Translations under genes and position numbers: made by a program
NCBI GenBank assembly: GCA_026392455.1
Contig: JAPLCB010000009.1
Coordinates: 186,001-250,000 of the forward strand
From: Propionibacteriales bacterium
GTDB taxonomy: Bacteria; Actinomycetota; Actinomycetes; Propionibacteriales; Nocardioidaceae
Direction of reading: 5' to 3'
DNA: 64,000 nt
The notes under the pieces: model-generated
Database searches by the model: none
Told to the model about the DNA's origin: nothing
The model's input: only the letters and a program-made list of their open reading frames with translations
In this document: piece after piece, positions 1 to 64,000 of the stretch
Position numbering within the stretch: position 1 is the stretch's first letter
Layout of the letters: every line of letters begins with the position of its first letter

Positions 1-97
1 AGGTGCGGTTGCTTGCCGCCCCCTGCTGGTCGAGGTGGGGTTGCTTGCCGCCCCCTGCTGGTTGAGGTGCGGTTGCGCTAGCAACCGCCTCGAAACC
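1..97. repeat. 32-bp tandem intergenic repeat with terminal hairpin
   Basis: Two near-identical 32-bp units (1-32 and 33-64) are followed by a diverged third copy. The shared core is CTGCTGGTYGAGGTGSGG. The third copy carries a perfect 8-bp stem with a 4-base loop (69-88, GCGGTTGC / GCAACCGC) and ends in CTCGAAACC. The same core with the same 32-bp period recurs at 31613-31735 (inverted) and 44611-44683, so this is one dispersed family of non-coding repeats. Confidence 0.75.
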
Positions 98-187
98 TGG
101 TGACCCTCCCGCAGAGCCTCACCAGGGTTTCCTGGCAGGCCTTGACGGCCTGCACCTCGACCAGCAGGTCCCGCCTAGGCTGGCCCC

Positions 188-1471
188 GTGCCCGCCGCCA
201 CCACCGCAGATGCCATCACCGCCGCCTGGCGCGACGAGTCCGCGAAGCTGATCGCGGCTCTGACCCGGATGACCCGGGACGTGGGCCTGGCCGAGGATCT
301 CGCCCAGGACGCGCTGGTGGCCGCCCTCGAGCAGTGGCCCGACCGCGGCATCCCGGACAACCCCGCGGCGTGGCTGATGACCACGGCCAAGCGCCGCGGC
401 ATCGACCAGATCCGCCGCGCCGACACGTTGCGCCGCAAGACCGAGGAGCTCGGTCGTGCCCAGGAGATGCGTGGGGAGGTAGATCCCGTGGACCTGACCG
501 ACCAGGTCGACTACATCGAGGACGACGTCCTGCGTCTGATCTTCCTGTGCTGCCACCCGTCGCTGACCCCGGACTCACGAGCCGCGCTGACCCTGCGGAT
601 GGTCGGCGGACTGACCACCACCGAGATCGCCCGCGGCTTCCTGGTCGCCGAGACCTCGATGGGCCAACGGCTCACCCGCGCCAAGAAGGCGCTCACCGAG
701 GCGCGGGCCGAGTTCGAGCTGCCGACCGGCGAGGACCGGGCCCGCCGCCTCGACGACGTGATGGCGGTGATCTACCTGATCTTCAACGAGGGCTACAGCG
801 CCACAGCCGGCGACGACTGGACCCGGGCCGACCTCGTCGGCGAGTCGATCCGCCTGGCCCGGATGCTGGCGCAGCTGGCACCGGGCGAGCCCGAGGTGCA
901 CGGACTGGCGGCGCTGCTGGAGATCCAGGGGTCACGGATCTCCGCCCGCACCGACGCCGACGGACAGCCGGTGCTGCTGGACGACCAGGACCGGACCCGG
1001 TGGGACCAGCCGATGATCCGACGCGGCCTCGCCGCCCTTGCCCAGGCCGAGCTGCTCGCGGCCCGGGGCGTCCCGGTGGGCAGGTACTACCTGCAGGCGG
1101 CGATCGCCTCCCAGCACGCCCGGGCCACCTCGGCGGGCGACACCGACTGGAAGCGGATCGCGATCCTGTACGACGTCCTGGCCGAGGCCGCGCCGGGAGC
1201 GGTGGTCGAGGTGAACCGCGCTGTGGCGCACGGCCGCGCCTTCGACCCCGGAGCCGGGCTGGCCGTGCTCGAGGAGCTGGGGCCCGATGCCCTCGGCGAC
1301 TCCCCCCTGATCCCCAGCGTCCACGGCGACCTGCTCGAACGGGCAGGCCAGCACGCGGGTGCCGCGGAAGCCTTCACCGAGGCCGCCCGGCGGACCCGCA
1401 ACGGTGGCGAACGCACCCTGCTGGAGAAGCGAGCCGAGAAGAACCGTGCCGCGGTGTCGGAACCGGGCTGA
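188..1471 (+). CDS. ECF-type RNA polymerase sigma factor with long C-terminal domain (ECF42-like)
   Basis: A sigma-70 family protein of 427 aa with a GTG start. Region 2 lies at about residues 18-80 (helix DVGLAEDLAQDALVAAL, then WLMTTAKRRGIDQIRR). Region 4 lies at about 125-180 (TTTEIARGFLVAE, then RLTRAKKAL). The remaining 240 residues are helical and start with the NEGYS motif typical of ECF42-type sigma factors, which carry a TPR-like C-terminal domain in place of a classical anti-sigma partner. No anti-sigma gene is adjacent. The downstream alpha/beta hydrolase gene begins 46 bases later on the same strand and may be co-transcribed. ECF42 genes usually sit by a YCII/DGPF gene, which is absent here. 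The family call is firm; the regulon is unknown. Confidence 0.9.
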   Translation: MPAATTADAITAAWRDESAKLIAALTRMTRDVGLAEDLAQDALVAALEQWPDRGIPDNPAAWLMTTAKRRGIDQIRRADTLRRKTEELGRAQEMRGEVDPVDLTDQVDYIEDDVLRLIFLCCHPSLTPDSRAALTLRMVGGLTTTEIARGFLVAETSMGQRLTRAKKALTEARAEFELPTGEDRARRLDDVMAVIYLIFNEGYSATAGDDWTRADLVGESIRLARMLAQLAPGEPEVHGLAALLEIQGSRISARTDADGQPVLLDDQDRTRWDQPMIRRGLAALAQAELLAARGVPVGRYYLQAAIASQHARATSAGDTDWKRIAILYDVLAEAAPGAVVEVNRAVAHGRAFDPGAGLAVLEELGPDALGDSPLIPSVHGDLLERAGQHAGAAEAFTEAARRTRNGGERTLLEKRAEKNRAAVSEPG

Positions 1472-1517
1472 CTCGCTCGACGTACCGGTGAGACCGTCCC
1501 AACCCCGAGGAGAACCG

Positions 1518-2366
1518 ATGACGAACGCCACCACCACCGAGCCTCGGACGCGCTGGGCCGTGTCCGCCGACGGCACCCGGATCGCGTACGAGGTCAGCCC
1601 GTCGAAGGCGGGAGGCACCGGCCCGGTCGTGGTGACCGTCGAGGGCGCCCTGTGCCAGCGCGGGATGGGGACGGCCCAGAGCCTGACCCCGGCACTCACC
1701 GAGAGCTTCTCGGTCGTCGGCTACGACCGGCGCGGTCGCGGCGAGAGCGGCGACACCCAGCCGTACGCCGTCCAGCGCGAGGTCGAGGACCTGGTCGCCG
1801 TGCTGGAGACCGTCGGACCCGACGCCTTCGTCTTCGCCGCGTCCTCAGGTGCCGCGCTGGCCCTGGAGGCTGCGCGCCAGGGCGTGCCGATGAGCCGGCT
1901 CGCCGTCTACGAGGCGCCGTTCATCGTCGACGACACCCGGGCGCCGAACCCGCTGGACCTGCCCGAACAGCTCGAGCGGCTGGTCGAGGCCGACGACCGC
2001 AGTGGTGCGGTGAAGCTGTTCATGAGGACCGTCGGCGTGCCGGCTCCGGTGCTGGCGCTGATGCCCGTGTTCCCGGTCTGGAACAAGCTGAAGGCGGTCG
2101 CGCACACGCTGCCCTACGACCTGCGGATCGTGGTCGACCTCGAGCAGGGCGAGCCGCTGCCGGACGGTCACTTCGGCTCGGTCGCCCCGGAGACGATCGT
2201 GATCGCCGGTGGCAAGAGTCCGGCGTACCTGCAGAACGCCCAGGCCGCGATCGCCGACCAGCTGCCGTCGGGCCGACTGGTCACCCTGAAGGGTCAGACC
2301 CACATGATCAGGGCCAAGGCGACGGCCCCGGTGCTGGCCCGGTTCTTCGGCTCGTCGGTCAGCTAG
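1518..2366 (+). CDS. alpha/beta hydrolase family protein
   Basis: 282 aa from ATG 1518, preceded by a GAGGAG ribosome-binding site. The open frame extends further upstream, but only inside the sigma-factor gene. It shows the fold's landmarks: GYDRRGRGESGD after strand 4 and a nucleophile elbow in VFAASSGAALALEAA. The elbow is A-S-S-G-A rather than strict G-x-S-x-G, as is common in this small actinobacterial subfamily. A late GQTHM supplies the probable catalytic His. No signal peptide, so probably cytoplasmic. Its position behind the sigma factor suggests a joint operon. The substrate cannot be deduced. The last 4 bases overlap the convergent VOC gene. Confidence 0.85.
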   Translation: MTNATTTEPRTRWAVSADGTRIAYEVSPSKAGGTGPVVVTVEGALCQRGMGTAQSLTPALTESFSVVGYDRRGRGESGDTQPYAVQREVEDLVAVLETVGPDAFVFAASSGAALALEAARQGVPMSRLAVYEAPFIVDDTRAPNPLDLPEQLERLVEADDRSGAVKLFMRTVGVPAPVLALMPVFPVWNKLKAVAHTLPYDLRIVVDLEQGEPLPDGHFGSVAPETIVIAGGKSPAYLQNAQAAIADQLPSGRLVTLKGQTHMIRAKATAPVLARFFGSSVS

Positions 2367-2746
2367 AGGTTCTGGTGCAGGCAGAGCACGTTGCCTGCCG
2401 GGTCCTTGAACCAGGCGGCCTTCTCGCTGGCCATCACGCAGACGTGGTCGACGGTCTTGAAGTCCGGGAGGTCGTAGTCCTCGAAGGTCACCCCTCGGTC
2501 CTTGAGGTCGGCGATCGCGGAGGCGATGTCGGCGACCTCGAAGCTGAGTGCCGTGCTCGGCGACGGCTCCTGGTCAGGCCGCGGGAGCAGCACCAGCTGG
2601 GAGCCGCCCGAGAGCCGGAACAGCAGGCTCTGCTCGCTGTTGGCTCCCTCGAACGGCAGTCCGAGGCGCTCGGCGTAGAACTCCTCGGCCTCGGCCGGAT
2701 CACTGATCGGCAGCATCACGGCGACGGGACTGGATGTCAGGGTCAT
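2363..2746 (-). CDS. VOC family (glyoxalase/bleomycin-resistance fold) protein
   Basis: 127 aa. Beta-alpha-beta-beta-beta modules are recognisable from PVAVMLPISDPAEAEEFYAE at the N terminus and WFKDPAGNVLCLHQ at the C terminus, the usual end motif of VOC proteins. The ATG is preceded by a perfect AAGGAGGT ribosome-binding site, so the start is secure. The family includes glyoxalase I, dioxygenases and antibiotic-binding proteins; nothing here identifies the substrate. The gene is last in a possible minus-strand group with the triplet-repeat protein (45-base gap) and overlaps the hydrolase gene tail to tail by 4 bases. Confidence 0.85.
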   Translation of the reverse strand: MTLTSSPVAVMLPISDPAEAEEFYAERLGLPFEGANSEQSLLFRLSGGSQLVLLPRPDQEPSPSTALSFEVADIASAIADLKDRGVTFEDYDLPDFKTVDHVCVMASEKAAWFKDPAGNVLCLHQNL

Positions 2747-2791
2747 GGCGACCTCCTTCGTTCCTAGCGTGCCGCTGGGTCCGTGGGGCGG

Positions 2792-3049
2792 CTATCGGCC
2801 GAACGGACGATCCTCCGGGGCACCGAGGGCCTTGGCCCGACTGCGCCAGGACAGCACCGAGACCGTCGACCGTCCGGAGAGGACCGACCCGAGGCTGAGG
2901 AACGACCCGACCGCGAACGCGGAGCCGAACGACCCGATCGAGCCGATGGACGCGAACGACCCGATGCTTCCGATCGAGAGGATCGACCCGGTCGACCGGT
3001 AGGACAGGATCGACCCGGTCGACTGGTAGGACAGGATGCTGGCGGCCAC
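2792..3049 (-). CDS. small Ser-x-x triplet-repeat protein, function unknown
   Basis: 85 aa with a GTG start. From residue 4 to about 69, a serine occurs almost without exception at every third position (SILSYQSTG, then SILSYRSTG, SILSIGSIGS). The other two positions are mostly Ile/Leu/Val/Phe/Tyr or Gly. A 9-residue higher-order unit is also visible and is encoded by two 27-bp near-identical DNA repeats at 2981-3007 and 3008-3034. The C terminus is basic (WRSRAKALG). No signal peptide or membrane helix is obvious. Regular triplet spacing suggests a beta-solenoid-like or polymeric structure, but that is inference. The start lies 10 bases after the stop of the upstream hypothetical gene, so translational coupling is likely. 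I know no function for this type of protein. Confidence 0.7.
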   Translation of the reverse strand: MAASILSYQSTGSILSYRSTGSILSIGSIGSFASIGSIGSFGSAFAVGSFLSLGSVLSGRSTVSVLSWRSRAKALGAPEDRPFGR

Positions 3050-3058
3050 CGGACGACC

Positions 3059-3472
3059 CTACCGAAGCACGAACTCCTCGGCCCGGTGCCGGTGCGCCCA
3101 GAACGTCGGCCAGCCACCCCCGAGCCGTTCGCCGGCACCGAGCAGGAACCGGCCCCAGGCACGGTCGCTGACCGTCCACGGGTCACCGCCGGGGCGCGAC
3201 ATCAGGAATGCCACCGAGCTGGCCGCTCCGGGACCGTCGATGAACTCCCGGCAGAGGCCGACGAGGTCGGCCGTCGGGACGTCGTACGGACCGTCGGGCA
3301 GGTCGTCGAGCGTCAGGAGTGGTCCGACGGGTCGGTCGAACCGGTCGAAGAAGAGCATCCAGACGAGGCGCTGCTGGAACGATCCTCCGGCCAGGACGCA
3401 CTCCCAGACCTCGGCCAGCTCAGCGGCGTTGCGGACGGGGCGTTGGTCGATCGGAGGTCGTCGTAGCGTCAT
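3059..3472 (-). CDS. conserved hypothetical protein
   Basis: 137 aa from ATG 3472. Not assigned to a named family. A central segment (AASSVAFLMSRPGGDPWTVSDRAW) reads like a small actinobacterial family in which a Pro-Gly turn is followed by DRAWAR, often with a longer C terminus. Here the tail is instead Trp/His-rich (WPTFWAHRHRAEEFVLR). No signal peptide or membrane segment. It stands 67 bases behind the DNA methylase gene and 10 bases ahead of the triplet-repeat gene, all on the minus strand, so the three may form one transcript. Confidence 0.65.
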   Translation of the reverse strand: MTLRRPPIDQRPVRNAAELAEVWECVLAGGSFQQRLVWMLFFDRFDRPVGPLLTLDDLPDGPYDVPTADLVGLCREFIDGPGAASSVAFLMSRPGGDPWTVSDRAWGRFLLGAGERLGGGWPTFWAHRHRAEEFVLR

Positions 3473-3539
3473 CGCCCGATGGTGGTACGACGCGGGGGTT
3501 CCCCGTCAGGCCCGTCCACAGGCAGACCGGGACCCCGGC

Positions 3540-5513
3540 TCAGTCGAGCAGCCGCGCCCTGATTGCCGCCTCGGCCGCCGGATCCGGACCGAACCAGGTC
3601 CGGTCGGCCTCCACCCGGACCGCGTGGACCACGGGGGCGTCGATGCCGTGCGCTGCGAGGACCGCCCGGTCGACCTCGGTGACCGCCGCACGGACGCCCT
3701 CGATCTCCGGCGGGACGCTACCGGGGCCGTGGACCAGGTTGAGAAGGTCGGTGATGCCGACCTCCAGCGCCGTGCGAGCCGTCGTGACCGCGACCGCGAG
3801 CTGATCGCCGGCGTCGCGGGCGGACTCCACCGAGTCCGGGAACGGGTAGGTCCGGCGGAGCCGCGAGGGGTTGTACCGGAAGCTCTGGTTCAACCGCGAT
3901 CCCCCGTGGTCGACCGCCCACAGCCGGTGCGGGGTGGAGGCCAGGAACGCGTAGACGCCCCGGTCGGCGGTCGGGTAGACGACGGTGCCGTTGCTGAACA
4001 CCGGGCCGGTCGCCACCAGCACCGGCCAGATGTACTTGGCGTGCTTGGAGAAGGCGATCGCCTCCGACTCCCCGGCCAACGACTCGTAGAGCCGGTCGAC
4101 GGGGCTGAGGAACCCCCACCACCGTCCGGCCAGCTGCGGGTACCTCGCGACCTGACCAGCGCGTTCCGCACGGACCTCGGCGAGGACACCGGCCAGCGCC
4201 GGCACGTCCTCCAGCGTCGCCAGCTCGACACCACCCAGGTCCAGCACGCAGCGCGAGCTGACCGAACCCGGCGCCGAGACCAGGTCCTCGCCGCTGAGGT
4301 AGTCCCGGACCCAGGGCGCGATCCGTGGGTCGGCCGCGACGAGCTCGGCGGCACCGGCTCGGGTGAGCAGCAGCGACCTGCCCAGGACGATCGTGGCCTG
4401 GTGCCCCGGGGGGATCCAGGCAGGCGGATCCAGCAGCCGCCGCTGGTGCCGGACCTCGGCGCGCCCCAGGCTCGGACCGATCGAGGCCACCGGCTCACCG
4501 TCCAGGACGCCTTCCAGGTCGACCTCGCTGCGGCGCATCCAGATCAGCGCGATCCGGACCCCGGCCGCGCCCGGCCAGGGCCGTGAGGTCTCCGCCCGGT
4601 ACAGCCGGAACCCCGCGGCCAGGGCACGTCCGAGCCCGAACCGGGAGCTGTCCCCTTCGGAGATCGCGTCCGGTACGACGAGCGCGACCACGCCGGCGGA
4701 CAGCAGCGCCGCCCGGGCCACGAAGAAGACCACCAGGTCCGAGCGGCCGGACTCCCCGCCCAGCAGGGTGCGCGCGTAGTGGTCGCGGACCTCCTGACCC
4801 ACGGCACCCCTGATGCTCTTCACCCCGAGGAACGGCGGGTTCCCGATCACCGCGTCGAAGCCGCCGGCAGCCATCACCTCGGGGGCGCAGGCCGACCAGT
4901 CGACCGGGATCCGGTCCCCGATGCCGGCGGCCTCGACGAGCGAGTCCCCGTGCCGGATCCGGTCGTCGAGGAAGTCCAGCGGGAGCCTCTGGTCACCGGC
5001 GACCAACCAGAGCGACAGCCGGCAGACCTCGACGGTGGTGAGGTTGACGTCGGCGCCGTACAGGCAGGTGGAGACCACCTCGCGCAGGCTCGGACCGTCC
5101 GGGTGCAGGCCGACCAGGTGGTGGGCCGCCGCCAGCAGGAAGATCCCCGACCCGGTGGCGATGTCGAGGATCCGCAGACCGAGCAGGTCCTCGGGCGCCC
5201 GGTCCGCGACCAACGGGGCCAGGGCGTGCACGACGACCTCGTCGGCCAGCTCCCGCGGCGTGTAGTGCGCACCGGAGTGCTTGCGGTCCTGCGCGTCGAG
5301 GAGGGTCTCGTAGGCCGAACCGAACTGCTCGATGCTGCCGACGTCGTACGACGCCACCGTCTCCCGGAGCTCGGCGACCAGGGCCGGGTCGGCCGCTGGG
5401 CCGGGCAGCACCCCGGGCGGCGGCACCAGGCCCTGGCTCTTCGCGCAACGGTCGAAGAGCTCGCGCACCACGACCCGGACAGCGGCCTGGTAGGCGGGGT
5501 CTCGGGGCCTCAC
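3540..5513 (-). CDS. class I N6-adenine DNA methyltransferase (Eco57I/MmeI-like domain)
   Basis: 657 aa with a GTG start. GAHYTP at residues 81-86 is motif X of the N6-adenine methylases. DIATGSG at 117-123 is the SAM-binding motif I, and NPPF at 225-228 is the catalytic motif IV. The C-terminal half (about 380-560) looks like a target-recognition region with SRLNQSFRYNPSRLRRTYPFP, as in Eco57I-class enzymes. It lacks an N-terminal nuclease domain, so it is shorter than type IIG enzymes (900 aa or more) and BREX PglX (about 1200 aa). No restriction nuclease gene is adjacent. It could be an orphan regulatory methylase, a remnant, or a partner of a nuclease elsewhere. The promoter lies between it and the divergent enoyl-CoA hydratase gene (37-base gap). 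Confidence 0.88.
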   Translation of the reverse strand: MRPRDPAYQAAVRVVVRELFDRCAKSQGLVPPPGVLPGPAADPALVAELRETVASYDVGSIEQFGSAYETLLDAQDRKHSGAHYTPRELADEVVVHALAPLVADRAPEDLLGLRILDIATGSGIFLLAAAHHLVGLHPDGPSLREVVSTCLYGADVNLTTVEVCRLSLWLVAGDQRLPLDFLDDRIRHGDSLVEAAGIGDRIPVDWSACAPEVMAAGGFDAVIGNPPFLGVKSIRGAVGQEVRDHYARTLLGGESGRSDLVVFFVARAALLSAGVVALVVPDAISEGDSSRFGLGRALAAGFRLYRAETSRPWPGAAGVRIALIWMRRSEVDLEGVLDGEPVASIGPSLGRAEVRHQRRLLDPPAWIPPGHQATIVLGRSLLLTRAGAAELVAADPRIAPWVRDYLSGEDLVSAPGSVSSRCVLDLGGVELATLEDVPALAGVLAEVRAERAGQVARYPQLAGRWWGFLSPVDRLYESLAGESEAIAFSKHAKYIWPVLVATGPVFSNGTVVYPTADRGVYAFLASTPHRLWAVDHGGSRLNQSFRYNPSRLRRTYPFPDSVESARDAGDQLAVAVTTARTALEVGITDLLNLVHGPGSVPPEIEGVRAAVTEVDRAVLAAHGIDAPVVHAVRVEADRTWFGPDPAAEAAIRARLLD

Positions 5514-5550
5514 AGCAACCGACCCTAGAGCAAGCCCTAGTCTCGGGCGG

Positions 5551-6315
5551 GTGAGTACTGACGAGCTTCAGGTCCAGCGCCACGACGGAGTCGTCGAGGT
5601 CACCTTCAACCGGCCCGAGCGGCGCAACGCGTTCACCAGCGCGATGTACGCCGGCATGCGTGAGCTCTGCGACGAGCTCGCCGACGACACCTCGGTCCGG
5701 GTGCTGGTGCTCCGCGGCGCCGGTGGCAAGGCGTTCGCGGCCGGCAACGAGATCTCCGACTTCCTCGACCGGGACGCCGTGGCGTACGAGGAGAGCATCC
5801 GCGAGCTGCTGGTCGCGCTCTTCGAGCTGCCGCAGGTCACGATCGCCGCGGTCGACGGCGCCTGCGTCGGCGGCGGCCTGGCCGTGGCCACCCACTGCGA
5901 CCTGCGGATCGCGACCCCGGGCTCGCGCTTCGGGTACCCGATCGCCCGGACGCTCGGCAACGCCCTGTCCGCCTCGATCGTCTACCGGTGCGTCGCGGTC
6001 TTCGGGGAGTCGCTGACCCGGGAGATGCTGCTGACCTCGCGGCTGACCACCGCCGACCGCGCGTTCGCGGTCGGCGCGGTGATGTCGGTGACCGACGACC
6101 TCGACACCGAGCTGGATGCCGTCGTCGCCGGCCTGCTCTCCGCGTCCGGGGTGACCATGCGGGCCACCAAGGCCCAGCTGTTCGCGCGGGCCGAGGTGCT
6201 CGAGGCTCCCCCGTCGTTCGACGCCGCCATGCTCGGGGAGATCTACGACGGTCCGGACTTCAAGGAAGGCGTCCGCGCGTTCCTGGCCAAGGAGAAGCCG
6301 GCGTTCGGGGCCTGA
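5551..6315 (+). CDS. enoyl-CoA hydratase/isomerase family protein
   Basis: 254 aa, GTG start. Crotonase fold: the two oxyanion-hole segments are visible as FAAGNEISDFL and AAVDGACVGGGLAVA. The latter is followed by the conserved CDLRIA strand and a trimerisation region ending in a typical KEGVRAFLAKEKP tail. It probably hydrates or isomerises a 2-enoyl-CoA in fatty-acid or aromatic-acid breakdown, but the family is diverse and the substrate is not determined. It is divergent from the methylase gene with only 37 bases between them. Confidence 0.9.
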   Translation: MSTDELQVQRHDGVVEVTFNRPERRNAFTSAMYAGMRELCDELADDTSVRVLVLRGAGGKAFAAGNEISDFLDRDAVAYEESIRELLVALFELPQVTIAAVDGACVGGGLAVATHCDLRIATPGSRFGYPIARTLGNALSASIVYRCVAVFGESLTREMLLTSRLTTADRAFAVGAVMSVTDDLDTELDAVVAGLLSASGVTMRATKAQLFARAEVLEAPPSFDAAMLGEIYDGPDFKEGVRAFLAKEKPAFGA

Positions 6316-6351
6316 GCAATCCGCTCGGGGCGTCCGCGTCGAACCGGATCC

Positions 6352-6825
6352 ATGCGCACTGTTGCCGTCACCGCCACCGCCCTTGCCCTCGTCGTGCTCG
6401 CTGCCTGCGGTTCCGACCCGACCGACCCGACCGACACCGCCGGAACCGCCACCAGCACCCCCAGCGAGGTCGCGACCACGGTCCCGTCGGTGACCGCACC
6501 GTCCTCGGCGGCGCCGAAGCCCGCCACCGAGGCCACCGCGGCGCAGGTCCAGTCGGTCGCCGATGACGTCCAGGAGTACGCGGTCGCGCTCGAGCAGGTC
6601 TTCTTCGGCAGCGGCTACCCGTCGGACCTCGCCGGTGCCCGGGCGACCGCGGCGAAGCTCACCAACCTGAGCCTGTCGGCGGGCAACACCATCGCGTCGT
6701 ACCGGTTCGACCCGGACGCCAGCGAGTTCCAGCTCTGCGTCGACAACTCGTCGGGGGCGTGGGCGACCTACGACACCGAGCCGATGTCGACGATCGAGAC
6801 CGGGAAGACCGGCGGCTGCCCGTGA
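6352..6825 (+). CDS. putative secreted lipoprotein, function unknown
   Basis: 157 aa. A signal peptide with lipobox LAAC places the lipid-modified Cys at residue 19. It is followed by a Thr/Ser/Pro-rich linker (TDPTDTAGTATSTPS) and a roughly 100-residue extracellular domain containing TIASYRFDPDASEFQLCVD and ending in TGGCP. Two cysteines (in FQLCVDN and the C-terminal GGCP) could form a disulphide. Similar small lipoproteins are common in Nocardioidaceae; no function is known. It begins 36 bases after the hydratase gene. Confidence 0.8.
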   Translation: MRTVAVTATALALVVLAACGSDPTDPTDTAGTATSTPSEVATTVPSVTAPSSAAPKPATEATAAQVQSVADDVQEYAVALEQVFFGSGYPSDLAGARATAAKLTNLSLSAGNTIASYRFDPDASEFQLCVDNSSGAWATYDTEPMSTIETGKTGGCP

Positions 6826-6912
6826 GGTGATGCGGGTCGGGCCCTGTGGACTGCCGCAGCGGCGTCGCACAGGTCCGCTGCATCCTTCTCCTCATGTCCA
6901 GGAGGAGGCACC

Positions 6913-7458
6913 ATGGTCACCATGTCGTTACTGCCCGAGCGCCGCACCCTGACCCGCGAGGACCTGGACGCGATGCCCGATGACGGGCACAGGTACGAGC
7001 TCATCGACGGGTCTCTGATCGTGACGCCGTCGCCCAGCCTTCCGCACCAGGTCGCCGTGTCTCAGCTGCTGGTGGTGCTCCAGCGGTCGTGCCCGCACCA
7101 CCTGATCGTCCTCAGCGCGCCCTTGGACGTCGCTCTCGCCGACGACACGGTCGTGCAACCGGACGTCATGGTGGTTGCCCGGGCGAACTGCCTCGCCGGA
7201 GACGACCTCCGGCCGTTGCTGATCGTCGAGGCTCTCTCCCCCAGCACCCGGCAGATCGACCTCACCCTCAAGAAGGCCCGGTACGAGATCGCCGGGACGC
7301 CGCACTACTGGGTGGTCGACCCGGGAGTCCCCTCGATCACGACCTGGACCCTGGTCGACGGCCGTTACGGCGAGCCCGAGACCGTCACCGGCACGGAGGT
7401 CCTGACCCTGAGCTCGCCGTACGCCATCTCGATCTCACCGGTCCAGCTGACCCTCTAG
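6913..7458 (+). CDS. Uma2 family (DUF820) PD-(D/E)XK-like nuclease-fold protein
   Basis: 181 aa. A strong AGGAGGAGG ribosome-binding site lies just before ATG 6913. The N-terminal MPDDGHRYELIDGSLIV and the core VQPDVMVV ... LLIVEALSPSTRQIDLTLKKARYE are the diagnostic blocks of the Uma2/DUF820 family. Asp in QPD, Glu in VEALSPS and Lys in the KKARY helix correspond to the PD-(D/E)XK active site. This family is expanded in cyanobacteria and actinobacteria; biological roles are unproven. It stands alone, convergent with the HMG-CoA reductase gene, with a 4-base overlap. Confidence 0.9.
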   Translation: MVTMSLLPERRTLTREDLDAMPDDGHRYELIDGSLIVTPSPSLPHQVAVSQLLVVLQRSCPHHLIVLSAPLDVALADDTVVQPDVMVVARANCLAGDDLRPLLIVEALSPSTRQIDLTLKKARYEIAGTPHYWVVDPGVPSITTWTLVDGRYGEPETVTGTEVLTLSSPYAISISPVQLTL

Positions 7459-8627
7459 GCCCGGTTGCGCCCGAGGTCGTCGTGGGCCTGGACCCACTCC
7501 TCGGCCACGACCGCCGACCCGAGCGACAGCTCCCCGGCCAGCACGGTCGCCGCGATGATCTCGGCCAGCTTGTAGACCCCGCCGGCGCCGTAGCAGCCGA
7601 GCAGCTCCAGGCACTCGCGCTGGGTGGCCAGTCCGGTGCCACCGCCGTACGTCGCGATGATCAGCGACGGCAGCGTGATCGAGGCGTAGAAGTCCCCGTT
7701 CGGGAGCAGCTCGGAGAACCCGTACGCCGCACTCGACTCCGCGACGTTCGCGACGTCCTGCCCGGTGGCGATGAACATCGCGGTGATGCCGTTGGCCGAG
7801 TGGTTGCCGTTGTTGTTGGTCACCGACATGATCGCGCCGAGCTGGCCGCGGATCCGGGCCGCCCAGAGCTTGTCGGTGGTGACGTGCATCTGCTCCTCGA
7901 CCAGCGCGGCCGGCAGGGTGATCTCGGCGACGACCCGCTTGCCACGGGTGTGCAGCATGTTCACCACCGACGTCTTCTTGTCGGTGGCGAACTGGCCCTC
8001 GAGCAGGAAGTGCAGCTCGTGCGGGTAGTTCTGCTTGATCCAGGCGCAGGCCGCGAACGTCGCCTTGCCGGTCATGTTCTGGCCCGCGGCGTCGCCGGTG
8101 GTGTAGTTGAAGCGGGTGTAGAGCAGCTTGGAGACCGAGAACTGCTGGATCTCGACCAGGGTGCCCGAGCTGGTGGTGGTCCGGGCCGCGGCGGCGATCG
8201 GCTCGAAGTTCTCGGCCAGCCAGACGCCGAACGCCTTCGCCTCGCGGGCGTTGTTGAAGCTGAACACGGGGGCCCGCTGCATCTTGTCGTCGAGGATCGT
8301 GGTGGTGATCCCACCGGCCTCCCGGCACAGCTTCATCCCCCGGCTGTACGACGCCACCAGGGTTCCCTCGGTGGTCGCCAGCGGGACGAAGAACTCGCCC
8401 TGCGCGTGCTCGCCGTTGATCAGCACGGGTCCCGCGAGCCCGATCGGGACCTGCGCGACCCCGAAGAAGTTCTCGATGTTGCCGGGCAGGGTGCCAGGGT
8501 CCAGCGAGTACCTCGAGACGTGGTCGATGGCACTCCCGGTCTGCTCGCGGATGAACGCCTGACGCGCCTCGATGGCCGCGGGCGCGTAGTCGTCGGTCGG
8601 GTCGCGAGGGATCTTGCGGTTGGTCAT
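7455..8627 (-). CDS. hydroxymethylglutaryl-CoA reductase, class I type
   Basis: 390 aa from ATG 8627. Reduces HMG-CoA to mevalonate with NAD(P)H. All four catalytic residues of the class I enzymes can be placed: Glu87 in PLATTEGTLVAS, Lys217 in ATDKKTSVVN, Asp291 in ATGQDVANVAESS, and His382 near the C terminus (WVQAHDDLGRNR). ENFFGVAQVPIGLAGP at 52-67 starts the conserved core. The usual GDAMGMNM cofactor loop reads GDAAGQNM (178-185) here. No other mevalonate-pathway gene is in the window, so its role (isoprenoid supply or a secondary metabolite) is open. It is a single-gene minus-strand unit between the Uma2 gene and a protease gene. Confidence 0.93.
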   Translation of the reverse strand: MTNRKIPRDPTDDYAPAAIEARQAFIREQTGSAIDHVSRYSLDPGTLPGNIENFFGVAQVPIGLAGPVLINGEHAQGEFFVPLATTEGTLVASYSRGMKLCREAGGITTTILDDKMQRAPVFSFNNAREAKAFGVWLAENFEPIAAAARTTTSSGTLVEIQQFSVSKLLYTRFNYTTGDAAGQNMTGKATFAACAWIKQNYPHELHFLLEGQFATDKKTSVVNMLHTRGKRVVAEITLPAALVEEQMHVTTDKLWAARIRGQLGAIMSVTNNNGNHSANGITAMFIATGQDVANVAESSAAYGFSELLPNGDFYASITLPSLIIATYGGGTGLATQRECLELLGCYGAGGVYKLAEIIAATVLAGELSLGSAVVAEEWVQAHDDLGRNRA

Positions 8628-8680
8628 GCGAGGAGGATGCCATGTCGTCGGTCACCCCGGGGTTACCGACGACAGAACGG

Positions 8681-10924
8681 CTACCGCTTGATCTGCAGCG
8701 TGAACGTCCGGGTCGCGACGCCGCCGGCAGCATCGGTCACCCGCAGCGTGAAGGTGGCGCTGCCCTGCTTGGACGGCGTCCCGGTGATCGTGGCCACCGC
8801 TCCGCTGTAGGTGATCGACAGACCCGCCGGAAGGCTCCCGCTGGTGCGGGCCCAGGTGTAGCCCGGCGTGCCGCCGCTGACGCTGATCGTGGTGCTGTAC
8901 GCCGACCGGACCTTGCCGAGGGGCAAGGTCGCCCCGGTGACGAACACGACCGGTGCCGGCGCAACCGTGACGGTGACCGTGCCGGCGTCGCTCGCGGCGC
9001 CACTGGTGGCCGTCGCGCTGAAGGAGTAGCTGCCCGCAGTCGTGGGCGTGCCGGAGAGGACTCCGGCGGCGCTGAACCCGAGGCCCGGTGGCAGGCTGCC
9101 CCCGGACAGCGACCAGGTGTAGCTGCCGGTCCCCCCGGTCGCGACGAGCTGGCGTGACAGGGCTGTCCCGACGGTGGCGCTCACGCTCTGGTCGGCCACC
9201 GCGACCGGGGCGGGGGCGATGGTGACCGTTCCGGCGCCGGACCCGGTAGCACCCAGCGCGTCGGTGACCGTGAAGGCCGGGGTGTAGGTGCCGGGGGCGG
9301 TCGGCGTCCCGGAGACGGCTCCGGTGCCGGAGTTGATGCTGAGCCCGGCGGGCAGACCGGTGGCCGTGTAGCTGTACGGCGCGATCCCGCCGCTCGCGGA
9401 GACCGGGCTCGCGGCGTACGCCGTACCGACAGTGCCGTCAGGCAGCGAGCCGACGGTGACCACGACCGGGTCCGCGTTGGTCGGCGTCTGGGTCGCCAGG
9501 CTCACCTGGTAGGTCCCCAGCGAGCCGTACGTCGAGTACGCGCCGGCGTTCGGCACGGTGCCCTGGCCGGCGCCGCGGATCTCGGCGGTGAAACCAGCCC
9601 CGGCAGTCGGTGCGGTGAACGTGTAGGACGCGTTCAGCCCGCTGGCCTGGACCGCGGAGACCCGGGTCGCCGTCGGGTTCACCAGGGCAACCTGGGCGCC
9701 GTTGGCGTCCAGGACGCGGAGCTGGACGTCGAGGTCGGGGAACGGACTGCCGTTCGCGACGGTGACCGTCGTCGAACCGGCAGCGACGAAGGAGTAGCTG
9801 TCGGCGTCGGTCTCCTTGGTCACGACCCCGTTGAGGGCCGCACCGTTGCCGAGCGCGACGGCCCCGGTCGCGTCCTCGTCGGCGCGGTAGGCAGCGCCGG
9901 TCGCGATCTGGGTGACGTCGTCCTGGGTGTTGTTCGCGTCGGGGTACTGGCCCTTGGACCACTGCGAGATCGGCTGGCTGTAGCTGGCCCCCATGATCGG
10001 CGCCCACGGGCTCGACCCCGAGTAGTAACCCGCGGTCGACGTGCCGTCGTGGTTGAGGCCGAAGTTGTGGCCGATCTCGTGCGAGGTGGCCTCACCGATG
10101 TACTTGCCGTTCTTGGTGGTGCCGTTGGAGAAGACCCAGGCCGGTTGGTAGAACATGTGGTTCGAGCCGGTGGTGTTGAAGACTCCGACGTAGGCCACCC
10201 CTCCGCAGCCGCAGCCGTCGTACACGACGCCGCCGTTGGTGATCACCGCACGGGTGCCGTAGACGAGGTCGGACGACGAGGTCCGGTCGATGGCAGCGGT
10301 GCCGGGGTCCTTGAGGGTGACGTTGACGTCGTACGGCGCGTAGTCCTCCGCGACCGTCTGCCAGGCCTTCTGGATCTCGGTGAGCTCGGCGTCGGAGAAC
10401 GCGGTGCTCACGGTGGTGTCGATGGAGTACGGCTCGGCGGTGATGGTGGCGCCGTAGGTGTTGTTCCAGGCCGTGCCGGTGACGGTCTCGCCGTTGAAGT
10501 CGAGGTAGATGGTGCGGGCCGAACCGGGCTTGGACTCCAGGGTGAAGGTGTCGGCCAGCGGGACACCCGCCAGCGGCAGACCCGCGGCAGCGGTGGCAGC
10601 CCCCATGGTGCCGACCGCGGCGGAGCGCTCGCCCGCGCTCGGGCCGGCGTCGACGTAGAACGCGGAGCCGCACCGGTCGAGCCACAGGCTCCGGTCCGAC
10701 TGCGCCTTCTTGGCCAGCCCCGGGACGGTCTTGGCGTTGCGCGCCTCGGCTGCCCGGAAGGCCTTCGGGTTGGTGGCGGCGACGTCCGCGGCCGGCGCCG
10801 CCTTCGCGAGGGCCGGGCTGCACGGTTCGGAGGGAGCCGCCTGGGCCCCGGTGCTGAAGGCGACCGCGGAACCGGTGGCCACGAGGATGCCGACGATCCC
10901 CCGCGCGATGATCTGATGAGTCAT
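8681..10924 (-). CDS. secreted metzincin-type zinc metalloprotease with three Ig-like (He_PIG) domains
   Basis: 747 aa from ATG 10924; the frame continues 11 codons upstream but MTHQIIARGIVGILVATG is the natural signal-peptide start. The Zn site HEIGHNFGLNHDG (His282 first ligand) fits HExxHxxGxxHD, and PIMGA, about 20 residues on, supplies the Met-turn. A strand YLDFNGETVTG and a CGCGG cluster precede it. After a beta-sandwich segment, three repeats of about 85 residues follow, each with GTPTxxGTY or SGTPT motifs and PAGLSI/PPGLGF cores (putative Ig, He_PIG type). It is probably released to the surface or medium to degrade protein. It is paralogous to the tandem proteases at 33.3-38.6 kb. 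Confidence 0.9.
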   Translation of the reverse strand: MTHQIIARGIVGILVATGSAVAFSTGAQAAPSEPCSPALAKAAPAADVAATNPKAFRAAEARNAKTVPGLAKKAQSDRSLWLDRCGSAFYVDAGPSAGERSAAVGTMGAATAAAGLPLAGVPLADTFTLESKPGSARTIYLDFNGETVTGTAWNNTYGATITAEPYSIDTTVSTAFSDAELTEIQKAWQTVAEDYAPYDVNVTLKDPGTAAIDRTSSSDLVYGTRAVITNGGVVYDGCGCGGVAYVGVFNTTGSNHMFYQPAWVFSNGTTKNGKYIGEATSHEIGHNFGLNHDGTSTAGYYSGSSPWAPIMGASYSQPISQWSKGQYPDANNTQDDVTQIATGAAYRADEDATGAVALGNGAALNGVVTKETDADSYSFVAAGSTTVTVANGSPFPDLDVQLRVLDANGAQVALVNPTATRVSAVQASGLNASYTFTAPTAGAGFTAEIRGAGQGTVPNAGAYSTYGSLGTYQVSLATQTPTNADPVVVTVGSLPDGTVGTAYAASPVSASGGIAPYSYTATGLPAGLSINSGTGAVSGTPTAPGTYTPAFTVTDALGATGSGAGTVTIAPAPVAVADQSVSATVGTALSRQLVATGGTGSYTWSLSGGSLPPGLGFSAAGVLSGTPTTAGSYSFSATATSGAASDAGTVTVTVAPAPVVFVTGATLPLGKVRSAYSTTISVSGGTPGYTWARTSGSLPAGLSITYSGAVATITGTPSKQGSATFTLRVTDAAGGVATRTFTLQIKR

Positions 10925-11162
10925 GGTGAGCCTGTCTTCCGCGCGCCCCCTCGGCACGTACTGGTGGAAAGGTACGCCGCGCCCGGGACGCGAGATGCAG
11001 AAACGCAGAAGTCCGTAATGTCCGATTCTCTAGAAGACCTCGACGTGCACGGTCCGGATCGTCCGGGCCAAGGAGAACGTGTGTCACGTGCTTCTTGCAT
11101 GCACCACCATTCTGACGAGCTACCACCCGAGCCCGCAGAGCGAATCCACCGGCTCCACGAGG

Positions 11163-12692
11163 TCAGGTGCCGACGGGGTCCAGCTCGGCCGCCAGCTCCT
11201 CGCTGTGCTCCGGTGTCACGATCCGCCCCGGCAGGGCGATCAACGCCGCGACGGCCCCGAACAGGCAGAGCAGGCCGATCACCAGGCAGGAGACGTGCAG
11301 CCCGGACATGAAGGCGTCGCGCATGGCGGCGGTCAGCTCCGGGGAGCCCGCCCCGATCGCCTTCGCCACTCCGACCGACTCACCGGCCGCGGCCAGCTGC
11401 CCGTCGGGCAGGTCGCCGTACGGGCCGTCGAGCAGCCGGGCGGCGAAGGTCGAGGAGAACACCGAGCCGATCACCGCCACGCCGAGGGTGCCGCCGAGCT
11501 CGCGGGTGGCGTCGTTGACCGCCGAGCCGACCCCCGCCCGAGCGGGTGGAAGGACCTGCAGGATCGACTCGGTCGCCGGAGTGGAGATCAGCCCCATGCC
11601 CAGGCCCATCAGGATCATCTGCGGGACGACCACCTGCGCGTAGGACGCGTCGACACCGATCGCGCTGATCCACAGGAACGAGCTCGAGAACAGCAGCAGT
11701 CCGGTGGTGACGACGGCCTTGGTCCCGAGCCGGGGCGCCAGGATCGCCCCGACCACCGAGGCCACGGCGATGCTGGTGGCGACCGGGAGGATCCGGGCGC
11801 CGGTCGAGAGGGTGCCGTAGTCCCGGATGAACTGGAAGTACTGGGTGATCAGGAAGATGAACCCGAACAGCGAGAAGAAGGTGATCGTCACCGCACCGCT
11901 GGCCGCGCTGAAGCGGGGGTCACGGAAGAGGGTGACGTCGAGCATCGGGTGGGAGCTGCGGCGCTCGACCGCGATGAACACGACCAGGAACGCAGCAGCA
12001 GCGGCGAAGCCGAGCAGGGTCGGAGCCGAGGTCCAGCCGTGCTCAGGACCCTCGATGATCGTGTAGGTCACGGTACTGAGCATGGCGACCGAGAGTCCGA
12101 GGCCAGCGAAGTCCAACCGGTCGACGCTGGGATCCTTGGACTCGGGGACCAGCACGAAGGCGAGCGCCGCAGCGATCAGGGCCACCGGGACCAGGGCGAT
12201 GAAGACGCTGCCCCAGGCGAAGTGCTCGAGCAACGCACCGCCGGTGACCGGACCGGCGGCGACCCCGATCCCCACGACGGCACCCCAGACACCGAGCGCT
12301 GCGGCGCGCTCCTTGCGGTCGGGGAAGGTGTTGCTGATGATCGACAACGTGGTCGGGAAGACCAGGGCGGCGAAGACCCCCATCACCACCCGGGCAGCGA
12401 TCAACGACTCGGCCGAAGTGACGAATCCGCCGACCAGGCTCGCGGCCGCGAACCCGAGGAGACCGATGATCAGGGCGGGACGACGCCCGAAGCGGTCCGA
12501 GAGCGAGCCGGCCGCGAGGACCAGGGCCGCGAACGCCAGGTTGTAGCCGTCGACGATCCACTGGAGCTCACGGGTGCCGGCATCGAGCTCGCCGGAGATG
12601 CTCGGCAGCGCGACGTTGACGATGGTGGTGTCGAGGTTGATGGCCAGCACGGCGAGGCAGACGGTGGCCAGGATGCCGATCTTCTTGTTCAT
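11163..12692 (-). CDS. MFS drug/H+ antiporter, DHA2 family (14 TM)
   Basis: 509 aa from ATG 12692, with a GGAG ribosome-binding site; the longer frame upstream would run through the operator region. Motif A is GSLSDRFGRRPALIIG, and LNLDTTIVNVALPSI-type N-terminal helix 1 (AINLDTTIVNVALPSI) is the hallmark of DHA2 exporters such as QacA/EmrB relatives. About 14 hydrophobic helices. It probably exports hydrophobic drugs or dyes. It is divergent from the TetR-type regulator gene at 12784, and the shared 91-base intergenic region carries two operator-like sequences, so it is very likely regulated by that protein. Confidence 0.92.
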   Translation of the reverse strand: MNKKIGILATVCLAVLAINLDTTIVNVALPSISGELDAGTRELQWIVDGYNLAFAALVLAAGSLSDRFGRRPALIIGLLGFAAASLVGGFVTSAESLIAARVVMGVFAALVFPTTLSIISNTFPDRKERAAALGVWGAVVGIGVAAGPVTGGALLEHFAWGSVFIALVPVALIAAALAFVLVPESKDPSVDRLDFAGLGLSVAMLSTVTYTIIEGPEHGWTSAPTLLGFAAAAAFLVVFIAVERRSSHPMLDVTLFRDPRFSAASGAVTITFFSLFGFIFLITQYFQFIRDYGTLSTGARILPVATSIAVASVVGAILAPRLGTKAVVTTGLLLFSSSFLWISAIGVDASYAQVVVPQMILMGLGMGLISTPATESILQVLPPARAGVGSAVNDATRELGGTLGVAVIGSVFSSTFAARLLDGPYGDLPDGQLAAAGESVGVAKAIGAGSPELTAAMRDAFMSGLHVSCLVIGLLCLFGAVAALIALPGRIVTPEHSEELAAELDPVGT

Positions 12693-12704
12693 CGGGGGCT
12701 CCAA

Positions 12705-12764
12705 GTGGACAGTGACAACATTTGGTGAGCACGAGTGGACCACGAGTATGTTGTCGCTGTCAAC
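12705..12764. promoter_or_regulatory. twin TetR operator-like sites between exporter and regulator
   Basis: Two copies of a 15-bp imperfect palindrome, GTTGTCRCTGTCMAC, face each other: 12705-12719 (reading leftward) and 12750-12764 (reading rightward). Together they give a 14-bp inverted repeat (12708-12721 / 12748-12761) with one mismatch. One copy precedes each divergent gene, 13 bases from the exporter start and 20 bases from the regulator start. This is the usual arrangement for a TetR-family repressor controlling both genes. Confidence 0.75.
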
Positions 12765-12783
12765 ACCGGACTAGGATGGCCCC

Positions 12784-13425
12784 ATGAGCTACCACCACGG
12801 CAACCTGCGGGCCGCCCTGATCGAGACCGCGGCCCAGCTCGCCCGGTCGAAGGGAGCCGACGGTGTGGTCCTGCGCGAGGTGGCCCGGCAGACCGGCGTC
12901 TCGCACAACGCCGCCTACCGGCACTTCGCCGACCGCGAGGAGCTGATGACGGCGGTCGCCGACCAGGCGATGGCCGGGCTCGCCGCGGCGATGCGCCGAA
13001 GGATGTCCGCGGTCGACGTACCGGACCCGCGCGAGCGCGCGGTGCTGCTGCTGTCCGAGGTCGGGCACGCCTACGTCGAGTTCGCCCTCGCCGAGCCCGG
13101 ACTCTTCGAGATCGCGTTCGCGGTCTACTCCGTCGACCCCAGCGCTCCGGCCGAGATCGAGCCCGCCGCCGACCCCTCCTCCACCAGCGACGACCTCGGC
13201 CCCTACGACCTGCTCGGCCAGGTCCTCGACGACCTGGTCACCGTCGGTCTGCTGACCCCCGAGCGGCGCGACCCCGCGCAGATCCTCTGCTGGTCCACCG
13301 TCCACGGCTTCTCGGTCCTGCACCTGCGCGGACCCCTGTACGGCGTACCCGCGACCGAGCGCGAGCAGTCGCTGACGGCGATGCTGGCGCTGGTGCTGCG
13401 CGGACTCGTCGGGGACCTGGACTGA
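12784..13425 (+). CDS. TetR/AcrR family transcriptional regulator (WHG C-terminal domain)
   Basis: 213 aa from ATG 12784. The N-terminal helix-turn-helix is ADGVVLREVARQTGVSHNAAYRHFADREEL (about residues 24-54). The C-terminal half carries CWSTVHGFSVLHLRG, the W-x-x-V-H-G signature of the WHG ligand-binding domain. It is expected to bind the two operator-like sites just upstream and repress both itself and the divergent MFS exporter until a ligand binds. The ligand is unknown. Confidence 0.92.
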   Translation: MSYHHGNLRAALIETAAQLARSKGADGVVLREVARQTGVSHNAAYRHFADREELMTAVADQAMAGLAAAMRRRMSAVDVPDPRERAVLLLSEVGHAYVEFALAEPGLFEIAFAVYSVDPSAPAEIEPAADPSSTSDDLGPYDLLGQVLDDLVTVGLLTPERRDPAQILCWSTVHGFSVLHLRGPLYGVPATEREQSLTAMLALVLRGLVGDLD

Positions 13426-13429
13426 CATC

Positions 13430-13804
13430 GTGGAACCGTTCGGCGGACCCTGGGGCGCACTCGGCCTGGCAGTGCTGTGCGCCGGGCTCGGTCTCGGCGG
13501 GATCCGTCTGGTCGTCAACGCCTACAGCCGGGACCCGCGGTCCTGGGAGGGCAGCGGTCCGCGGCCGCCGTGGTACCGGCTCCGGGTGATTGGCTACCAG
13601 GGTGTGACCCTGGTGCCAGGAGTCTGGATGCTGCTCTCGTTCGCCGGCGCGCTGCCGCTGTTCGCGCTGTTCCTCGCCACCGACCTCGACCTCTTCGGCG
13701 TCCTCGGGACGCTGCTCGCCGGCGCCGGGATCCTCACCGCGGCCTGGGGAATCGTCGACTCGTTCCTTCCCCGCAACGGGCGCGACGAGTACGACGCACG
13801 GTGA
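13430..13804 (+). CDS. small integral membrane protein, function unknown
   Basis: 124 aa, GTG start 4 bases after the regulator stop. It has an N-terminal hydrophobic helix (GALGLAVLCAGLGLGGIRLV) and two or three more hydrophobic segments (VTLVPGVWMLLSFAGALPLF and LFGVLGTLLAGAGILTAAWG), with a charged tail RNGRDEYDAR. It has no recognised domain. It is probably co-transcribed with the TetR-type gene, which would place it in the exporter regulon, but this rests on spacing only. Confidence 0.7.
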   Translation: MEPFGGPWGALGLAVLCAGLGLGGIRLVVNAYSRDPRSWEGSGPRPPWYRLRVIGYQGVTLVPGVWMLLSFAGALPLFALFLATDLDLFGVLGTLLAGAGILTAAWGIVDSFLPRNGRDEYDAR

Positions 13805-13813
13805 CCGGTCGGC

Positions 13814-14248
13814 TCAGCCGGCGGTGACCCACTCGTCCGGCGAGACCACCAGTCCCGGCTTCCGGATCCGCTGCCGCAGGCGCTCGTCGCAGGTCACCAG
13901 GACGTCGCCGACCCGCTCCGCCACGGCGACGTAGACCATGTCGTAGAACGGGTGCTCGTCGTAGCGGCGGGCCAGTTCCCAGGCACGCTCGAGATCGTTG
14001 TTGACCGCGTGCCGGATCAGCGGGAGGCGGTCGAGCTCGCCGAAGGCCTCGTCGGCCTGGGCCGGGGTCCAGCGACCCCGTCGGACCCCCGTCAGCAAGG
14101 CATTCCCCGCCTCCTGGATGAGCAGGTGCGGCGCGTGCAGCGGGACGTCCGCAGCCGCAAGACGATGCAGCAGGCGACTCTCGGGACTGTCGTTCCGGAC
14201 GACGGGCGAGATCCACTCGACGACCACGCTCGCATCAAGGACGGGCAT
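13814..14248 (-). CDS. VapC-like PIN-domain toxin
   Basis: 144 aa from ATG 14248. The N-terminal VLDASVVVEW places the first PIN acidic residue (Asp5). IQEAGNALL supplies the conserved Glu, and HPFYDMVYVAVAERVG followed by VTCDERL supplies the C-terminal acidic cluster. These residues form the Mg-dependent RNase site of VapC toxins. The start overlaps the upstream antitoxin-like gene by 14 bases, the usual coupling in type II toxin-antitoxin operons. The protein reads through its whole length without damage, so the toxin is probably functional. Confidence 0.85.
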   Translation of the reverse strand: MPVLDASVVVEWISPVVRNDSPESRLLHRLAAADVPLHAPHLLIQEAGNALLTGVRRGRWTPAQADEAFGELDRLPLIRHAVNNDLERAWELARRYDEHPFYDMVYVAVAERVGDVLVTCDERLRQRIRKPGLVVSPDEWVTAG

Positions 14249-14546
14249 CGGGGCTCCGCTCCGCCCGGTCCTCGAGCAGCAGGTCAGACGCGCTGGGCCC
14301 CGGGGTCCAGGGGCGCTCGGTAGCACGCGCAGCGATCCCCGCCGCCCACTCGGCGAGTGTCGGGCCGCTCGGGGGTGCGACCTCGGACGGAGCGAATTGG
14401 GACCGCGGGATCAAGAGCTTGGTGCCGTACTTGGTCGCGGTCACCTTGCCCGACCAGACCCACCGCCGGATCGTCTCGGGAGATCGGGACGCCAAGGCGG
14501 CAGCCTCGCGCACGTCGACCATCTCAACACCATCTACCACATGCAT
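14235..14546 (-). CDS. helix-turn-helix antitoxin of the VapBC-like pair
   Basis: 103 aa from ATG 14546, or 95 aa if translation begins at ATG 14522. The region DVREAAALASRSPETIRRWVWSGKV is an excisionase/MerR-like DNA-binding helix-turn-helix; the C-terminal 50 residues (LAEWAAGIAARATERPW ... DLLLEDRAER) are the probable toxin-wrapping part. No Shine-Dalgarno sequence precedes ATG 14546, which lies inside an 18-bp palindrome, so leaderless translation or use of ATG 14522 is possible. The protein is expected to neutralise the downstream PIN toxin and repress its own operon. Confidence 0.75.
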   Translation of the reverse strand: MHVVDGVEMVDVREAAALASRSPETIRRWVWSGKVTATKYGTKLLIPRSQFAPSEVAPPSGPTLAEWAAGIAARATERPWTPGPSASDLLLEDRAERSPDARP

Positions 14547-14559
14547 GTGGTAACGTTAC
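14535..14559. promoter_or_regulatory. perfect 18-bp palindrome over toxin-antitoxin start
   Basis: TACCACATGCATGTGGTA (14535-14552) is a perfect palindrome and contains the ATG of the antitoxin gene. It is abutted by a second perfect palindrome, GTAACGTTAC (14550-14559). A symmetrical site at this place is the expected autoregulatory operator of a toxin-antitoxin operon. Confidence 0.7.
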
Positions 14560-14582
14560 TACATCATCTGGAGCACGCTGGC

Positions 14583-15401
14583 TCAGCAGTACGCCAGCAT
14601 CTCCTTCAGGGCCCGGACCTCGCTCGGGTCGACCGCCAGGTCCCAGGAGTCCTTGATCGCGATCCACCGGATCGCGTACCGGCACTGGTAGCCCTTGCGC
14701 GGCCGCCAGCCCGCCGGGTCGCTCGCCCCCTTGCTGGCGTTGGTCGGTCCGTCGACGGCCAGCAGCACCGACAACGTGTTGGCGTAGTTCTCGCGACGCC
14801 CGTCGGACCAGTCACGGGCCCCCGACACCCAGGCCTCGGCGAGCGACACGATGTGGTCGATCTGGATCGCCTGGGCCTGGGAGAGGTCCTTGAGGTCGGT
14901 GAAGACCAAGGTCCGGCCGGTGTAGGGGTCGAGCCAGGTGCCGGCCAGGACGTCGTGGTCGCACCTCCCCTGCTGCTGGACCGTGGCCGTGCCGTCGAGG
15001 ACGTCCCGCAGCAGGACGTCGTCGCGCTGGTTGCAGCCGTTGCCCTCGATGTCGGTCCAGGACGGACCGAAGGCGTCGCGCTCATAACCGGCGGTGCCGA
15101 CCGGGCGGGGGCGAAGGTCGAGCTGGGCCAGGCGTTGGAGGGCGGTTGCTGCGGCGGCGGTTGGGGGCTTGTTCGGCTTGTTCGGCTTGCTGGGCTTGGT
15201 CGGCTTGCTCGGCTTGGTCGGCTTGGTCGGCTTGGTCGGTTTGTTGGGCTTGCTCGGCCGGTCGTCGGTCGGCCGGGCGCCCGTCGTCGCGGTCGGGTCA
15301 CCGGTGCCAGCGGTCAGCTCGGAGCAGCCGCTGAGGGTGAGTGTGGCGGCCAGGACGAGCGGCATCCAGGGACGCCGAATCCGGCGGAGGTGGGAGGTCA
15401 C
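14583..15401 (-). CDS. surface lipoprotein with HNH nuclease domain (DUF1524/GmrSD C-terminal type)
   Basis: 272 aa, GTG start. A signal peptide ends in the lipobox LSGC, so the protein should be anchored outside the membrane. Residues about 49-80 are a low-complexity linker of (K-P-T/S/N) triplets, encoded by a 9-bp tandem repeat near 15166-15258. The rest is an HNH-fold domain: IQIDHIVSLAEAW (His metal ligand), ENYANTLSVLLAV and NASKGASDPAGW (Asn/Lys of the HNH tail). Such lipoproteins are common in actinobacteria and are presumed extracellular or periplasmic nucleases. Direction and spacing make it independent of the toxin-antitoxin pair. Confidence 0.88.
   Translation of the reverse strand: MTSHLRRIRRPWMPLVLAATLTLSGCSELTAGTGDPTATTGARPTDDRPSKPNKPTKPTKPTKPSKPTKPSKPNKPNKPPTAAAATALQRLAQLDLRPRPVGTAGYERDAFGPSWTDIEGNGCNQRDDVLLRDVLDGTATVQQQGRCDHDVLAGTWLDPYTGRTLVFTDLKDLSQAQAIQIDHIVSLAEAWVSGARDWSDGRRENYANTLSVLLAVDGPTNASKGASDPAGWRPRKGYQCRYAIRWIAIKDSWDLAVDPSEVRALKEMLAYC
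15165..15258. repeat. 9-bp tandem repeat encoding the Lys-Pro linker
   Basis: About ten copies of a 9-bp unit (GGCTTGGTC and variants) inside the HNH lipoprotein gene. They encode the KPT/KPS/KPN linker. The unit is a multiple of three, so copy-number change would alter linker length without a frameshift. Confidence 0.85.
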
Positions 15402-15463
15402 GCCTCGAGGCTAGTCAGTGGGCACGACTCATAGCGGCCGCGGTCGAGACCAGCAAGGCAGCC

Positions 15464-16450
15464 TCAGCCGCGCCGGTGGTGCGCCAGCAGCTCCGCGGCC
15501 ATCCGGGGACCCTCGGCGATCAGACCAGCCGGATGGATCACCCGGGAGTCCGGCCCGGCCGCGAGAAGCAACAGACCGACCCGCCCCTCGACCGGCGGCA
15601 GCAGATCGAGGTCGAGGACGACGGACTCCTCGTCGTCATCGATCACGTGCACCTGCTCGGCGTACATGTCGGCGGCCCAGCGGGCCGAGTGCGGGATCTC
15701 GAGGCGGACCGTCGCGGTGGAACGTTGCGCCTCGAGCCGCCCGTCGAGGTCCGACGGGACGTCATAGGTCTCGTCGAGCACCTCGAAGTCACGCAGGTTC
15801 GACAGCAGGTACGTCCGCAGTGTGCCGTTCTCGTCGGGCGGGCCCGCATCGACCTCCCAACCGCGACGGGTCTGCACCAGCCGGTACGGGTCGATCGTCC
15901 GCTCGATGACACCCTCGGTCCAGGCCCGGGAGTAGTCGATCCGCACCCGCCGCCGGTCGCGGGCGGCATCCTGGAGCGGTTGCAGCGGCCGGTTCCACCG
16001 GGCGGGGTCACCGGGCGCGATCGCTTCCCCGAACATGGTCTCGGTGAGGACCGAGATCGCCCCGGCGAGGTCCTCGTTGCCGGGCTCGACCTCGCTCAGC
16101 GCCTTGGCTGCGTTGTAGATCAGCCCGAGCTCGCGGGCGTCGATGTACTCGACACCGATCTCGTCCTTGTTGCGCTCGTCGACCAGGCGCACGACCTCCG
16201 CCTCGCCGGGCTCGACGTCGCTGCTCCCGTCCGGGCCCACGAAGTCCAGCGAGTTGGGGCGGGTCAACCCGAGGAACCCGTTGAGGTCCGCGGAGAAGAA
16301 CGCCAGCAGGTCCGCGCGCAGCTCGTTGACGGGCGCGCCGACCCGGTCGGCCAAGGTCGTCAGGGGCAGGCCGTCCGGGTGCGCGGCGAGGATCGTGAAG
16401 ACCTCCGGCAGCCGGGCGAAGCGTTCGACGTACTTCGGTGGCATCGTCAC
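15464..16450 (-). CDS. pafC: WYL-domain transcriptional regulator PafC
   Basis: 328 aa, GTG start overlapping the pafB stop (GTGA); an ATG two codons on is an alternative. An N-terminal helix-turn-helix region (KYVERFARLPEVFTILAAHPDGLPLTTLADRVG) is followed by a WYL domain with RRRVRIDYSRAWTEGVIERTIDPYRLV and the C-terminal WCX part. In mycobacteria PafB and PafC form a heterodimer that activates the LexA-independent DNA-damage response and is encoded beside the proteasome accessory genes. Here the pair is kept, but pafA and proteasome genes are not in view. It is the second gene of a two-gene operon. Confidence 0.9.
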   Translation of the reverse strand: MTMPPKYVERFARLPEVFTILAAHPDGLPLTTLADRVGAPVNELRADLLAFFSADLNGFLGLTRPNSLDFVGPDGSSDVEPGEAEVVRLVDERNKDEIGVEYIDARELGLIYNAAKALSEVEPGNEDLAGAISVLTETMFGEAIAPGDPARWNRPLQPLQDAARDRRRVRIDYSRAWTEGVIERTIDPYRLVQTRRGWEVDAGPPDENGTLRTYLLSNLRDFEVLDETYDVPSDLDGRLEAQRSTATVRLEIPHSARWAADMYAEQVHVIDDDEESVVLDLDLLPPVEGRVGLLLLAAGPDSRVIHPAGLIAEGPRMAAELLAHHRRG

Positions 16451-17355
16451 TCCCCTGCCATCACGGCGAGCTCGTCGAGGATCTCGTCACGGATCTCTTC
16501 GGGACCGAGCACCCGCACCCGCGGACCCAGCTCGTAGATCCGGGCCCGCAGCGCGGACCGGTTCGTGACCCGGTAGGTGAACGTGACGTCGCCGACGGAC
16601 TCGGTCTCCTCGGTCGGCGTGCCGAGCCAGCGACGGACGTCGGAGGCGTAGTCGACCGAGGCGCAGAGCCGCACGTCGATGGGTGGATCGACCTGCCAGG
16701 TCATCGGGTGCAACCCGGTACGTCGCTCGGTCTCCAGACGTACCGCCTTCACGGTCGGGTCGGGGACGACGTCGCTCATCCGGGACACCACGAACATCTT
16801 CACGATGTCGCTGCCCTCCTCGTGGCCGCGCAGGTACCACTTGCCGTTCTGGGCCCGGACCGCCTCGGGATGAACCGCACGTGCGCTGCCGGCGTACCGG
16901 AACCGGAGCAGGCAGCCGGACCGGAGCGCCTCGGTCACGACCGACAACGCTGCGTCCCCCGCGACCGGAACCGCGGCCACCACCTCGGCCGGACGTTCAC
17001 CCTGGGCGAGCCCGAGCCGCTCGACCAGGTCGTCGCGGCTCGCGAGCAGCACCGCACGCAGCAACGCGGCTTGCTGCTCGGGACTGAGCTTCACCGCGAG
17101 CCGGTTGTCGACGGTCGACATCCGGTAGATGCCCATCGTGCCCTCGCCGCCGATGTTGTCGATCTGCCAGCCGAGCTCACGGAGGTAACGGAACTCCCGG
17201 GCCAGTTGCGAGACCGCGTCGACGCCGTCGAAACCGGCGATGTCGACCAGGTTGTTCGCGGGCACACCCTGGGTTCCGTACTGGTGCAGGACAGCCACCA
17301 GCCGGACCAGCCGTTCCATGGGGAGGCGCTGCTTGCCGCCGAGGGAGGGAGTCAC
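16447..17355 (-). CDS. pafB: WYL-domain transcriptional regulator PafB
   Basis: 302 aa from GTG 17355; further in-frame upstream sequence overlaps another gene out of frame, and MERLVRLVAVLHQY at residues 13-26 opens the conserved part. The N-terminal winged helix contains GVPANNLVDIAGFDGVDAVSQLAREFRYLRELGW. The WYL domain follows (RSGCLLRFRYAGSARAVHPEAVRAQNG), then the WCX dimerisation end. It pairs with PafC to sense DNA damage. No Shine-Dalgarno sequence is visible, and a TAGACA element lies about 10 bases before the GTG, so the mRNA may be leaderless. Confidence 0.9.
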   Translation of the reverse strand: MTPSLGGKQRLPMERLVRLVAVLHQYGTQGVPANNLVDIAGFDGVDAVSQLAREFRYLRELGWQIDNIGGEGTMGIYRMSTVDNRLAVKLSPEQQAALLRAVLLASRDDLVERLGLAQGERPAEVVAAVPVAGDAALSVVTEALRSGCLLRFRYAGSARAVHPEAVRAQNGKWYLRGHEEGSDIVKMFVVSRMSDVVPDPTVKAVRLETERRTGLHPMTWQVDPPIDVRLCASVDYASDVRRWLGTPTEETESVGDVTFTYRVTNRSALRARIYELGPRVRVLGPEEIRDEILDELAVMAGE

Positions 17356-17444
17356 CGGTTCAGTCTGTCTAGTGACGGACGCGTTGGTGCTGATTTGAGC
17401 GAACGGCGCGCGCAGGAATCGTCGCGGCCCTCGGGGTGTCTGGA

Positions 17445-18449
17445 TCACGAGGGTGTCCAGCGCGCGATGGCCAGGTCGAGGCCGTCCACGAGCCGCTGCC
17501 AGCTGATCCGGAGGCTTCGGTTGACCTGGTGCGGGTCGTCGTCTCCACGCGGCAGGTGCCGGGCCTGTTCCCGAGCCTGGTTGGCGACGGACCTCCAGGA
17601 GCGCAGGCGACCCCGGGCGCCCGCGGCGGCCCGGGTCAGCTCGTCGGCCAGCTCCGCGGTCCCCAGGCTGCGAGCGACCGGCAGCAGCGCCAGGAGCTCC
17701 GGGGCGACACGGGTGGTCCCGGCCAGCGTGCGTTCGGGCTTGCACCGGATCTTCTCGTGCACCCAGCCCAGCTCGTTGGTGACCCGCATGTGCCGGCGCA
17801 GCGCCTTCACCAGGTGCTCGGGGACGAACGGTCGTGCTTCCAGCGACTGCATCATCACCAGGGCCGTCCCGATCATCCGGAAGTTGAACCCCACGTGCTG
17901 CGCCGAGAGCTTGTCGGCGGTGCGATGGGCCTTGCGGACGTCCACGTCGAACCCGAGCGTGACCCAGAGGTCGATCCGGTCGATGTTCTGGGCGCGTACG
18001 ACGATGGTCAGATCGTCCTCGTTCCGCCAGGCGACGTTGCCGTTCTCGAAGACCTTCAACGGACCCGGGAACTCCGCCTCGAGGGTGGCATGCACCCAGT
18101 CCTGGAGGAGTTGGCGGGACGACGCCCGACCCAGCAGCGGTGCCGGCTCCCGGATGGCGGCGGCTACCGGCGACCCGGCGTCCAGGAAGGCCGGGTGTAC
18201 GACGCCTTCGCGGTCGTGCAGCAGTTGGCTCACCCGCATGGCCGCCTCGTCGACGCTCGTGAACATGTCGACGTCATCTCCGTCGTGAATGACGACGCCA
18301 CCTGGTCCAGGGTAGAGCGAGACGCTCCGTTGGCCGCCGTACCCGAACGTGATCCGCTCGCCCGGGCCAGAGGCGAGCCGCTCGGCGAGGTCGAGACGGA
18401 ATGCGAACCACGCACGCGCGACGTGGTTGTCCAGGAAGCCCGAGGTCAT
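17445..18449 (-). CDS. hypothetical protein, function unknown
   Basis: 334 aa from ATG 18449, with GAGG about 9 bases upstream. I do not recognise the family with confidence. The N-terminal part (VSLYPGPGGVVIHDGDDVDMFTSVDEAAMRVSQLL) and a central DDLTIVVRAQNIDRIDLWVTLGFDVDV suggest a mixed alpha/beta domain of the YbjN/type III chaperone-like kind. The C-terminal third is helical and basic (RGRLRSWRSVANQAREQARHLPRG). No signal peptide or membrane segment. It is 89 bases upstream of pafB in the same direction. Confidence 0.7.
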   Translation of the reverse strand: MTSGFLDNHVARAWFAFRLDLAERLASGPGERITFGYGGQRSVSLYPGPGGVVIHDGDDVDMFTSVDEAAMRVSQLLHDREGVVHPAFLDAGSPVAAAIREPAPLLGRASSRQLLQDWVHATLEAEFPGPLKVFENGNVAWRNEDDLTIVVRAQNIDRIDLWVTLGFDVDVRKAHRTADKLSAQHVGFNFRMIGTALVMMQSLEARPFVPEHLVKALRRHMRVTNELGWVHEKIRCKPERTLAGTTRVAPELLALLPVARSLGTAELADELTRAAAGARGRLRSWRSVANQAREQARHLPRGDDDPHQVNRSLRISWQRLVDGLDLAIARWTPS

Positions 18450-18613
18450 CCCCGGGCCTCGCGGGCGAGAAGTGTCATGGGGCCTCCACATGCTGGCTGG
18501 GACACCGGGGCGCTCCGGCGGGAGCAGACGCTACGCAGGACCTCCGACACAGCTGTCCCAAGCGTCGGCGGTTGCTGCGAGAGTCGAGCCTCCCGAACTC
18601 ATCAGGAGGAATC

Positions 18614-18988
18614 ATGGAAGCCGCTGTCATCGCCGCATGGACGTTCATGAACGAGATTGCCGTCCCCGAGGACGTGCTCCCGTTGCTCGTCGAGGGCGAG
18701 ACCGCCGTCGCCGCCTTCAAGACATTCCGCGACAGCGCGGTGTTCACCACCAAACGACTGATCGTTCGTGACGCCCAGGGATTGACGGGCAAGAAGGTGG
18801 AGATCTACTCGCTGCCCTACAGCGCCATCAACATGTGGTCGTCCGAGAACGCCGGCAAGATCCTCGACATGAATGCCGAGCTCGAGCTGTGGACCCGGGC
18901 GGGTCACATCAAGATCAAGGTCGGCAAGGGTGCGGACATCCGACGACTCGACTCCTTGATCGCCTGGGCCGTTCTGAACGGCCACTGA
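18614..18988 (+). CDS. PH-domain (bPH/YokE-like) protein
   Basis: 124 aa from ATG 18614 behind a strong AGGAGGA ribosome-binding site. The whole protein is one bacterial pleckstrin-homology fold: an N-terminal helix (FMNEIAVPEDVLPLLVEGE), then strands AAFKTFRDSAVFTTKRLIVRD, KVEIYSLPYSAINMWS and ELELWTRAGHIKIKVGK, and a final helix RRLDSLIAWAVLNG. Such proteins are small and cytoplasmic, and their ligands are unknown. It is transcribed alone, just before the gene-loss scar at 19.1 kb. Confidence 0.88.
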   Translation: MEAAVIAAWTFMNEIAVPEDVLPLLVEGETAVAAFKTFRDSAVFTTKRLIVRDAQGLTGKKVEIYSLPYSAINMWSSENAGKILDMNAELELWTRAGHIKIKVGKGADIRRLDSLIAWAVLNGH

Positions 18989-18997
18989 GGCCCGGCG

Positions 18998-19102
18998 TCA
19001 GATACCGAGCCGCGCCGCCACCGTCGGCCCGCCGATCTCGCGGACCATCGCCGGGTCGCCCACCACGATCAGCTGGTCGGTGGCGCGAGACATCCCGACG
19101 TA
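18998..19102 (-). pseudogene. C-terminal remnant of a superfamily 1 (UvrD/NERD-type) helicase gene
   Basis: Read on the minus strand, this stretch encodes the end of an SF1 helicase: YVGMSRATDQLIVVGDP (helicase motif VI) followed by EIGGPTVAARLGI and a stop at 18998. The coding ends abruptly on its 5' side at about 19102, where the sequence becomes the tail of an oppositely oriented gene. No start or motor domain remains, so it cannot be functional. The tail resembles that of nuclease-related-domain helicases in actinobacteria. Confidence 0.75.
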
Positions 19103-19355
19103 CAGCTACGAGACCCGCAAGAAGTACCGCGACATCCGTCCCGACCCCGAGGGTTTCCTGAGTGGGACGTTCACCCTCGCCGAACTGCGCACGGTGCACG
19201 AGGCCGTGCTGTCTGCCGAGCTGCCGAAGGACGCGTTCAACCGTCGGATGGAGCCACTGCTGGAGCCCGTACGACGCCGCGACGGGTCGCCGGTCTACGG
19301 GTCCGGTGTGGGCCGGCCGGCCAGGGTGTACCGGCGGAAGCGCGCCCGGGCGTGA
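19103..19355 (+). pseudogene. C-terminal remnant of a NUDIX/NrtR-type regulator gene
   Basis: The plus-strand frame from about 19103 encodes EGFLSGTFTLAELRTVHEAV and, near the end, GRPARVYRRKRARA. These are the winged-helix DNA-binding tail of NrtR-like NUDIX proteins. The NUDIX domain itself is missing. A GTG at 19080 would give a 91-aa product, but its first codons lie inside the helicase remnant on the other strand. A truncated gene, abutting the PHP gene tail to tail. Confidence 0.7.
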
Positions 19356-20177
19356 CTAGTGGTGAGCGGCCTGGCTCATCAGTCGCTGGAACTGCTCCGG
19401 GTCGGTGGTGTAGCAGCCGAGCCGGTTCGGCTTGACGGTGCCGTGGTAGTCGCTGGAGCCGGTGCGGACCAGATCCAGGTTGCGGGCGATGGCGTCGAGC
19501 TGGGCCTGCTCCTCGTCGTCGTGCTCGATGTGACCCACCTCGATCCCGTGCAGTCCGGCTTCCTGGAGCTCGGCCAAGCGACGCTCGGAGACGTTGCTCT
19601 TCCGGCCTCGGGGGTGCGCCACCACGGTGACTCCGCCGGCGGCGTTGATGATCCGGATGGCATCGATGATGTCGACCTTGTCGCGGGGGACGAACGCCTT
19701 CCCTCCGGGTACGAACATCGCGTGAGCTTCGTTCCGATCGGTCACCAGCCCGGCGGCGAGCAGGGCCGAGACGACGTGCGGCTGACCGACAGCATCACCG
19801 TGGGCCTGGGCCAGGACCTGCTCCTCGGTGATCAGCAGACCGAGCTCAGCGAGCCGCTTGAGCTGCGGCGCCAGCCGGTTGTCCCGCGACGCGATCCCCC
19901 GGCCCAGCAGGTCGATGATGCCCGCATTCGCCGGGTCCAAGGCGTACCCGAGGAGGTGCTGGCCGCGCCCCTCGTTCATCGTCGACAGCTCGACACCCCG
20001 GATCAGGTGGATGTCGTGGTGCTCAGCCGCAGCCATTGCCGGCACCCAGCCGGCTGTCGTGTCGTGGTCGGTCAGAGCGACGACCGACAATCCGGCCTTG
20101 GCCGCCTCGAGGACCAGCTCGGCCGGGGTGTCGGTGCCGTCGCTGCAGTTGGAGTGGGTGTGCAGGTCGATCGTCAT
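19356..20177 (-). CDS. PHP-domain phosphoesterase (YciV / 3',5'-nucleoside bisphosphate phosphatase-like)
   Basis: 273 aa from ATG 20177, overlapping the VWA gene stop by 4 bases (ATGA). The N-terminal MTIDLHTHSNCSDG carries the first metal ligands (His6, His8, Asp13). ALTDHDTTAGW, RGVELST, VVAHPRG and GSSDYHGTVKPN are the other PHP metal-binding blocks in order. Length and motifs match the family that hydrolyses 3',5'-bisphosphorylated nucleosides and trims short RNA 5' ends. It forms an operon with the upstream VWA protein gene. Confidence 0.9.
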   Translation of the reverse strand: MTIDLHTHSNCSDGTDTPAELVLEAAKAGLSVVALTDHDTTAGWVPAMAAAEHHDIHLIRGVELSTMNEGRGQHLLGYALDPANAGIIDLLGRGIASRDNRLAPQLKRLAELGLLITEEQVLAQAHGDAVGQPHVVSALLAAGLVTDRNEAHAMFVPGGKAFVPRDKVDIIDAIRIINAAGGVTVVAHPRGRKSNVSERRLAELQEAGLHGIEVGHIEHDDEEQAQLDAIARNLDLVRTGSSDYHGTVKPNRLGCYTTDPEQFQRLMSQAAHH

Positions 20178-21484
20178 GCGGCTCCGTTCTCGTCCGGGTT
20201 CTCCGGAGCACTGGTGGGCCGGCGACGGCCCCGTTTGCGGTTCTGCTGGTGGAACGAGTCCCGGGTCATCTTGGACATGTAGGAGGTGTCCTGGTGCCGG
20301 GTCATCATGCGCATCCGGTCGATCTCCTCCTGTTCGGACCGTACCGCGTCGGCGAGCCCCTCGGGGGTGATCGCGAGCGCTCCCCCGATCAGACCGCCGG
20401 CCATCGCCAGGAACAGCTCGCCGCCGTCCAGGTCGCCCGACTCGAAGGCCTCCGATGCCTTCCGCTTGGCCTCCTGGGCCTCCTGGAAGAGCACCTCGGA
20501 CTGAACGGTCGGGTGCGGCACCCGGTCGCCGCGCTCATCACCGGGCACGACGTTGACCGAGATCGGCAAGGAGACCCTCTGCTCGATCAGACCGGGCAGC
20601 TCGACGTACTGGAGCTCGAGGGTGGCGACCCGGGCCAGGCCGAGAGCAACGAGGGCCGGGACCTGCATCCGGAGCAACACCTTGCGCTCTTCCGCGGCGT
20701 ACAGGTCACCGAGCTCGATCATCACGGTGCCGTCGGCGATCTGCTGGGCCGGCAGATCGTTGAACAGGCGCAACATCTGGACCGTCGGCTCGAACTTCAC
20801 CGTCAGCGTCGCCGCCTGGACGACCTTGTCGAGCAGGCCCTCGACCTCGGCCGCGATCGCCGCACCGGCGGCGTCGGGATCGGCCGCGAAGACGTGGTTG
20901 CCCGAGCCGCTGCGAGCGACTGCGCTCAACAGGGTCTCGTCGTACCCGCGGCCGTAGCCCAGTGTCGAGGTGGTGATCCGGTCGCTGTGAGCCTTCGACG
21001 CCAGGGACGCAAACTCGTCGGCGTCGGTGATGCCGGCGTTGACGTGACCGTCCGAGATCACCAGCAGGGTGCCGCCAGCACCGGTTGTCTGCACGACCCG
21101 ACGGAGCTCGCGCAGGCCGCGCAGGTAACCGGCACCCAGGTCCGTGCTGCCACCGGCATCGATCCGCTGGATCTCGGCGATCACCGCGGCCTTGTCGTGC
21201 AGCGGGCCAGCCGCAACGACGAGCTGCGCGGTGTTGTCGAAGGTGACCAGGCCGAAGTTGTCGATGGGCTCGAGGCGCTGGACCAGCGCGATCAGCGCCT
21301 TCTTGGCACCCTCGAGCGGGGCCCCGGCCATCGAGCCGCTGCGGTCCAGGACCACCTGGAGAGAGCTTGGCGGACGGGCGGTGTCGGCGACCGAGGCCGG
21401 AGCCTCGAGCTCGAGCAGCACGGTGACCTCGTCGGCCGCCTCGTGAGCGACGACGTTGACGTCGAGGAGTGCGTTGATCTTCAT
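20174..21484 (-). CDS. von Willebrand factor A domain protein
   Basis: 436 aa from ATG 21484 with a GGAGG ribosome-binding site; the longer upstream frame is not supported. The VWA domain spans about residues 40-215 with a complete MIDAS: DRSGSM (Asp47), Thr in GGSTDLGAG and Asp in VISDGHVN. The C-terminal half has a beta-rich segment (LLRMQVPALVALGLARVATLELQY) and a basic, Gln/Arg-rich tail (RKRGRRRPTSAPENPDENG). No signal peptide. Probably a cytoplasmic scaffold or chaperone-like partner. It is translationally coupled to the PHP phosphoesterase. Confidence 0.88.
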   Translation of the reverse strand: MKINALLDVNVVAHEAADEVTVLLELEAPASVADTARPPSSLQVVLDRSGSMAGAPLEGAKKALIALVQRLEPIDNFGLVTFDNTAQLVVAAGPLHDKAAVIAEIQRIDAGGSTDLGAGYLRGLRELRRVVQTTGAGGTLLVISDGHVNAGITDADEFASLASKAHSDRITTSTLGYGRGYDETLLSAVARSGSGNHVFAADPDAAGAAIAAEVEGLLDKVVQAATLTVKFEPTVQMLRLFNDLPAQQIADGTVMIELGDLYAAEERKVLLRMQVPALVALGLARVATLELQYVELPGLIEQRVSLPISVNVVPGDERGDRVPHPTVQSEVLFQEAQEAKRKASEAFESGDLDGGELFLAMAGGLIGGALAITPEGLADAVRSEQEEIDRMRMMTRHQDTSYMSKMTRDSFHQQNRKRGRRRPTSAPENPDENGAA

Positions 21485-21669
21485 GGGTACCTCCAGGTGG
21501 GTGCGCAAGACTCCCCGACCGGGCGTCGGGAGTCGGGAATTCGTGGATGAACCGGTGTCCGGGGAGTCGCAGGATTCTGGGTCCAGCGACTCCACCCGGA
21601 CACCGGGAGGTCGGTGGTCAGGCGTGCTGCCCTCCGACGCTCTTGAAGATAGAGGGGACCCCCGACACG

Positions 21670-22359
21670 TCAGGACCGCAGCGGTAGCGCTCCCGCGAAG
21701 ACAACGCGGAGAACTGCGTCGTCCAGGCGCACGTGATAACTCGTACGCCCGTGCTTGATGACCGTGCCGACGCGCCCGTGGAACTCGCCGGGTACCACGA
21801 CCCGGACCACGTCGCCGACCGGCACGCGCTCGATCCGTCGGCCCGCGATCTTCGCCTCGAGCTCGGCCAAGTAGTTCGGGTGCATCGCTGCCGGGCGCCC
21901 CCGGAAAGTCCATTCGAAAAGGTGGTTCACGTCGAACTTCGGGTTGCACTGAGGGCAGCTCAGCAACCGCTCCGGCCGCTTGTGCCGCTCCACGGCATGA
22001 CCCGCAGAGCAGGTACCCCTCCAGTTTCCGGCCACGCGAGGAGCGTCATCGGAAACACAGCGGGTGCCCGTGCTCCCGATCCGTACGGCAGTACGGCGCC
22101 AGACTTCGTCGTGCTGGTGCTCGGGACCTACAAGGGCGTGCGCGATCTCGTGCAGGATCGTGTCACGGACCTCAGCCTCGTCGTGCAGGAACGTCACCGG
22201 GGCACTCAGGCTGATGGTGCGGGTGACGTGACGGCAGGCGCCAGCGCGGCGCTTGGCCGCGAGCCAGGGTCCGACTCTCCATACCCCAAGACGACCACCC
22301 TCAACTACGCCCCGCTTCAGTGGGTGGCCCCACCGCCAAGTCCTGACCGAGTCCCACAC
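21670..22359 (-). CDS. SprT-like zinc metalloprotease domain protein with zinc ribbon
   Basis: 229 aa if started at GTG 22359 (AAGG 8-10 bases upstream); GTG 22428 would add 23 residues of doubtful quality. HEIAHALVGPEHQHDEVW is the SprT/Spartan active site, preceded by WLAAKRRAGACR and ISLSAPVTFL as in the family. CSAGHAVERHKRPERLLSCPQC then forms a zinc ribbon. A C-terminal KOW-like segment (VPVGDVVRVVVPGEFHGRVG) completes it. SprT proteins cleave DNA-protein crosslinks in eukaryotes; the bacterial roles are less clear. The GC content is slightly lower than in the flanking genes. Confidence 0.82.
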   Translation of the reverse strand: MWDSVRTWRWGHPLKRGVVEGGRLGVWRVGPWLAAKRRAGACRHVTRTISLSAPVTFLHDEAEVRDTILHEIAHALVGPEHQHDEVWRRTAVRIGSTGTRCVSDDAPRVAGNWRGTCSAGHAVERHKRPERLLSCPQCNPKFDVNHLFEWTFRGRPAAMHPNYLAELEAKIAGRRIERVPVGDVVRVVVPGEFHGRVGTVIKHGRTSYHVRLDDAVLRVVFAGALPLRS

Positions 22360-22580
22360 TCTGTCGCCTTCCAAACACGCATCCCGAGTGCGCGCAGACG
22401 CCAGTCCACCGCGTTCTCGGCGGACCACATCTGGGCAACGAATACAAGGCAGGGAGCGGGCCTGGCCTTTGCTTCAGCTGGTTGGCCTGAATCGACCGAA
22501 ATGGTCGATCAACTGCGCGGGCAGTCGACCCTTCCTAGGATAACGAGCTCTGGAGCTTTACCAAAAGTGGGGACCTTTTC

Positions 22581-24584
22581 ATGGATAGCAAGTCACTGGT
22601 CTTCCTTGGTCTGATCAATGGACCTCGTCAGTATCGGATCCCGTCATTCCAACGGTCATACTCGTGGGAACGCGACGAGCGCGAAACCCTTTGGCTCGAT
22701 CTGCTCACCCAGTACGCAATCCTCGACTCTGTTTGGGAAGAAGAGCCTGCCGTTCAGGAGCAGCTCCTTACCAAACAATCGACCCACTATCTCGGAACCA
22801 TCGTCCTCTCCGGACCGAGTGCCCTCGGAGTGCCGAAATCCGACATTATCGATGGCCAACAACGCATCACGACTCTCTTACTGGCGATATGCGCAATGCG
22901 AGATCATTGGGGAACCCTCCTATCGAAGGCAGACGGGCCCGCGGAAGCAGAAAGCAAGCGCAGGACGATCTCGAATACGTACCTCATCAACGACGGCCAG
23001 GCAGGTAACGAACGGTTCCGCCTCCTGCCCCTATCGACAGATGAGAAGGTCTTCAAGGCCATCGTTGAGTTTGCTGGGTCAGGAAAGCTAAGGACTGAGG
23101 ACCTTGGCCTCGAGCCTGGCGACTCCGACCGCATGCTTCGTGCGTATCAGTTCTTCAGGACCGAGATGGCTCGTAAAGCGGTGCCGGAGAACAACGTTCA
23201 ACTCAAGCGGTTTGAGAGCCTGTTCCCACTCGATCCCGCGATTCTTGAGCAAGCACTCGCGCATCGCATGTCGGTCATCGCGATCGAGACCAAGAACAAC
23301 GACGACACGAACGCCATCTTCGAGTCCTTGAACGCGAAGGGCCGGCCACTTACGCAACTTGACCTCCTTCGCAACTACATCTTCATGACGCTAGGCGTCA
23401 AGGCTGAGGTCGTCCTGAACGAGGACTGGTTGCCTATCGAGAAGACCCACTTGCCGAACCGCCTCGACGTGGAAGCGTTTGTGTGGGCGGATGTTGTGTC
23501 CCGTGGAACGAACGTACTCCAGAAGCGCACCTACAGGACGATCCAGTCCGAGCTGCGCGAAGTCGGCGCTACGGTCATTGCGGCGGAAGACTATGTAAAG
23601 CGGCTCAAGCGACGCGCCCCGGCGTTTGCTCAGATCTTGGACCCATCGAAGGCAGCGACACCAGCTCTCAAGAGCGCGTTGGAGCACCTATCAAAGGCTG
23701 GTGGAAAGACCGCCCGTCCCCTGCTGCTTTGGCTGTTCGAGGAACATTCGACAGAGCGGTGCGACCACGACGAGCTCGTTCGCTGTATCGCGCACATCGA
23801 GAGCTTTCTCGTGCGCCGGTTCCTGTGCCAGCTTGCTCCGAACAACCTGAACAGCATGTTCGGCATCATGCTGACGAAGCTGAACAACGCCGCCGGACCG
23901 CTTTCCGAAGGTGCGGGTTCGGTCGAAGATCGATTGGTCACGGCGCTTACATCGGTGCCGAAGGACTGGCCAGACGATCAGCAACTCGAAGTCGGCATCT
24001 TGAGTCACGACTTCTATCACTATGGCGACGTCCGCCAGCGGACGCATATCTTGCGGACACTCGACTTGAGCTTCGGGTATGACCTAATTCCTGGCTATGA
24101 CGAAAGCGACCAGAGCGTCGAACACATCCTGCCGCAGAGCAGGACATCGAATGACTGGATCGCAGACCTCAAGGCACTAGGCGACGACCTCACGGCCACT
24201 CAGGACCGCTGGCTCCACACGCTCGGAAACCTGACCGTCGTGTCACCATCCAACAACTCGTCGTTGGGCAACAAGCGCTTCCCGCTCAAGGCTGAGATCT
24301 ATCAGAGCACGAGCTACAAGCTAACGAGAGCTGTAGTCGGCTTTTCCGATCTAGTCGCGGGCGAGAACCTTTGGGGCTCAAACTCCATCGCCATTCGCGG
24401 GAAAAGTCTGGCTGAGATGTCTGCCCAGCTGTGGGCCAGACCTGAGGCCGGTCCCCTCCAGATCACGGACAATGCGGCTCCGCCGAGCGATGGCTCCGAG
24501 TTCGGCGACACAGATGGGTCGGACATCGTGCCATTTACTTCTTCCATTGAAGAGTTCGAATCTAATGACGAGGCGTCCGACTAG
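22581..24584 (+). CDS. GmrSD-like DUF262/DUF1524 protein (probable modification-dependent or anti-phage nuclease)
   Basis: 667 aa from ATG 22581. The N-terminal DUF262 (GmrS-like, ParB-fold) domain shows YRIPSFQRSYSWERDE (18-33) and DGQQRITTLLL (91-101), the latter being the nucleotide-binding and cleavage motif. A long helical middle follows. The C-terminal DUF1524 (GmrD-like, HNH) domain contains QSVEHILPQS, then LHTLGNLTVVSPSNNSSLGN. Both halves of the GmrSD type IV system are thus on one chain. GmrSD cleaves glucosylated hydroxymethylcytosine DNA; relatives act in phage defence. Base composition is visibly lower in GC than in neighbours, with many codons ending in A or T, a sign of transfer. 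It stands alone and ends before a strong terminator. Confidence 0.88.
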   Translation: MDSKSLVFLGLINGPRQYRIPSFQRSYSWERDERETLWLDLLTQYAILDSVWEEEPAVQEQLLTKQSTHYLGTIVLSGPSALGVPKSDIIDGQQRITTLLLAICAMRDHWGTLLSKADGPAEAESKRRTISNTYLINDGQAGNERFRLLPLSTDEKVFKAIVEFAGSGKLRTEDLGLEPGDSDRMLRAYQFFRTEMARKAVPENNVQLKRFESLFPLDPAILEQALAHRMSVIAIETKNNDDTNAIFESLNAKGRPLTQLDLLRNYIFMTLGVKAEVVLNEDWLPIEKTHLPNRLDVEAFVWADVVSRGTNVLQKRTYRTIQSELREVGATVIAAEDYVKRLKRRAPAFAQILDPSKAATPALKSALEHLSKAGGKTARPLLLWLFEEHSTERCDHDELVRCIAHIESFLVRRFLCQLAPNNLNSMFGIMLTKLNNAAGPLSEGAGSVEDRLVTALTSVPKDWPDDQQLEVGILSHDFYHYGDVRQRTHILRTLDLSFGYDLIPGYDESDQSVEHILPQSRTSNDWIADLKALGDDLTATQDRWLHTLGNLTVVSPSNNSSLGNKRFPLKAEIYQSTSYKLTRAVVGFSDLVAGENLWGSNSIAIRGKSLAEMSAQLWARPEAGPLQITDNAAPPSDGSEFGDTDGSDIVPFTSSIEEFESNDEASD

Positions 24585-24733
24585 GGGCCTTCGACCAGAG
24601 CGGCCGCTGCTCCCCGATGAACACCCGGCTCCTGCCTCAAGGCGCGCTTGACCGTAGACGCCGTCGCGTGGGAACCAACGAATTCCTTCACCAGTTGATC
24701 GTCTCGGCTCGGCGAAGTCCAATTCAGCACAGG

Positions 24734-24773
24734 TTCGAAGGGCCCGCCTCCAACCGGAGGCGGGCCCTTCGAA
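24734..24773. terminator. strong bidirectional hairpin
   Basis: A perfect 18-bp stem (24734-24751 / 24756-24773) with a 4-base loop AACC lies between the convergent GmrSD-like gene and nrdJ. Its stem includes GAAGGGCCCGCCTCC. There is no long U-run, as is common in high-GC bacteria. It would serve both genes. Confidence 0.8.
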
Positions 24774-24786
24774 CGTACTTCCTATC

Positions 24787-27678
24787 TCAGCTGCAGCCGC
24801 TGGTCGAGCCGCACCCTTCACACACGTAGCAAGACCCCGCCGGACGCATCTTCGTCCCGCACGTCATGCACAGCGGAGAGTCGATCGCAGTCCCGGAGAT
24901 CTTCTCCAGCAGCTCGGCGGTCGTGTGCGCCTCGGTCGGCCGCGCCGTCGCCTCGGCGACGTCGGAGACCTCGACCGGAGCAGCCTTGACCTGAGCAGCG
25001 AGCGTCGGCAGCTCGGACGCCGGGACGACCTCGACCTCGTGGGTGATCAGCTCGGCCGCGCCACCGGTCTCGTCGACCGGTTCGTACGAACCCGTCTCGA
25101 GGTGACGCTGACGCTCTTCGGCGGAGTAGATGCCGAGCGCCGACCGCTCCTCGAAGGACATGTAGTCCAGCGCCAGCCGGCGGAAGACATAGTCCATCAG
25201 CGACTGTGCCATCCGGACGTCCGGGTCGTCGGTCATGCCGGACGGCTCGAAGCGCAGGTTGGTGAACTTGGAGACGTAGGTCTCCAGCGGGACGCCGTAC
25301 TGCATGCCGATCGACACGGCGATCGAGAAGGCGTCCATCACGCCGGCCAGGGTGGAGCCCTGCTTGCCGAGCTTGAGGAAGACCTCGCCGAGCTCGCCGT
25401 CGTCGTGCGCACCCGAGGTCATGTAGCCCTCGGCACCACCGACGGTGAAGGACGTCGTCCGGGAGACGCGCGACTTCGGGAGACGCTTGCGGAACGGCTT
25501 GTGGATCTCGACGACCGTCGGCTCGAGGACCTCGTCGACCGTCTGGCCCTGGTCCTTCTTGGCCTGGTCGGACTTGCCGTCGCTCAGCGGCTGGCCCACC
25601 TTGCAGTTGTCGCGGTAGACCGCCGTGGCCTTCAGGCCCAGCTTCCACGACTGCAGGTAGATGTCCTCGATCTCCTCGACCGTGGCGGTCTCGGGCAGGT
25701 TGACCGTCTTGGAGATGGCCCCGGACAGGAACGGCTGGCAGGCCGCCATCATCCGGACGTGGCCCATCGGCTTGAGCGACCGGGCACCCATCGCGGTGTC
25801 GAAGATCTCGTAGTGCTCGAGCTTCAGACCAGGCGCGTCGATGACGTGACCGTTCTCGGCGATGAACTCGACGATCGCCTCGACCGACTCCTCCTGGTAG
25901 CCGAGCTTGCGCAGGGCCCGCGGGATCGTCTGGTTCACGATCTGCATCGAGCCACCGCCGACGAGCTTCTTGAACTTGACCAGCGAGAAGTCCGGCTCGA
26001 TGCCGGTGGTGTCGCAGTCCATCATGAAGCCGATGGTGCCGGTCGGCGCGAGCACCGACGCCTGCGCGTTGCGGAAGCCGTTCTTCTCACCGATCTTGAG
26101 CACGTCGGCCCAGGCCTTGGTGGCCAGCTTGTGCACGGCGGAGTCCGAGACGCCGTACGTGCGGACCACGTCGTTGGCTGCCTGGTGCTTGCGCATGACC
26201 CGCTTGTGGGCCTCGGCGTTGCGGGCGTAGCCGACGTACGGGCCGACGACGCCGGCCAGCTCGGCGGAACGCTTGTAGGAGACACCGGTCATCAGCGAGG
26301 TGATGGTGCCGGCCATCGCGCGGCCGCCGTCGGAGTCGTAGCCCAGACCCATCGCCATCAGCAGGGCACCGAGGTTGGCGTACCCGATGCCGAGCTGGCG
26401 GTAGTCCCGGGTGGTCTGAGCGATCGGCTCGGTCGGGAAGTCGGCGAAGCAGATCGAGATGTCCATCGCGGTAATGATCAGCTCGACGGCCTTCGCGAAC
26501 AGCGGGGCGTCGAAGGTGTCGTCGTCCTTGAGGAACTTCAGCAGGTTCAGCGACGCCAGGTTGCACGAGGAGTTGTCCAGCGACATGTACTCCGAGCACG
26601 GGTTGGACGCGGTGATCCGGCCCGTCTCCGGGTTGGTGTGCCAGTCGTTGATGGTGTCGTCGTACTGCAGACCCGGGTCGGCGCAGGACCAAGCGGCCTC
26701 GCTGATCTTGGTGAACAGCTCGCGGGCGTCGATGGTCTCGATGATCTCGCCGGTGCCGCGGGCACGCAGACCGAACTCGGTGCCGTCCTCGACCGCGCGC
26801 ATGAACTCGTCGTTCACACGGACCGAGTTGTTGGCGTTCTGGTACTGCACGGAGGTGATGTCGGCGCCGCCGAGGTCCATGTCGAAGCCGGCGTCACGCA
26901 GCGCGCGGATCTTGTGCTCCTCCTTGGCCTTGGTCTCGACGAACTCGACGATGTCGGGGTGGTCGACGTCCAGGACGACCATCTTGGCCGCACGACGGGT
27001 GGCGCCGCCGGACTTGATGGTGCCGGCCGACGCGTCAGCACCGCGCATGAAGGAGACCGGACCGGACGCGGTGCCGCCGGAGGAGAGCAGCTCCTTGGAC
27101 GACCGGATCCGGGACAGGTTCAGGCCGGCACCGGAGCCGCCCTTGAAGATGAAGCCCTCTTCCTTGTACCAGTTGAGGATGGAGTCCATCGAGTCATCGA
27201 CCGAGAGGATGAAGCACGCGGACACCTGCTGGGGAGACTGGGTGCCGACGTTGAACCAGACCGGGGAGTTGAACGAGAAGTACTGGTGCACCAGCAGCCA
27301 GGTGAGCTCGTGCTCGAAGGTTTCCTTGTCCTTGACCGTCGCGAAGTAGCCGTGCTCCTGGCCGGCCGCGGTGTAGGTCAGGACGATGCGGTCGATGAGC
27401 TGACGCAGGCTCCACTCACGGACGTCAGAGCCGAGGGCGCCACGGAAGTACTTGGTGGTCACGATCGTGGAAGCGTTGACGCTCCAGAAGTCGGGGTACT
27501 CGACACCGCGCTGCTCGAAGACGGTCTCGCCGGTCTTCCAGTTCGTCTGGACGACGTCGCGACGCTCCCAGTTGAGCTCGTCGTAGGGGTGCACGCCTTC
27601 GGTGCTGAAGACCCGGTCGATCTTCAGGCCCTTGCGCCGGGCGGTGGTCTTGCCTGATCCGGTGGCAATCTCTGTCAT
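24787..27678 (-). CDS. nrdJ: adenosylcobalamin-dependent (class II) ribonucleoside-diphosphate reductase
   Basis: 963 aa from ATG 27678; the frame is open further upstream through nrdR in another frame, but MTEIATGSGKTTARRKGLKI is the natural start. It makes deoxyribonucleotides using B12 and needs no second radical-generating subunit. The active site is visible: TQSPQQVSACFIL, the NPCSEYMSLDNSSCNLASLNL block with catalytic Asn/Cys/Glu, and TGTIGFMMDCDTTGIEPDFS. The C terminus holds a cysteine-rich element (LCMTCGTKM ... CYVCEGCGSTSGCS) for re-reduction. It lies downstream of nrdR on the same strand and is expected to be repressed by NrdR through the boxes near 28.43 kb. Confidence 0.97.
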   Translation of the reverse strand: MTEIATGSGKTTARRKGLKIDRVFSTEGVHPYDELNWERRDVVQTNWKTGETVFEQRGVEYPDFWSVNASTIVTTKYFRGALGSDVREWSLRQLIDRIVLTYTAAGQEHGYFATVKDKETFEHELTWLLVHQYFSFNSPVWFNVGTQSPQQVSACFILSVDDSMDSILNWYKEEGFIFKGGSGAGLNLSRIRSSKELLSSGGTASGPVSFMRGADASAGTIKSGGATRRAAKMVVLDVDHPDIVEFVETKAKEEHKIRALRDAGFDMDLGGADITSVQYQNANNSVRVNDEFMRAVEDGTEFGLRARGTGEIIETIDARELFTKISEAAWSCADPGLQYDDTINDWHTNPETGRITASNPCSEYMSLDNSSCNLASLNLLKFLKDDDTFDAPLFAKAVELIITAMDISICFADFPTEPIAQTTRDYRQLGIGYANLGALLMAMGLGYDSDGGRAMAGTITSLMTGVSYKRSAELAGVVGPYVGYARNAEAHKRVMRKHQAANDVVRTYGVSDSAVHKLATKAWADVLKIGEKNGFRNAQASVLAPTGTIGFMMDCDTTGIEPDFSLVKFKKLVGGGSMQIVNQTIPRALRKLGYQEESVEAIVEFIAENGHVIDAPGLKLEHYEIFDTAMGARSLKPMGHVRMMAACQPFLSGAISKTVNLPETATVEEIEDIYLQSWKLGLKATAVYRDNCKVGQPLSDGKSDQAKKDQGQTVDEVLEPTVVEIHKPFRKRLPKSRVSRTTSFTVGGAEGYMTSGAHDDGELGEVFLKLGKQGSTLAGVMDAFSIAVSIGMQYGVPLETYVSKFTNLRFEPSGMTDDPDVRMAQSLMDYVFRRLALDYMSFEERSALGIYSAEERQRHLETGSYEPVDETGGAAELITHEVEVVPASELPTLAAQVKAAPVEVSDVAEATARPTEAHTTAELLEKISGTAIDSPLCMTCGTKMRPAGSCYVCEGCGSTSGCS

Positions 27679-27832
27679 GCGTCGTTCCCCTAAGTGCTCT
27701 CGTCGGCGTGCTTCTCGGTGGTACTGCGGTGGTGGTGCTCGTGGTGCTGGTGGTGCGCTGACGCCTGGTCTCGGGCGCCGGAAGTGGTAGCCCGGCGCAT
27801 CGCTTCCCCACGATGCACCGGGCCGTTCTGGG

Positions 27833-28306
27833 TCAGCCCGTGGGCTGAGGTTCGAGCGCCTTGCGCTCGGCTCGCATGTCTGCGATCTCGGACTCGAAGT
27901 CGTCTGCGGACTCGAATCCTCGGTACACGCTGGCGAAGCGGAGGTACGCAACTTCGTCGAGCGCCTTGAGCGGGTTGAGGATGGCCAGACCGATCTCGTG
28001 GGCCGGAACCTCGGCCCAACCGCCAGCACGCAGCGTGTCCTCGACGGTCTGCCCGAGCCGGGCCAGGTCGTCCTCGGTCACGGGACGACCCTTGAGCGCC
28101 TTGCGGGCTCCGGCGATCGCCTTGTCGCGCTGGAACGGCTCCGAGGTGCCGCTGCGCTTGAGGACCGTGAGCTGCATCTGCTCGACCGTGGTGAAGCGCT
28201 TCTCGCAGGTCGGGCAGGTGCGCCGACGGCGGATCGCACCGCCGTCCTCGGCCACTCGCGAATCGAGGACCCGGGTGTCGACACTGCGGCAGAACGGACA
28301 GTGCAT
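27833..28306 (-). CDS. nrdR: transcriptional repressor NrdR
   Basis: 157 aa from ATG 28306 with a GAGGAGG ribosome-binding site. The zinc ribbon has Cys3, Cys6, Cys31 and Cys34 (MHCPFCRS ... [11 protein letters not shown]). An ATP-cone domain follows from [19 protein letters not shown] to [13 protein letters not shown]. NrdR senses dATP/ATP and represses ribonucleotide reductase genes. It precedes nrdJ with a 154-base gap, the same pairing as in Streptomyces, and has its own NrdR boxes upstream. Confidence 0.97.
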
Positions 28307-28411
28307 CGGATCCTCCTCTCAGCGGTGGCGATGTAGTCAAAACACGGGGTCGAACCTGTGGATTCCCCCGGTAAAACTCGCAATTCCTGTGGGTAACCCG
28401 GTGGATCTGTG

Positions 28412-28458
28412 GAACTAGATGTGGATAACTACATCGGTGTAAGTACTAGATGTAGTGG
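28412..28458 (-). promoter_or_regulatory. pair of NrdR boxes upstream of nrdR-nrdJ
   Basis: Two sites share the minus-strand core ACATCTAGT: 28412-28427 and 28443-28458. The second, CCACTACATCTAGTAC, fits the NrdR-box pattern acaCwAtATaTwGtgt at nearly all conserved positions; the first deviates at one. Their starts are 31 bp apart, about three helical turns, as in known NrdR box pairs. They lie 106-152 bases before the nrdR start. Confidence 0.8.
28420..28428 (-). promoter_or_regulatory. perfect DnaA box overlapping an NrdR box
   Basis: The minus strand reads TTATCCACA, the exact DnaA consensus. It overlaps the first NrdR box. Weaker relatives sit at 28388-28396 (TTACCCACA, one mismatch) and 28357-28365 (two mismatches). 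DnaA control of reductase genes is known in E. coli nrdAB; here it is an inference. Confidence 0.6.
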
Positions 28459-28712
28459 AACCCTAAGCCTCTCGGGTGACCTACGCAACACCGGACCCCG
28501 CAAAACTTTTCGTCGGCTCTCCGGCACACCCAAACCTGCAGGTCAGAGCCTTGGACCGCCCTCGAAGTCCGGCGTGTCGACCACTCTTCCAGGATGCACC
28601 GACAGTTCTCATCACCCCATCTACCGGGCTAAACGGACACCTGTTCCAACTCTCCACAGGCGCACCGCAGCGGCTCCCGGATCGAACTGTGCGGTTCGGT
28701 CACAATGTCCGA
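28459..28712. other. intergenic region without recognised gene
   Basis: About 250 bases between the NrdR boxes and the next plus-strand gene. No open frame with normal codon use, tRNA or clear hairpin was found. The 28681-28710 stretch (GCGGTTCGGTCACAATG) may hold the promoter of the following gene, whose ATG has no ribosome-binding site. Confidence 0.4.
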
Positions 28713-29024
28713 ATGGGCAGGCACTCGGGCGATCACGACGAACCGGAGCTGCACATCCCGCACGGTCGCACGATGCTCGTCCTGGCCGGATCTGTGACCG
28801 CCACCCTGATCGCCTGGGGCTTCCTGGTCGTCCAGGCCATCAAGTTCGGCGGGAACGCTCGCGACGGGCAGGGAGCAGCGTGGGTCTTCCTGTTCCTGGC
28901 CACGCTCGGTGCGACCGCCTGCATGTTCATGGCCCTGATCCTGGGCACCAAGCTCAGGGCACTGCTCAAGGGCGAGGAACCGGTGAAGCCGCCCCGGGTC
29001 CAGGGCGGGCGGCGACGGCTCTAG
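28713..29024 (+). CDS. small two-helix membrane protein, function unknown
   Basis: 103 aa from ATG 28713; a longer in-frame start at 28476 lies in non-coding-looking sequence. A charged N terminus (GRHSGDHDEPELHIPHG) is followed by two hydrophobic helices (TMLVLAGSVTATLIAWGFLV and GAAWVFLFLATLGATACMFM) and a basic tail. No Shine-Dalgarno sequence, and a CACAATGT element lies just before the ATG, so a leaderless mRNA is likely. Its last 4 bases overlap the DUF3052 gene tail to tail. Confidence 0.7.
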   Translation: MGRHSGDHDEPELHIPHGRTMLVLAGSVTATLIAWGFLVVQAIKFGGNARDGQGAAWVFLFLATLGATACMFMALILGTKLRALLKGEEPVKPPRVQGGRRRL

Positions 29025-29416
29025 GTTCGGTCCGCCAACCGCCGGACGAACTTCAGCCCCGACCAGACCTCGTCGATCGCGCAGACCTTCACGTCGACCA
29101 CCCCGGCCTCGAGCCCGGTACGCCGGACGACGTTCTCGTCCAGATCGGTCTCGTACCCGAGTTTGCGGGCCGCCTTCTTCGGCCAGCAGACCCAGATCAT
29201 CCCGGCCTGCTCGGTGTGCTCGATCAGCGTGGGCAATCGCCGAGTGAGAGCCGCCGCATCGGTGTGGAAGGTCAGCGTGATCCCCGCCAGCTTCGGCAAC
29301 CGGGTGGTGGTCAACGCATCGAGGGTGAACCCTGCCGGCGGCTTGTCCAGGAAGACGGTCTGCCCGTCCTTGACCCCAAGCTTCGTCTCCAGCGGGGTGC
29401 CTGAGTAGCCAGCCAT
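29021..29416 (-). CDS. DUF3052 family protein
   Basis: 131 aa from ATG 29416. It begins MAGYSGTPLETKLGVKDGQ and contains GMIWVCWPKKAARK, DLDENVVRR, VDVKVCAIDEVWSGLKFVRR, all characteristic of the DUF3052 family widespread in actinobacteria. It has no signal peptide and no known function. A perfect DnaA-type 9-mer (TTATCCACA) lies 10 bases upstream of its start. Confidence 0.9.
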   Translation of the reverse strand: MAGYSGTPLETKLGVKDGQTVFLDKPPAGFTLDALTTTRLPKLAGITLTFHTDAAALTRRLPTLIEHTEQAGMIWVCWPKKAARKLGYETDLDENVVRRTGLEAGVVDVKVCAIDEVWSGLKFVRRLADRT

Positions 29417-29425
29417 GGGCTGACG

Positions 29426-29434
29426 TTATCCACA
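29426..29434 (+). promoter_or_regulatory. isolated DnaA-box 9-mer
   Basis: TTATCCACA on the plus strand, between the divergent DUF3052 and lipoprotein genes. Perfect match to the DnaA consensus, but a single site may be chance. Confidence 0.4.
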
Positions 29435-29524
29435 GATGCCACCGAGGGCGTAGCGACCGGGTTCCAGTGCGTTGGACACTGTCCGCTCTCGGTGGGCCCC
29501 GGCCCTGTCTCGGAAGGGGTGCTC

Positions 29525-30088
29525 GTGCGACGTCATCTCCTGGTTCTGATCGTGGCGTGCCTGGTGGTCGGCGGGTGTGGTGAACAAGTGACCTCGCGGC
29601 CAGGCCCGGGGGCGTCATCAGCCACCCCGACGCCCAGCTCCAGCAGTACGCCGACCGGGGCGCCGACGCTGCCGCTGGCGGCTACGGAGAACAGCAAGGC
29701 GGGGGCCGTGGCGTTCGTGAAGCACTACGTGGCGTTGATCAACTACGTCAGCCACCGCGGCAAGACTCACGAACTCCGGAGGCTCGCCCGGGCGTGCAAA
29801 CAGTGCGACGCGATCGCGGACCTGATCGATCGCGTCTATGGCACCGGCGGCCGCATCACCGGAGATGGCTGGATCGTGTTGTCCGCCCGACAAGTACCGA
29901 ACATCAGTCAAGACGGGATCACCTTCGTCGACAGCACAGTCAAGGTGAGTTCTCAGCAGGTGTACGAGACGCCGTCATCCACACCACGCAACTACGCCGG
30001 AAGAGCCGCCCGGTCGGTGGTGTTCTCGCTCGTGTACGGACCTACGCAGTGGAAAGTCACGGCGATCTCCATCGTGAGCGATCGATGA
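29525..30088 (+). CDS. DUF6318-type lipoprotein
   Basis: 187 aa from GTG 29525, chosen because GGAAGG stands 8 bases upstream; GTG 29492 is also in frame. A signal peptide ends in the lipobox VVGGC. A Ser/Thr/Pro-rich linker follows, then the domain AVAFVKHYVALINYVSHRG ... CKQCDAIADLIDRVYGTGGRITGDGW, which matches the actinobacterial DUF6318 family. It is anchored on the outer face of the membrane; the function is unknown. The stop overlaps the next gene (ATGA), so the two are coupled. Confidence 0.82.
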   Translation: MRRHLLVLIVACLVVGGCGEQVTSRPGPGASSATPTPSSSSTPTGAPTLPLAATENSKAGAVAFVKHYVALINYVSHRGKTHELRRLARACKQCDAIADLIDRVYGTGGRITGDGWIVLSARQVPNISQDGITFVDSTVKVSSQQVYETPSSTPRNYAGRAARSVVFSLVYGPTQWKVTAISIVSDR

Positions 30089-30855
30089 TCGCGCGGGCGC
30101 TGATCACGGTCGCAGTTCTGGTCGCCTTCGGAAATGAACCGACACCGGGCGACGATGCCTTCGTCGTCGCGGTTGAACAAGCGACTCCCGGATCTGACCA
30201 GTCTGGACATGGCAACGGTAAGGATCCGGAGTACGAGAGCTATTTCTGGACGAGAGCCTGCGACCTCTTGGTGCCCTCGGTGCTGCCAGGTGCCGGTCCC
30301 TGCAACGCGACGGCAGTCTGCGAACCCGGCGAGTTCGTCTTCTACCTGTACGGGTTCAAGGACGGCGTTTGGCTGCCGCTCGGTAATCAGTGCCGCGCCG
30401 AGGAGCCGCGGTCCCTCACCCCAGCCCTCATCTCCCACGCCTTCGAACGCATCCCCCTCCCCCACCTCCGCGTCATCGCCCAACCCGCGGACAAGACCCT
30501 CGTCAACTTCGACACGATCTTCCACGTCGAGGCCGAACCCCTCGACCGCTCGGTCACCCTCCTCGGCCAACGCGTCGACCTCACGATCACCCCCAGCAGC
30601 TTCCGCTGGACCTGGGGTGACGGCACAACCACCACGACCACCACCCCCGGGGCCCCGTACCCCTCGCGAGCCGTCACCCACCGCTACCTCGACCTCCACG
30701 ACCACGTCACCTCGACGGTCGCCATCACCTGGACCGCACGCTGGCGCACCAACGGCGGTGCGTGGGCCGACGTACCGGGCACTGTCACCACGACCGGACC
30801 AGCAGCAACGCTGCGCGTCGTGGAGGCTGTGCCCAACCTTGCCGGACCCGGTTAG
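30085..30855 (+). CDS. secreted protein with PKD-like domain
   Basis: 256 aa from ATG 30085, overlapping the lipoprotein gene stop. The N terminus (MIARALITVAVLVAFG) is a short signal sequence. A Cys-containing region (WTRACDLLVPSVLPGAGPCN, TAVCEPGEF) precedes a PKD-type beta-sandwich: FRWTWGDGTTTTTT ... AVTHRYLDLHDHVTSTVAITWTARW, with the classical WxWGDG and THxY motifs. This pair (DUF6318 lipoprotein plus PKD protein) recurs in Nocardioidaceae and probably acts at the cell surface. Exact role unknown. Confidence 0.82.
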   Translation: MIARALITVAVLVAFGNEPTPGDDAFVVAVEQATPGSDQSGHGNGKDPEYESYFWTRACDLLVPSVLPGAGPCNATAVCEPGEFVFYLYGFKDGVWLPLGNQCRAEEPRSLTPALISHAFERIPLPHLRVIAQPADKTLVNFDTIFHVEAEPLDRSVTLLGQRVDLTITPSSFRWTWGDGTTTTTTTPGAPYPSRAVTHRYLDLHDHVTSTVAITWTARWRTNGGAWADVPGTVTTTGPAATLRVVEAVPNLAGPG

Positions 30856-30871
30856 GGACTAGATTCAGCGG

Positions 30872-31570
30872 GTGCCCTCACCGACCAAGATCAGTACGTC
30901 GACCTGGTTCAAGCTCGCCTACGTGGCTCTCGCCGCGACCGACACGTGGCTCTCCGGTTCCACGCACCCACGGGCGCAGCAGGCGCGAGTCCTCACCAAG
31001 CCGCTGCTGATGCCGACGCTGGCTGCCTCGTTGATCACGAACCCGAAGGCCGCGAGCTCGCCGTTGCGGACGAGCACGCTGGCCGCTCAAGCAGGCGGCT
31101 GGGCCGGCGACCTGGCGCTGTTGGGCGACGGGCCGCAGAACTTCATGATGGGCAGCGGCTCGTTCGCCGTCGGGCACGCGGCGTACATCAGTGGCTTCCT
31201 GGGCAACCGGGGCCCGTCCCTGCAACCCGGCCCGAAGGCGGTCGCTGCACTGTGGGCCACCACGAGCCCCGGCATGATCTTCGGCGCGACCCGGCAGGAC
31301 AAGCGGCTCGGGCCCACGATCGCCGGGTACTCCGCGATGCTGGCCTCGACCCTGGCTGCCGCCACCCAGCTCGACCCAGCTCTGCCGAGGTCCGCTCGGC
31401 GCTCGACGATGCTGGGAGCCGGGCTGTTCATGCTGTCGGACTCGCTGCTGGGGACCCGGAAGTTCCTGCTGAAGAACCCGCCGCACGCTCTGGAGTCAGC
31501 CGTGATGGCGACGTACACGGCGGCGCAGTTCTTCCTCAGCGAAGGGGCTGCACGGGCCGGGACCAGGTAG
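30872..31570 (+). CDS. YhhN family membrane protein (lysoplasmalogenase-like)
   Basis: 232 aa, GTG start. Seven or eight hydrophobic helices. KPLLMPTLAASLI, GGWAGDLALLGDGP, FAVGHAAYISGF and MLSDSLLGTRKF are the conserved blocks of the YhhN/TMEM86 family, whose characterised members hydrolyse lysoplasmalogens. The activity of the actinobacterial members is not established. It follows the PKD gene by 16 bases and ends before the repeat cluster and terminator. Confidence 0.88.
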   Translation: MPSPTKISTSTWFKLAYVALAATDTWLSGSTHPRAQQARVLTKPLLMPTLAASLITNPKAASSPLRTSTLAAQAGGWAGDLALLGDGPQNFMMGSGSFAVGHAAYISGFLGNRGPSLQPGPKAVAALWATTSPGMIFGATRQDKRLGPTIAGYSAMLASTLAAATQLDPALPRSARRSTMLGAGLFMLSDSLLGTRKFLLKNPPHALESAVMATYTAAQFFLSEGAARAGTR

Positions 31571-31573
31571 GGG

Positions 31574-31735
31574 TTTCGAGATTTCGAGGTTTCGAGGTTT
31601 CGAGGCTCGCTTCGCTCGCACCTCAACCCGCAGGGCAGCCGCTTCGCTCGCACCTCAACCCGCAGGGCAACCGCCGCGCTCGCACCTCAACCCGCAGGGC
31701 AGCCGCCGCGCTCGCACCTCAACCTGCAGGGCAGA
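31574..31735. repeat. TTTCGAGG repeats plus four 32-bp tandem units
   Basis: Three or four TTTCGAGG-type units (about 31574-31605) lead into four copies of a 32-bp unit beginning CGCTCGCACCTCAACC at 31613, 31645, 31677 and 31709. The reverse complement gives GGTTGAGGTGCGAGCG, the same core and period as the repeats at 1-97 and 44611-44683. Non-coding. Confidence 0.85.
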
Positions 31736-31744
31736 CAAACGGAT

Positions 31745-31774
31745 GAAGGGGCGGGCCCACGGGCCCGCCCCTTC
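31745..31774. terminator. bidirectional hairpin
   Basis: GAAGGGGCGGGCCC (31745-31758) and its exact complement (31761-31774) form a GC-rich stem with a tight centre. It stands between the convergent YhhN and LysM genes. Confidence 0.7.
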
Positions 31775-31834
31775 GCTTCCCACACATGCCGACGACCCGG
31801 GTCGAGGGGGTCGTCGGACGTTTCTAGAACCCGA

Positions 31835-32197
31835 TCAGCTGGCCGGGACCGCGAGCTGCTGGCCCGCGGAGAGACCGCCACCGGGCAAAGAGTTGAGGCG
31901 CTGGATGCGGTGCACCATCTCGCGGACGTCGCCGGGCTTCGCGATCTCGCCGGCGATGCCGTAGAGGGTGTCACCGGGCTGGACCTCGACCATCCGGACC
32001 GGCTCGGGCGTGCCGCCGGACAGGGTGGCGGTCGCCCAGCCGCTGAGGCTGATCATCACCACGACGGCAGCGAGGAGCGCCGTCAGGAGGACGACGACCC
32101 GGCCGCGCTGCGTGAGGCGGATGGTCGTGGTCCGGCCGAGCCGCGGCAGTGCCGCGGAGCTCGGAACGAATGCGGGGGAAATGCTCAGCGTGCTCAT
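31835..32197 (-). CDS. LysM-domain membrane protein divergent from lexA (ChiZ/YneA-like)
   Basis: 120 aa from ATG 32197. A cytoplasmic N terminus with Arg residues is followed by one membrane helix (VVVLLTALLAAVVVMISLSG) and a C-terminal LysM domain (VEVQPGDTLYGIAGEIA ... RIQRLNSLPGGGLSAGQQLAVP). Size, topology and location beside lexA match the SOS-induced division inhibitors DivS (Corynebacterium) and ChiZ/Rv2719c (mycobacteria). Three LexA-type boxes lie 148-206 bases upstream, so it should be induced by DNA damage. The function is inferred from position and architecture. Confidence 0.85.
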   Translation of the reverse strand: MSTLSISPAFVPSSAALPRLGRTTTIRLTQRGRVVVLLTALLAAVVVMISLSGWATATLSGGTPEPVRMVEVQPGDTLYGIAGEIAKPGDVREMVHRIQRLNSLPGGGLSAGQQLAVPAS

Positions 32198-32344
32198 CTT
32201 GAAACCTCCTGGGGAAGATCCAGCGCCTGCTTCTCGATCTGGTCAGCGCTGGTGGTCGGTTCTCGGCGACCCCTCTGATCTGTTGACCACTGTCTAACCG
32301 GGACCGCCGACACAACCTCACCGACGACTCGATCAGACGTTCGA

Positions 32345-32403
32345 TCGAACATGTGTACGAAGTTAGAGCATGTGTTCGAAGAATGTCAAGAACATGTGTT
32401 CGA
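32345..32403. promoter_or_regulatory. cluster of three LexA (SOS) boxes
   Basis: Three 16-bp sites close to the actinobacterial consensus TCGAAC-N4-GTTCGA: 32345-32360 (TCGAACATGTGTACGA), 32364-32379 (TAGAGCATGTGTTCGA) and 32388-32403 (AAGAACATGTGTTCGA). All share CATGTGT. They lie nearer the LysM gene side of the divergent region. Confidence 0.85.
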
Positions 32404-32445
32404 ACAACGATGCGGAGATGATCCTGCGTCGGGCCGACACGCGGA

Positions 32446-32461
32446 TCGAACATATGTTTGA
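32446..32461. promoter_or_regulatory. LexA box proximal to lexA
   Basis: TCGAACATATGTTTGA differs from the symmetrical consensus at one position and lies 33 bases before the lexA ATG, where it would autoregulate lexA. Confidence 0.85.
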
Positions 32462-32493
32462 AATGCGGGTGCGAATGGGTCTACGGTCTGTCC

Positions 32494-33246
32494 ATGGCGA
32501 AAGACGGCGGCACCCACGACCAGAGCGGCAGCAACCTGGGCAGCAACATCCGCGAGCTCCCCGACGCTCCCCCGGACGCGACCGGCCTCACCCCCCGGCA
32601 GCAGCGGATCCTGACCACGCTGCGTGACGCCATCGAGCAGCGCGGCTACCCGCCCAGCATCCGCGAGATCGGCGAGGAGGTCGGGCTCGCCAGCTCGTCG
32701 AGCGTCGCCCACCAGCTGCGTGTCCTGGAGTCCAAGGGCTTCATCAAGCGCGACCCCAACCGTCCGCGCGCCCTGGAGGTCTTCCTCCCCGACGTCCTGG
32801 CAGCGCGCCGGTCGCTGGCCAGCGTGGACGAGTCCGGCCACGACGTCACCGGCTTCGGCGACGCCAACCCGACCGCGACCAACATCCCGCTGGTCGGTCG
32901 GATCGCCGCCGGCGGCCCGATCCTGGCCGAGGAGCGCGTCGAGGAGATCTTCCCGATGCCGAAGTCCCTGGTCGGTGACGGCACCCTGTTCATGCTCGAG
33001 GTCGCCGGTGAGTCGATGATCGACGCCGCGATCTGCGACGGCGACTACGTCGTGATCCGCCAGCAGCCCGACGCCAACAACGGTGACATCGTGGCCGCCA
33101 TGATCGACGGCGAAGCCACCGTGAAGACCTTCCAGCGCAAGAACGGCCAGGTCTGGCTGCTGCCGCACAACCCGGCGTTCGAGCCGATCGACGGCACCCA
33201 CGCCACCATCCTCGGCAAGGTCACCGCGGTCCTGCGCAAGGTCTGA
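32494..33246 (+). CDS. lexA: SOS response repressor LexA
   Basis: 250 aa from ATG 32494; an upstream in-frame TTG at 32458 lies inside the SOS box and is rejected. The N-terminal winged helix is [44 protein letters not shown]. The self-cleavage site Ala139-Gly140 is in GRIAAGGPI. Catalytic Ser174 is in [10 protein letters not shown] and Lys211 in ATVKTFQRK. All parts of a working RecA-stimulated autoprotease are present. A long Gly/Ser-rich N-terminal extension is usual for actinobacterial LexA. Confidence 0.97.
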
Positions 33247-33309
33247 TCCCCCTGGTCCCAATTCGGACAAAAGGCGGCGAGCCCTCGGCAGCCCGGCCAG
33301 ACTGGTCGT

Positions 33310-36177
33310 ATGCACCTTCGTCGGGGGATCTCGGGCCTGCTTACCTGCACCTTTACCGTGGCCGCACTCGGGTTCACGGCTCCGGCGTACGCCGCTGAGC
33401 AGCCGAGTGAGCCCTCGTCCGAGATGCAGCAGATCCTGGCGAACGACGACACCGCCCGACTCGACGGCGACGGCCTCCTCTACTACGTCGACCCGGCGCC
33501 GGAAGCCCCCGACGGGTTCGTCCCGCAGCCCCAGCGGTCGCCGAGCTTCACCACCAGCCAGGCCGGCCTGCCGCTGCCGGTACTGAGCAGCCGCCCGAGT
33601 GCCACCCGCACCGTGTACCTGGACTTCGACGGCGTCACCCTGCCCGGGACCAGCGCCTGGAGCAACGCCCAGTCCCCCGGCGACCCGGTGATCGCTGCCG
33701 GCACCTACACCGGGTTCACCCTCGACGGCAGCACCGACTTCTCCCAGGCCGAGATCGACTTCATCACCAAGACCTGGCGGATCGTCGCGGAGAAGTACGC
33801 ACCGTTCGACATCAACGTCACCACGGCCGACCCCGGGCAGGCGGCCCTGACCCGCAGCAGCTCGGGTGATACCGCGTACGGCGTCCAGGTGGTCGTCACC
33901 GACGACACCAGCCCGCCGACCCAGATCTGCGGCAACGCCTGTGCCGGCATCGCCTACAACGACCTCTTCGACGGCCGTCAGGGCAGCAGCGGCGTCTTCA
34001 ACACCGCCAACTACACGGTGGCGTGGGTGTTCTCGTCGAAGACGTTCGGGTCGGCCCAGATGACGGCTCACGACGCCGCCCACGAGATCGGCCACACCCT
34101 GGGCCTCGGTCACGACGGCGGCTCGGCGAACCCCAACTACTACGACGGGGGCAGCAGCAACTGGGTCCCGATCATGGGACTGACCAACCAGCACGCCGTG
34201 GCCCAGTTCAGCAAGGGCGAGTACACCGGAGCCAACAACAGCCAGGACGACCTGGCTGTGATCGGGGCGAACGGCACGACCGGTACCGCGAACAGCTTGC
34301 TCGTCAGCGACGACTACGGCAGCAGCAGCACGCCGACCGCGCTCGGCGACCAGCAGACCTACACGGTCGACGGTGTCATCAGCGGGGCCGGTGACGACGA
34401 CGTCTTCTCGCTCAGCCGCACCTGCACCGACGCGCTCACCGCCACCGCGACCGGGATCGGCTCCGGCCAGAGTCTCGACATCAGGGTCGAGGTCCTCGAC
34501 GGAGCCGGCACCCTGCTCGCCGCCAGCGACCCGGCGTCGGGCCAGAACACCTCCCAGCCCGGCGACATCGGCTACCTGCCGACGGGCCTGGACGCGACCA
34601 CCACCCTGGCCTCCACGACGTCGGGCGCGACGTACCGGGTCCGGGTCGACGGGGTCGGCTCCGGCAACCCGGCGAACACCGGGTACTCCGACTACGGCAG
34701 CGTCGGCCGGTACCACCTGACGATCACCGGCTGCCCGCCCCCGGTCGGCTCGCTGCCCGGACCGCCGACGACCGCCACCGCTACCGCCAACCCGCGCACC
34801 ACCACCGGGACGGTCAGCTGGACCGCACCGGCCACCGACGGCGGCAACCCGGTCACCGGGTACCGGATCACCGGCCTGCCGGGCGGCACGGTCGACACCA
34901 CCGGGCCCGGCACCACGTACGACGCCGTCAACCTCGTCCCGGGGACGCCGTACACCGTGACGGTCTTCGCCACGACCGTCATCGGAACCTCGACGACGGG
35001 AGCCGGCACCACGTTGCTCGTCGACACCTGGGCACCGACGACCAAGCCCGGGCTGGTCGCCAGCCTGTCCTCCGCTACCGCCACGGTGACCTGGACCGCG
35101 CCGAGCAACACCGGCGGTGCCGTGCTCACCGGCTGGCACCTGGTCGGCACCGGGGCCAGCCCGGTCGACGAGACCCTCTCCCCCGGGACGCTGACCACGA
35201 GCTACCCGGTCACCTACGGCGTCACCACCTACACGGTCACCGGCACCTACGAGGCCACCGACACCGACGGGATCGTCGCCTCCGACCCCCAGAGCGTCAC
35301 CCGCGCCACCACCGCCGCCGGGGCCCCGGCGAGCGCGAGCACCACCCCGGCGACCAAGGGCTTCACCGGCACCGTCAGCTGGACCGCTCCGGCGTCCGAC
35401 GGTGGCAGCACGATCACCAGCTACCGGATCACCGGACTCCCGGGCGGCACCGTCGACACCGGGAACGCACTGACCTCGTACCCGGCGACCAGCCTGGTCC
35501 CCGGGACGACGTACTCGCTGAGCATCGCCGCCCAGAACAGCAACGGGTTCGGCCCCACCCGGTCGGTCAGCCTGCGCGTCGCGACCTGGGCACCGACCAC
35601 CCGGCCCACGTTGACAGTGACTCGCAGCGGCACCACCGCCACCTTGACGTACGCCGCGCCCGCCAACCCCGGCAACGCCACCCTCACCGGCTGGTACGTC
35701 GACCGGACCGGCCCCGGCGCCACGCCCGCGGACAAGACCGTGACCGCCTCCTCGACCACGATGACCGGTCTGCTGGCCGGGACGCACATGTTCACCGTCC
35801 GGCCGACCTACTTCGCCGATGACCCCACCGGCGTGCTGACGTCCGACCCGAAGACGGTCGTGGTCACCACCAAGCCGTCCGCCCCGAAGATCGGGACCGC
35901 CGTCTCCGGGGCCGTCGGCGGCACCCGGAACGCGACGGTGAAGTGGGCCGCCCCGAGCAGCAACGGCGGCGCCGGCATCACCAGCTACAAGGTGGTCGCC
36001 ACCAAGCTGGTCGGCGGCAAGGTGACAGCGACGTACACCTCGTCGGCGCGGCCGGCCAGCGCACGTTCCTACGTCTGGGCGCTTCCCGCGGGCAGCTACA
36101 AGTTCCGGGTGATCGCCTACAACAGTGTCGGGAGGTCGCCGTACTCGGCGTACTCGAACCTGGTCGCATCCCGGTAG
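33310..36177 (+). CDS. secreted metzincin-type zinc protease with fibronectin type III-like repeats
   Basis: 955 aa. A signal peptide (MHLRRGISGLLTCTFTVAALGF ... AYAAEQ) leads to a protease domain with TVYLDFDGVTLPGT, and the zinc site HEIGHTLGLGHDG (first His at residue 258) with the Met-turn PIMGL. A paired-cysteine segment (QICGNACAG) precedes it. After a pre-peptidase-like beta domain (DDDVFSLSRTCTD ... DIRVEVLDG), four or more fibronectin-like modules follow, recognised by TGTVSWTAPATDGGNPVTGYRITGLPGG. The C terminus (GSYKFRVIAYNSVGRSPYS) is also FN3-like. Exported, probably surface-associated or shed. It is followed 10 bases later by a close paralogue. Confidence 0.9.
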   Translation: MHLRRGISGLLTCTFTVAALGFTAPAYAAEQPSEPSSEMQQILANDDTARLDGDGLLYYVDPAPEAPDGFVPQPQRSPSFTTSQAGLPLPVLSSRPSATRTVYLDFDGVTLPGTSAWSNAQSPGDPVIAAGTYTGFTLDGSTDFSQAEIDFITKTWRIVAEKYAPFDINVTTADPGQAALTRSSSGDTAYGVQVVVTDDTSPPTQICGNACAGIAYNDLFDGRQGSSGVFNTANYTVAWVFSSKTFGSAQMTAHDAAHEIGHTLGLGHDGGSANPNYYDGGSSNWVPIMGLTNQHAVAQFSKGEYTGANNSQDDLAVIGANGTTGTANSLLVSDDYGSSSTPTALGDQQTYTVDGVISGAGDDDVFSLSRTCTDALTATATGIGSGQSLDIRVEVLDGAGTLLAASDPASGQNTSQPGDIGYLPTGLDATTTLASTTSGATYRVRVDGVGSGNPANTGYSDYGSVGRYHLTITGCPPPVGSLPGPPTTATATANPRTTTGTVSWTAPATDGGNPVTGYRITGLPGGTVDTTGPGTTYDAVNLVPGTPYTVTVFATTVIGTSTTGAGTTLLVDTWAPTTKPGLVASLSSATATVTWTAPSNTGGAVLTGWHLVGTGASPVDETLSPGTLTTSYPVTYGVTTYTVTGTYEATDTDGIVASDPQSVTRATTAAGAPASASTTPATKGFTGTVSWTAPASDGGSTITSYRITGLPGGTVDTGNALTSYPATSLVPGTTYSLSIAAQNSNGFGPTRSVSLRVATWAPTTRPTLTVTRSGTTATLTYAAPANPGNATLTGWYVDRTGPGATPADKTVTASSTTMTGLLAGTHMFTVRPTYFADDPTGVLTSDPKTVVVTTKPSAPKIGTAVSGAVGGTRNATVKWAAPSSNGGAGITSYKVVATKLVGGKVTATYTSSARPASARSYVWALPAGSYKFRVIAYNSVGRSPYSAYSNLVASR

Positions 36178-36187
36178 GAGGGGCAGG

Positions 36188-38554
36188 ATGAGGCAGGTGC
36201 GGGTACGCGTGGTTCCGGTCGTCGCCGGGCTGGTTCTCGCCCTAGCATCCCCCGCGCTGGGATCCCCAGCCCTGGCGGCGGCCCCGGCTCCGCGGCCGGT
36301 TCCGAGCACCAGCACGGCCTCGACCGTCACCGACCAGCACGTCACGCCCGGCCGGCCCTCCCGCGTCCTGGCGAAGCAGGCCACCGGTCGGGCCGCAATC
36401 CTCGCCCTCGGCGACGACCTGGCGCTGGCCGCCCACCGCAACAGCCTCACCCCGGCGCGTCTCACCCAGATCCTGCGGACCGATCCGACCGCGGTGATCT
36501 ACCCGACCGGCAAGCTCGCCTACCGCGACGCACGCCGGGAGACGGCACCGCCCGCACCCAGCCCCACCACGGCGCAGGCCTTGGTGGTCCCCGAAGGTCA
36601 GACCTTCACCCTGCACAGCCGGCCCGGCTCGAAGCACACCGTCTACCTCGACTTCAACGGCGCCGACGTCAGCGGCACCGGGTGGAACTACGAGCCCCAG
36701 TACAACCCCGACGGGATCCCGGACGGCTTCTACGACGCGTTCACCATCGACAGCGACGGGTCGACCTTCAACACCGCCGAGCACGAGTACATCCAGGAGG
36801 TCTGGCGGGTGATCGCGGAGACCTACGCCACCTTCGACGTGGACGTCACCACCGCCGACCCGGGCCCCGGCGGGTACAACCGCAACGGGCCGGCCGACCA
36901 GACCTACGGCGACCACGTCCTGTTCACCGACGACCCCGACTCCGACCCGGTCTGCGACCCGAACGTCTGCGGCGGAGTGGCGTTCGTGGACGTCTTCGAC
37001 GACTCCCGTGACAACAGTGACTTCTTCGAACCCGTCTGGGTCCGCCAGTACGCGCACCCCTTCGACGCAGCGATCGCCGCCAGCCACGAGATCGGCCACA
37101 CCCTCGGACTGGTCCACGACGGCCGCACCTCCCCGGACGAGGAGTACTACCAGGGCGCCGGCGCCTGGAGCCCGATCATGGGGGCAGGCGGTAACGCGAT
37201 CCAGCAGTTCAGCAAGGGCGAGTACGCGAGCGCGAGCAACACCCAGGACGACCTCGCCGTGATCCGCGACGTCGGCGGTGTCCCGGCCCTCCCCGACGAC
37301 GCCGGCAACACCATCGCCACCGCGACCACGATGGGGGCCCGAACAGCGTTCACCATCGACGGCACGATCAGCACCCGGACCGACTACGACGTCTACGAGA
37401 TCGGCTCCTGCACCGACGCCATCACCATCAGCGCCACCGGGGCCGGGAGCGGGAGCGCCCTGGACCTGCGGGTCGACGTCCTCGACGCCACCGGCGCCTC
37501 CCTGGGTTTCTCCGACCCCGCATCGGGACAGACCACCGACAACCCGCCGGTCGCGACCGGGGTGGACGTGCCTGCCTTCAGCCCCAGCACCGCGACCACC
37601 TACTACGTGAAGGTCGACGGGGTCGGGTCCGCGGGCGCGACCGGGTACAGCGACTACGGCAGCATCGGCAGCTACACCCTGAGCATCACCGGGTGCGTCG
37701 CGACCAACGGCACCGAGCCCGGCTCCCCGACCGGCCTGGCCCTGAGCAGCACCAAGGCTGCCGGCACCCTGACCTGGTCCGCGCCCGCGGGCGCTCCGGT
37801 CACCGGCTACCGGATCACCGGGGTGCCCGGCGGCCCGTTCGAGGTACCCGCTGGAACGACGTCGAAAGCCCTCACCCTCACCGGCGGCGTCGACCTCAGG
37901 ATCGGCGTCACCGCCTTCAACGGCTCCGGTCCCGGAGTCCCGGGGACCCTCGACCGGCACGTCAGCTCGTGGGCCCCGACGGTCCCGCCGACACTGAGCG
38001 TGAGCACGGTCGTGCTGACCGCGAAGATCGCCTGGAAGCTCGGCGCCAACCCGGGCGGCTCCGCGGTGGTGGCGTGGCGGGTCAAGGAGAGCTCCCAGAC
38101 CAACGACCTGCCGGCCTCGGACTTCGCCTACGGCGTCAACCTCAGCTACTCCGACTACGGCACCCACACCGTCACCATCACCCCGCTGGTGTACGCCGAG
38201 GACGGCAGCACCTCCCCGGGCCGCACGGTGACCTTCGCGATCGCCACCAAGCCGTCAGCCCCCAGGATCGGGACGGCGGCGAGCGGCGCCCGCGGGCGAC
38301 CGGTGACCGCGCTCGCCCGATGGGCTGCGGCCTACAACGGCGGCGCGGCGATCACGGCGTACCGGGTGGTCGCGTACCGGCTGAACTCACGCGGGCAGAT
38401 CGTCAGCTCGAAGGTCTCCAGAGCCCTGAAGCCGGCCAGCCGCTCGTACTCCTTCGCTCTTGCGGCCGGCCGCTACAAGTTCCGGGTCGTCGCCTACAAC
38501 CAGAAGGGCGCGTCCCCGAAGTCGGCGTACTCGAAGGCCGTTACCGCCCGCTGA
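36188..38554 (+). CDS. secreted metzincin-type zinc protease, tandem paralogue with fewer FN3 modules
   Basis: 788 aa from ATG 36188, with a GGAGG ribosome-binding site overlapping the previous stop region. A signal peptide (VVPVVAGLVLALASPALG) and an Ala/Pro/Thr-rich propeptide precede the protease domain: HTVYLDFNGADVSGTGWN, zinc site HEIGHTLGLVHDG (first His at residue 300), Met-turn PIMGAGG, and QQFSKGEYASASNTQDDLAVI shared almost exactly with the upstream protein. One beta domain and about three FN3-like modules follow. The spacing of 10 bases suggests one transcript and a tandem duplication. The 3' end overlaps the DinG-like helicase gene tail to tail by 14 bases. Confidence 0.9.
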   Translation: MRQVRVRVVPVVAGLVLALASPALGSPALAAAPAPRPVPSTSTASTVTDQHVTPGRPSRVLAKQATGRAAILALGDDLALAAHRNSLTPARLTQILRTDPTAVIYPTGKLAYRDARRETAPPAPSPTTAQALVVPEGQTFTLHSRPGSKHTVYLDFNGADVSGTGWNYEPQYNPDGIPDGFYDAFTIDSDGSTFNTAEHEYIQEVWRVIAETYATFDVDVTTADPGPGGYNRNGPADQTYGDHVLFTDDPDSDPVCDPNVCGGVAFVDVFDDSRDNSDFFEPVWVRQYAHPFDAAIAASHEIGHTLGLVHDGRTSPDEEYYQGAGAWSPIMGAGGNAIQQFSKGEYASASNTQDDLAVIRDVGGVPALPDDAGNTIATATTMGARTAFTIDGTISTRTDYDVYEIGSCTDAITISATGAGSGSALDLRVDVLDATGASLGFSDPASGQTTDNPPVATGVDVPAFSPSTATTYYVKVDGVGSAGATGYSDYGSIGSYTLSITGCVATNGTEPGSPTGLALSSTKAAGTLTWSAPAGAPVTGYRITGVPGGPFEVPAGTTSKALTLTGGVDLRIGVTAFNGSGPGVPGTLDRHVSSWAPTVPPTLSVSTVVLTAKIAWKLGANPGGSAVVAWRVKESSQTNDLPASDFAYGVNLSYSDYGTHTVTITPLVYAEDGSTSPGRTVTFAIATKPSAPRIGTAASGARGRPVTALARWAAAYNGGAAITAYRVVAYRLNSRGQIVSSKVSRALKPASRSYSFALAAGRYKFRVVAYNQKGASPKSAYSKAVTAR

Positions 38555-40487
38555 GCCGGGTCAGCGCCTTGCGGACGACAGCCGGGTCGGTGGTCATCCA
38601 CATCGGCGGCAGGCTGGCGCGCAGGAAGCTGCCGTAGCGGGCGGTGACCAGCCGCGGGTCCAGGATCGCCACCACCCCCTTGTCGCTGGTGGTCCGGATC
38701 AACCGGCCGGCGCCCTGGGCCAGCAGCAGGGCTGCGTGCGTCGCCGAGACCGCCATGAACCCGTTGCCGCCGGCCTTGTCGGCGGCCTCGGCCCGGGCGG
38801 ACATCAGCGGGTCGTCCGGGCGCGGGAACGGCACCCGGTCGATCAGCACCAGCTGGCAGGTCTCCCCCGGCACGTCGAGCCCCTGCCACAGGCTCAACGT
38901 CCCGAACAGGCAGGTGTGCGGGTCGCCGATGAACTGCCGGGTCAGCTCGGGCAGCTGGGCATCGCCCTGGCAGAGCGTGGTCAGGTGCGGCAGCCGCTCA
39001 CGGACCGCGTCCGCCGCGGCCTCAGCAGCGCGGCGCGACGAGAACAGTCCGAGGGTGCGGCCGTCGGCGGCGTCGATCAGGTCCACGATCTCGTCGAGCT
39101 GGGCCTTCTGCAGGCCGTCGCGACCGGGCTGCGGCAGGTGCTTGGCGACGTAGAGGATCGACTGCTGGGCGTAGTCGAACGGGGACCCGACGTCGATGCC
39201 GTCCCAGGTGGTGCCGCTGCCCGAACGGTCCAGGCCGACCGAGCCGGCCACCACCGAGAAGTCGCCGCCCAGCATCAGGGTGGCGGACGTGAAGACGACC
39301 GTCTTCTCGGCGAGCAGGCGCTCGCGCATCTGCAGTGCCACGTCCAGCGGTGCCACGCAGAGCCGGTTCCCGCCGTGGCGCAGCTCGCGCTCGGAGACCC
39401 AGAGGACGTCGTACTCCGACCCCGCGCACATCCGCTCCGCCGTGGCGAAGAGCTCCTGGGCCCAGCCCTTCGCCTGGACCGCGGCAGCATCCGCCTCCGC
39501 TCCCGGCGTGGCTTTCGGGAACGCCGAGATCAAGGTGCGGGAGGCGTCACGGACCAGGACCAGCGCGTCGGCGATCTCCTGCGGGACCTTCTCCAGCCGT
39601 CCCCCGGGCGCAGCAGCGAGCGCGTCGCGCAAGGTGTCGGCGGCGTCGGCGAGGTCGTCGGCCTCGGGACCGTCGACCTGGCGCTGCGAGCGGCGGGCGG
39701 TCCGCTCGACGTCACCCGGCGAGAGCTCGTCGGTGGCGGCCTGAGTGACCCGGGCGGTGAGCTCGTGGGCCTCGTCGATCACCACCACGTCGTACTCGGG
39801 GATCATCGGGATGCCCTCGATCGCGTCGATCGCGAGCAGGGAGTGGTTGGTCACGACCAGCTGGGACTTCGCAGCCTTCTCCTTGGCGCGCTCGGCGAAG
39901 CACTCGGCGCCGAACGCGCACTTGCCGGCGCCGACGCACTCGCGTGCGCTGACGCTGACCTGGCGCCAGACCTGGTCGGTGTGCCGCGGAGCGTTGTCCT
40001 TCTCGCCGGTGCCACCCGCCTTCGCCTCGTCCTCGACCCACTCGCGCAGGGCGACGACCTCGGCCCCCAGCGAGCCGGTCGGCAGGTCCACCAGGGCCCC
40101 CTGGTCGTCCGGGACACCTTCACGGACCCGGTGCAGGCAGGCGTAGTTGGACCGGCCCTTGAGGACCGCGAAGGTGGCCTTCTCGTGCAGGACGGCGTCA
40201 GCCGCAGCGACCAGCGCCGGGATGTCCCGTTCGACCAGCTGGTGCTGGAGCGCCAACGTCGCGGTCGCGATCACCACGCGTTCGTGGTGCAGCAGCGCCG
40301 GGACCAGGTAGCCCAACGACTTGCCGGTACCGGTACCGGCCTGGACCAGGAGGTGCTTGCCCGACTCCATCGCCGAGGTGACCGCCTCGGCCATCCGGAC
40401 CTGACCGGGCCGCTCGGTGCCGCCGACCGCCGCCACCGCAGCCGCGAGGACCTCGGTGACGGTCAGCTTCTCGGGGGCGTCGGACAC
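38541..40487 (-). CDS. DinG-family (XPD-like) ATP-dependent DNA helicase
   Basis: 648 aa from GTG 40487; a TTG at 40505 is possible but less likely. Superfamily 2 iron-sulphur helicase: Walker A QAGTGTGKSLGYL, DEAH box VVIDEAHEL, and motif VI GAGRLIRT. Four cysteines (one in SNYACLHRV, three in ECVGAGKCAFGAECF) are placed between motifs I and II, as expected for the FeS cluster. DinG-type helicases unwind R-loops and forked or G-quadruplex DNA. Members of the YoaA/DinG group are often SOS-regulated, but no LexA box is seen near this start. Confidence 0.93.
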   Translation of the reverse strand: MSDAPEKLTVTEVLAAAVAAVGGTERPGQVRMAEAVTSAMESGKHLLVQAGTGTGKSLGYLVPALLHHERVVIATATLALQHQLVERDIPALVAAADAVLHEKATFAVLKGRSNYACLHRVREGVPDDQGALVDLPTGSLGAEVVALREWVEDEAKAGGTGEKDNAPRHTDQVWRQVSVSARECVGAGKCAFGAECFAERAKEKAAKSQLVVTNHSLLAIDAIEGIPMIPEYDVVVIDEAHELTARVTQAATDELSPGDVERTARRSQRQVDGPEADDLADAADTLRDALAAAPGGRLEKVPQEIADALVLVRDASRTLISAFPKATPGAEADAAAVQAKGWAQELFATAERMCAGSEYDVLWVSERELRHGGNRLCVAPLDVALQMRERLLAEKTVVFTSATLMLGGDFSVVAGSVGLDRSGSGTTWDGIDVGSPFDYAQQSILYVAKHLPQPGRDGLQKAQLDEIVDLIDAADGRTLGLFSSRRAAEAAADAVRERLPHLTTLCQGDAQLPELTRQFIGDPHTCLFGTLSLWQGLDVPGETCQLVLIDRVPFPRPDDPLMSARAEAADKAGGNGFMAVSATHAALLLAQGAGRLIRTTSDKGVVAILDPRLVTARYGSFLRASLPPMWMTTDPAVVRKALTRLSGR

Positions 40488-40619
40488 GGGAGAAGGGTAA
40501 GGCAAGCCGGGTACGGCGCTCGCCGACGCGGTGGCGGCCTGTGCAGTGCCCGCAACCGATACCTATTCGTTGCCAACATCGCTAGCGAACCTGAGGAAAC
40601 CCTGAATACCTTCGGATCC

Positions 40620-41720
40620 ATGGTTAATAGGTCGAATTCACCATCGATCCAGTTGACGGACCTGGCAAAAAGCTTCGGATCTGTCAGTGCGGTCGATGGC
40701 GTCGACCTGACCATCGCGGAGGGTGAGTTCTTCTCGATGCTCGGACCGTCCGGTTCCGGGAAGACCACCGTGCTGCGGATGATCGCCGGCTTCGAGCAGC
40801 CGACCCGCGGCACCGTCAGCCTCGCCGGCCAGGACGTCACCGGCCTGCCACCCTTCGCCCGGGACGTCAACACCGTCTTCCAGGACTACGCCCTCTTCCC
40901 GCACATGAGCATCGCGGAGAACGTCGAGTACGGCCTGCGGGTCAAGAGGGTCCCGAAGGCCGAGCGCCGAACCCGCGTCGGCGAGGCCCTGGAGACCGTC
41001 CGGCTGAGCAGCCACGGCGACCGCCGCCCCCACCAGCTCTCCGGGGGGCAGCGGCAGCGGGTCGCCCTGGCCCGGGCCCTGATCAACCGGCCCACCGTGC
41101 TGCTCCTGGACGAACCGCTCGGCGCCCTGGACCTCAAGCTCCGCCGGGAGATGCAGATCGAGCTCAAGGCGATCCAGCGCGAGGTCGGGATCACCTTCGT
41201 CTTCGTCACCCACGACCAGGAAGAGGCGCTGACCCTCAGCGACCGGATCGCGATCTTCAACGACGGCCGGATCCTGCAGGTCGCCACCCCCCGGGAGCTC
41301 TACGAGACCCCCAACAGCGCCTTCGTCGCGGGCTTCGTCGGGACCTCGAACCTGCTCACCGGAGCAGCCGCCCGCAGCGTCGTCGGCCGCGACGGGACGT
41401 TCAGCATCCGTCCCGAGAAGATCCACCTCGACGACGTACCGGACGGAGCCGCGACGACGGCCGGTGTCATCCGCGAGGTCGTCTACCTGGGATCGGCGAA
41501 CCACTTCGTGGTCGACCTCGACGTTCCCGACGGCCCCGACAACCCGGAGAACCGGGGGAACCCGACGTCGCTGACCGTCCTGCGGCAGAACACCGCCACC
41601 GCGGGCACCGCCCTGGGCCGCGGCGAACGGGTCCGGCTGTCCTGGCTCCCCGAGAACGTGATCGAGCTCGCCTCCACGCTCAGCACCGCACCATCCGCCA
41701 TCACTGAGGAGTCCGCATGA
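40620..41720 (+). CDS. potA: polyamine ABC transporter, ATP-binding subunit
   Basis: 366 aa from ATG 40620; the long upstream extension is antisense to the helicase. Walker A GPSGSGKTT, Q-loop VFQDYALFPHMS, signature LSGGQRQRVALARAL, Walker B VLLLDEPLGALD and the switch His in FVTHDQEEAL are all intact. A C-terminal TOBE-like domain follows (FSIRPEKIHL, VVYLGSANHFVVDL), as in PotA. It energises uptake of spermidine/putrescine. First gene of the pot operon; the stop overlaps the next start (ATGA). Confidence 0.94.
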   Translation: MVNRSNSPSIQLTDLAKSFGSVSAVDGVDLTIAEGEFFSMLGPSGSGKTTVLRMIAGFEQPTRGTVSLAGQDVTGLPPFARDVNTVFQDYALFPHMSIAENVEYGLRVKRVPKAERRTRVGEALETVRLSSHGDRRPHQLSGGQRQRVALARALINRPTVLLLDEPLGALDLKLRREMQIELKAIQREVGITFVFVTHDQEEALTLSDRIAIFNDGRILQVATPRELYETPNSAFVAGFVGTSNLLTGAAARSVVGRDGTFSIRPEKIHLDDVPDGAATTAGVIREVVYLGSANHFVVDLDVPDGPDNPENRGNPTSLTVLRQNTATAGTALGRGERVRLSWLPENVIELASTLSTAPSAITEESA

Positions 41721-42892
41721 AACGCACACGCACCCTGACCGCCCTCGTCACGATCGGAGCGCTCGGCCTGATGATGTCGGGCTGCGGCTCCGACGACGGC
41801 AGCAGCCCGTCGGCCGCCGGCTTCGTGGCGCCGGACCTGCCGCAGAAGGAGAGCCTCGGGGCCGGCGAAGGCGCGGTGAGCATCCTGTCCTGGGCCGGGT
41901 ACGCCGAGAAGGACTGGGTCGAACCGTTCGAGAAGGCCACCGGCTGCAAGGCCACCGTGAAGACCTTCAACACCAGCGACGAGGCCGTCAAGCTGATGAC
42001 CGACGGCGGGTACGACGTGGTCTCCGCCTCCGGCGACGCCTCGCTGCGGCTGATCGCGGCCGGGACCGTCGAGCCGGTCAACACCGACCTGGTGCCCAAC
42101 TACGCCGACGTCTACCCGTTCCTCAAGGACAAGGCCTGGAACTCCGTCGACGGCCAGATGTACGGCATCCCGCACGGCTACGGCGCCAACCTGCTGATGT
42201 GGAACACCGACAAGGTCAAGCCGGCCCCGACCGACTGGAGCATCGTCTTCGACGGCGCCAGCGCCTACTCCGGCAAGGTGACGGCGTACGACTCGCCGAT
42301 CTACATCGCCGACGCCGCGCTGTACCTGATGAACACCCAACCAGACCTGGGGATCAAGGACCCGTACGCGTTGGACAAGGACCAGCTGGCCGCCGCCGTG
42401 GACCTGCTGAAGATGCAGAAGGAGCACGTCGGCGAGTACTGGTCGGACTACGCCAAGGAGCAGTCGGCCTTCAAGACCGGCGACTCGGTCGTCGGCACCA
42501 CCTGGCAGGTGATCGCCAGCCTCGCCGAGGGTGAGGGCACCAAGGTCAAGGCGATCCTGCCCGACTCCGGTTCCACCGGCTGGTCGGACACCTGGATGGT
42601 CGCCACCAAGTCCGAGCACAAGAACTGCGCCTACCAGTGGCTCAACGAGATCATCAGCCCGAAGGCCAACGCCGCGGTGGCGCAGTACTTCGGTGAGTCG
42701 CCCGCCAACGGCAAGGCCTGCGCACTGGCCGAGAAGGGCTTCTGCGAGACCTACCACGCCGGTGACGCGTCGTACGCCGAGAAGATCCACTACTGGACCA
42801 CACCGACCTCGTCCTGCCTGGACGGCCGGACCGACGTGAAGTGCACGACGTACCAGGAGTGGACCCAGGCCTGGACGGAGATCAAGGGGTGA
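41717..42892 (+). CDS. potD: polyamine ABC transporter, substrate-binding lipoprotein
   Basis: 391 aa. A signal peptide with lipobox MSGC anchors it outside the membrane. The mature part has the PotD fold: AVSILSWAGYAEKDWVEPFEKATGCKA, SGDASLRLIAAGTVEPVN, YGIPHGYGANLLMWN and GWSDTWMVATKSEHKNCAYQWLN, with acidic and aromatic residues that hold the polyamine. Four or more cysteines near the C terminus may form disulphides. Placed second in the operon, between the ATPase and the permeases. Confidence 0.92.
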   Translation: MKRTRTLTALVTIGALGLMMSGCGSDDGSSPSAAGFVAPDLPQKESLGAGEGAVSILSWAGYAEKDWVEPFEKATGCKATVKTFNTSDEAVKLMTDGGYDVVSASGDASLRLIAAGTVEPVNTDLVPNYADVYPFLKDKAWNSVDGQMYGIPHGYGANLLMWNTDKVKPAPTDWSIVFDGASAYSGKVTAYDSPIYIADAALYLMNTQPDLGIKDPYALDKDQLAAAVDLLKMQKEHVGEYWSDYAKEQSAFKTGDSVVGTTWQVIASLAEGEGTKVKAILPDSGSTGWSDTWMVATKSEHKNCAYQWLNEIISPKANAAVAQYFGESPANGKACALAEKGFCETYHAGDASYAEKIHYWTTPTSSCLDGRTDVKCTTYQEWTQAWTEIKG

Positions 42893-42920
42893 GCGTCTCC
42901 TGACCTCCACCCCGGTCTCC

Positions 42921-43793
42921 GTGCAGGGCTCCCCGAGGCGCGCGCCTCGGGGAGTCCTGCACCGTCATCCCCGGCTCCGCCTGGGACTGCTCCTCACCCC
43001 GCCGATGCTCTGGCTCGGGGTCGCCTACCTGGTCGCGCTCGGCGGGCTCTTCGTCACTGCGTTCTGGACCACCAACGAGTTCAGCAACACCCTGGTGAGG
43101 GTCTGGAACACCGACAACTTCGAGCAGCTGTTCACCCTCGACGTCTACCGGACGATCACGCTGCGCACCATCGGGGTCGCGGTGGCGGTCACCGTCATCG
43201 ACGCGATCGTGGCGTTCCCGATCGCCCTGTTCATGGCCAAGGTCGCCTCGCAGCGCTGGCAGCGGATCATGCTGATCGCCGTGCTGATGCCGCTGTGGGC
43301 GTCGTACCTGGTCAAGGCGTACGCCTGGCGGGCGATGTTCTCCTCGACCGGACCGGTCAACAGCCTGCTCGACCCGCTCGGGCTGCACCTCGGCTACGGC
43401 CTTCCGGCCACCGTGATCACCCTGGCCTACCTGTGGCTGCCGTACATGATCCTGCCGATGTTCGCCGGCCTGGAGCGGGTCCCGGACTCGGTCCTGGAGG
43501 CGTCGGCCGACCTGGGCGCCCGCGGCGGCACGACCCTTCGCCGGGTGATCCTGCCGATCCTGGCGCCGGCCGTCTTCGCCGGGTCGATCTTCACCTTCTC
43601 GCTGACCCTCGGCGACTACATCGCCGTCAAGATCGTGGGCGGTACCAACCAGCTGCTCGGCAACGCCGTCTACGACAGTGCGCTGACCGGCAGCAACCTG
43701 CCGTTCGCGGCCGCGCTGGCGACCATCCCCGTGGTGATCATGCTGGTCTACCTCGCCGCCGTACGCCGGACAGGAGCTCTGGACGAGCTGTGA
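42921..43793 (+). CDS. potB: polyamine ABC transporter, permease subunit
   Basis: 290 aa, GTG start 28 bases after potD; no strong ribosome-binding site. Six membrane helices. The loop with EASADLGARGGTTLRRVILPILAP is the EAA motif that contacts PotA. The N terminus (LTPPMLWLGVAYLVALGGLF) is typical of the PotB group. Its stop overlaps the next gene start (GTGA). Confidence 0.92.
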   Translation: MQGSPRRAPRGVLHRHPRLRLGLLLTPPMLWLGVAYLVALGGLFVTAFWTTNEFSNTLVRVWNTDNFEQLFTLDVYRTITLRTIGVAVAVTVIDAIVAFPIALFMAKVASQRWQRIMLIAVLMPLWASYLVKAYAWRAMFSSTGPVNSLLDPLGLHLGYGLPATVITLAYLWLPYMILPMFAGLERVPDSVLEASADLGARGGTTLRRVILPILAPAVFAGSIFTFSLTLGDYIAVKIVGGTNQLLGNAVYDSALTGSNLPFAAALATIPVVIMLVYLAAVRRTGALDEL

Positions 43794-44596
43794 TCCTCTC
43801 CCGCACCGCGAAGGCCGCCCTGGCGGCCGTCACCGGCCTGGTCCTGCTGGTGATCTACGCCCCGCTGGCCCTGGTCGTGGTGAACTCGTTCAACACCTCC
43901 CGGTCGTTCAGCTGGCCACCGGACGGCTTCACCACGAAGTGGTGGAACGTCGCCTGGCGCAACACCGAGGTGCGCGACGCGCTCGGCCTCTCCCTGCAGG
44001 TCGCCGCGGTGTCGACGGTGATCTCGCTGGTCCTCGGGACGATGGCGGCCCTGGCCCTGCAGCGGTACCGGTTCTTCGGGAGGGACGCGGTCTCGCTGCT
44101 GATCATCCTGCCGATCGCGCTGCCGGGCATCGTCACCGGTCTGGCGTTCCAGAGCCTGTTCAAGTCGATGCTCGGCATCGACCTGGGCTTCTGGACGATC
44201 GTGGTCGCCCACGCCACCTTCTGCATCGTGACCGTCTTCAACAACGTCCTGGCCCGACTGCGCCGGGTCGGCGGCAACCTGGAGGAGGCCTCCATGGACC
44301 TGGGTGCGGGAACGTTCACCACGTTCCGGCTGGTCACCTTCCCGATGCTGCGTTCGGCCCTGCTGGCCGGCGGCCTGCTCGCGTTCGCCCTGAGCTTTGA
44401 CGAGATCATCGTGACCACGTTCACCAGCGGTACGTCGCGAACGCTGCCGATCTGGATCCTGGACCACATGTTCCGCCCGAACGACGCTCCGGTGGTCAAC
44501 GTGGTCGCGGCGGCACTGATCTTCGCCTCGATCATCCCGATCTGGATCGCGCAGCGACTCAGCCAGGGCAACGAGCTGGTCGGCGCGAAGACCTGA
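43790..44596 (+). CDS. potC: polyamine ABC transporter, second permease subunit
   Basis: 268 aa from GTG 43790; the open frame upstream runs through potB out of phase and is not used. Six membrane helices. The EAA loop is EEASMDLGAGTFTTFRLVTFPML, and the opening VYAPLALVVVNSFNTSR-like block (LVIYAPLALVVVNSFNTS) is characteristic of PotC. It completes the potA-potD-potB-potC operon. Downstream lies a 32-bp repeat pair. Confidence 0.92.
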   Translation: MILSRTAKAALAAVTGLVLLVIYAPLALVVVNSFNTSRSFSWPPDGFTTKWWNVAWRNTEVRDALGLSLQVAAVSTVISLVLGTMAALALQRYRFFGRDAVSLLIILPIALPGIVTGLAFQSLFKSMLGIDLGFWTIVVAHATFCIVTVFNNVLARLRRVGGNLEEASMDLGAGTFTTFRLVTFPMLRSALLAGGLLAFALSFDEIIVTTFTSGTSRTLPIWILDHMFRPNDAPVVNVVAAALIFASIIPIWIAQRLSQGNELVGAKT

Positions 44597-44610
44597 TCGT
44601 CTGCCGCCTC

Positions 44611-44683
44611 CTGCTGGTTGAGGCGCGGGCGGAGCGAGCCTGCTGCTGGTTGAGGCGCAGGCGGAGCGAGCCTCGAAACCCGG
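44611..44683. repeat. 32-bp tandem repeat pair (same family as 1-97)
   Basis: CTGCTGGTTGAGGCGC starts at 44611 and again at 44643, a 32-bp period. Each copy continues GGAGCGAGCC, and the second ends in TCGAAACCCGG. Located between potC and the convergent LemA gene. Confidence 0.85.
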
Positions 44684-44722
44684 CGACGCCCGCACCTCAC
44701 CCAGCACGGACCGAAGCCAGGA

Positions 44723-45448
44723 TCAGGCCGGCGGTGCTGTCGGCGGCTCGGGAGCCAGCGGCGGCTCGGCTGCGGGGGGCGGAGGCGTGGGTGCGGCCGG
44801 GGCCGCCGGAGCAACCGGGGCTGGCGGAGCAACCGGTGCGACCGGGGCAGCGGGCGGCGCGGGCGGTGCCGGCGGTGCGGCCGGCGTCCCGAAGCTGACC
44901 TGCGGAGCAGTGTCCGCGCCAGCCGGCGCCTCGTAGAACTCGCGGGTCTTCACCCCGGCCAGACCGGAGAGGAACATCCACGGGATCGTCACGACCAGCT
45001 TGTTGAGCGTCGCGACCGCGTCGTTGTAGTAGGTCCGGGCGAACGAGATCTTGTCCTCGGTGTCCTTGAGCTGTGCCTGCAGGTCGAGGAACTGGACGTT
45101 CGCCTTCAGGTCCGGGTACGCCTCGGCGACCGCGTTGACCCGGACGAGCGCCTGGCTCAGCGCCTGGTCGGCGGCGGCCTTGGCCTGCACGTCGTCGCCC
45201 TTGGCGGCCTCGGCCAGACCGGCACGGGCCTTGGTCACCGCCTCGAAGACGCCGGACTCGTGAGCGGCGTACCCCTTGACGGTCTCGACCAGGTTCGGGA
45301 TCAGGTCGGCACGCCGGGTCAGCTGGACGTCGATGCCGCCGAGCGCCTCCTGGGCGCCGATGTCGGTGGTCCGCAGCTTGTTGAAGCCGACGACGACGAA
45401 CCCGACGAGGAGAACCAGGATCCCGACGACGATCAGTGCTACCAGCAT
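44723..45448 (-). CDS. LemA family membrane protein with Pro/Ala-rich tail
   Basis: 241 aa from ATG 45448. One N-terminal membrane helix (MLVALIVVGILVLLVGFVVVG) is followed by the helical LemA domain: RRADLIPNLVETVKGYAAHE, FARTYYNDAVATLNKLV, PWMFLSGLAGVKTREFYEAP. After residue 185 comes a low-complexity Pro/Ala/Val tail. LemA proteins are usually encoded with a DUF2207 or TPM membrane protein, as here. The function is not known; it probably acts at the inner membrane. Confidence 0.9.
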   Translation of the reverse strand: MLVALIVVGILVLLVGFVVVGFNKLRTTDIGAQEALGGIDVQLTRRADLIPNLVETVKGYAAHESGVFEAVTKARAGLAEAAKGDDVQAKAAADQALSQALVRVNAVAEAYPDLKANVQFLDLQAQLKDTEDKISFARTYYNDAVATLNKLVVTIPWMFLSGLAGVKTREFYEAPAGADTAPQVSFGTPAAPPAPPAPPAAPVAPVAPPAPVAPAAPAAPTPPPPAAEPPLAPEPPTAPPA

Positions 45449-45488
45449 GAACTTCCCTCTTTCGTCCGTGACTTACGACCATTCAACC

Positions 45489-47234
45489 TCACCAGGAACC
45501 ACCGCCCCCGCCACCACCGCCGCCGCCACCGCTGAAGCCGCCGCCACCGCCGCCGGACGACGAGCTCTGGGTGGCCTCGTACGACGAGATCGCCGACGAG
45601 ACCGCCGAGTCGAAGCTGTTCACCATCTGGCTGACGTAGGCCCCCGTGTGGGCGCCGGCGTACGCCGGGAAGTAGCTCGGCGTCGGCGGTTCCTGACCGG
45701 TCTCGACCCGGTACTTCTTGGCCCACTCGTCCGCGCAGTCGAAGGCGATCGCCCACGGCAGGTAGCTGGTGTAGAGCTCGGTCCGCCCGGAGAAGTCGAA
45801 CCGGTCCTGGGCCGATGGCGTCGAGAGGATCCGCTGGAAGCCACCGACCCGGGACCACAGGTCGCGGCCGGCCGCGGTGCGCTTGGTGCCCGCTCCGGAG
45901 ACACCGACGCCCAACGCCGAGATCGCGAACAGACCCGGGAGCAGCGCCAGGACGGACATGTTCTGCGGGTTGAACGCCCCGAGGAAGACCGCCAGCCCGG
46001 CGGCAACCAGGATCACCAGCCCGCCGAAGCCTCCCAGACCGCTGCTGACCATCAGGCCGTTGATCTTGGCCCAGCCCTCGGTGTCGGACTCGAAACCAGC
46101 CAGCACGGACTTGAGCCGCTTGCCGGCACTCACCGACCCGGGTGATGCGTCGAACGACCCGCCGGGCGTGACCACTCCGAGCGCGGCACCGGTCTGGGCC
46201 GAGACCGCGTCGAGCTGGTTCCAGACCTCGGGCTTGTCGCTCGCCGCCAGGTGCCAGCCGCCGTTGTCCTGGCTCAGGCTCACCGCGCCCTTCTCGGCGG
46301 CGTGCATCATCGTCGCGATGAACGCGGTGGTCTCCACCTTCTCGGTGAGGATGTAGGCCGCCTGCGCCGGGCCGACGCCTTCGGGCGGGGCGTACAGCAG
46401 CGGGTACGGCGGCGTCTTCTCGCCCACCGAGCGACCGAGCGCGAACCCGCCGACGGTGACCAGCAGGGCCAGCACCCCGACCGCACCGAGCAGAGCCGGG
46501 CTGCGGCCGAGGATCGGGTCGAGCGACGAGGACCAGGGGCGGGTGTCCTCGGCCGGCGTCGGGATGTCCAGGCCGACCTTCACGGTCACGGGAGTGTTCG
46601 GGGACAGGTCTGCGTCGGCGTCCTTGACCTGCAGGTCGCGACCGCTCCCGGCGGAGCACGACGCGGGACTGCTCCCGACCCCGACGCCGCAGCGGACCGG
46701 GCCGGCATCCGCCGGCAGGTGCACCCGGAGGTCGTAGGTCTCGATCCGGTTCAGCCAGCCGACGCCGATCAGGTTCCAGTAGAACTGGGTCCGAGCACCG
46801 TCCGTCCCGGGGTTCAGGACACCGTCGATCTTGTACTTGATCCGGTAGACGTGCGAGCCGTAGATCGTCTTGTCGGCGTCCCCGATCTTGATGGTCTTGT
46901 AGCGGCCGCGGCTCTGGTTGACGATCTCGAAGGGTTCGCTGCGACCGTCGCGGGAGACGCTGATGTCGTACGGCAGCAACCGGTTCTTGGGGTTGTTCTG
47001 GTCGCGGGTGTCCAGCAACCGGAAGATCCCGTGCTTGGAGGCCGGGAAGTTCAGCGTCAGCGTCTCGACCGCCGTGAGCGTCCCGCCTGCGGAGACGGTG
47101 AAGTCCGCATCGAACTTCGTGATTACCGCGCTGTCTGACGTCGCCGCCGAGGTGTCCTCGACGTTGATCGCGCCGAACCCGATCACCGCAGCGAGGACGA
47201 CCAGCCCGAGGATCCGCACCACCAGCAACTTCAT
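45489..47234 (-). CDS. DUF2207 membrane protein with Gly-rich C terminus
   Basis: 581 aa from ATG 47234. Signal peptide or first helix (VRILGLVVLAAVIGFGAINV), an extracytoplasmic beta domain (ITKFDADFTVSAGGTLTAVETL ... HGIFRLLDTRDQ), a helix near residue 240, two central helices (GFGGLVILVAAGLAVFLGAFN and VLALLPGLFAISALGVG), and a soluble C-terminal region ending in SSSSGGGGGGFSGGGG and a final poly-Gly run. The layout is that of DUF2207/YciQ-like proteins. The start is 40 bases downstream of hflX; lemA follows 40 bases after its stop. Confidence 0.9.
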   Translation of the reverse strand: MKLLVVRILGLVVLAAVIGFGAINVEDTSAATSDSAVITKFDADFTVSAGGTLTAVETLTLNFPASKHGIFRLLDTRDQNNPKNRLLPYDISVSRDGRSEPFEIVNQSRGRYKTIKIGDADKTIYGSHVYRIKYKIDGVLNPGTDGARTQFYWNLIGVGWLNRIETYDLRVHLPADAGPVRCGVGVGSSPASCSAGSGRDLQVKDADADLSPNTPVTVKVGLDIPTPAEDTRPWSSSLDPILGRSPALLGAVGVLALLVTVGGFALGRSVGEKTPPYPLLYAPPEGVGPAQAAYILTEKVETTAFIATMMHAAEKGAVSLSQDNGGWHLAASDKPEVWNQLDAVSAQTGAALGVVTPGGSFDASPGSVSAGKRLKSVLAGFESDTEGWAKINGLMVSSGLGGFGGLVILVAAGLAVFLGAFNPQNMSVLALLPGLFAISALGVGVSGAGTKRTAAGRDLWSRVGGFQRILSTPSAQDRFDFSGRTELYTSYLPWAIAFDCADEWAKKYRVETGQEPPTPSYFPAYAGAHTGAYVSQMVNSFDSAVSSAISSYEATQSSSSGGGGGGFSGGGGGGGGGGGSW

Positions 47235-47273
47235 GCCGCGACCCTACCGACGTTGGCGGGCGTCAGCAGGGTT

Positions 47274-48755
47274 TCAGTCGCCTTCGGGAAGGCCCGCCAA
47301 CGTGTAGAGCTCGATCTCACCGGCGAACGCCTCGCTGACCCGGGCGTGGATCATCGTGCCCTCCCCGGTGTGCTCGACCGAGAGCACCTCGCCGTTGTCG
47401 TGCACCCGACTGACCAGGTCACCCCGGCTGTAGGGCAGCAGCAACCGGACCTCGACGTCCGGGTGCGGAAGGTCAGCCTCGATCGCGGCGAGCGCCTCGG
47501 CGATACCGTCGCCGGTCTTCGCCGAGCACACCACCGAGTGCGGCTCGCGCTGGCGGAGCCGGGCGATCACCATCGGGTCGGCCAGGTCGGCCTTGTTGAT
47601 CACGACCAGCTCGGGGACCGAGGTGGCGCCGATATCGGCGAAGACGCCGCGCACGGCGGCGAGCTGACCCTCGGGGTCCGGGTGCGAGCCGTCGACCACG
47701 TGCACCACCAGGTCAGCCTCGGCGACCTCCTCCAGCGTGCTGCGGAACGCCTCGATCAGCTGGTGCGGCAGGTGCCGGACGAAACCGACGGTGTCGCTCA
47801 TCGTGTAGACCCGGCCGTCACTGGTGGTCGTCCGGCGGGTGGTCGGGTCGAGAGTCGCGAACAGGGCGTTCTCGACCAGGACGCCGGCGTCGGTGAGCCG
47901 GTTGAGGATCGAGGACTTGCCGGCGTTGGTGTACCCGGCGATCACGACGCTCGGGATCGCGTTGCGACGGCGCTCGCTGCGCTTGGTCTCCCGGGTGGTC
48001 TTCATGTGGGCGAGCTCCTTGCGGAGCTTGGCGACCTTGTCGTTGATCCGACGTCGGTCGGTCTCGATCTTGGTCTCACCGGGTCCGCGACCACCGATCC
48101 CACCGGCCTGGCGCGACAGGCTGCTGCCCCAACCGCGCAGGCGCTGCTTCATGTAGGACAGCTGGGCCAGCTCGACCTGCGCCTTGCCCTCACGTGACTT
48201 CGCGTGCTGGGCGAAGATGTCCAGGATCAGCGCGGTCCGGTCGACCACCTTGACCTTGAGCTTGTCCTCGAGGTTCCTCAGCTGGCTGGGCGCGAGCTCG
48301 CCGTCCATGATCACGGTGTCGGCGCCGGTCGCCTCGACGATCTCGCGGACACCCTCGACCTTGCCCCGGCCGATGTAGGTGGCCGGGTCCGGCTTGTCGC
48401 GGCGCTGGTAGACGTTCTCGAGCACCTGGGACCCGGCGGTCTCCGCGAGTGCTGCCAGCTCGGCCATCGAGTTCTCGGCGTCCTGCACCGTGCCCTCGGT
48501 CCAGACACCGACCAGGACGACCCGCTCCAGCAGCAGCTGGCGGTACTCGACCTCACTGATGTCCTGGAGCTCGGTGGACAGACCGACGACGCGTCGCAGG
48601 GCGTGCCGCTCGGCCAGCTCCATCGAGCTGACCGCTTCGGGGTCGTGCTCGTCGTACCCGGACGAGGCGGCCCCGGCGGTGTCCTCGGTCTCCTCCCAAC
48701 CGGCGGTCTCGTCGAGCTCCGCGGCGAGGTCAAAAGGCTTGTCTGCGTTCGTCAT
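47274..48755 (-). CDS. hflX: ribosome-associated GTPase HflX
   Basis: 493 aa from ATG 48755 with a GGAGGG ribosome-binding site; the open frame beyond is out of use. N-terminal HflX domain: GVWTEGTVQDAENSMAELAAL, TYIGRGKVEGV, MDGELAPSQLRNLE. A helical linker with GGIGGRGPGETKIETDRR follows, then the G domain: GYTNAGKSSILN (P loop), ATLDPTTRR, DTVGFVRHLPHQ (G3) and VINKAD (G4). HflX splits stalled 70S ribosomes under stress. It belongs to the conserved miaB-miaA-dapF-hflX region of actinobacteria. Confidence 0.95.
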   Translation of the reverse strand: MTNADKPFDLAAELDETAGWEETEDTAGAASSGYDEHDPEAVSSMELAERHALRRVVGLSTELQDISEVEYRQLLLERVVLVGVWTEGTVQDAENSMAELAALAETAGSQVLENVYQRRDKPDPATYIGRGKVEGVREIVEATGADTVIMDGELAPSQLRNLEDKLKVKVVDRTALILDIFAQHAKSREGKAQVELAQLSYMKQRLRGWGSSLSRQAGGIGGRGPGETKIETDRRRINDKVAKLRKELAHMKTTRETKRSERRRNAIPSVVIAGYTNAGKSSILNRLTDAGVLVENALFATLDPTTRRTTTSDGRVYTMSDTVGFVRHLPHQLIEAFRSTLEEVAEADLVVHVVDGSHPDPEGQLAAVRGVFADIGATSVPELVVINKADLADPMVIARLRQREPHSVVCSAKTGDGIAEALAAIEADLPHPDVEVRLLLPYSRGDLVSRVHDNGEVLSVEHTGEGTMIHARVSEAFAGEIELYTLAGLPEGD

Positions 48756-48830
48756 ATGCCCTCCAGAGTAGGCCCGGACGCAACGGGATTCTCGTGGCAT
48801 GGACCACGCTGGACTGGGTATGACCGCCTG

Positions 48831-48992
48831 GTGACCCCACCAAACCCGGATACCGACCCGAAACTGCCCCCGCGACGCGACGGCCTGCCCGACGAGCGCG
48901 ACGACCCCCAGACCCAGCCGGCGGACGGCCTCGAGGTCGCCGAGGAGAATGCGGCAACGTCGCTCGACCAGCCGTCGGACGGGGCCGGCTGA
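48831..48992 (+). CDS. small acidic disordered protein
   Basis: 53 aa from GTG 48831. The composition is dominated by Pro, Asp and Glu (TPPNPDTDPKLPPRRDG, GLEVAEENAATSLDQPSD). The ENAATSLDQPS tail resembles small proteins found in other actinobacteria near miaA/hflX. No domain is known. The gene is short and lacks a clear ribosome-binding site, but its codons are normal for the organism and a hairpin follows 58 bases downstream. Confidence 0.5.
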   Translation: MTPPNPDTDPKLPPRRDGLPDERDDPQTQPADGLEVAEENAATSLDQPSDGAG

Positions 48993-49049
48993 TCCGGCTC
49001 CCCGTGTTTGCCGAGCATCCGTTCGGGGCATAACACCGGTACGAACCTA

Positions 49050-49095
49050 GAGCGCCTCGGGACTTCGCTTGCGCAGCTGAAGACTCGAGGCGCTC
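49050..49095 (+). terminator. long imperfect hairpin after the small acidic gene
   Basis: GAGCGCCTCG (49050-49059) pairs with CGAGGCGCTC (49086-49095), and an inner CTTCGCT/AGCTGAAG stem extends it. GGTTTGTTC follows. It is most simply a terminator for the plus-strand gene before it. Confidence 0.55.
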
Positions 49096-49119
49096 GGTTT
49101 GTTCTCGCGGGCCCATGAC

Positions 49120-49169
49120 GAACGCCCGGCTCGACCCCCTTTTTCGGGCGGGGTCGCAGCCGGGCGTTC
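49120..49169 (-). terminator. terminator hairpin of the SDR gene
   Basis: GAACGCCCGGCT-CGACCCC (49120-49138) pairs with 49150-49169 with a single bulge; loop CTTTTTCGGGC-like. It lies just past the 3' end of the minus-strand SDR gene. Confidence 0.65.
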
Positions 49170-49186
49170 TTGGGTTCGGGCCGGGA

Positions 49187-49963
49187 CTACTTCGGAGGCA
49201 TCCGGATGCCGCCGTCCACCCGGACGACCTCGGCGTTCATGTACGAGTTGGTGATCAGCTCGACGGTCATGCTGGCGAGCTCGGCCGCGTCGCCGAGGCG
49301 GGCCGGGAAGAGCACGTTCTTGCCGAGGTTCGCCTTGAACGCCTCGGACGCCTCGCCCTCGCCGTAGATCGGGGTGTCGATGAGGCCCGGGGCGATCGTG
49401 TTCAGGCGGATGCCGGAAGCAGCCAGGTCGCGGGCGACCGGCAGCGTCATGCCGACAACGCCACCCTTCGACGCCGAGTACGACGCCTGGCCGATCTGGC
49501 CGTCGAACGCGGCGACCGACGCCATGTTCACGATCGCGCCGCGCTCGCCGCTCTGACCGGGCTCGTTGAGGCTCATCGCGGTGGCCGCGAGCCGGACGAC
49601 GTCGAAGGTGCCGATCAGGTTGATCGCGATGACCTTCTTGAAGGCGTCCAGGTTGTGCGCGGAGTCCGGGTTGCCGTCGCGGCCGATCGTGCGCTGGGCC
49701 CAGCCGATGCCGGCCGAGTTCACCACGGCACGCAACGGGGCCAGCTCGACGGCGGTGTTGACCGCGGTCTGGATCTGCTCGGTGTTGGTCACGTCGACGT
49801 GGACGAACGCGCCGCCGATCTCCTTGGCGAGGGCCTCGCCCTTCTCGGCGTTCAGGTCGGCGATGACGACGATCGCGCCCCGCGCGGCGAGGGCACGAGC
49901 GGCCGCCTCACCGATGCCCGAGGCTCCACCCGTGACAATTGCACTGCTTCCATTGATGTCCAT
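49187..49963 (-). CDS. SDR family oxidoreductase (3-hydroxyacyl-CoA dehydrogenase-like)
   Basis: 258 aa from ATG 49963. Short-chain dehydrogenase: cofactor motif TGGASGIG (11-18), NSAG, catalytic Ser in NMASVAAFDG and Tyr/Lys in YSASKGG, followed by IAPGLIDTPIY. Overall pattern (MDINGSSAIVTGGASGIGEA, DGGIRMPPK tail) matches the HSD17B10-like 3-hydroxyacyl-CoA dehydrogenases that act in fatty-acid breakdown with NAD. It is a single-gene unit. Confidence 0.92.
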   Translation of the reverse strand: MDINGSSAIVTGGASGIGEAAARALAARGAIVVIADLNAEKGEALAKEIGGAFVHVDVTNTEQIQTAVNTAVELAPLRAVVNSAGIGWAQRTIGRDGNPDSAHNLDAFKKVIAINLIGTFDVVRLAATAMSLNEPGQSGERGAIVNMASVAAFDGQIGQASYSASKGGVVGMTLPVARDLAASGIRLNTIAPGLIDTPIYGEGEASEAFKANLGKNVLFPARLGDAAELASMTVELITNSYMNAEVVRVDGGIRMPPK

Positions 49964-49989
49964 GGCGGAATCCTAGGTCCGAGGGGAAC

Positions 49990-50036
49990 CAGGAGGTCGA
50001 GGAGGTCGCTCAGCGAACGTCTCGAAACCCGGGGAA
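49990..50036. repeat. degenerate GGTCGAGGAGGTCGC repeat
   Basis: GGAGGTCGAGGAGGTCGCTC and then CGTCTCGAAACCC resemble a short intergenic palindromic repeat common in Nocardioides. It overlaps the 3' end of the HxlR-type gene, supplying its last codons. Confidence 0.4.
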
Positions 50037-50684
50037 GCAGCGCTCGAAGGTACGGCGTGCTGCCGCCGCGCCCTCCACGACCAGACGGGGTGCCAGCGAA
50101 CCGAGGTCCCCGCCGCGGACGAGCTCGAACATCGCAGCAGCGCTCCCGGTGAAGGTCAGGTCCGGCTCGGCGGACGTGTCGGCACGAACCAGCTTGCCGC
50201 CGCGTACCTCGAGCCAGTGCTCCTCGCCGTCGAGGACGAACCGGAGCCGCAGGTCGGCGCCGGCAGCGGCGACCGGGTCGAACATCGCGCCGGCGCCACC
50301 GAAGACCACCATCCGTGGGCGCACCTGGCCGTCCACCGGCTCTTCGAGGTACGGCAGCCCGAACTGGGCCACCGCCCGCAGGACCGGACGGATCCGGACG
50401 CCCTCGCGGGTGAGCCGGTAGACCGAGCGAGCGGCCGGGGCGGGGAGGACGTGCTGCTCGACCAGCCCGGAGTCCTCGAGCCCGCGCAGCCGCTCGGTGA
50501 GCAGGTTGCTGGCGATCCCCGGCAGGCCTGCCTTGAGGTCGGTGAAGCGCTGCTCGCCGAAGGAGAGCTCCCGCAAGATGAGCAGGGTCCAACGGTCACC
50601 GACCAGGTCGAGTGCGGCGGCGATCGTGCAGTACTGGTCGTAGGTCTTCCCATGCTTCGTCTTCTCGGGCACGTGACGTACCAT
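50010..50684 (-). CDS. HxlR family transcriptional regulator with SCP2-like C-terminal domain
   Basis: 224 aa from ATG 50684. The N-terminal winged helix is of HxlR type: CTIAAALDLVGDRWTLLILREL and GIASNLLTERLRGLEDSGLV. The C-terminal 110 residues (LRFVLDGEEHWLEVRGGKLV, EPDLTFTGSAAAMFELV) resemble a sterol-carrier/SCP2-like ligand pocket, a fusion seen in several actinobacteria. It is divergent from an MFS exporter gene 65 bases away and probably controls it, with a lipid or hydrophobic drug as the possible ligand. Confidence 0.9.
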   Translation of the reverse strand: MVRHVPEKTKHGKTYDQYCTIAAALDLVGDRWTLLILRELSFGEQRFTDLKAGLPGIASNLLTERLRGLEDSGLVEQHVLPAPAARSVYRLTREGVRIRPVLRAVAQFGLPYLEEPVDGQVRPRMVVFGGAGAMFDPVAAAGADLRLRFVLDGEEHWLEVRGGKLVRADTSAEPDLTFTGSAAAMFELVRGGDLGSLAPRLVVEGAAAARRTFERCFPGFRDVR

Positions 50685-50690
50685 ACTTTG

Positions 50691-50723
50691 GTTGACTTTC
50701 TATTTCAAACAGTTGCTTTTCTA
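50691..50723. promoter_or_regulatory. 21-bp-spaced direct repeats in the HxlR/MFS intergenic region
   Basis: GTTGACTTTCTA (50691-50702) and GTTGCTTTTCTA (50712-50723) are direct repeats two helical turns apart, in an AT-rich patch between the divergent genes. Candidate regulator-binding site. Confidence 0.5.
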
Positions 50724-50749
50724 AACTGAATCGCCCTACGGTTCTCGGC

Positions 50750-52186
50750 ATGACAACCGCAAGCACCACCCCGGTCGAGGTTCCTCGCACCGTGAACCCG
50801 TGGGCCGTACTGACCGTGGCGAGCCTCGCCTCGTTCATGGTCTTCCTGGACACCCAGGTCCTCTTCGTCGCCTTCGACGACATCCGCGCCAGCTTCCCCG
50901 ACGTGTCGTTCGCGACGATGTCGTGGACACTCTCGGCGTACACGATCGCGCTGGCCGCTGCGTTGGTACCCGCCGGGCGGATGGCTGACCGCTTCGGACG
51001 GCGCAAGGTCTTCCTGATCGGCCTGGTGAGCTTCACCCTCGCCTCGGTGCTCTGCGCGCTCGCACCGAGCGCAGGGCTGCTGGTGGTCTTCCGGATCATC
51101 CAGGCCCTCGGCGCGGCCGCGCTGGTCCCCGCCTCCCTGGCGATCCTGCTCTCGGTCTTCCCGCCGGCGAAGGTCCCCGTCGCCGTGGCGATCTGGGGAG
51201 CGATCGCCGCGCTCGCCGCCGCGGTCGGCCCGACCGTCGGGGCCCTGCTGGTCGACGCGTGGGGGTGGCCGGCCGTGTTCCTGGCGAACCTGCCGGTCGG
51301 CATCATCGCGCTGTACCTCGGCCTCAAGCTGCTCCCCGAGTCCCGCGAGCACACCCGGGCCCGGTTCCCGGACCCGGTCGGCACCCTGCTGCTGGCCGGC
51401 GCCCTGACCCTGCTCGCGCTCGGCATCGTCCAGAGTGACCAGTGGCAGTGGCTCTCGGCGCGCACCCTCAGCGTGTTCGCCGCCGGTCTCGCCGTGCTGG
51501 GCTGGTTCGTCGTCCGAACCCTGGGGCACCCGCACCCAGCCCTCGACCTGTCCCTGTTCGAGGACCGGTCCTTCCGGTGGGCCAACATCGCCACCGCGTC
51601 CTTCACCATCGGTTTCACCGCGATGTTCTTCGCCTCGATCCAGTTCCTGACCGGCGTCTGGGACTACTCCATCGTCAAGGCGGGCCTGGCGATGATGCCC
51701 GGGCCGACCGTCGTCATCCTGCTGGCACCGCAGTTCGGTCGGCTGGCCGGGCGGATCGGACAACGCACCCTGCTGGTCCCCGGTGGGCTGATCTGGGCCG
51801 CCTCCGGCCTCTGGATGCTGGCCGTGCTGGGGACCGAACCGCACTGGGCCAGCCACCTGCTGCCCGGGTCGCTGCTCGCCGGCCTCGGCGTCTCGATGGT
51901 CATCCCGCACCTGACCAGCGCTGCCGTCCAGGGCCTGCCCACCGATGCGTTCGGCACCGGCTCGGCCGTCAACCAGGCGATCCGGCAGTTCGGCGCCACC
52001 TTCGGCGTTGCCCTGACCGTCGCGCTGCTCGGGACGGTGACGCCCCTGAACGCGCTGGACCACTTCCAGCGGATCTGGTGGATGCTGGTCATCACGGGCG
52101 TCCTGACCTCGCTGGCCGCGCTGGCCCTCCCCCGCAAGGCCAAGGCGCCTGCCCTCGACACCCTTGCCCGCGGAGAGCTGGCATGA
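50750..52186 (+). CDS. MFS transporter, DHA2-type multidrug exporter
   Basis: 478 aa from ATG 50750. About 14 membrane helices; motif A is PAGRMADRFGRRKVFLIG; the N-terminal helix SLASFMVFLDTQVLFVAFDDI is the DHA2 form with Asp in LDTQ. Helix 5 contains GAIAALAAAVGPTVGALLVDAWGW (antiporter motif C). It probably extrudes a hydrophobic compound. It is divergent from the HxlR-type regulator and overlaps the downstream thioesterase gene by 4 bases, so exporter and thioesterase are one operon. Confidence 0.92.
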   Translation: MTTASTTPVEVPRTVNPWAVLTVASLASFMVFLDTQVLFVAFDDIRASFPDVSFATMSWTLSAYTIALAAALVPAGRMADRFGRRKVFLIGLVSFTLASVLCALAPSAGLLVVFRIIQALGAAALVPASLAILLSVFPPAKVPVAVAIWGAIAALAAAVGPTVGALLVDAWGWPAVFLANLPVGIIALYLGLKLLPESREHTRARFPDPVGTLLLAGALTLLALGIVQSDQWQWLSARTLSVFAAGLAVLGWFVVRTLGHPHPALDLSLFEDRSFRWANIATASFTIGFTAMFFASIQFLTGVWDYSIVKAGLAMMPGPTVVILLAPQFGRLAGRIGQRTLLVPGGLIWAASGLWMLAVLGTEPHWASHLLPGSLLAGLGVSMVIPHLTSAAVQGLPTDAFGTGSAVNQAIRQFGATFGVALTVALLGTVTPLNALDHFQRIWWMLVITGVLTSLAALALPRKAKAPALDTLARGELA

Positions 52187-52632
52187 CCGCGACGGTCGAC
52201 CTCGCTTCGCTGACCGGTCTGGAGACCATGCAGCTGATCGTCGCCGGCGAGCTCCCGCCGCCAGGGATCGCGGTCCTGCTCGGGATGGGCGTGGTCGAGG
52301 TCGGTGACGGGTTCGCCACCTTCGAGCTCAGTCCGGACGAGCGGATGATGAACCCGATCGGCTCGATCCACGGTGGGATCGCCGCGACCATCCTGGACTC
52401 GTGCCTGGGCTGTGCGGTGCACACGACGCTGCCGGCGGGCGTCGGCTACACGACCGCCCAGCTGAACGTGCACTACCTGCGCGCGATGAGGCCCGGCATG
52501 GGGCCGGTCCGCGCCACGGGAACGGTGCTGCACCGAGGTCGCACCCAGAGCACCGCGGAGGGCAAGCTCTACTCCTCCGACGGCACGCTGATCGCGCACG
52601 CGACGACGACCTGCCTGATCCTCACCCGCTGA
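52183..52632 (+). CDS. PaaI/hotdog-fold thioesterase
   Basis: 149 aa from ATG 52183, overlapping the exporter stop (ATGA). Hotdog fold with MMNPIGSIHGGIAATILDSCLG, where the HGG motif and Asp of the following helix form the active site, and TAQLNVHYLRAMRPG on the next strand. It hydrolyses acyl-CoA or aryl-CoA esters. Co-expression with an exporter under HxlR control suggests release of an acyl or aryl group from a toxic metabolite before export, but that is inference. Confidence 0.88.
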   Translation: MTATVDLASLTGLETMQLIVAGELPPPGIAVLLGMGVVEVGDGFATFELSPDERMMNPIGSIHGGIAATILDSCLGCAVHTTLPAGVGYTTAQLNVHYLRAMRPGMGPVRATGTVLHRGRTQSTAEGKLYSSDGTLIAHATTTCLILTR

Positions 52633-52639
52633 TCCCGAG

Positions 52640-52742
52640 CGGGCGCAGATGTCCCGCTCCAGCACGCTGAGCGGGCACAGATGTCCCAGTAACCGGGACA
52701 TCTGTGCCCGGTCGACGTCGATCTTCGGGACATCTGCGCCCG
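52640..52742. terminator. nested double hairpin, bidirectional
   Basis: Four copies of a 16-base unit. Inner pair: CGGGCACAGATGTCCC (52672-52687) and its exact complement (52695-52710) with a 7-base loop. Outer pair: CGGGCGCAGATGTCCC (52640-52655) and its exact complement (52727-52742). The A/G difference between inner and outer left arms is matched by T/C in the right arms. It separates the convergent thioesterase and dapF genes. Confidence 0.85.
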
Positions 52743-52750
52743 GTCGACGG

Positions 52751-53626
52751 TTAGAGGTCGGTGAAGCCCTCGGCGACCAGGACGGCCGGACCGGTCATCA
52801 GGACCCGGTCATCGGAGGTCCAGACGATGTCCAGCGAGCCGCCCGGCACGTCCACCCGGTACGACGTCCCGCGCTCGGCGTCGTCCGCGAGCGCAGCCGC
52901 CACCATCACCGCACAGGCGCCGGTGCCGCACGACCGGGTCTCCCCCGAGCCGCGCTCGTGCACCCGCATCGCGACGTGGTGCTCGCCCTGGCGTACGACG
53001 AACTCGATGTTCACGCCCTCGGGGAACGCGTCCTGGTCGTACCCGGGCTCGTCCAGCAGGCGGCCCGCGTCGTCGAGCGACTCGACGAACGCGACGGCAT
53101 GCGGGTTCCCCATGCTGATCCGAGAGGCCGACCAGGACCGGTCGCCGACGGAGACCTGGGTCTCCTCGAAGACCTGCGGGCTGCCCATGTCGACCGTGAT
53201 CCGCTGCGGGCCGTCGTCGGGCTTGTCGAAGACCAGCGTCTTGATGCCGGCGCGGGTCGCGATCCGGAGCGGTTCGCGCCAGTCGACGTCCGCGTGGGTG
53301 ACGAGGTAGAGGCCCAGAACCCGGATGCCGTTACCGCACATCTCCGAGACCGAGCCGTCACTGTTGCGGTAGTCCATGAACCAGCGCGCCTGACCCCGCG
53401 CCTCGACGGCGGCGGGATCGTCGGTCGCGTCCGTGCGGACCACCCGGATCACTCCGTCGGCACCGATGCCGGCCCGGCGGTCGCTGATCCGCGCCACCTG
53501 CTCCGCGGTCAGGTCGAGCTTGCCACTGGCATCGGGGATCAGCACGAAATCGTTCTCGGTGCCGTGTCCCTTGACGAAGGAGTAGTCACGCGAAACGCGC
53601 ACGTCGGGATTCCGCGTGTTGTCCAT
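52751..53626 (-). CDS. dapF: diaminopimelate epimerase
   Basis: 291 aa from ATG 53626. Converts LL- to meso-diaminopimelate for lysine and peptidoglycan. The two catalytic cysteines are Cys97 in SEMCGNGIR and Cys233 in RSCGTGACA; GHGTENDFV near the N terminus and SMGNPHAVAF are the other conserved blocks. Its upstream partner miaA, adjacent in related genomes, is here about 6 kb away, separated by a low-GC island and two metabolic genes. Confidence 0.96.
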   Translation of the reverse strand: MDNTRNPDVRVSRDYSFVKGHGTENDFVLIPDASGKLDLTAEQVARISDRRAGIGADGVIRVVRTDATDDPAAVEARGQARWFMDYRNSDGSVSEMCGNGIRVLGLYLVTHADVDWREPLRIATRAGIKTLVFDKPDDGPQRITVDMGSPQVFEETQVSVGDRSWSASRISMGNPHAVAFVESLDDAGRLLDEPGYDQDAFPEGVNIEFVVRQGEHHVAMRVHERGSGETRSCGTGACAVMVAAALADDAERGTSYRVDVPGGSLDIVWTSDDRVLMTGPAVLVAEGFTDL

Positions 53627-53838
53627 GGGCGCAACGGTACCGGGGCGACCGTCCGCCGAACTGACCGCATTCTTGAACGTCCATGACACGGCGCTGCTTA
53701 GCTGCTTCACTCCCGGACTTGATACCAGTAGTTGCTTGTTCCTTTTTGTCTTAAATGTTACAAATGCGCCATGGTGGTCGAAAGCACCTCTCTCCCAACC
53801 TTCTGCCGTCCAGATAGTGCGCCCCTGACTAAGCGGTA
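53627..53838. other. island edge, intergenic
   Basis: GC content falls from about 53.7 kb on (TTGTTCCTTTTTGTCTTAAA-type sequence), which marks the likely left edge of the inserted island. No gene or convincing hairpin is seen. Confidence 0.4.
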
Positions 53839-54858
53839 TCAGTCATGAAGTAGGGCGACTGCGTCCGACAGGTGCTTGTCGCTTCGCCCTGACGCGACAT
53901 GTCCGCAGTAGAGCGCACCCAGTACAGCTGTGACGTCGTCGGGGTGAGTGGCGTAGAGCAGAGCCTGCGTCGCCCAGTAGCGAACGCCCCAATACCGAGC
54001 GTCGCGTTCCTCGCTCGGGCCGCCGTCTGATGCGAGGCGTATCGCTGCGGCCATGCACCGTTGGTCTGTCGTTGACACCAGCAGGGTCGCTTGCACGGTC
54101 AGGGCGGGCACCTCACCTGAGCCGAACTGGTCGAGCACAGTTCGTACTGCATCGTCTTGGGTGAGCGTCGCCATGTCGATGACTCGCTCGGTGGCCCACT
54201 CTGCGACACGTCGGCGCCTTTCAGGTGACGCAGCGAGGACTGCGGACACGGTCGTTGCGCTCGGGAGTTGTAGTGCGGTCAGCTCGTCGCTCGTCACGGG
54301 TAGGCCAACTACACGTTGCACGATGGGGTAGCCGCGCGCTGCGTTCTCGACTTCGGTTCGACTCACCGGTTCACCCGTAAACTTCTCGACCATCGCCGCT
54401 CCGATTGCGACCGGGTCGACACCCTCCGACAATGCGGTTTGCGCGAGGCTGACCAGCGACCTGGGGAGTTCCTCAGGGACATCGTCCAGAAGCTCGAACG
54501 AGCAGAGCACCTTGCCGCGCCGTGCGCACGAGAACACCACCACGCCGTTGACGTTCCAGAAGATGCTGGCTGCCTTGCCCTTGCGCGATGCGGCCTTCAA
54601 CACCTCCGGCCGTGACCCCTCGAAGCCGTCGACCTCCAAGATGACGGCGGCATTGTCACCAGCACCGAAAGAGGCGATTGCGGGAGTGCCTCCATCGCCT
54701 TGGTCTGGGAAGGCGACCTCCTGGCTGCTGTCACCGCCGAAAGCCTGCACCAGTGCAGGCATTGACGTACCGACCGCAACAGTGACGCACCCGGCGACTG
54801 GGAAAGGTGAGTTGTGCGAAGCGGTCAACCACGAGTAGTCCGAGGGGGTCCGCGCCAT
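53839..54858 (-). CDS. DUF6461-like protein, function unknown
   Basis: 339 aa from ATG 54858; the longer frame overlaps the recombinase gene. The N-terminal part (DYSWLTASHNSPFPVAGCVTVAVG, then VILEVDGFEGSRPEVLKAAS and FWNVNGVVVFSCARRGKVL) resembles the DUF6461 domain of actinobacterial proteins. The C-terminal half is helical and may be HEAT-like (RRVAEWATERVIDMATLTQDDAVRTVL, YWGVRYWATQALLYATH). No signal peptide. It is cargo of the serine-recombinase island; codon use is less GC-biased than in the core genes. Confidence 0.7.
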   Translation of the reverse strand: MARTPSDYSWLTASHNSPFPVAGCVTVAVGTSMPALVQAFGGDSSQEVAFPDQGDGGTPAIASFGAGDNAAVILEVDGFEGSRPEVLKAASRKGKAASIFWNVNGVVVFSCARRGKVLCSFELLDDVPEELPRSLVSLAQTALSEGVDPVAIGAAMVEKFTGEPVSRTEVENAARGYPIVQRVVGLPVTSDELTALQLPSATTVSAVLAASPERRRRVAEWATERVIDMATLTQDDAVRTVLDQFGSGEVPALTVQATLLVSTTDQRCMAAAIRLASDGGPSEERDARYWGVRYWATQALLYATHPDDVTAVLGALYCGHVASGRSDKHLSDAVALLHD

Positions 54859-54934
54859 GAGCGTGAGGTTAGCCGAAGGAGAAGAGCTACGGACTTCCGT
54901 AACTGCGCAGCGACTCAGGCGAAGGACACGGGGC

Positions 54935-55642
54935 CTAGCCGGCCTGCCGCTTGATGACGCCAGCAAGGGTCTGAGGATGCCATCGCTCTGAGCGTTTGGG
55001 CCTGCGTCCCTCGACCGCCAGAACCTCAGCAATCTGGCGGAGGCTCTTCCCGCCCTGATGAAGACTCATGATGCGTTCGACGGTCGCCTGCTCATCCGCC
55101 TTGGCTACCAGCGCACCGTCATGAGCCTCGTAGCCCAGCGGGGGTGAACCGAAGGCGTAGCCGCCCTTGTCGGCCTTCATCTGCCTACCGGCCCGCATCC
55201 GGGCCGTGAGCATCGAGCGTTCAAGCTGAGAGAACACTCCCATCATCTGACGCAATGCCGTCCGCATCGGGTCGTCGGCGTCGTCGCACATCACCTCTCC
55301 GGCGTCACAGGCGTAGGTGCGCGCACCGGAGCGCCAGGCATGGGCGAGTGCAGCTTCTTGAACGCTCAGGCTTCGCGCCAAGCGGTCAAGCCTCGGAACA
55401 ATCAGAGCGTCCGCTGCCCCATCTTGAAGGAGGTTCAAGGCATCCCGAAGGCCGGGTCGGTCTGCCGCATCCTTGGTACCTGACAAGCCCTCGTCGGAGC
55501 AGACCTTCACCAGCCGGTGTCCGCTCGCGCGAGCCCAAGCCTTGACGGCCTGTTGCTGGACATCCAGACCGAAGCCCTTCTCGCTCTGCCGGTCGGTGCT
55601 CACCCTGATGTACGCCACTGCTCGCATGCCTCTTTTTCCCAC
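54935..55642 (-). CDS. small serine recombinase (resolvase/invertase family)
   Basis: 235 aa from GTG 55642, or 230 aa from ATG 55627. The catalytic domain runs AYIRVSTDRQ (Ser15), GLSGTKDAADRPGLRDAL, ADALIVPRLDRLARS, and QLERSMLTARMRAG with the conserved Arg residues. A short C-terminal helix-turn-helix (KSLRQIAEVLAVEGRRPKR) follows. Complete and probably active. It lies 76 bases upstream of the DUF6461-like gene in the same direction and just behind a 30-bp palindrome that could be its recombination or operator site. Confidence 0.9.
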   Translation of the reverse strand: MGKRGMRAVAYIRVSTDRQSEKGFGLDVQQQAVKAWARASGHRLVKVCSDEGLSGTKDAADRPGLRDALNLLQDGAADALIVPRLDRLARSLSVQEAALAHAWRSGARTYACDAGEVMCDDADDPMRTALRQMMGVFSQLERSMLTARMRAGRQMKADKGGYAFGSPPLGYEAHDGALVAKADEQATVERIMSLHQGGKSLRQIAEVLAVEGRRPKRSERWHPQTLAGVIKRQAG

Positions 55643-55655
55643 ATCAGCGGTCCAT

Positions 55656-55685
55656 CTGTCAACTTTATCTTAATAAAGATGACAG
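55656..55685. promoter_or_regulatory. 30-bp AT-rich palindrome before the small recombinase
   Basis: CTGTCAACTTTAT (55656-55668) and ATAAAGATGACAG (55673-55685) are complementary except at one central position; spacer CTTA. It starts 14 bases upstream of the recombinase. Candidate res/invertase subsite or operator. Confidence 0.6.
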
Positions 55686-56237
55686 TGCAGGTCAGAGCCT
55701 TGTGGTCGCGCCGGTAGTCCTTCAATCCAGCTTTGTTGTTGTTGATGATGGGCACACGTCGCCCTACCTACTTAGACGGGTCGTCTGTTCAGTCGAGCGG
55801 CACATGCCCATCAGGTTGTCTCCGATGGCTGGGTCTCGCACCCAGTTGCCTCATGCTTGATGGTTGGTATCCCGTGTGCCGCACGCAGCCACTGTCCGGA
55901 ATCGCACATCTCATGAAGCAGTTGCCGAGCCGGTGTTCTCCACCGGACCACGCGCGGGCTGACATCTGCACCTACCCAGCGAACTGGTCGACCATCTCTG
56001 GCTCTGCGTGAGCGGCGCTCCGAGTACTCACGCGTGATGCAGACTCGCGGCCGTCTGGTATCCGTTTCGGTCGGGCCGCTCAGGGTCGCCTTGTAACCAA
56101 CCCTGCACCAATCATACCATACTTATTTACTCAATTAAGCACTTAAAGGTCGCACCACTCAGAGCGTCTCTCAGAAATCGGGCTCTAGGGATGGACCAAC
56201 TACCCACCGGAATACCGGCGTCGCGCCCAGGGCCGTT
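55686..56237. other. intergenic region of the island without recognised gene
   Basis: About 550 bases between the two recombinase genes. Short open frames exist but have poor codon use and no ribosome-binding site. An AT-rich run at about 56110-56150 (ATACTTATTTACTCAATTAA) is exceptional for this chromosome and could be a promoter or attachment region. No direct repeat with the island flanks was found by eye. Confidence 0.45.
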
Positions 56238-57716
56238 CTACGGCTTCTGACGCACCCTCCTCGGAGGCGGCTCGAACCTCACACCGTCTTCCTGAGGGGG
56301 GCGACCATCAACAAGGCCCGACTGCCCGACGTACATGCCAGTCAGCGGGTTGATGACGTTGAAGTCGATGCCATGCATGACTCGGCCATCTGCACGCAGG
56401 GCGTAGAGCCGGTTCTCGTCGAACTTGCGCGAACCACTCTTGGTCACTGGCCTGAGGAAGATGTGCTGGAAGTAGTGCCCGATGCGAGCCCGTCGAGCGG
56501 CAAGGTCCATGTCCTGCCACTCGTACGCCCCGTCGTAGAAGGTCGCTTGGTCGACTACCTCGGCCTGCGCCTTGACCAAGTCACTGCGTCGGCTCCGACG
56601 GTCCTTCAACAGCGTCATCAGGTCTTCGAGCCCCAGGTCGCCAGCCCTGTGCGCTGCATGCAAGCTCTCTACCTCGGCGTCGACCGCGTCAATCTGCGGC
56701 CCGAGGTCCGGCTGTTCCGGCTGCTGAGAGCCCACGTCGATGGCCTGCATGTTCGTCATGTAGTTGTTCAGCACGTCATCGACCCAGTCCGCCTTGATGG
56801 AGAGGCGACCACAAGCACCAGGCACCAGGTGGTTGCAGCGATACCGCCGCCGACCGCCCGCCTGATTGCCGACCATCCCGACTTTGCACACATCACACAC
56901 CAGGAACCCGGACAGCAGGTACTTGCGGGTGTTGTGCCCCGCACCGAACCGCTGCATCCCGTCGTTGACTGCCGAGTAGGTGGCTTCATCCACCAAGGAA
57001 GGGACCGAGGTGTGCCCAACCCTCTCGCCCTTCAACATGTAGATGCCTGCGTAGATGGGCTGAGCGATAAGCCTGTTCGTCTGGCCTCGGTTCCACTCCG
57101 CTCCCGACGTCGTCTTGACCCCCCGCTCCGCAAGGTCACGGCTGATGGTGTTCTTGGCCTCACCTGCGAGCACTCGGTGGTAGACCTCTCGGACGACCTC
57201 GGCCTCATCCTCCAGAACGGTCCACTCCCGCGTGTACCCGAACAAGCGATACCGCGCCGCCATCGGAAGGCCCATCTCGGCACGTTGCTGCTTCTGCGCC
57301 CTGCTCCGCTCGCTCAGCCGCTCGGCCTCCTGTCGAGCTACCGCACCCTTGATGCGCGCAATCATGCGACCGTTGGCGTTCGTGAGGTCGACGTCTCCCG
57401 AGACGTTGGCAAGCGCGATGCCATGGCCGTCCGCAAGGGTGATGAACTCCTCCAACTCGGCAGGCTTGCGCGTCAGGCGGTCCAGGTCGTACACCACGAG
57501 AGCGCGAATACCGCCGTCCCGGATACCGACCATCAAGCGCTCGTACTCAGGCCTCGGCACGTTCCTCGACGCACTCACGTCGTTGTCGACGTAGACCTCG
57601 GACACCGTCCACCCAAGAGCCGTAGCCTTGTCCCGACAGGCCTTCTCCTGCCGACGAACTCCTAGCCCCTGCCCAGCACTGTCCTTGCTGATGCGGGCGT
57701 AGATGACAGCGTCCAT
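56238..57716 (-). CDS. large serine recombinase / integrase
   Basis: 492 aa from ATG 57716, chosen because GAGGAG lies 8 bases upstream; an ATG 15 bases earlier would put the ribosome-binding site inside the gene. The catalytic domain starts AVIYARISKDSAGQGLGV (Ser10), with SASRNVPRPEYERLM and VVYDLDRLTRKPAELE. A Recombinase domain (YREVYHRVLAGEAKNTIS-like; KTTSGAEWNRGQTNRLIAQPIYAG) follows, then a zinc ribbon (CDVCKVGMVGN ... RRRYRCNH ... ACG) and a coiled-coil region. This is the layout of phage and ICE integrases. It marks the right part of the island between dapF and miaA. It reads through intact. Confidence 0.93.
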   Translation of the reverse strand: MDAVIYARISKDSAGQGLGVRRQEKACRDKATALGWTVSEVYVDNDVSASRNVPRPEYERLMVGIRDGGIRALVVYDLDRLTRKPAELEEFITLADGHGIALANVSGDVDLTNANGRMIARIKGAVARQEAERLSERSRAQKQQRAEMGLPMAARYRLFGYTREWTVLEDEAEVVREVYHRVLAGEAKNTISRDLAERGVKTTSGAEWNRGQTNRLIAQPIYAGIYMLKGERVGHTSVPSLVDEATYSAVNDGMQRFGAGHNTRKYLLSGFLVCDVCKVGMVGNQAGGRRRYRCNHLVPGACGRLSIKADWVDDVLNNYMTNMQAIDVGSQQPEQPDLGPQIDAVDAEVESLHAAHRAGDLGLEDLMTLLKDRRSRRSDLVKAQAEVVDQATFYDGAYEWQDMDLAARRARIGHYFQHIFLRPVTKSGSRKFDENRLYALRADGRVMHGIDFNVINPLTGMYVGQSGLVDGRPPQEDGVRFEPPPRRVRQKP

Positions 57717-57859
57717 CGTTAATCTCCTCATGTGCGTTCTAGGACGCTACACGAAGGAGTAGTCCACAAGGTGAGTCTAGGGCGGGGGACGGCGACGTTC
57801 TCCACAGGCTCAGATGGCGCTCTGGCGGCCCGGACCTCGTGCTTCCTACCCTGACCGGC

Positions 57860-58135
57860 ATGACGATCGAATCGGACCTCGACCGGAGGCTGACACGGGT
57901 CGAGAATGAGACCGTGCACCTCTACGACCACATCGACGGGCGCGCTGCCGAGCTCCGGCAGGTCATTGACGAACGTACTTCTGCGATCCAGCAGACCCTC
58001 GACGAACGCACCGCTGCGATCCAGCAGACCCTCGACGAACACGGCCGGACCCTCGACGAACATGGCCGGACCCTCGAGGAGCATGGTGGCGCCTTGGCCG
58101 AGATCCTGCGCCGGCTGCCTGAGCCGCGCCTCTAG
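57860..58135 (+). CDS. small coiled-coil protein with 11- and 7-residue repeats
   Basis: 91 aa from ATG 57860. After ESDLDRRLTRVENETVHLYDH the sequence is a string of repeats: DERTSAIQQTL, DERTAAIQQTL, DEHGRTL, DEHGRTL, EEHGGAL. Such mixed hendecad/heptad spacing suggests a continuous coiled coil. No known family. It lies at the right edge of the island and its last 4 bases overlap the convergent reductase gene. Confidence 0.65.
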   Translation: MTIESDLDRRLTRVENETVHLYDHIDGRAAELRQVIDERTSAIQQTLDERTAAIQQTLDEHGRTLDEHGRTLEEHGGALAEILRRLPEPRL

Positions 58136-58656
58136 CGCTTGACCCGCAACCTCCGGCAGGTGAACTCGCCGTTCCGGTCGAGCGCGACCTCCTCGAACTC
58201 CACCCGCCGCGGCAGCAGGGGCGCCCCGGACCCGAGCGTCAGTGGGGCGTACTGGATCCAGACCTCGTCGAGGAGCCCGTGGTCGCAGAACTGTCCGGCC
58301 AGCTCACCGCCACCGACCACCCAGACGTTCTTCCCCGCAGCAGCGTCCACCATCGCGGCATGGATCTCGGGGACCGGCCCCGCGGTAAAGGTGACGTCGC
58401 CGTCAGCGGGCGGGAACCTGCGGTGGGTGAACACCCAGGCCGGGATCTCGTACGGCCACGGGCCGTCGTGGTGGTCGAGCAGCCACTGGTAGGTAGTGGC
58501 ACCCATGCAGAGGGCCCCCACGTCGGCGAAGAACTCTTCGTAGCCCTGCGGCCCCGACATGTCGATGTCGCGGGTGAGCAGCCAGGCGAGACCGTCCTCG
58601 GGCTCGGCAGCGATGAAGCCGTCGAGGCTGGACGCGGTGAAGTACTGGGTCAGCAT
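58132..58656 (-). CDS. dihydrofolate reductase family protein (RibD C-terminal type)
   Basis: 174 aa from ATG 58656; the longer frame upstream is not supported. TQYFTASSLDGFIA, CMGATTYQWLL, VWVVGGGELAGQF and LTLGSGAPLLP are the conserved blocks of the RibD_C/DHFR-like family. NADPH-dependent reductase; substrate unknown. Stands just downstream of the aldo/keto reductase gene on the same strand (29-base gap), so the two may be co-transcribed. Confidence 0.88.
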   Translation of the reverse strand: MLTQYFTASSLDGFIAAEPEDGLAWLLTRDIDMSGPQGYEEFFADVGALCMGATTYQWLLDHHDGPWPYEIPAWVFTHRRFPPADGDVTFTAGPVPEIHAAMVDAAAGKNVWVVGGGELAGQFCDHGLLDEVWIQYAPLTLGSGAPLLPRRVEFEEVALDRNGEFTCRRLRVKR

Positions 58657-58685
58657 GGGGTCAGGCTCGCACCGTGCGCCGACAG

Positions 58686-59696
58686 TCAGGTGGGCCGACC
58701 GGCCGGGGCAGACTTGGCCGTCATCCCCGGATCCCGGACGACGACGTCGCCCAGAACGTCGTCGATCGCGACCATCGTTGCCTCGGGCAGCGTCACCCCG
58801 GCGGCCTTCACGTTCTCGACGACCTGCTCCGGTCGGGACGCACCGACCAGGGCCGAAGCGACGTTGGGGTTCTGCAGCACCCAGGCAACGGCAAGCTGGG
58901 CCAGGGTCAGGTCGACGTCCTCGGCGATCGGCTTCAGCGCCTGGACGGCGTTGAGGATGTCGTCGGTCATCAGCCGCTGGATGAAGAACGACCCACCGTT
59001 CTCGTCGGTGGCCCGGGAGCCCTCCGGCGGGGGCTGGCCCGGCAGGTACTTGCCGGTGAGCACACCCTGGGCGATCGGCGACCAGACGATCTGCGACAGC
59101 CCGAGCTCCTCGCAGGTCGGGACGACCTCGGGCTCGATCACCCGCCAGAGCATCGAGTACTGCGGCTGGCTGGAGATCAGCTGGATGTTCAGGTCCTTGG
59201 CCAGGGCTGCACCCGCTCGGATCTGGTCGGCCGTCCACTCGCTGACCCCGATGTAGAGGGCCTTGCCGCTGCGGACCACGTCCGCGAACGCCTGCATCGT
59301 CTCTTCCAGCGGCGTCTCGGTGTCGAAGCGGTGGGCCTGGTAAAGGTCGACGTAGTCGGTCTTCAACCGCCGCAGCGACCCGTTGATCGACTCGGTGATG
59401 TGCTTGCGCGACAGCCCGCTGTCGTTCGGGCCGCCCGGGCCGGTCGGCCAGTAGACCTTGGTGAAGATCTCCAGGGACTCGCGGCGCTCCCCGGCGAGCG
59501 CCTCACCCAGGACGGTCTCGGCGGCGGTGTTCGCGTAGACGTCGGCGGTGTCGAAGGTGGTGATGCCGGCGTCGAGCGCCGCCCGGACGCACTGGCCGGC
59601 CACGTCGTTCTCCACCTGCGAGCCGTGGGTGATCCAGTTCCCGTAGGTGATCTCGGAGATCTTCAGGCCGCTGTTGCCGAGGTATCGGAATTCCAT
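58686..59696 (-). CDS. aldo/keto reductase
   Basis: 336 aa from ATG 59696. NADPH-dependent (beta/alpha)8 barrel oxidoreductase. The catalytic tetrad can be read: Asp and Tyr in FDTADVYAN, Lys in IFTKVYW, His in LYQAHRFD. MEFRYLGNSGLKISEITYGNW opens the family as in the YghZ/Kv-beta-like group, and GASRPEQVVENV near the end binds the cofactor phosphate. The substrate is unknown. It is 8 bases from the end of miaA in the same direction. Confidence 0.92.
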   Translation of the reverse strand: MEFRYLGNSGLKISEITYGNWITHGSQVENDVAGQCVRAALDAGITTFDTADVYANTAAETVLGEALAGERRESLEIFTKVYWPTGPGGPNDSGLSRKHITESINGSLRRLKTDYVDLYQAHRFDTETPLEETMQAFADVVRSGKALYIGVSEWTADQIRAGAALAKDLNIQLISSQPQYSMLWRVIEPEVVPTCEELGLSQIVWSPIAQGVLTGKYLPGQPPPEGSRATDENGGSFFIQRLMTDDILNAVQALKPIAEDVDLTLAQLAVAWVLQNPNVASALVGASRPEQVVENVKAAGVTLPEATMVAIDDVLGDVVVRDPGMTAKSAPAGRPT

Positions 59697-59703
59697 GACC
59701 CGA

Positions 59704-60627
59704 TCATGCACCCGCCGATGAAACCTGACGCACAGCGGCCAGCGCTTTCTCCAGCCGGTCGGGATCGTCGTACGAGACCCAGGTGATCCGGTCGTCCTTG
59801 CGGAACCAACCGTCCTGGCGGCGTACGAAGCGTCGGGTGCGGTTCACGGTCTGCTCGCGCGCCTCGGCCTCGGTGATCCCGCCGTCCAGGTAGGCCAGCA
59901 CCTGCCCGTACCCGATCGCCCGCGACGCGGTCACGCCGTGGCGCAGGCCCCGGGCCTCCAGCTCCCGCACCTCGTCGACGAAGCCGGCGGCCCACATCGC
60001 CTCGACCCGTTCGGCGATCCGGGCGTCCGAGGTCGGGCGGTCCATGTCGACCCCGATCTGGATCGTGTCCGGGTCGGCGTACGTCGGGTGCGGCAGCGTC
60101 GACGCGTACGGTCCCCCGGTCATCGTGACGACCTCCAGGGCCCGCACGATCCGGCGGCCGTTGATGCCGATCCGGTCGGCCGACGCCGGGTCCACGGCGC
60201 GCAGCCGCAGCAGCATCGCGTCGACGCCCTCGGTCCGGAGGTCCGCCTCCAGCTGGGCGCGCAGGGCCGGGTCGGTCTCCGGGAAGTCGAAGACGTCCAG
60301 GATCGCGCGGGTGTACAGCGCCGAGCCGCCGACCAGGACCGGGACCACACCCCGGGAACGGCAGTCCGCGATCAGGTCGTGGGCCCAGGCCTGGAACTGT
60401 GCGACGGTGGCCGGCTCGGTGACCTCCAGCACGTCGAGCAGGTGGTGCGGGATTCCGCGCCGCTCGGCCACGGTCAGCTTCGCCGTCCCGATGTCCATGC
60501 CCCGGTAGACCTGCATAGCGTCGGTGTTGACGATCTCGCCGCCGACGCGCTCGGCCAGGTCGAGGGCGAGGTCGCTCTTGCCCGATGCCGTGGCGCCGAC
60601 AACGGCGACGATCGGCACGTTTCGCAT
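59704..60627 (-). CDS. miaA: tRNA dimethylallyltransferase
   Basis: 307 aa from ATG 60627; the longer frame upstream is antisense to the MT0933-type gene. The P loop is GATASGKS (11-18), followed by EIVNTDAMQVYRGMDIGTAK and HHLLDVLEVTE, the MiaA signature blocks. It prenylates A37 of tRNAs reading UNN codons; MiaB, encoded nearby, then adds the methylthio group. The two are usually adjacent in actinobacteria; here two small plus-strand genes lie between. Confidence 0.96.
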   Translation of the reverse strand: MRNVPIVAVVGATASGKSDLALDLAERVGGEIVNTDAMQVYRGMDIGTAKLTVAERRGIPHHLLDVLEVTEPATVAQFQAWAHDLIADCRSRGVVPVLVGGSALYTRAILDVFDFPETDPALRAQLEADLRTEGVDAMLLRLRAVDPASADRIGINGRRIVRALEVVTMTGGPYASTLPHPTYADPDTIQIGVDMDRPTSDARIAERVEAMWAAGFVDEVRELEARGLRHGVTASRAIGYGQVLAYLDGGITEAEAREQTVNRTRRFVRRQDGWFRKDDRITWVSYDDPDRLEKALAAVRQVSSAGA

Positions 60628-60703
60628 GCCCCTATTCTGCCTATGATCCAGGCACGCTCCTCCACCGACCGGCGCGGGAGCCTCACTCGGAACGGGAGCA
60701 ACC

Positions 60704-60925
60704 ATGGGATTCCTCGATGACGCCAAGAGCAAGCTGACCGCCGCGGTCGACAAGCACGGCGACAAGATCTCCGACGGCCTGGACAAGGCCGGCGCACTGG
60801 CCGACAAGAAGACCGGAGGCAAGTACGGCGACAAGATCGCCACCGGCATCGACAAGGCCAAGGGTGCCCTCGACGGACTCGACGGCAAGGACGACGACAT
60901 CGACCCGAAGCCTCCGACCGTTTGA
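60704..60925 (+). CDS. MT0933/Rv0909-type antitoxin family protein
   Basis: 73 aa. MGFLDDAKSKLTAAVDKHGDK, then GLDKAGALADKKTGGKYGDKIATGIDKAKGAL matches the MT0933_antitox family (Rv0909 of M. tuberculosis). A Lys/Asp-rich amphipathic helix with an acidic tail. In mycobacteria the partner toxin is next to it (Rv0910), but no toxin gene is adjacent here, so it may act otherwise. Divergent from miaA (76-base gap). Confidence 0.85.
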   Translation: MGFLDDAKSKLTAAVDKHGDKISDGLDKAGALADKKTGGKYGDKIATGIDKAKGALDGLDGKDDDIDPKPPTV

Positions 60926-60937
60926 GGCAACGGACAG

Positions 60938-60973
60938 CGGGCACCTGTTCACCATGAGTGACACAGGTGCCCG
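60938..60973. terminator. inverted repeat around the start of the small acidic gene
   Basis: CGGGCACCTGT (60938-60948) and ACAGGTGCCCG (60963-60973) are perfect complements, with the ATG at 60954 in the loop. It could be a terminator for the MT0933-type gene or a hairpin that exposes the start. Confidence 0.5.
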
Positions 60974-61184
60974 TCCCGACCCGCAGATCGACGCCGACCC
61001 CGACGAGGGCAACGCCGCCGGCGGCGTCGACGCCGTCGAGGAGCCCGTCCAGGTGGATGCCGTGACGCCTGATGTCCCGTCGGCCCAGCTCGACCAGGAC
61101 GACGTTCCGGACGCGATCAGCGAGCCCGAGGACCCCGACACCGAGGCCAACGTCGAGGACCCGAGCTCCGAGCCCTCCGCCTAA
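60954..61184 (+). CDS. small acidic disordered protein
   Basis: 76 aa from ATG 60954; predicted fully disordered by composition (Asp, Glu, Pro, Val): [58 protein letters not shown]. It resembles in composition the 53-aa protein at 48831. No domain, no clear ribosome-binding site, and the start lies in the loop of a hairpin, so the call is tentative. The last 4 bases overlap miaB tail to tail. Confidence 0.5.
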
Positions 61185-62665
61185 CGGCAGCCGGGCGCGT
61201 CCGCCAGGGGCTCCGGGACGCCGACCGACGGCAGCCCGAGCGAGACACCTGCGGGCTTCGGGTCCGCGCTGCGCGCCTCCCAGACGTCCCCGGCCCGGGT
61301 GCGTCGTACCGCGAGCACCGGCCCGTCCGCAACCAGGTACGTCGGTGCACCACGCGTGACGAGCACGTCGACCATGTCGCCCGGACGGACCGCGAGCTCC
61401 TCCCCGGCCGCGTCGACCGGGGTGAAGTGCACCAGCCGGTTGTCCGGGGCTCGCCCGGAGAGTCGGTGGGTCTCGGCGTCCTTGCGGCCCTCGCCGACCG
61501 CGACCATCAGCTCGACGGTCCGGCCTTCGAAGGTCTGGTTCTCCTCCCAGGCGATCTGCGCGACCAGGGCCGTCAGCCGCAGGTAGCGCTCCTTGACCAC
61601 CTCGGGCGGCACCTGGTCGGGCAGGTCGGACGCCGGCGTACCCGGACGCTTGGAGTACTGGAAGGTGTAGGCGTTCGCGAACCGTGCTCGCCGGACCACG
61701 TCCAACGTCCCGGCGAAGTCCTCCTCGGTCTCGCCCGGGAACCCGACGATGATGTCGGTACTGATCGCCGCGTCCGGCATCGCTGCGCGGACCCGCTCGA
61801 TGATCCCGAGGAACTTGTCGGTGCGGTACGAGCGCCGCATGTCGCGCAGCACCTTGTCCGACCCGGACTGCAACGGCATGTGCAGCTGGTGCACCACGTT
61901 CGGCGTCTCGGCCATCGCCGCGATCACGTCGTCGGTGAACGAGGACGGGTGCGGGGAGGTGAACCGGACCCGCTCGAGGCCGTCGACCTCGCCGCAGGCC
62001 CGCAGCAGCTTGCCGAACGCCAGCTTGTCGCCGAACTCCACGCCGTAGGTGTTCACGTTCTGGCCGAGCAGGGTCACCTCGCTCACGCCCTCGGCGACCA
62101 GCGCCTCGATCTCAGCCAGGATGTCGCCGGGGCGACGGTCCTTCTCCTTGCCGCGGAGTGCCGGGACGATGCAGAACGTGCAGGTGTTGTTGCAGCCGAC
62201 CGAGATCGACACCCAGGCGGCGTACGCCGACTCGCGCTTGGTCGGCAGCGTGGAGGGGAAGACGTCCAGGGACTCCAGGATCTCGACCTGGGCCTCCTCC
62301 AGGGACCGCGCCCGCTCCAGCAGCACCGGCAGCGAGCCGATGTTGTGGGTGCCGAAGACGACGTCGACCCACGGCGCCTTGGTGGTGATGGTGTCGCGGT
62401 CCTTCTGGGCCAGGCAGCCACCGACCGCGATCTGCATCCCCGGACGCTTCGCCTTCACCGGAGCCAGCTGCCCGAGGTTGCCGTAGAGCTTGTTGTCGGC
62501 GTTCTCGCGCACGGCGCAGGTGTTGAAGACGACGACATCGGCCTGGTCACCCTCGGACGCGGCCACGTACCCGGCGGTCTCCAGCAGACCGGAGAGACGT
62601 TCGGAGTCGTGGACGTTCATCTGGCACCCGTGGGTGCGGACTTCGTAGGTGCGGGTCTCAGACAT
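61181..62665 (-). CDS. miaB: tRNA-2-methylthio-N6-dimethylallyladenosine synthase
   Basis: 494 aa from ATG 62665; the next in-frame start upstream adds 12 unusual residues. Radical-SAM methylthiotransferase. Auxiliary cluster Cys14, Cys50 and Cys84 ([23 protein letters not shown]); radical-SAM cluster Cys158, Cys162 and Cys165 (GCNNTCTFC). The C-terminal TRAM domain binds tRNA ([30 protein letters not shown]). It acts after MiaA on A37 of tRNA. Confidence 0.96.
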
Positions 62666-62702
62666 GACCGGACAAGGGTACGCGGACCCCGACCCGATCA
62701 CC

Positions 62703-63356
62703 TCACGGCAGCGTGATCGTCGGACGCTTGGTCACACCGTCGACCCGGGTGGCCACGACCTGGATCGCGCCCGGGTTCACGGTGAAGCCCTTGTTGCTCC
62801 AGCAGACCAACGAGCCCTTGTCCTCCGCGAAGGAGGTGAAGAGGCCGGCGCCCGACAACGCAGGAGGAGCTTCGAACACGGTGCCGCCCATCAACCCGCC
62901 TTCCCGTCCCACGGCCTGGTCGACGCCGCTGACCCAGCAGGAGAACTCGAACGCAGTCGCGGTGGACGGCCGCGCGGAGTAGCTCACCAGGTAGGTGCCG
63001 ACCGGCAGGTCCAGCGGCACGGCGATGCTGAACGCACTCCCCCCGCCCCCGGCCGTGATCACGATCGGGCGGGTCTGCAGCGAAGAACCCTCCAGGCCGT
63101 CGACCCGGTCGGCGTTCAGGTTGGCGACCTTGCCCCGGGCGTTCGTCGTCAGCGGTGCATTGGCGGTCGACTTCGTGGTCAGGCGGAGCGCAGGCCCGAC
63201 GGTGGTGCGGACCAGGCTGGTCTGCTGGTTGGCGCTGTTGATCTTGCCGAGCAGGAAGCTCTTCCCGGTCGCGGCCATGGCGACGGTGTTGGCGGCGAGC
63301 ACCAGCACGCAGACCGCACCGACGACGGTCAGGGCGGATGTGATCGATCGGGGCAT
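62703..63356 (-). CDS. secreted actinobacterial protein of unknown function
   Basis: 217 aa from ATG 63356; the longer frame begins in non-coding sequence. A signal peptide ([25 protein letters not shown]) leads to [23 protein letters not shown] and [24 protein letters not shown], a pattern common to a family of secreted proteins in actinobacteria. The C-terminal half is beta-rich ([21 protein letters not shown] ... [19 protein letters not shown]) with a possible disulphide. Function unknown. Confidence 0.8.
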
Positions 63357-63557
63357 GGCAGGGTCCTCCTTGGCGGATGTGGTGGGCTCAGGATGGCAGT
63401 GCGGCCGGGCGTTGACCATCCCCGGGGAACCATGAGCACGGCGTCCAGATCGGCGCGGTCGGACCCTGGTCAGCGACCGGATCGAGGTTTACATTTGAGG
63501 TGAGACGGGCAGCCTCCGAACAGGTCCGCAGCACCACCAAGAATTTGCAAGGAAGCG

Positions 63558-63583
63558 GCCCCGCACCAGCACGGGTGCGGGGC
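63558..63583 (-). terminator. terminator hairpin of the MMPL gene
   Basis: GCCCCGCACC (63558-63567) pairs with GGTGCGGGGC (63574-63583), loop AGCACG. It lies 12 bases beyond the stop of the minus-strand MMPL gene. Confidence 0.75.
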
Positions 63584-63594
63584 TGCTTCGGCGC

Positions 63595-64000
63595 TCAGGC
63601 CGGGTCGGCCGCGACCGGCACCTTCGCCGGCCACCAGAGCTTCGGGCCTACCAGGGCCGCGAATGCCGGCACCACCAGGGTCCGGACGACGAACGTGTCG
63701 ATCAGCAGGCCGATCCCGGCCGTGAAGCCGAGCTGGACCAGGGTGGTCACCGACCCGCTCATCATCGCGAACAGCGACGCCGCGAAGATCACCCCGGCGG
63801 CGGTGATCACTCCCCCGGTCAGGGCAACCGCCCGGGCGACACCCTCGCGGGACCCGTCCGGCGCCTCTTCGTGGACCCGCTTGATCAGCAGCAGGTTGTA
63901 GTCCGCCCCGACCGCCACCAGCAGCACGAAGGCGATGCAGGCGACCGTCCACTCGATCGGGGTGTCCCCGATGATCTGCCAGACCAGGATCGCCAGGCCC
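63595..64000 (-). CDS. MMPL family (RND-type) transporter, C-terminal part
   Basis: The 3' part of a minus-strand gene that continues beyond the window; at least 135 codons are visible. TVACIAFVLLVAVGADYNLLLIKRVHEE contains the GADYN motif of the MMPL proton relay, followed by ALTGGVITAAGVIFAASLFAMM and two more helices with GFTAGIGLLIDTFVVRTLVVPA. MMPL proteins export lipids or drugs across the membrane with the proton gradient. The substrate cannot be inferred from this fragment. Confidence 0.9.
   Translation of the reverse strand, partial: GLAILVWQIIGDTPIEWTVACIAFVLLVAVGADYNLLLIKRVHEEAPDGSREGVARAVALTGGVITAAGVIFAASLFAMMSGSVTTLVQLGFTAGIGLLIDTFVVRTLVVPAFAALVGPKLWWPAKVPVAADPA

Follow-up and report, generated by a model that had tools for sequence, protein, structure and literature searches.

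The serine-every-third protein and its locus

What kind of protein places serine at nearly every third residue, and does it belong with the genes that lie beside it? This question is raised by a small open reading frame in the window, i.e., the whole stretch of 64,000 nucleotides analyzed here. The open reading frame and the features closest to it are:

2792..3049, minus strand: serine-every-third protein, 85 aa, GTG start (open reading frame list with translation)
2979..3037, minus strand: 27-bp DNA repeat, 2.2 copies, 96% match (TRF), encoding the first 9-residue modules
3056..3061, minus strand: -10-like box TAGGGT, 6 nt before the GTG, a predicted leaderless promoter whose TAG doubles as the stop codon of the 137-aa gene
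3059..3472, minus strand: hypothetical protein, 137 aa, without a Pfam or NCBIfam match; a same-genus neighbour, not a family-wide partner
3540..5513, minus strand: adenine-specific DNA methylase with an MmeI-like target-recognition domain (Pfam)

The 85-aa translation, VAASILSYQSTGSILSYRSTGSILSIGSIGSFASIGSIGSFGSAFAVGSFLSLGSVLSGRSTVSVLSWRSRAKALGAPEDRPFGR, divides into the modules SILSYQSTG SILSYRSTG SILSIGSIG SFASIGSIG SFGSAFAVG SFLSLGSVL SGRSTVSVL, followed by the tail SWRSRAKALGAPEDRPFGR. Histidine is absent, and every one of the 22 serine residues falls in a single register. Allowing at most one miss, the every-third serine run extends over 23 positions (residues 4–70, with Ala46 as the miss), while the longest such run in 20,000 shuffles of the protein was 12. 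These results confirmed the original prediction that serine occupies almost every third position, and TRF also recovered the two 27-bp DNA repeats that it had reported. A weaker 9-bp array (2925–3023, 62% matches) overlaps the 27-bp repeat. A second copy of the gene was not found in a profile search of its own genome.

Coding status

Codon-usage scoring alone favoured an open reading frame on the plus strand (approximately 2832–3002) over the serine gene, as would fit a 9-bp DNA repeat artefact or coding by the opposite strand. Nine same-genus sequences, the window's included, were compared in an ungapped alignment. Of the six frames, the serine frame had the lowest mean pN/pS, at 0.52; the other sense frames gave 1.31 and 1.41 and the antisense frames 1.57, 0.83, and 1.57. 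Stop codons interrupt the antisense frame with 0.83 in six of the nine sequences. Change at codon positions 1, 2, and 3 amounted to 0.231, 0.217, and 0.395, respectively. Serine was present in at least 8 of the 9 sequences at 21 columns, three of which mix TCN and AGY codons, so that serine was kept through the codon switch. As judged by this comparison of sequences, the window gene is a real gene and its protein is under selection, and codon-usage scoring is unsafe for such a protein.

Absence of homologues at this locus in related genomes, or of a coding signature in comparative alignment, had been named beforehand as what would speak against the prediction. In addition to the substitution pattern described above, homologues were found at same-genus loci and, by tblastn (E ≤ 0.01), in 63 of 197 sampled genomes of the taxonomic family. 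Relatives at the protein level reach far past the DNA repeat, and the promoter signal described below is ordered; with the substitution pattern included, the non-gene reading is close to refuted.

The nonapeptide unit

Searches yielded 132 distinct arrays, of which the 121 with at least 20 triplets were used for the module, indel, promoter, and hydropathy counts; most of the 11 shorter arrays that were dropped are plain SVG or TGS repeats, while L082 and L200 look true but partial. Triplet position 1 was serine in 96.8% of cases in the 121 arrays, position 2 was mostly V, I, A, L, or F, and position 3 mostly G or L. Residue identity was raised at a lag of 9 (position 3, 0.463 vs 0.195 in shuffled arrays; position 2, 0.282 vs 0.137) and also at a lag of 18, but not at 3, 6, 12, or 15. 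The commonest modules were SVLSIGSVG (51 of 894) and SVLSIGSIG (21 of 894).

Length differences between close relatives followed the same unit. Inner gaps occurred in 18 of 95 nearest-neighbour pairs, comprising 15 single 9-residue gaps, one combination of 3 and 6 in the same direction, one of +6 and -3, and one counted as 3; the net difference was 9 in 16 of these 18 pairs. Among pairs with at least 70% identity, which are non-independent, gaps of 9, 3, 6, and 18 residues occurred 72, 6, 2, and 1 times, respectively, and disjoint pairs with at least 65% identity showed 25 gaps of 9, nine of 3, and four of 6. At 55% identity or more, where alignment of repeats is unsure, the corresponding counts were 450 gaps of 9, 409 of 3, and 182 of 6. 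Gain and loss of mostly whole 9-residue units among close relatives, as is expected of a structural module, supported the 9-residue super-repeat that had been proposed from the window protein. Family members are thus probably arrays of about 7–10 nonapeptide modules.

L090–L093, L096, L097, L205, and L206, which are for the most part plain SVG or TGS repeats, match the profile without showing the module rule and inflate searches. A subfamily formed by L073 (81-422), L074, L076, and L169, one of which comes from a named Nocardia, shares a tail LRVV...EPDL... that ends in CHCQT in three of the four and in HSQT in the remaining one, and that was unseen in the other listed arrays. Modules of L198, L207, L209, L210, and L211 contain histidine (e.g., SHHSILSIGSSHS), so that these relatives come closer than the window protein does to the His-Xaa-Ser pattern.

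Spread of the family

Genome tallies refer to samples rather than to all species. Within the genus, tblastn detected the serine gene in 12 of 24 genomes. A profile (A1) built from 12 family members matched 71 of 394 sampled genomes of the class at E 1e-8, with about three doubtful matches (G655 and G706, which are simple repeats, and G721), and 25 of 296 sampled genomes of the phylum at E 1e-5, with about seven doubtful (short arrays in G233, G271, G303, G420, G463, and G479, and G464, whose array L094 was not found again by a later profile). A scan of a bacterial and archaeal collection with six peptide patterns from one sequence, which reaches close relatives only, gave 12 confirmed loci, all actinobacterial by title. 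Their sources were Nocardioides marmoriginsengisoli, Blastococcus, Parafrankia, Kitasatospora, Nocardia, and metagenome-assembled genomes of Acidimicrobiia, Nanopelagicales, and other groups.

Matches to described families were scarce. Pfam gave no credible family match, with one of the 12 members matching Caskin1-CID at E 0.0083. NCBIfam matched the window protein with HxsA4 alone, below its cut-off, and the PDB matches all fell within TGS linkers of three engineered chains, with no solved relative. PHROGs returned nothing for the window protein and one weak match among the 12 members (E 0.0061), and PADLOC nothing for the window protein or, at E 0.01, for any of the 12. The window protein had no match among plasmids and phages, and no match of profile A1 to viral contigs could be confirmed; a search with the relative L070 did match 10 plasmid records, nine from Streptomyces and one from Nocardia. 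A description of the family was not found in the open-access literature searched, and the repeat strings were absent from the biological papers in it, with a chance match in an optics paper. The arrays apparently constitute an undescribed protein family of actinobacteria that extends over several families and classes of Actinomycetota.

Neighbouring genes

The adenine methylase upstream, recognized in the original prediction, is real: its product scored over the Pfam cut-offs for Eco57I, N6_Mtase, MmeI_TRD, and MmeI_Mtase. Its Pfam matches do not include a nuclease domain, and it is perhaps an orphan enzyme. Membership of the serine gene in a methylase gene cluster, also proposed there, found no support. 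Among 11 same-genus loci (the window and L103–L112; L062, probably from the same genome as L107, was left out), the methylase was found in three (the window, L107, and L108), the 137-aa gene in eight, an abhydrolase gene in seven, and an ECF sigma gene in eight, and L111 and L112 lacked all four. In the window, the ECF sigma gene is preceded by short intergenic repeats, ggttgcttgccgccccctgctggt..., seen by eye at positions 1–170.

Elsewhere, no neighbour was widely shared. The strand of 95 neighbours, which were called with a home-made gene caller and include four from the non-syntenic same-genus loci L111 and L112, was random: at position -1, 23 lay on the same and 25 on the opposite strand, and at position +1, 21 and 26, respectively (22 and 24, and 20 and 25, when the L111 and L112 neighbours were left out). 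No Pfam family occurred in more than three of 94 scanned neighbours. Across 99 loci, which probably include three duplicate genomes (L062/L107, L067/L237, and L069/L231), no gene cluster present in at least four loci kept a fixed place next to the serine gene across genera; one cluster came nearest to this, with members at place -1, in the same orientation, in two loci of different genera (L121 and L252). A methylase-linked function was accordingly rejected as a general explanation, and, outside a few close relatives, the proximity of the methylase is incidental.

A narrower association concerned the 137-aa gene. Matches to its product occurred in 75 of 149 genomes of the taxonomic family, and the serine gene was found in none of 21 more distant loci of this gene (L041–L061, flanks of about 1.5 kb). 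Within the genus, all nine genomes with a strong match to the 137-aa protein (E ≤ 1.1e-29) were among the 12 of 24 with the serine gene; weaker matches occurred in six further same-genus genomes, five of them without the serine gene. The two genes lie on different contigs in G119 and about 3 kb apart in G071. A local link between them within the genus is possible.

Predicted leaderless expression

The stop codon of the 137-aa gene (3061–3059) lies 9 nt from the GTG at 3049, which places the two genes close together; the original prediction took the start of the serine gene to be coupled to the upstream gene. Reading of upstream sequences instead revealed a -10-like box, which was then counted; the looser pattern [TC]ANNNT was likewise chosen after looking. 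Starts of members were set by our own rule (the nearest ATG within 25 residues, otherwise GTG or TTG), and control genes were taken from the same loci with a home-made gene caller. A [TC]ANNNT box starting at -13 or -12 was present in 68 of 118 members, as compared with 126 of 583 control genes (-13 to -11), and the strict TANNNT in 34 of 118 and 84 of 583, respectively. In members that carry it, the box ends 6–7 nt before the start. At -33 to -31, [TC]ANNNT occurred in 2 of 118 members. Shine-Dalgarno-like strings were rarer in members (28 of 118) than in control genes (210 of 583), and a search over 200 nt for known sigma-factor spacings gave nothing above shuffles. The box was present in 10 of the 11 same-genus members of the set, the window's included, and missing from L024; in the whole set, 50 of 118 members lacked it.

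The box was retained where a glyoxalase gene lies upstream instead (in G087, at loci L007 and L107, and at L062, which is probably from the same genome). Because it is kept beside a different upstream gene, the reading that the serine gene probably has its own promoter replaces translational coupling, for which support was not found: in the window, TAGGGT stands 6 nt before the GTG. Signals of this kind about 12 bp upstream are reported to mark leaderless genes, which make up 19.2% on average in Actinobacteria (PMC3160421), and the same -10 motif has been mapped in M. tuberculosis (PMC3898074). The serine genes resemble such leaderless genes (PMC3160421; PMC3898074) in having a box of the TANNNT type some 12 nt ahead of the start codon. 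Leaderless genes represent a mode of expression and not a family, and the share of boxes is higher in the serine family than among control genes. The pattern suggests leaderless expression from an own promoter.

Apolar middle and polar ends

Along the array, the polar fraction (DEKRHNQ) per module from the N-terminus was 0.258, 0.092, 0.015, 0.003, 0.001, 0.041, 0.133, and 0.200. W and R followed the same valley, being gathered at both ends of the array and scarce in its centre, and charge was nearly absent from the central modules. The longest uncharged run had a median of 47 residues in the 121 arrays. The best 21-residue hydropathy window of the array had a median of 1.49, with 1.42 for the window member, and reached 1.6 in 20 of 121 arrays; since 316 of 1113 neighbour proteins used as control also reached 1.6, this measure ranks the arrays no higher in hydrophobicity than ordinary proteins. 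In 42 of 132 members, a crude hydropathy rule picked out an additional hydrophobic helix at the C-terminus, which in many cases has a basic end; the window member lacks a separate tail helix. No signal peptide was evident by eye in the sequence. The apolar middle with polar ends resembles, as a sequence pattern, a membrane segment with interfacial ends.

AlphaFold2 was run with two alignments, of 12 and 13 rows. With the window protein first, mean pLDDT was 46.5 and pTM 0.20; with L066 first, these values were 54.4 and 0.23. Neither model contained strands. A low-confidence helix covered residues 44–75 of the window protein, and the sole residues of the L066 model with a pLDDT of 70–90 were 14 residues in its tail.

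Candidate folds and functions

The reading that is preferred here, tentatively, is that of a self-associating, membrane-seeking nonapeptide array, likely serving as a small structural membrane scaffold or patch. The serine gene would be expressed alone. Its product would form a beta-prone repeat, module stacked on module, that associates with other copies, with its apolar middle in or on the cytoplasmic membrane and its Trp- and Arg-bearing ends at the interface; a tail helix, in members that have one, would serve as an additional anchor. The coding signature, the spread of the family, and the nine-residue unit underlie this reading. The valley in polar fraction, the W and R at the array ends, and the long uncharged run argue for this arrangement, as do the tail helices and the pLDDT of 70–90 in the L066 tail. 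The part concerning an own promoter is supported by the -10-like box in most members, and the stand-alone part by the random strand of neighbours. However, hydropathy is moderate and matched by the control proteins, the AlphaFold2 models are of very low confidence and show a C-terminal low-confidence helix rather than beta structure, the window member has no separate tail helix, the box is missing from the 50 members mentioned above, and no neighbour hints at a membrane role. The serine protein may sit in or on the cell membrane, where its role would likely be a structural one.

The idea put forward in the original prediction, a soluble and very narrow beta-solenoid in which each coil comprises either nine residues, three on each side, or 18 residues from two modules, and whose serine ladders form a binding surface or polymer, is possible but somewhat improbable. 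The nine-residue indel unit and the lag-9 identity are as expected if each module makes up a coil or half of one, serine holds its register position almost throughout the 121 arrays, and the hydropathy of the arrays does not exceed that of ordinary proteins. Such a soluble fold is, however, difficult to combine with the long uncharged apolar middle, with two AlphaFold2 models that lack strands, and with PDB matches confined to TGS linkers in three engineered chains.

Solenoids and repeat proteins of known type resemble the array in part. RTX nonapeptide beta-rolls, with the motif GGxGxDxUx, share the nine-residue unit, but their Gly-Gly-x-Gly-x-Asp is absent from the window modules, which contain no Asp, and no RTX family occurred among the Pfam matches of the window region or of the 12 members at E 0.1. 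The left-handed beta-helix with hexapeptides, pentapeptide-repeat proteins, and insect antifreeze solenoids consist, like the serine array, of short and regular repeats in which small and branched residues keep set positions; they differ from it in repeat length, none appeared among the Pfam results, and the serine protein has no solved relative.

A helical membrane protein, with the apolar middle folded into one or two helices in the membrane and serine either incidental or making contacts between helices, would also account for the 47-residue median uncharged run flanked by W and R, and for the helix that AlphaFold2 placed, with low confidence, at residues 44–75. With 3.6 residues per turn of a helix, a strict period of 3 makes no helix face; many residues are beta-branched or glycine, and hydropathy is moderate. 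This helical arrangement is considered unlikely.

The low pLDDT and the very high serine content would suit a disordered serine-rich substrate, phosphorylated, for example, by Ser/Thr kinases. Strict 9-residue phasing, with preferred positions for hydrophobic residues, Leu, and Gly, is unexpected of disorder, and this possibility is regarded as distinctly unlikely.

Closest by sequence rule are the His-Xaa-Ser (HxsA) radical-SAM systems, in which the serine protein would be the precursor of a modified peptide. HxsA4 (NF038313) is likewise a short protein with serine at every third residue; it weakly matched all 12 members used for profile A1 (best E 2.5e-5), and some relatives have His in their modules. 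However, the defining features that were tested failed: the window protein scored 23.8 bits against a cut-off of 55 and contains no His, HxsC in its own genome, the sole genome tested, remained below cut-off (24.2 vs 267.9 bits), and HxsB was over cut-off in none of 12 family-bearing genomes. Weaker radical-SAM matches occurred in 10 of these 12 genomes and in 14 of 14 control genomes. No maturase was common to the neighbours, three of which are radical-SAM UPF0004 proteins. A modified-peptide precursor is therefore very unlikely.

Significance of the family

A more specific form of the preferred membrane array, speculative and itself rather unlikely, is a minimal solenoid with nine residues per coil, continuous serine ladders, and an apolar outside, which would assemble in the membrane and represent a widespread, often leaderless actinobacterial element of a kind undescribed before. 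If each coil contributed a rise of 4.8 angstrom, 7–10 coils would roughly span a bilayer, which is a geometric guess.

The finding is more general than this locus, as it concerns a widespread actinobacterial family that has a nine-residue rule and no model. Matches occur in 71 of 394 class genomes (about three doubtful), yet Pfam offers no model, the window protein exceeds the cut-off of no NCBIfam model, and a relative of solved structure was not found. A very strict rule, with serine at every third residue and modules of nine, that AlphaFold2 does not fold here offers a clean test case for the folding of repeats and for short membrane-seeking proteins. Even if the protein is not such a solenoid, a family model would still help to annotate a gene that codon-usage scoring missed here; if it is, a membrane-embedded serine-ladder solenoid would be a new protein architecture.
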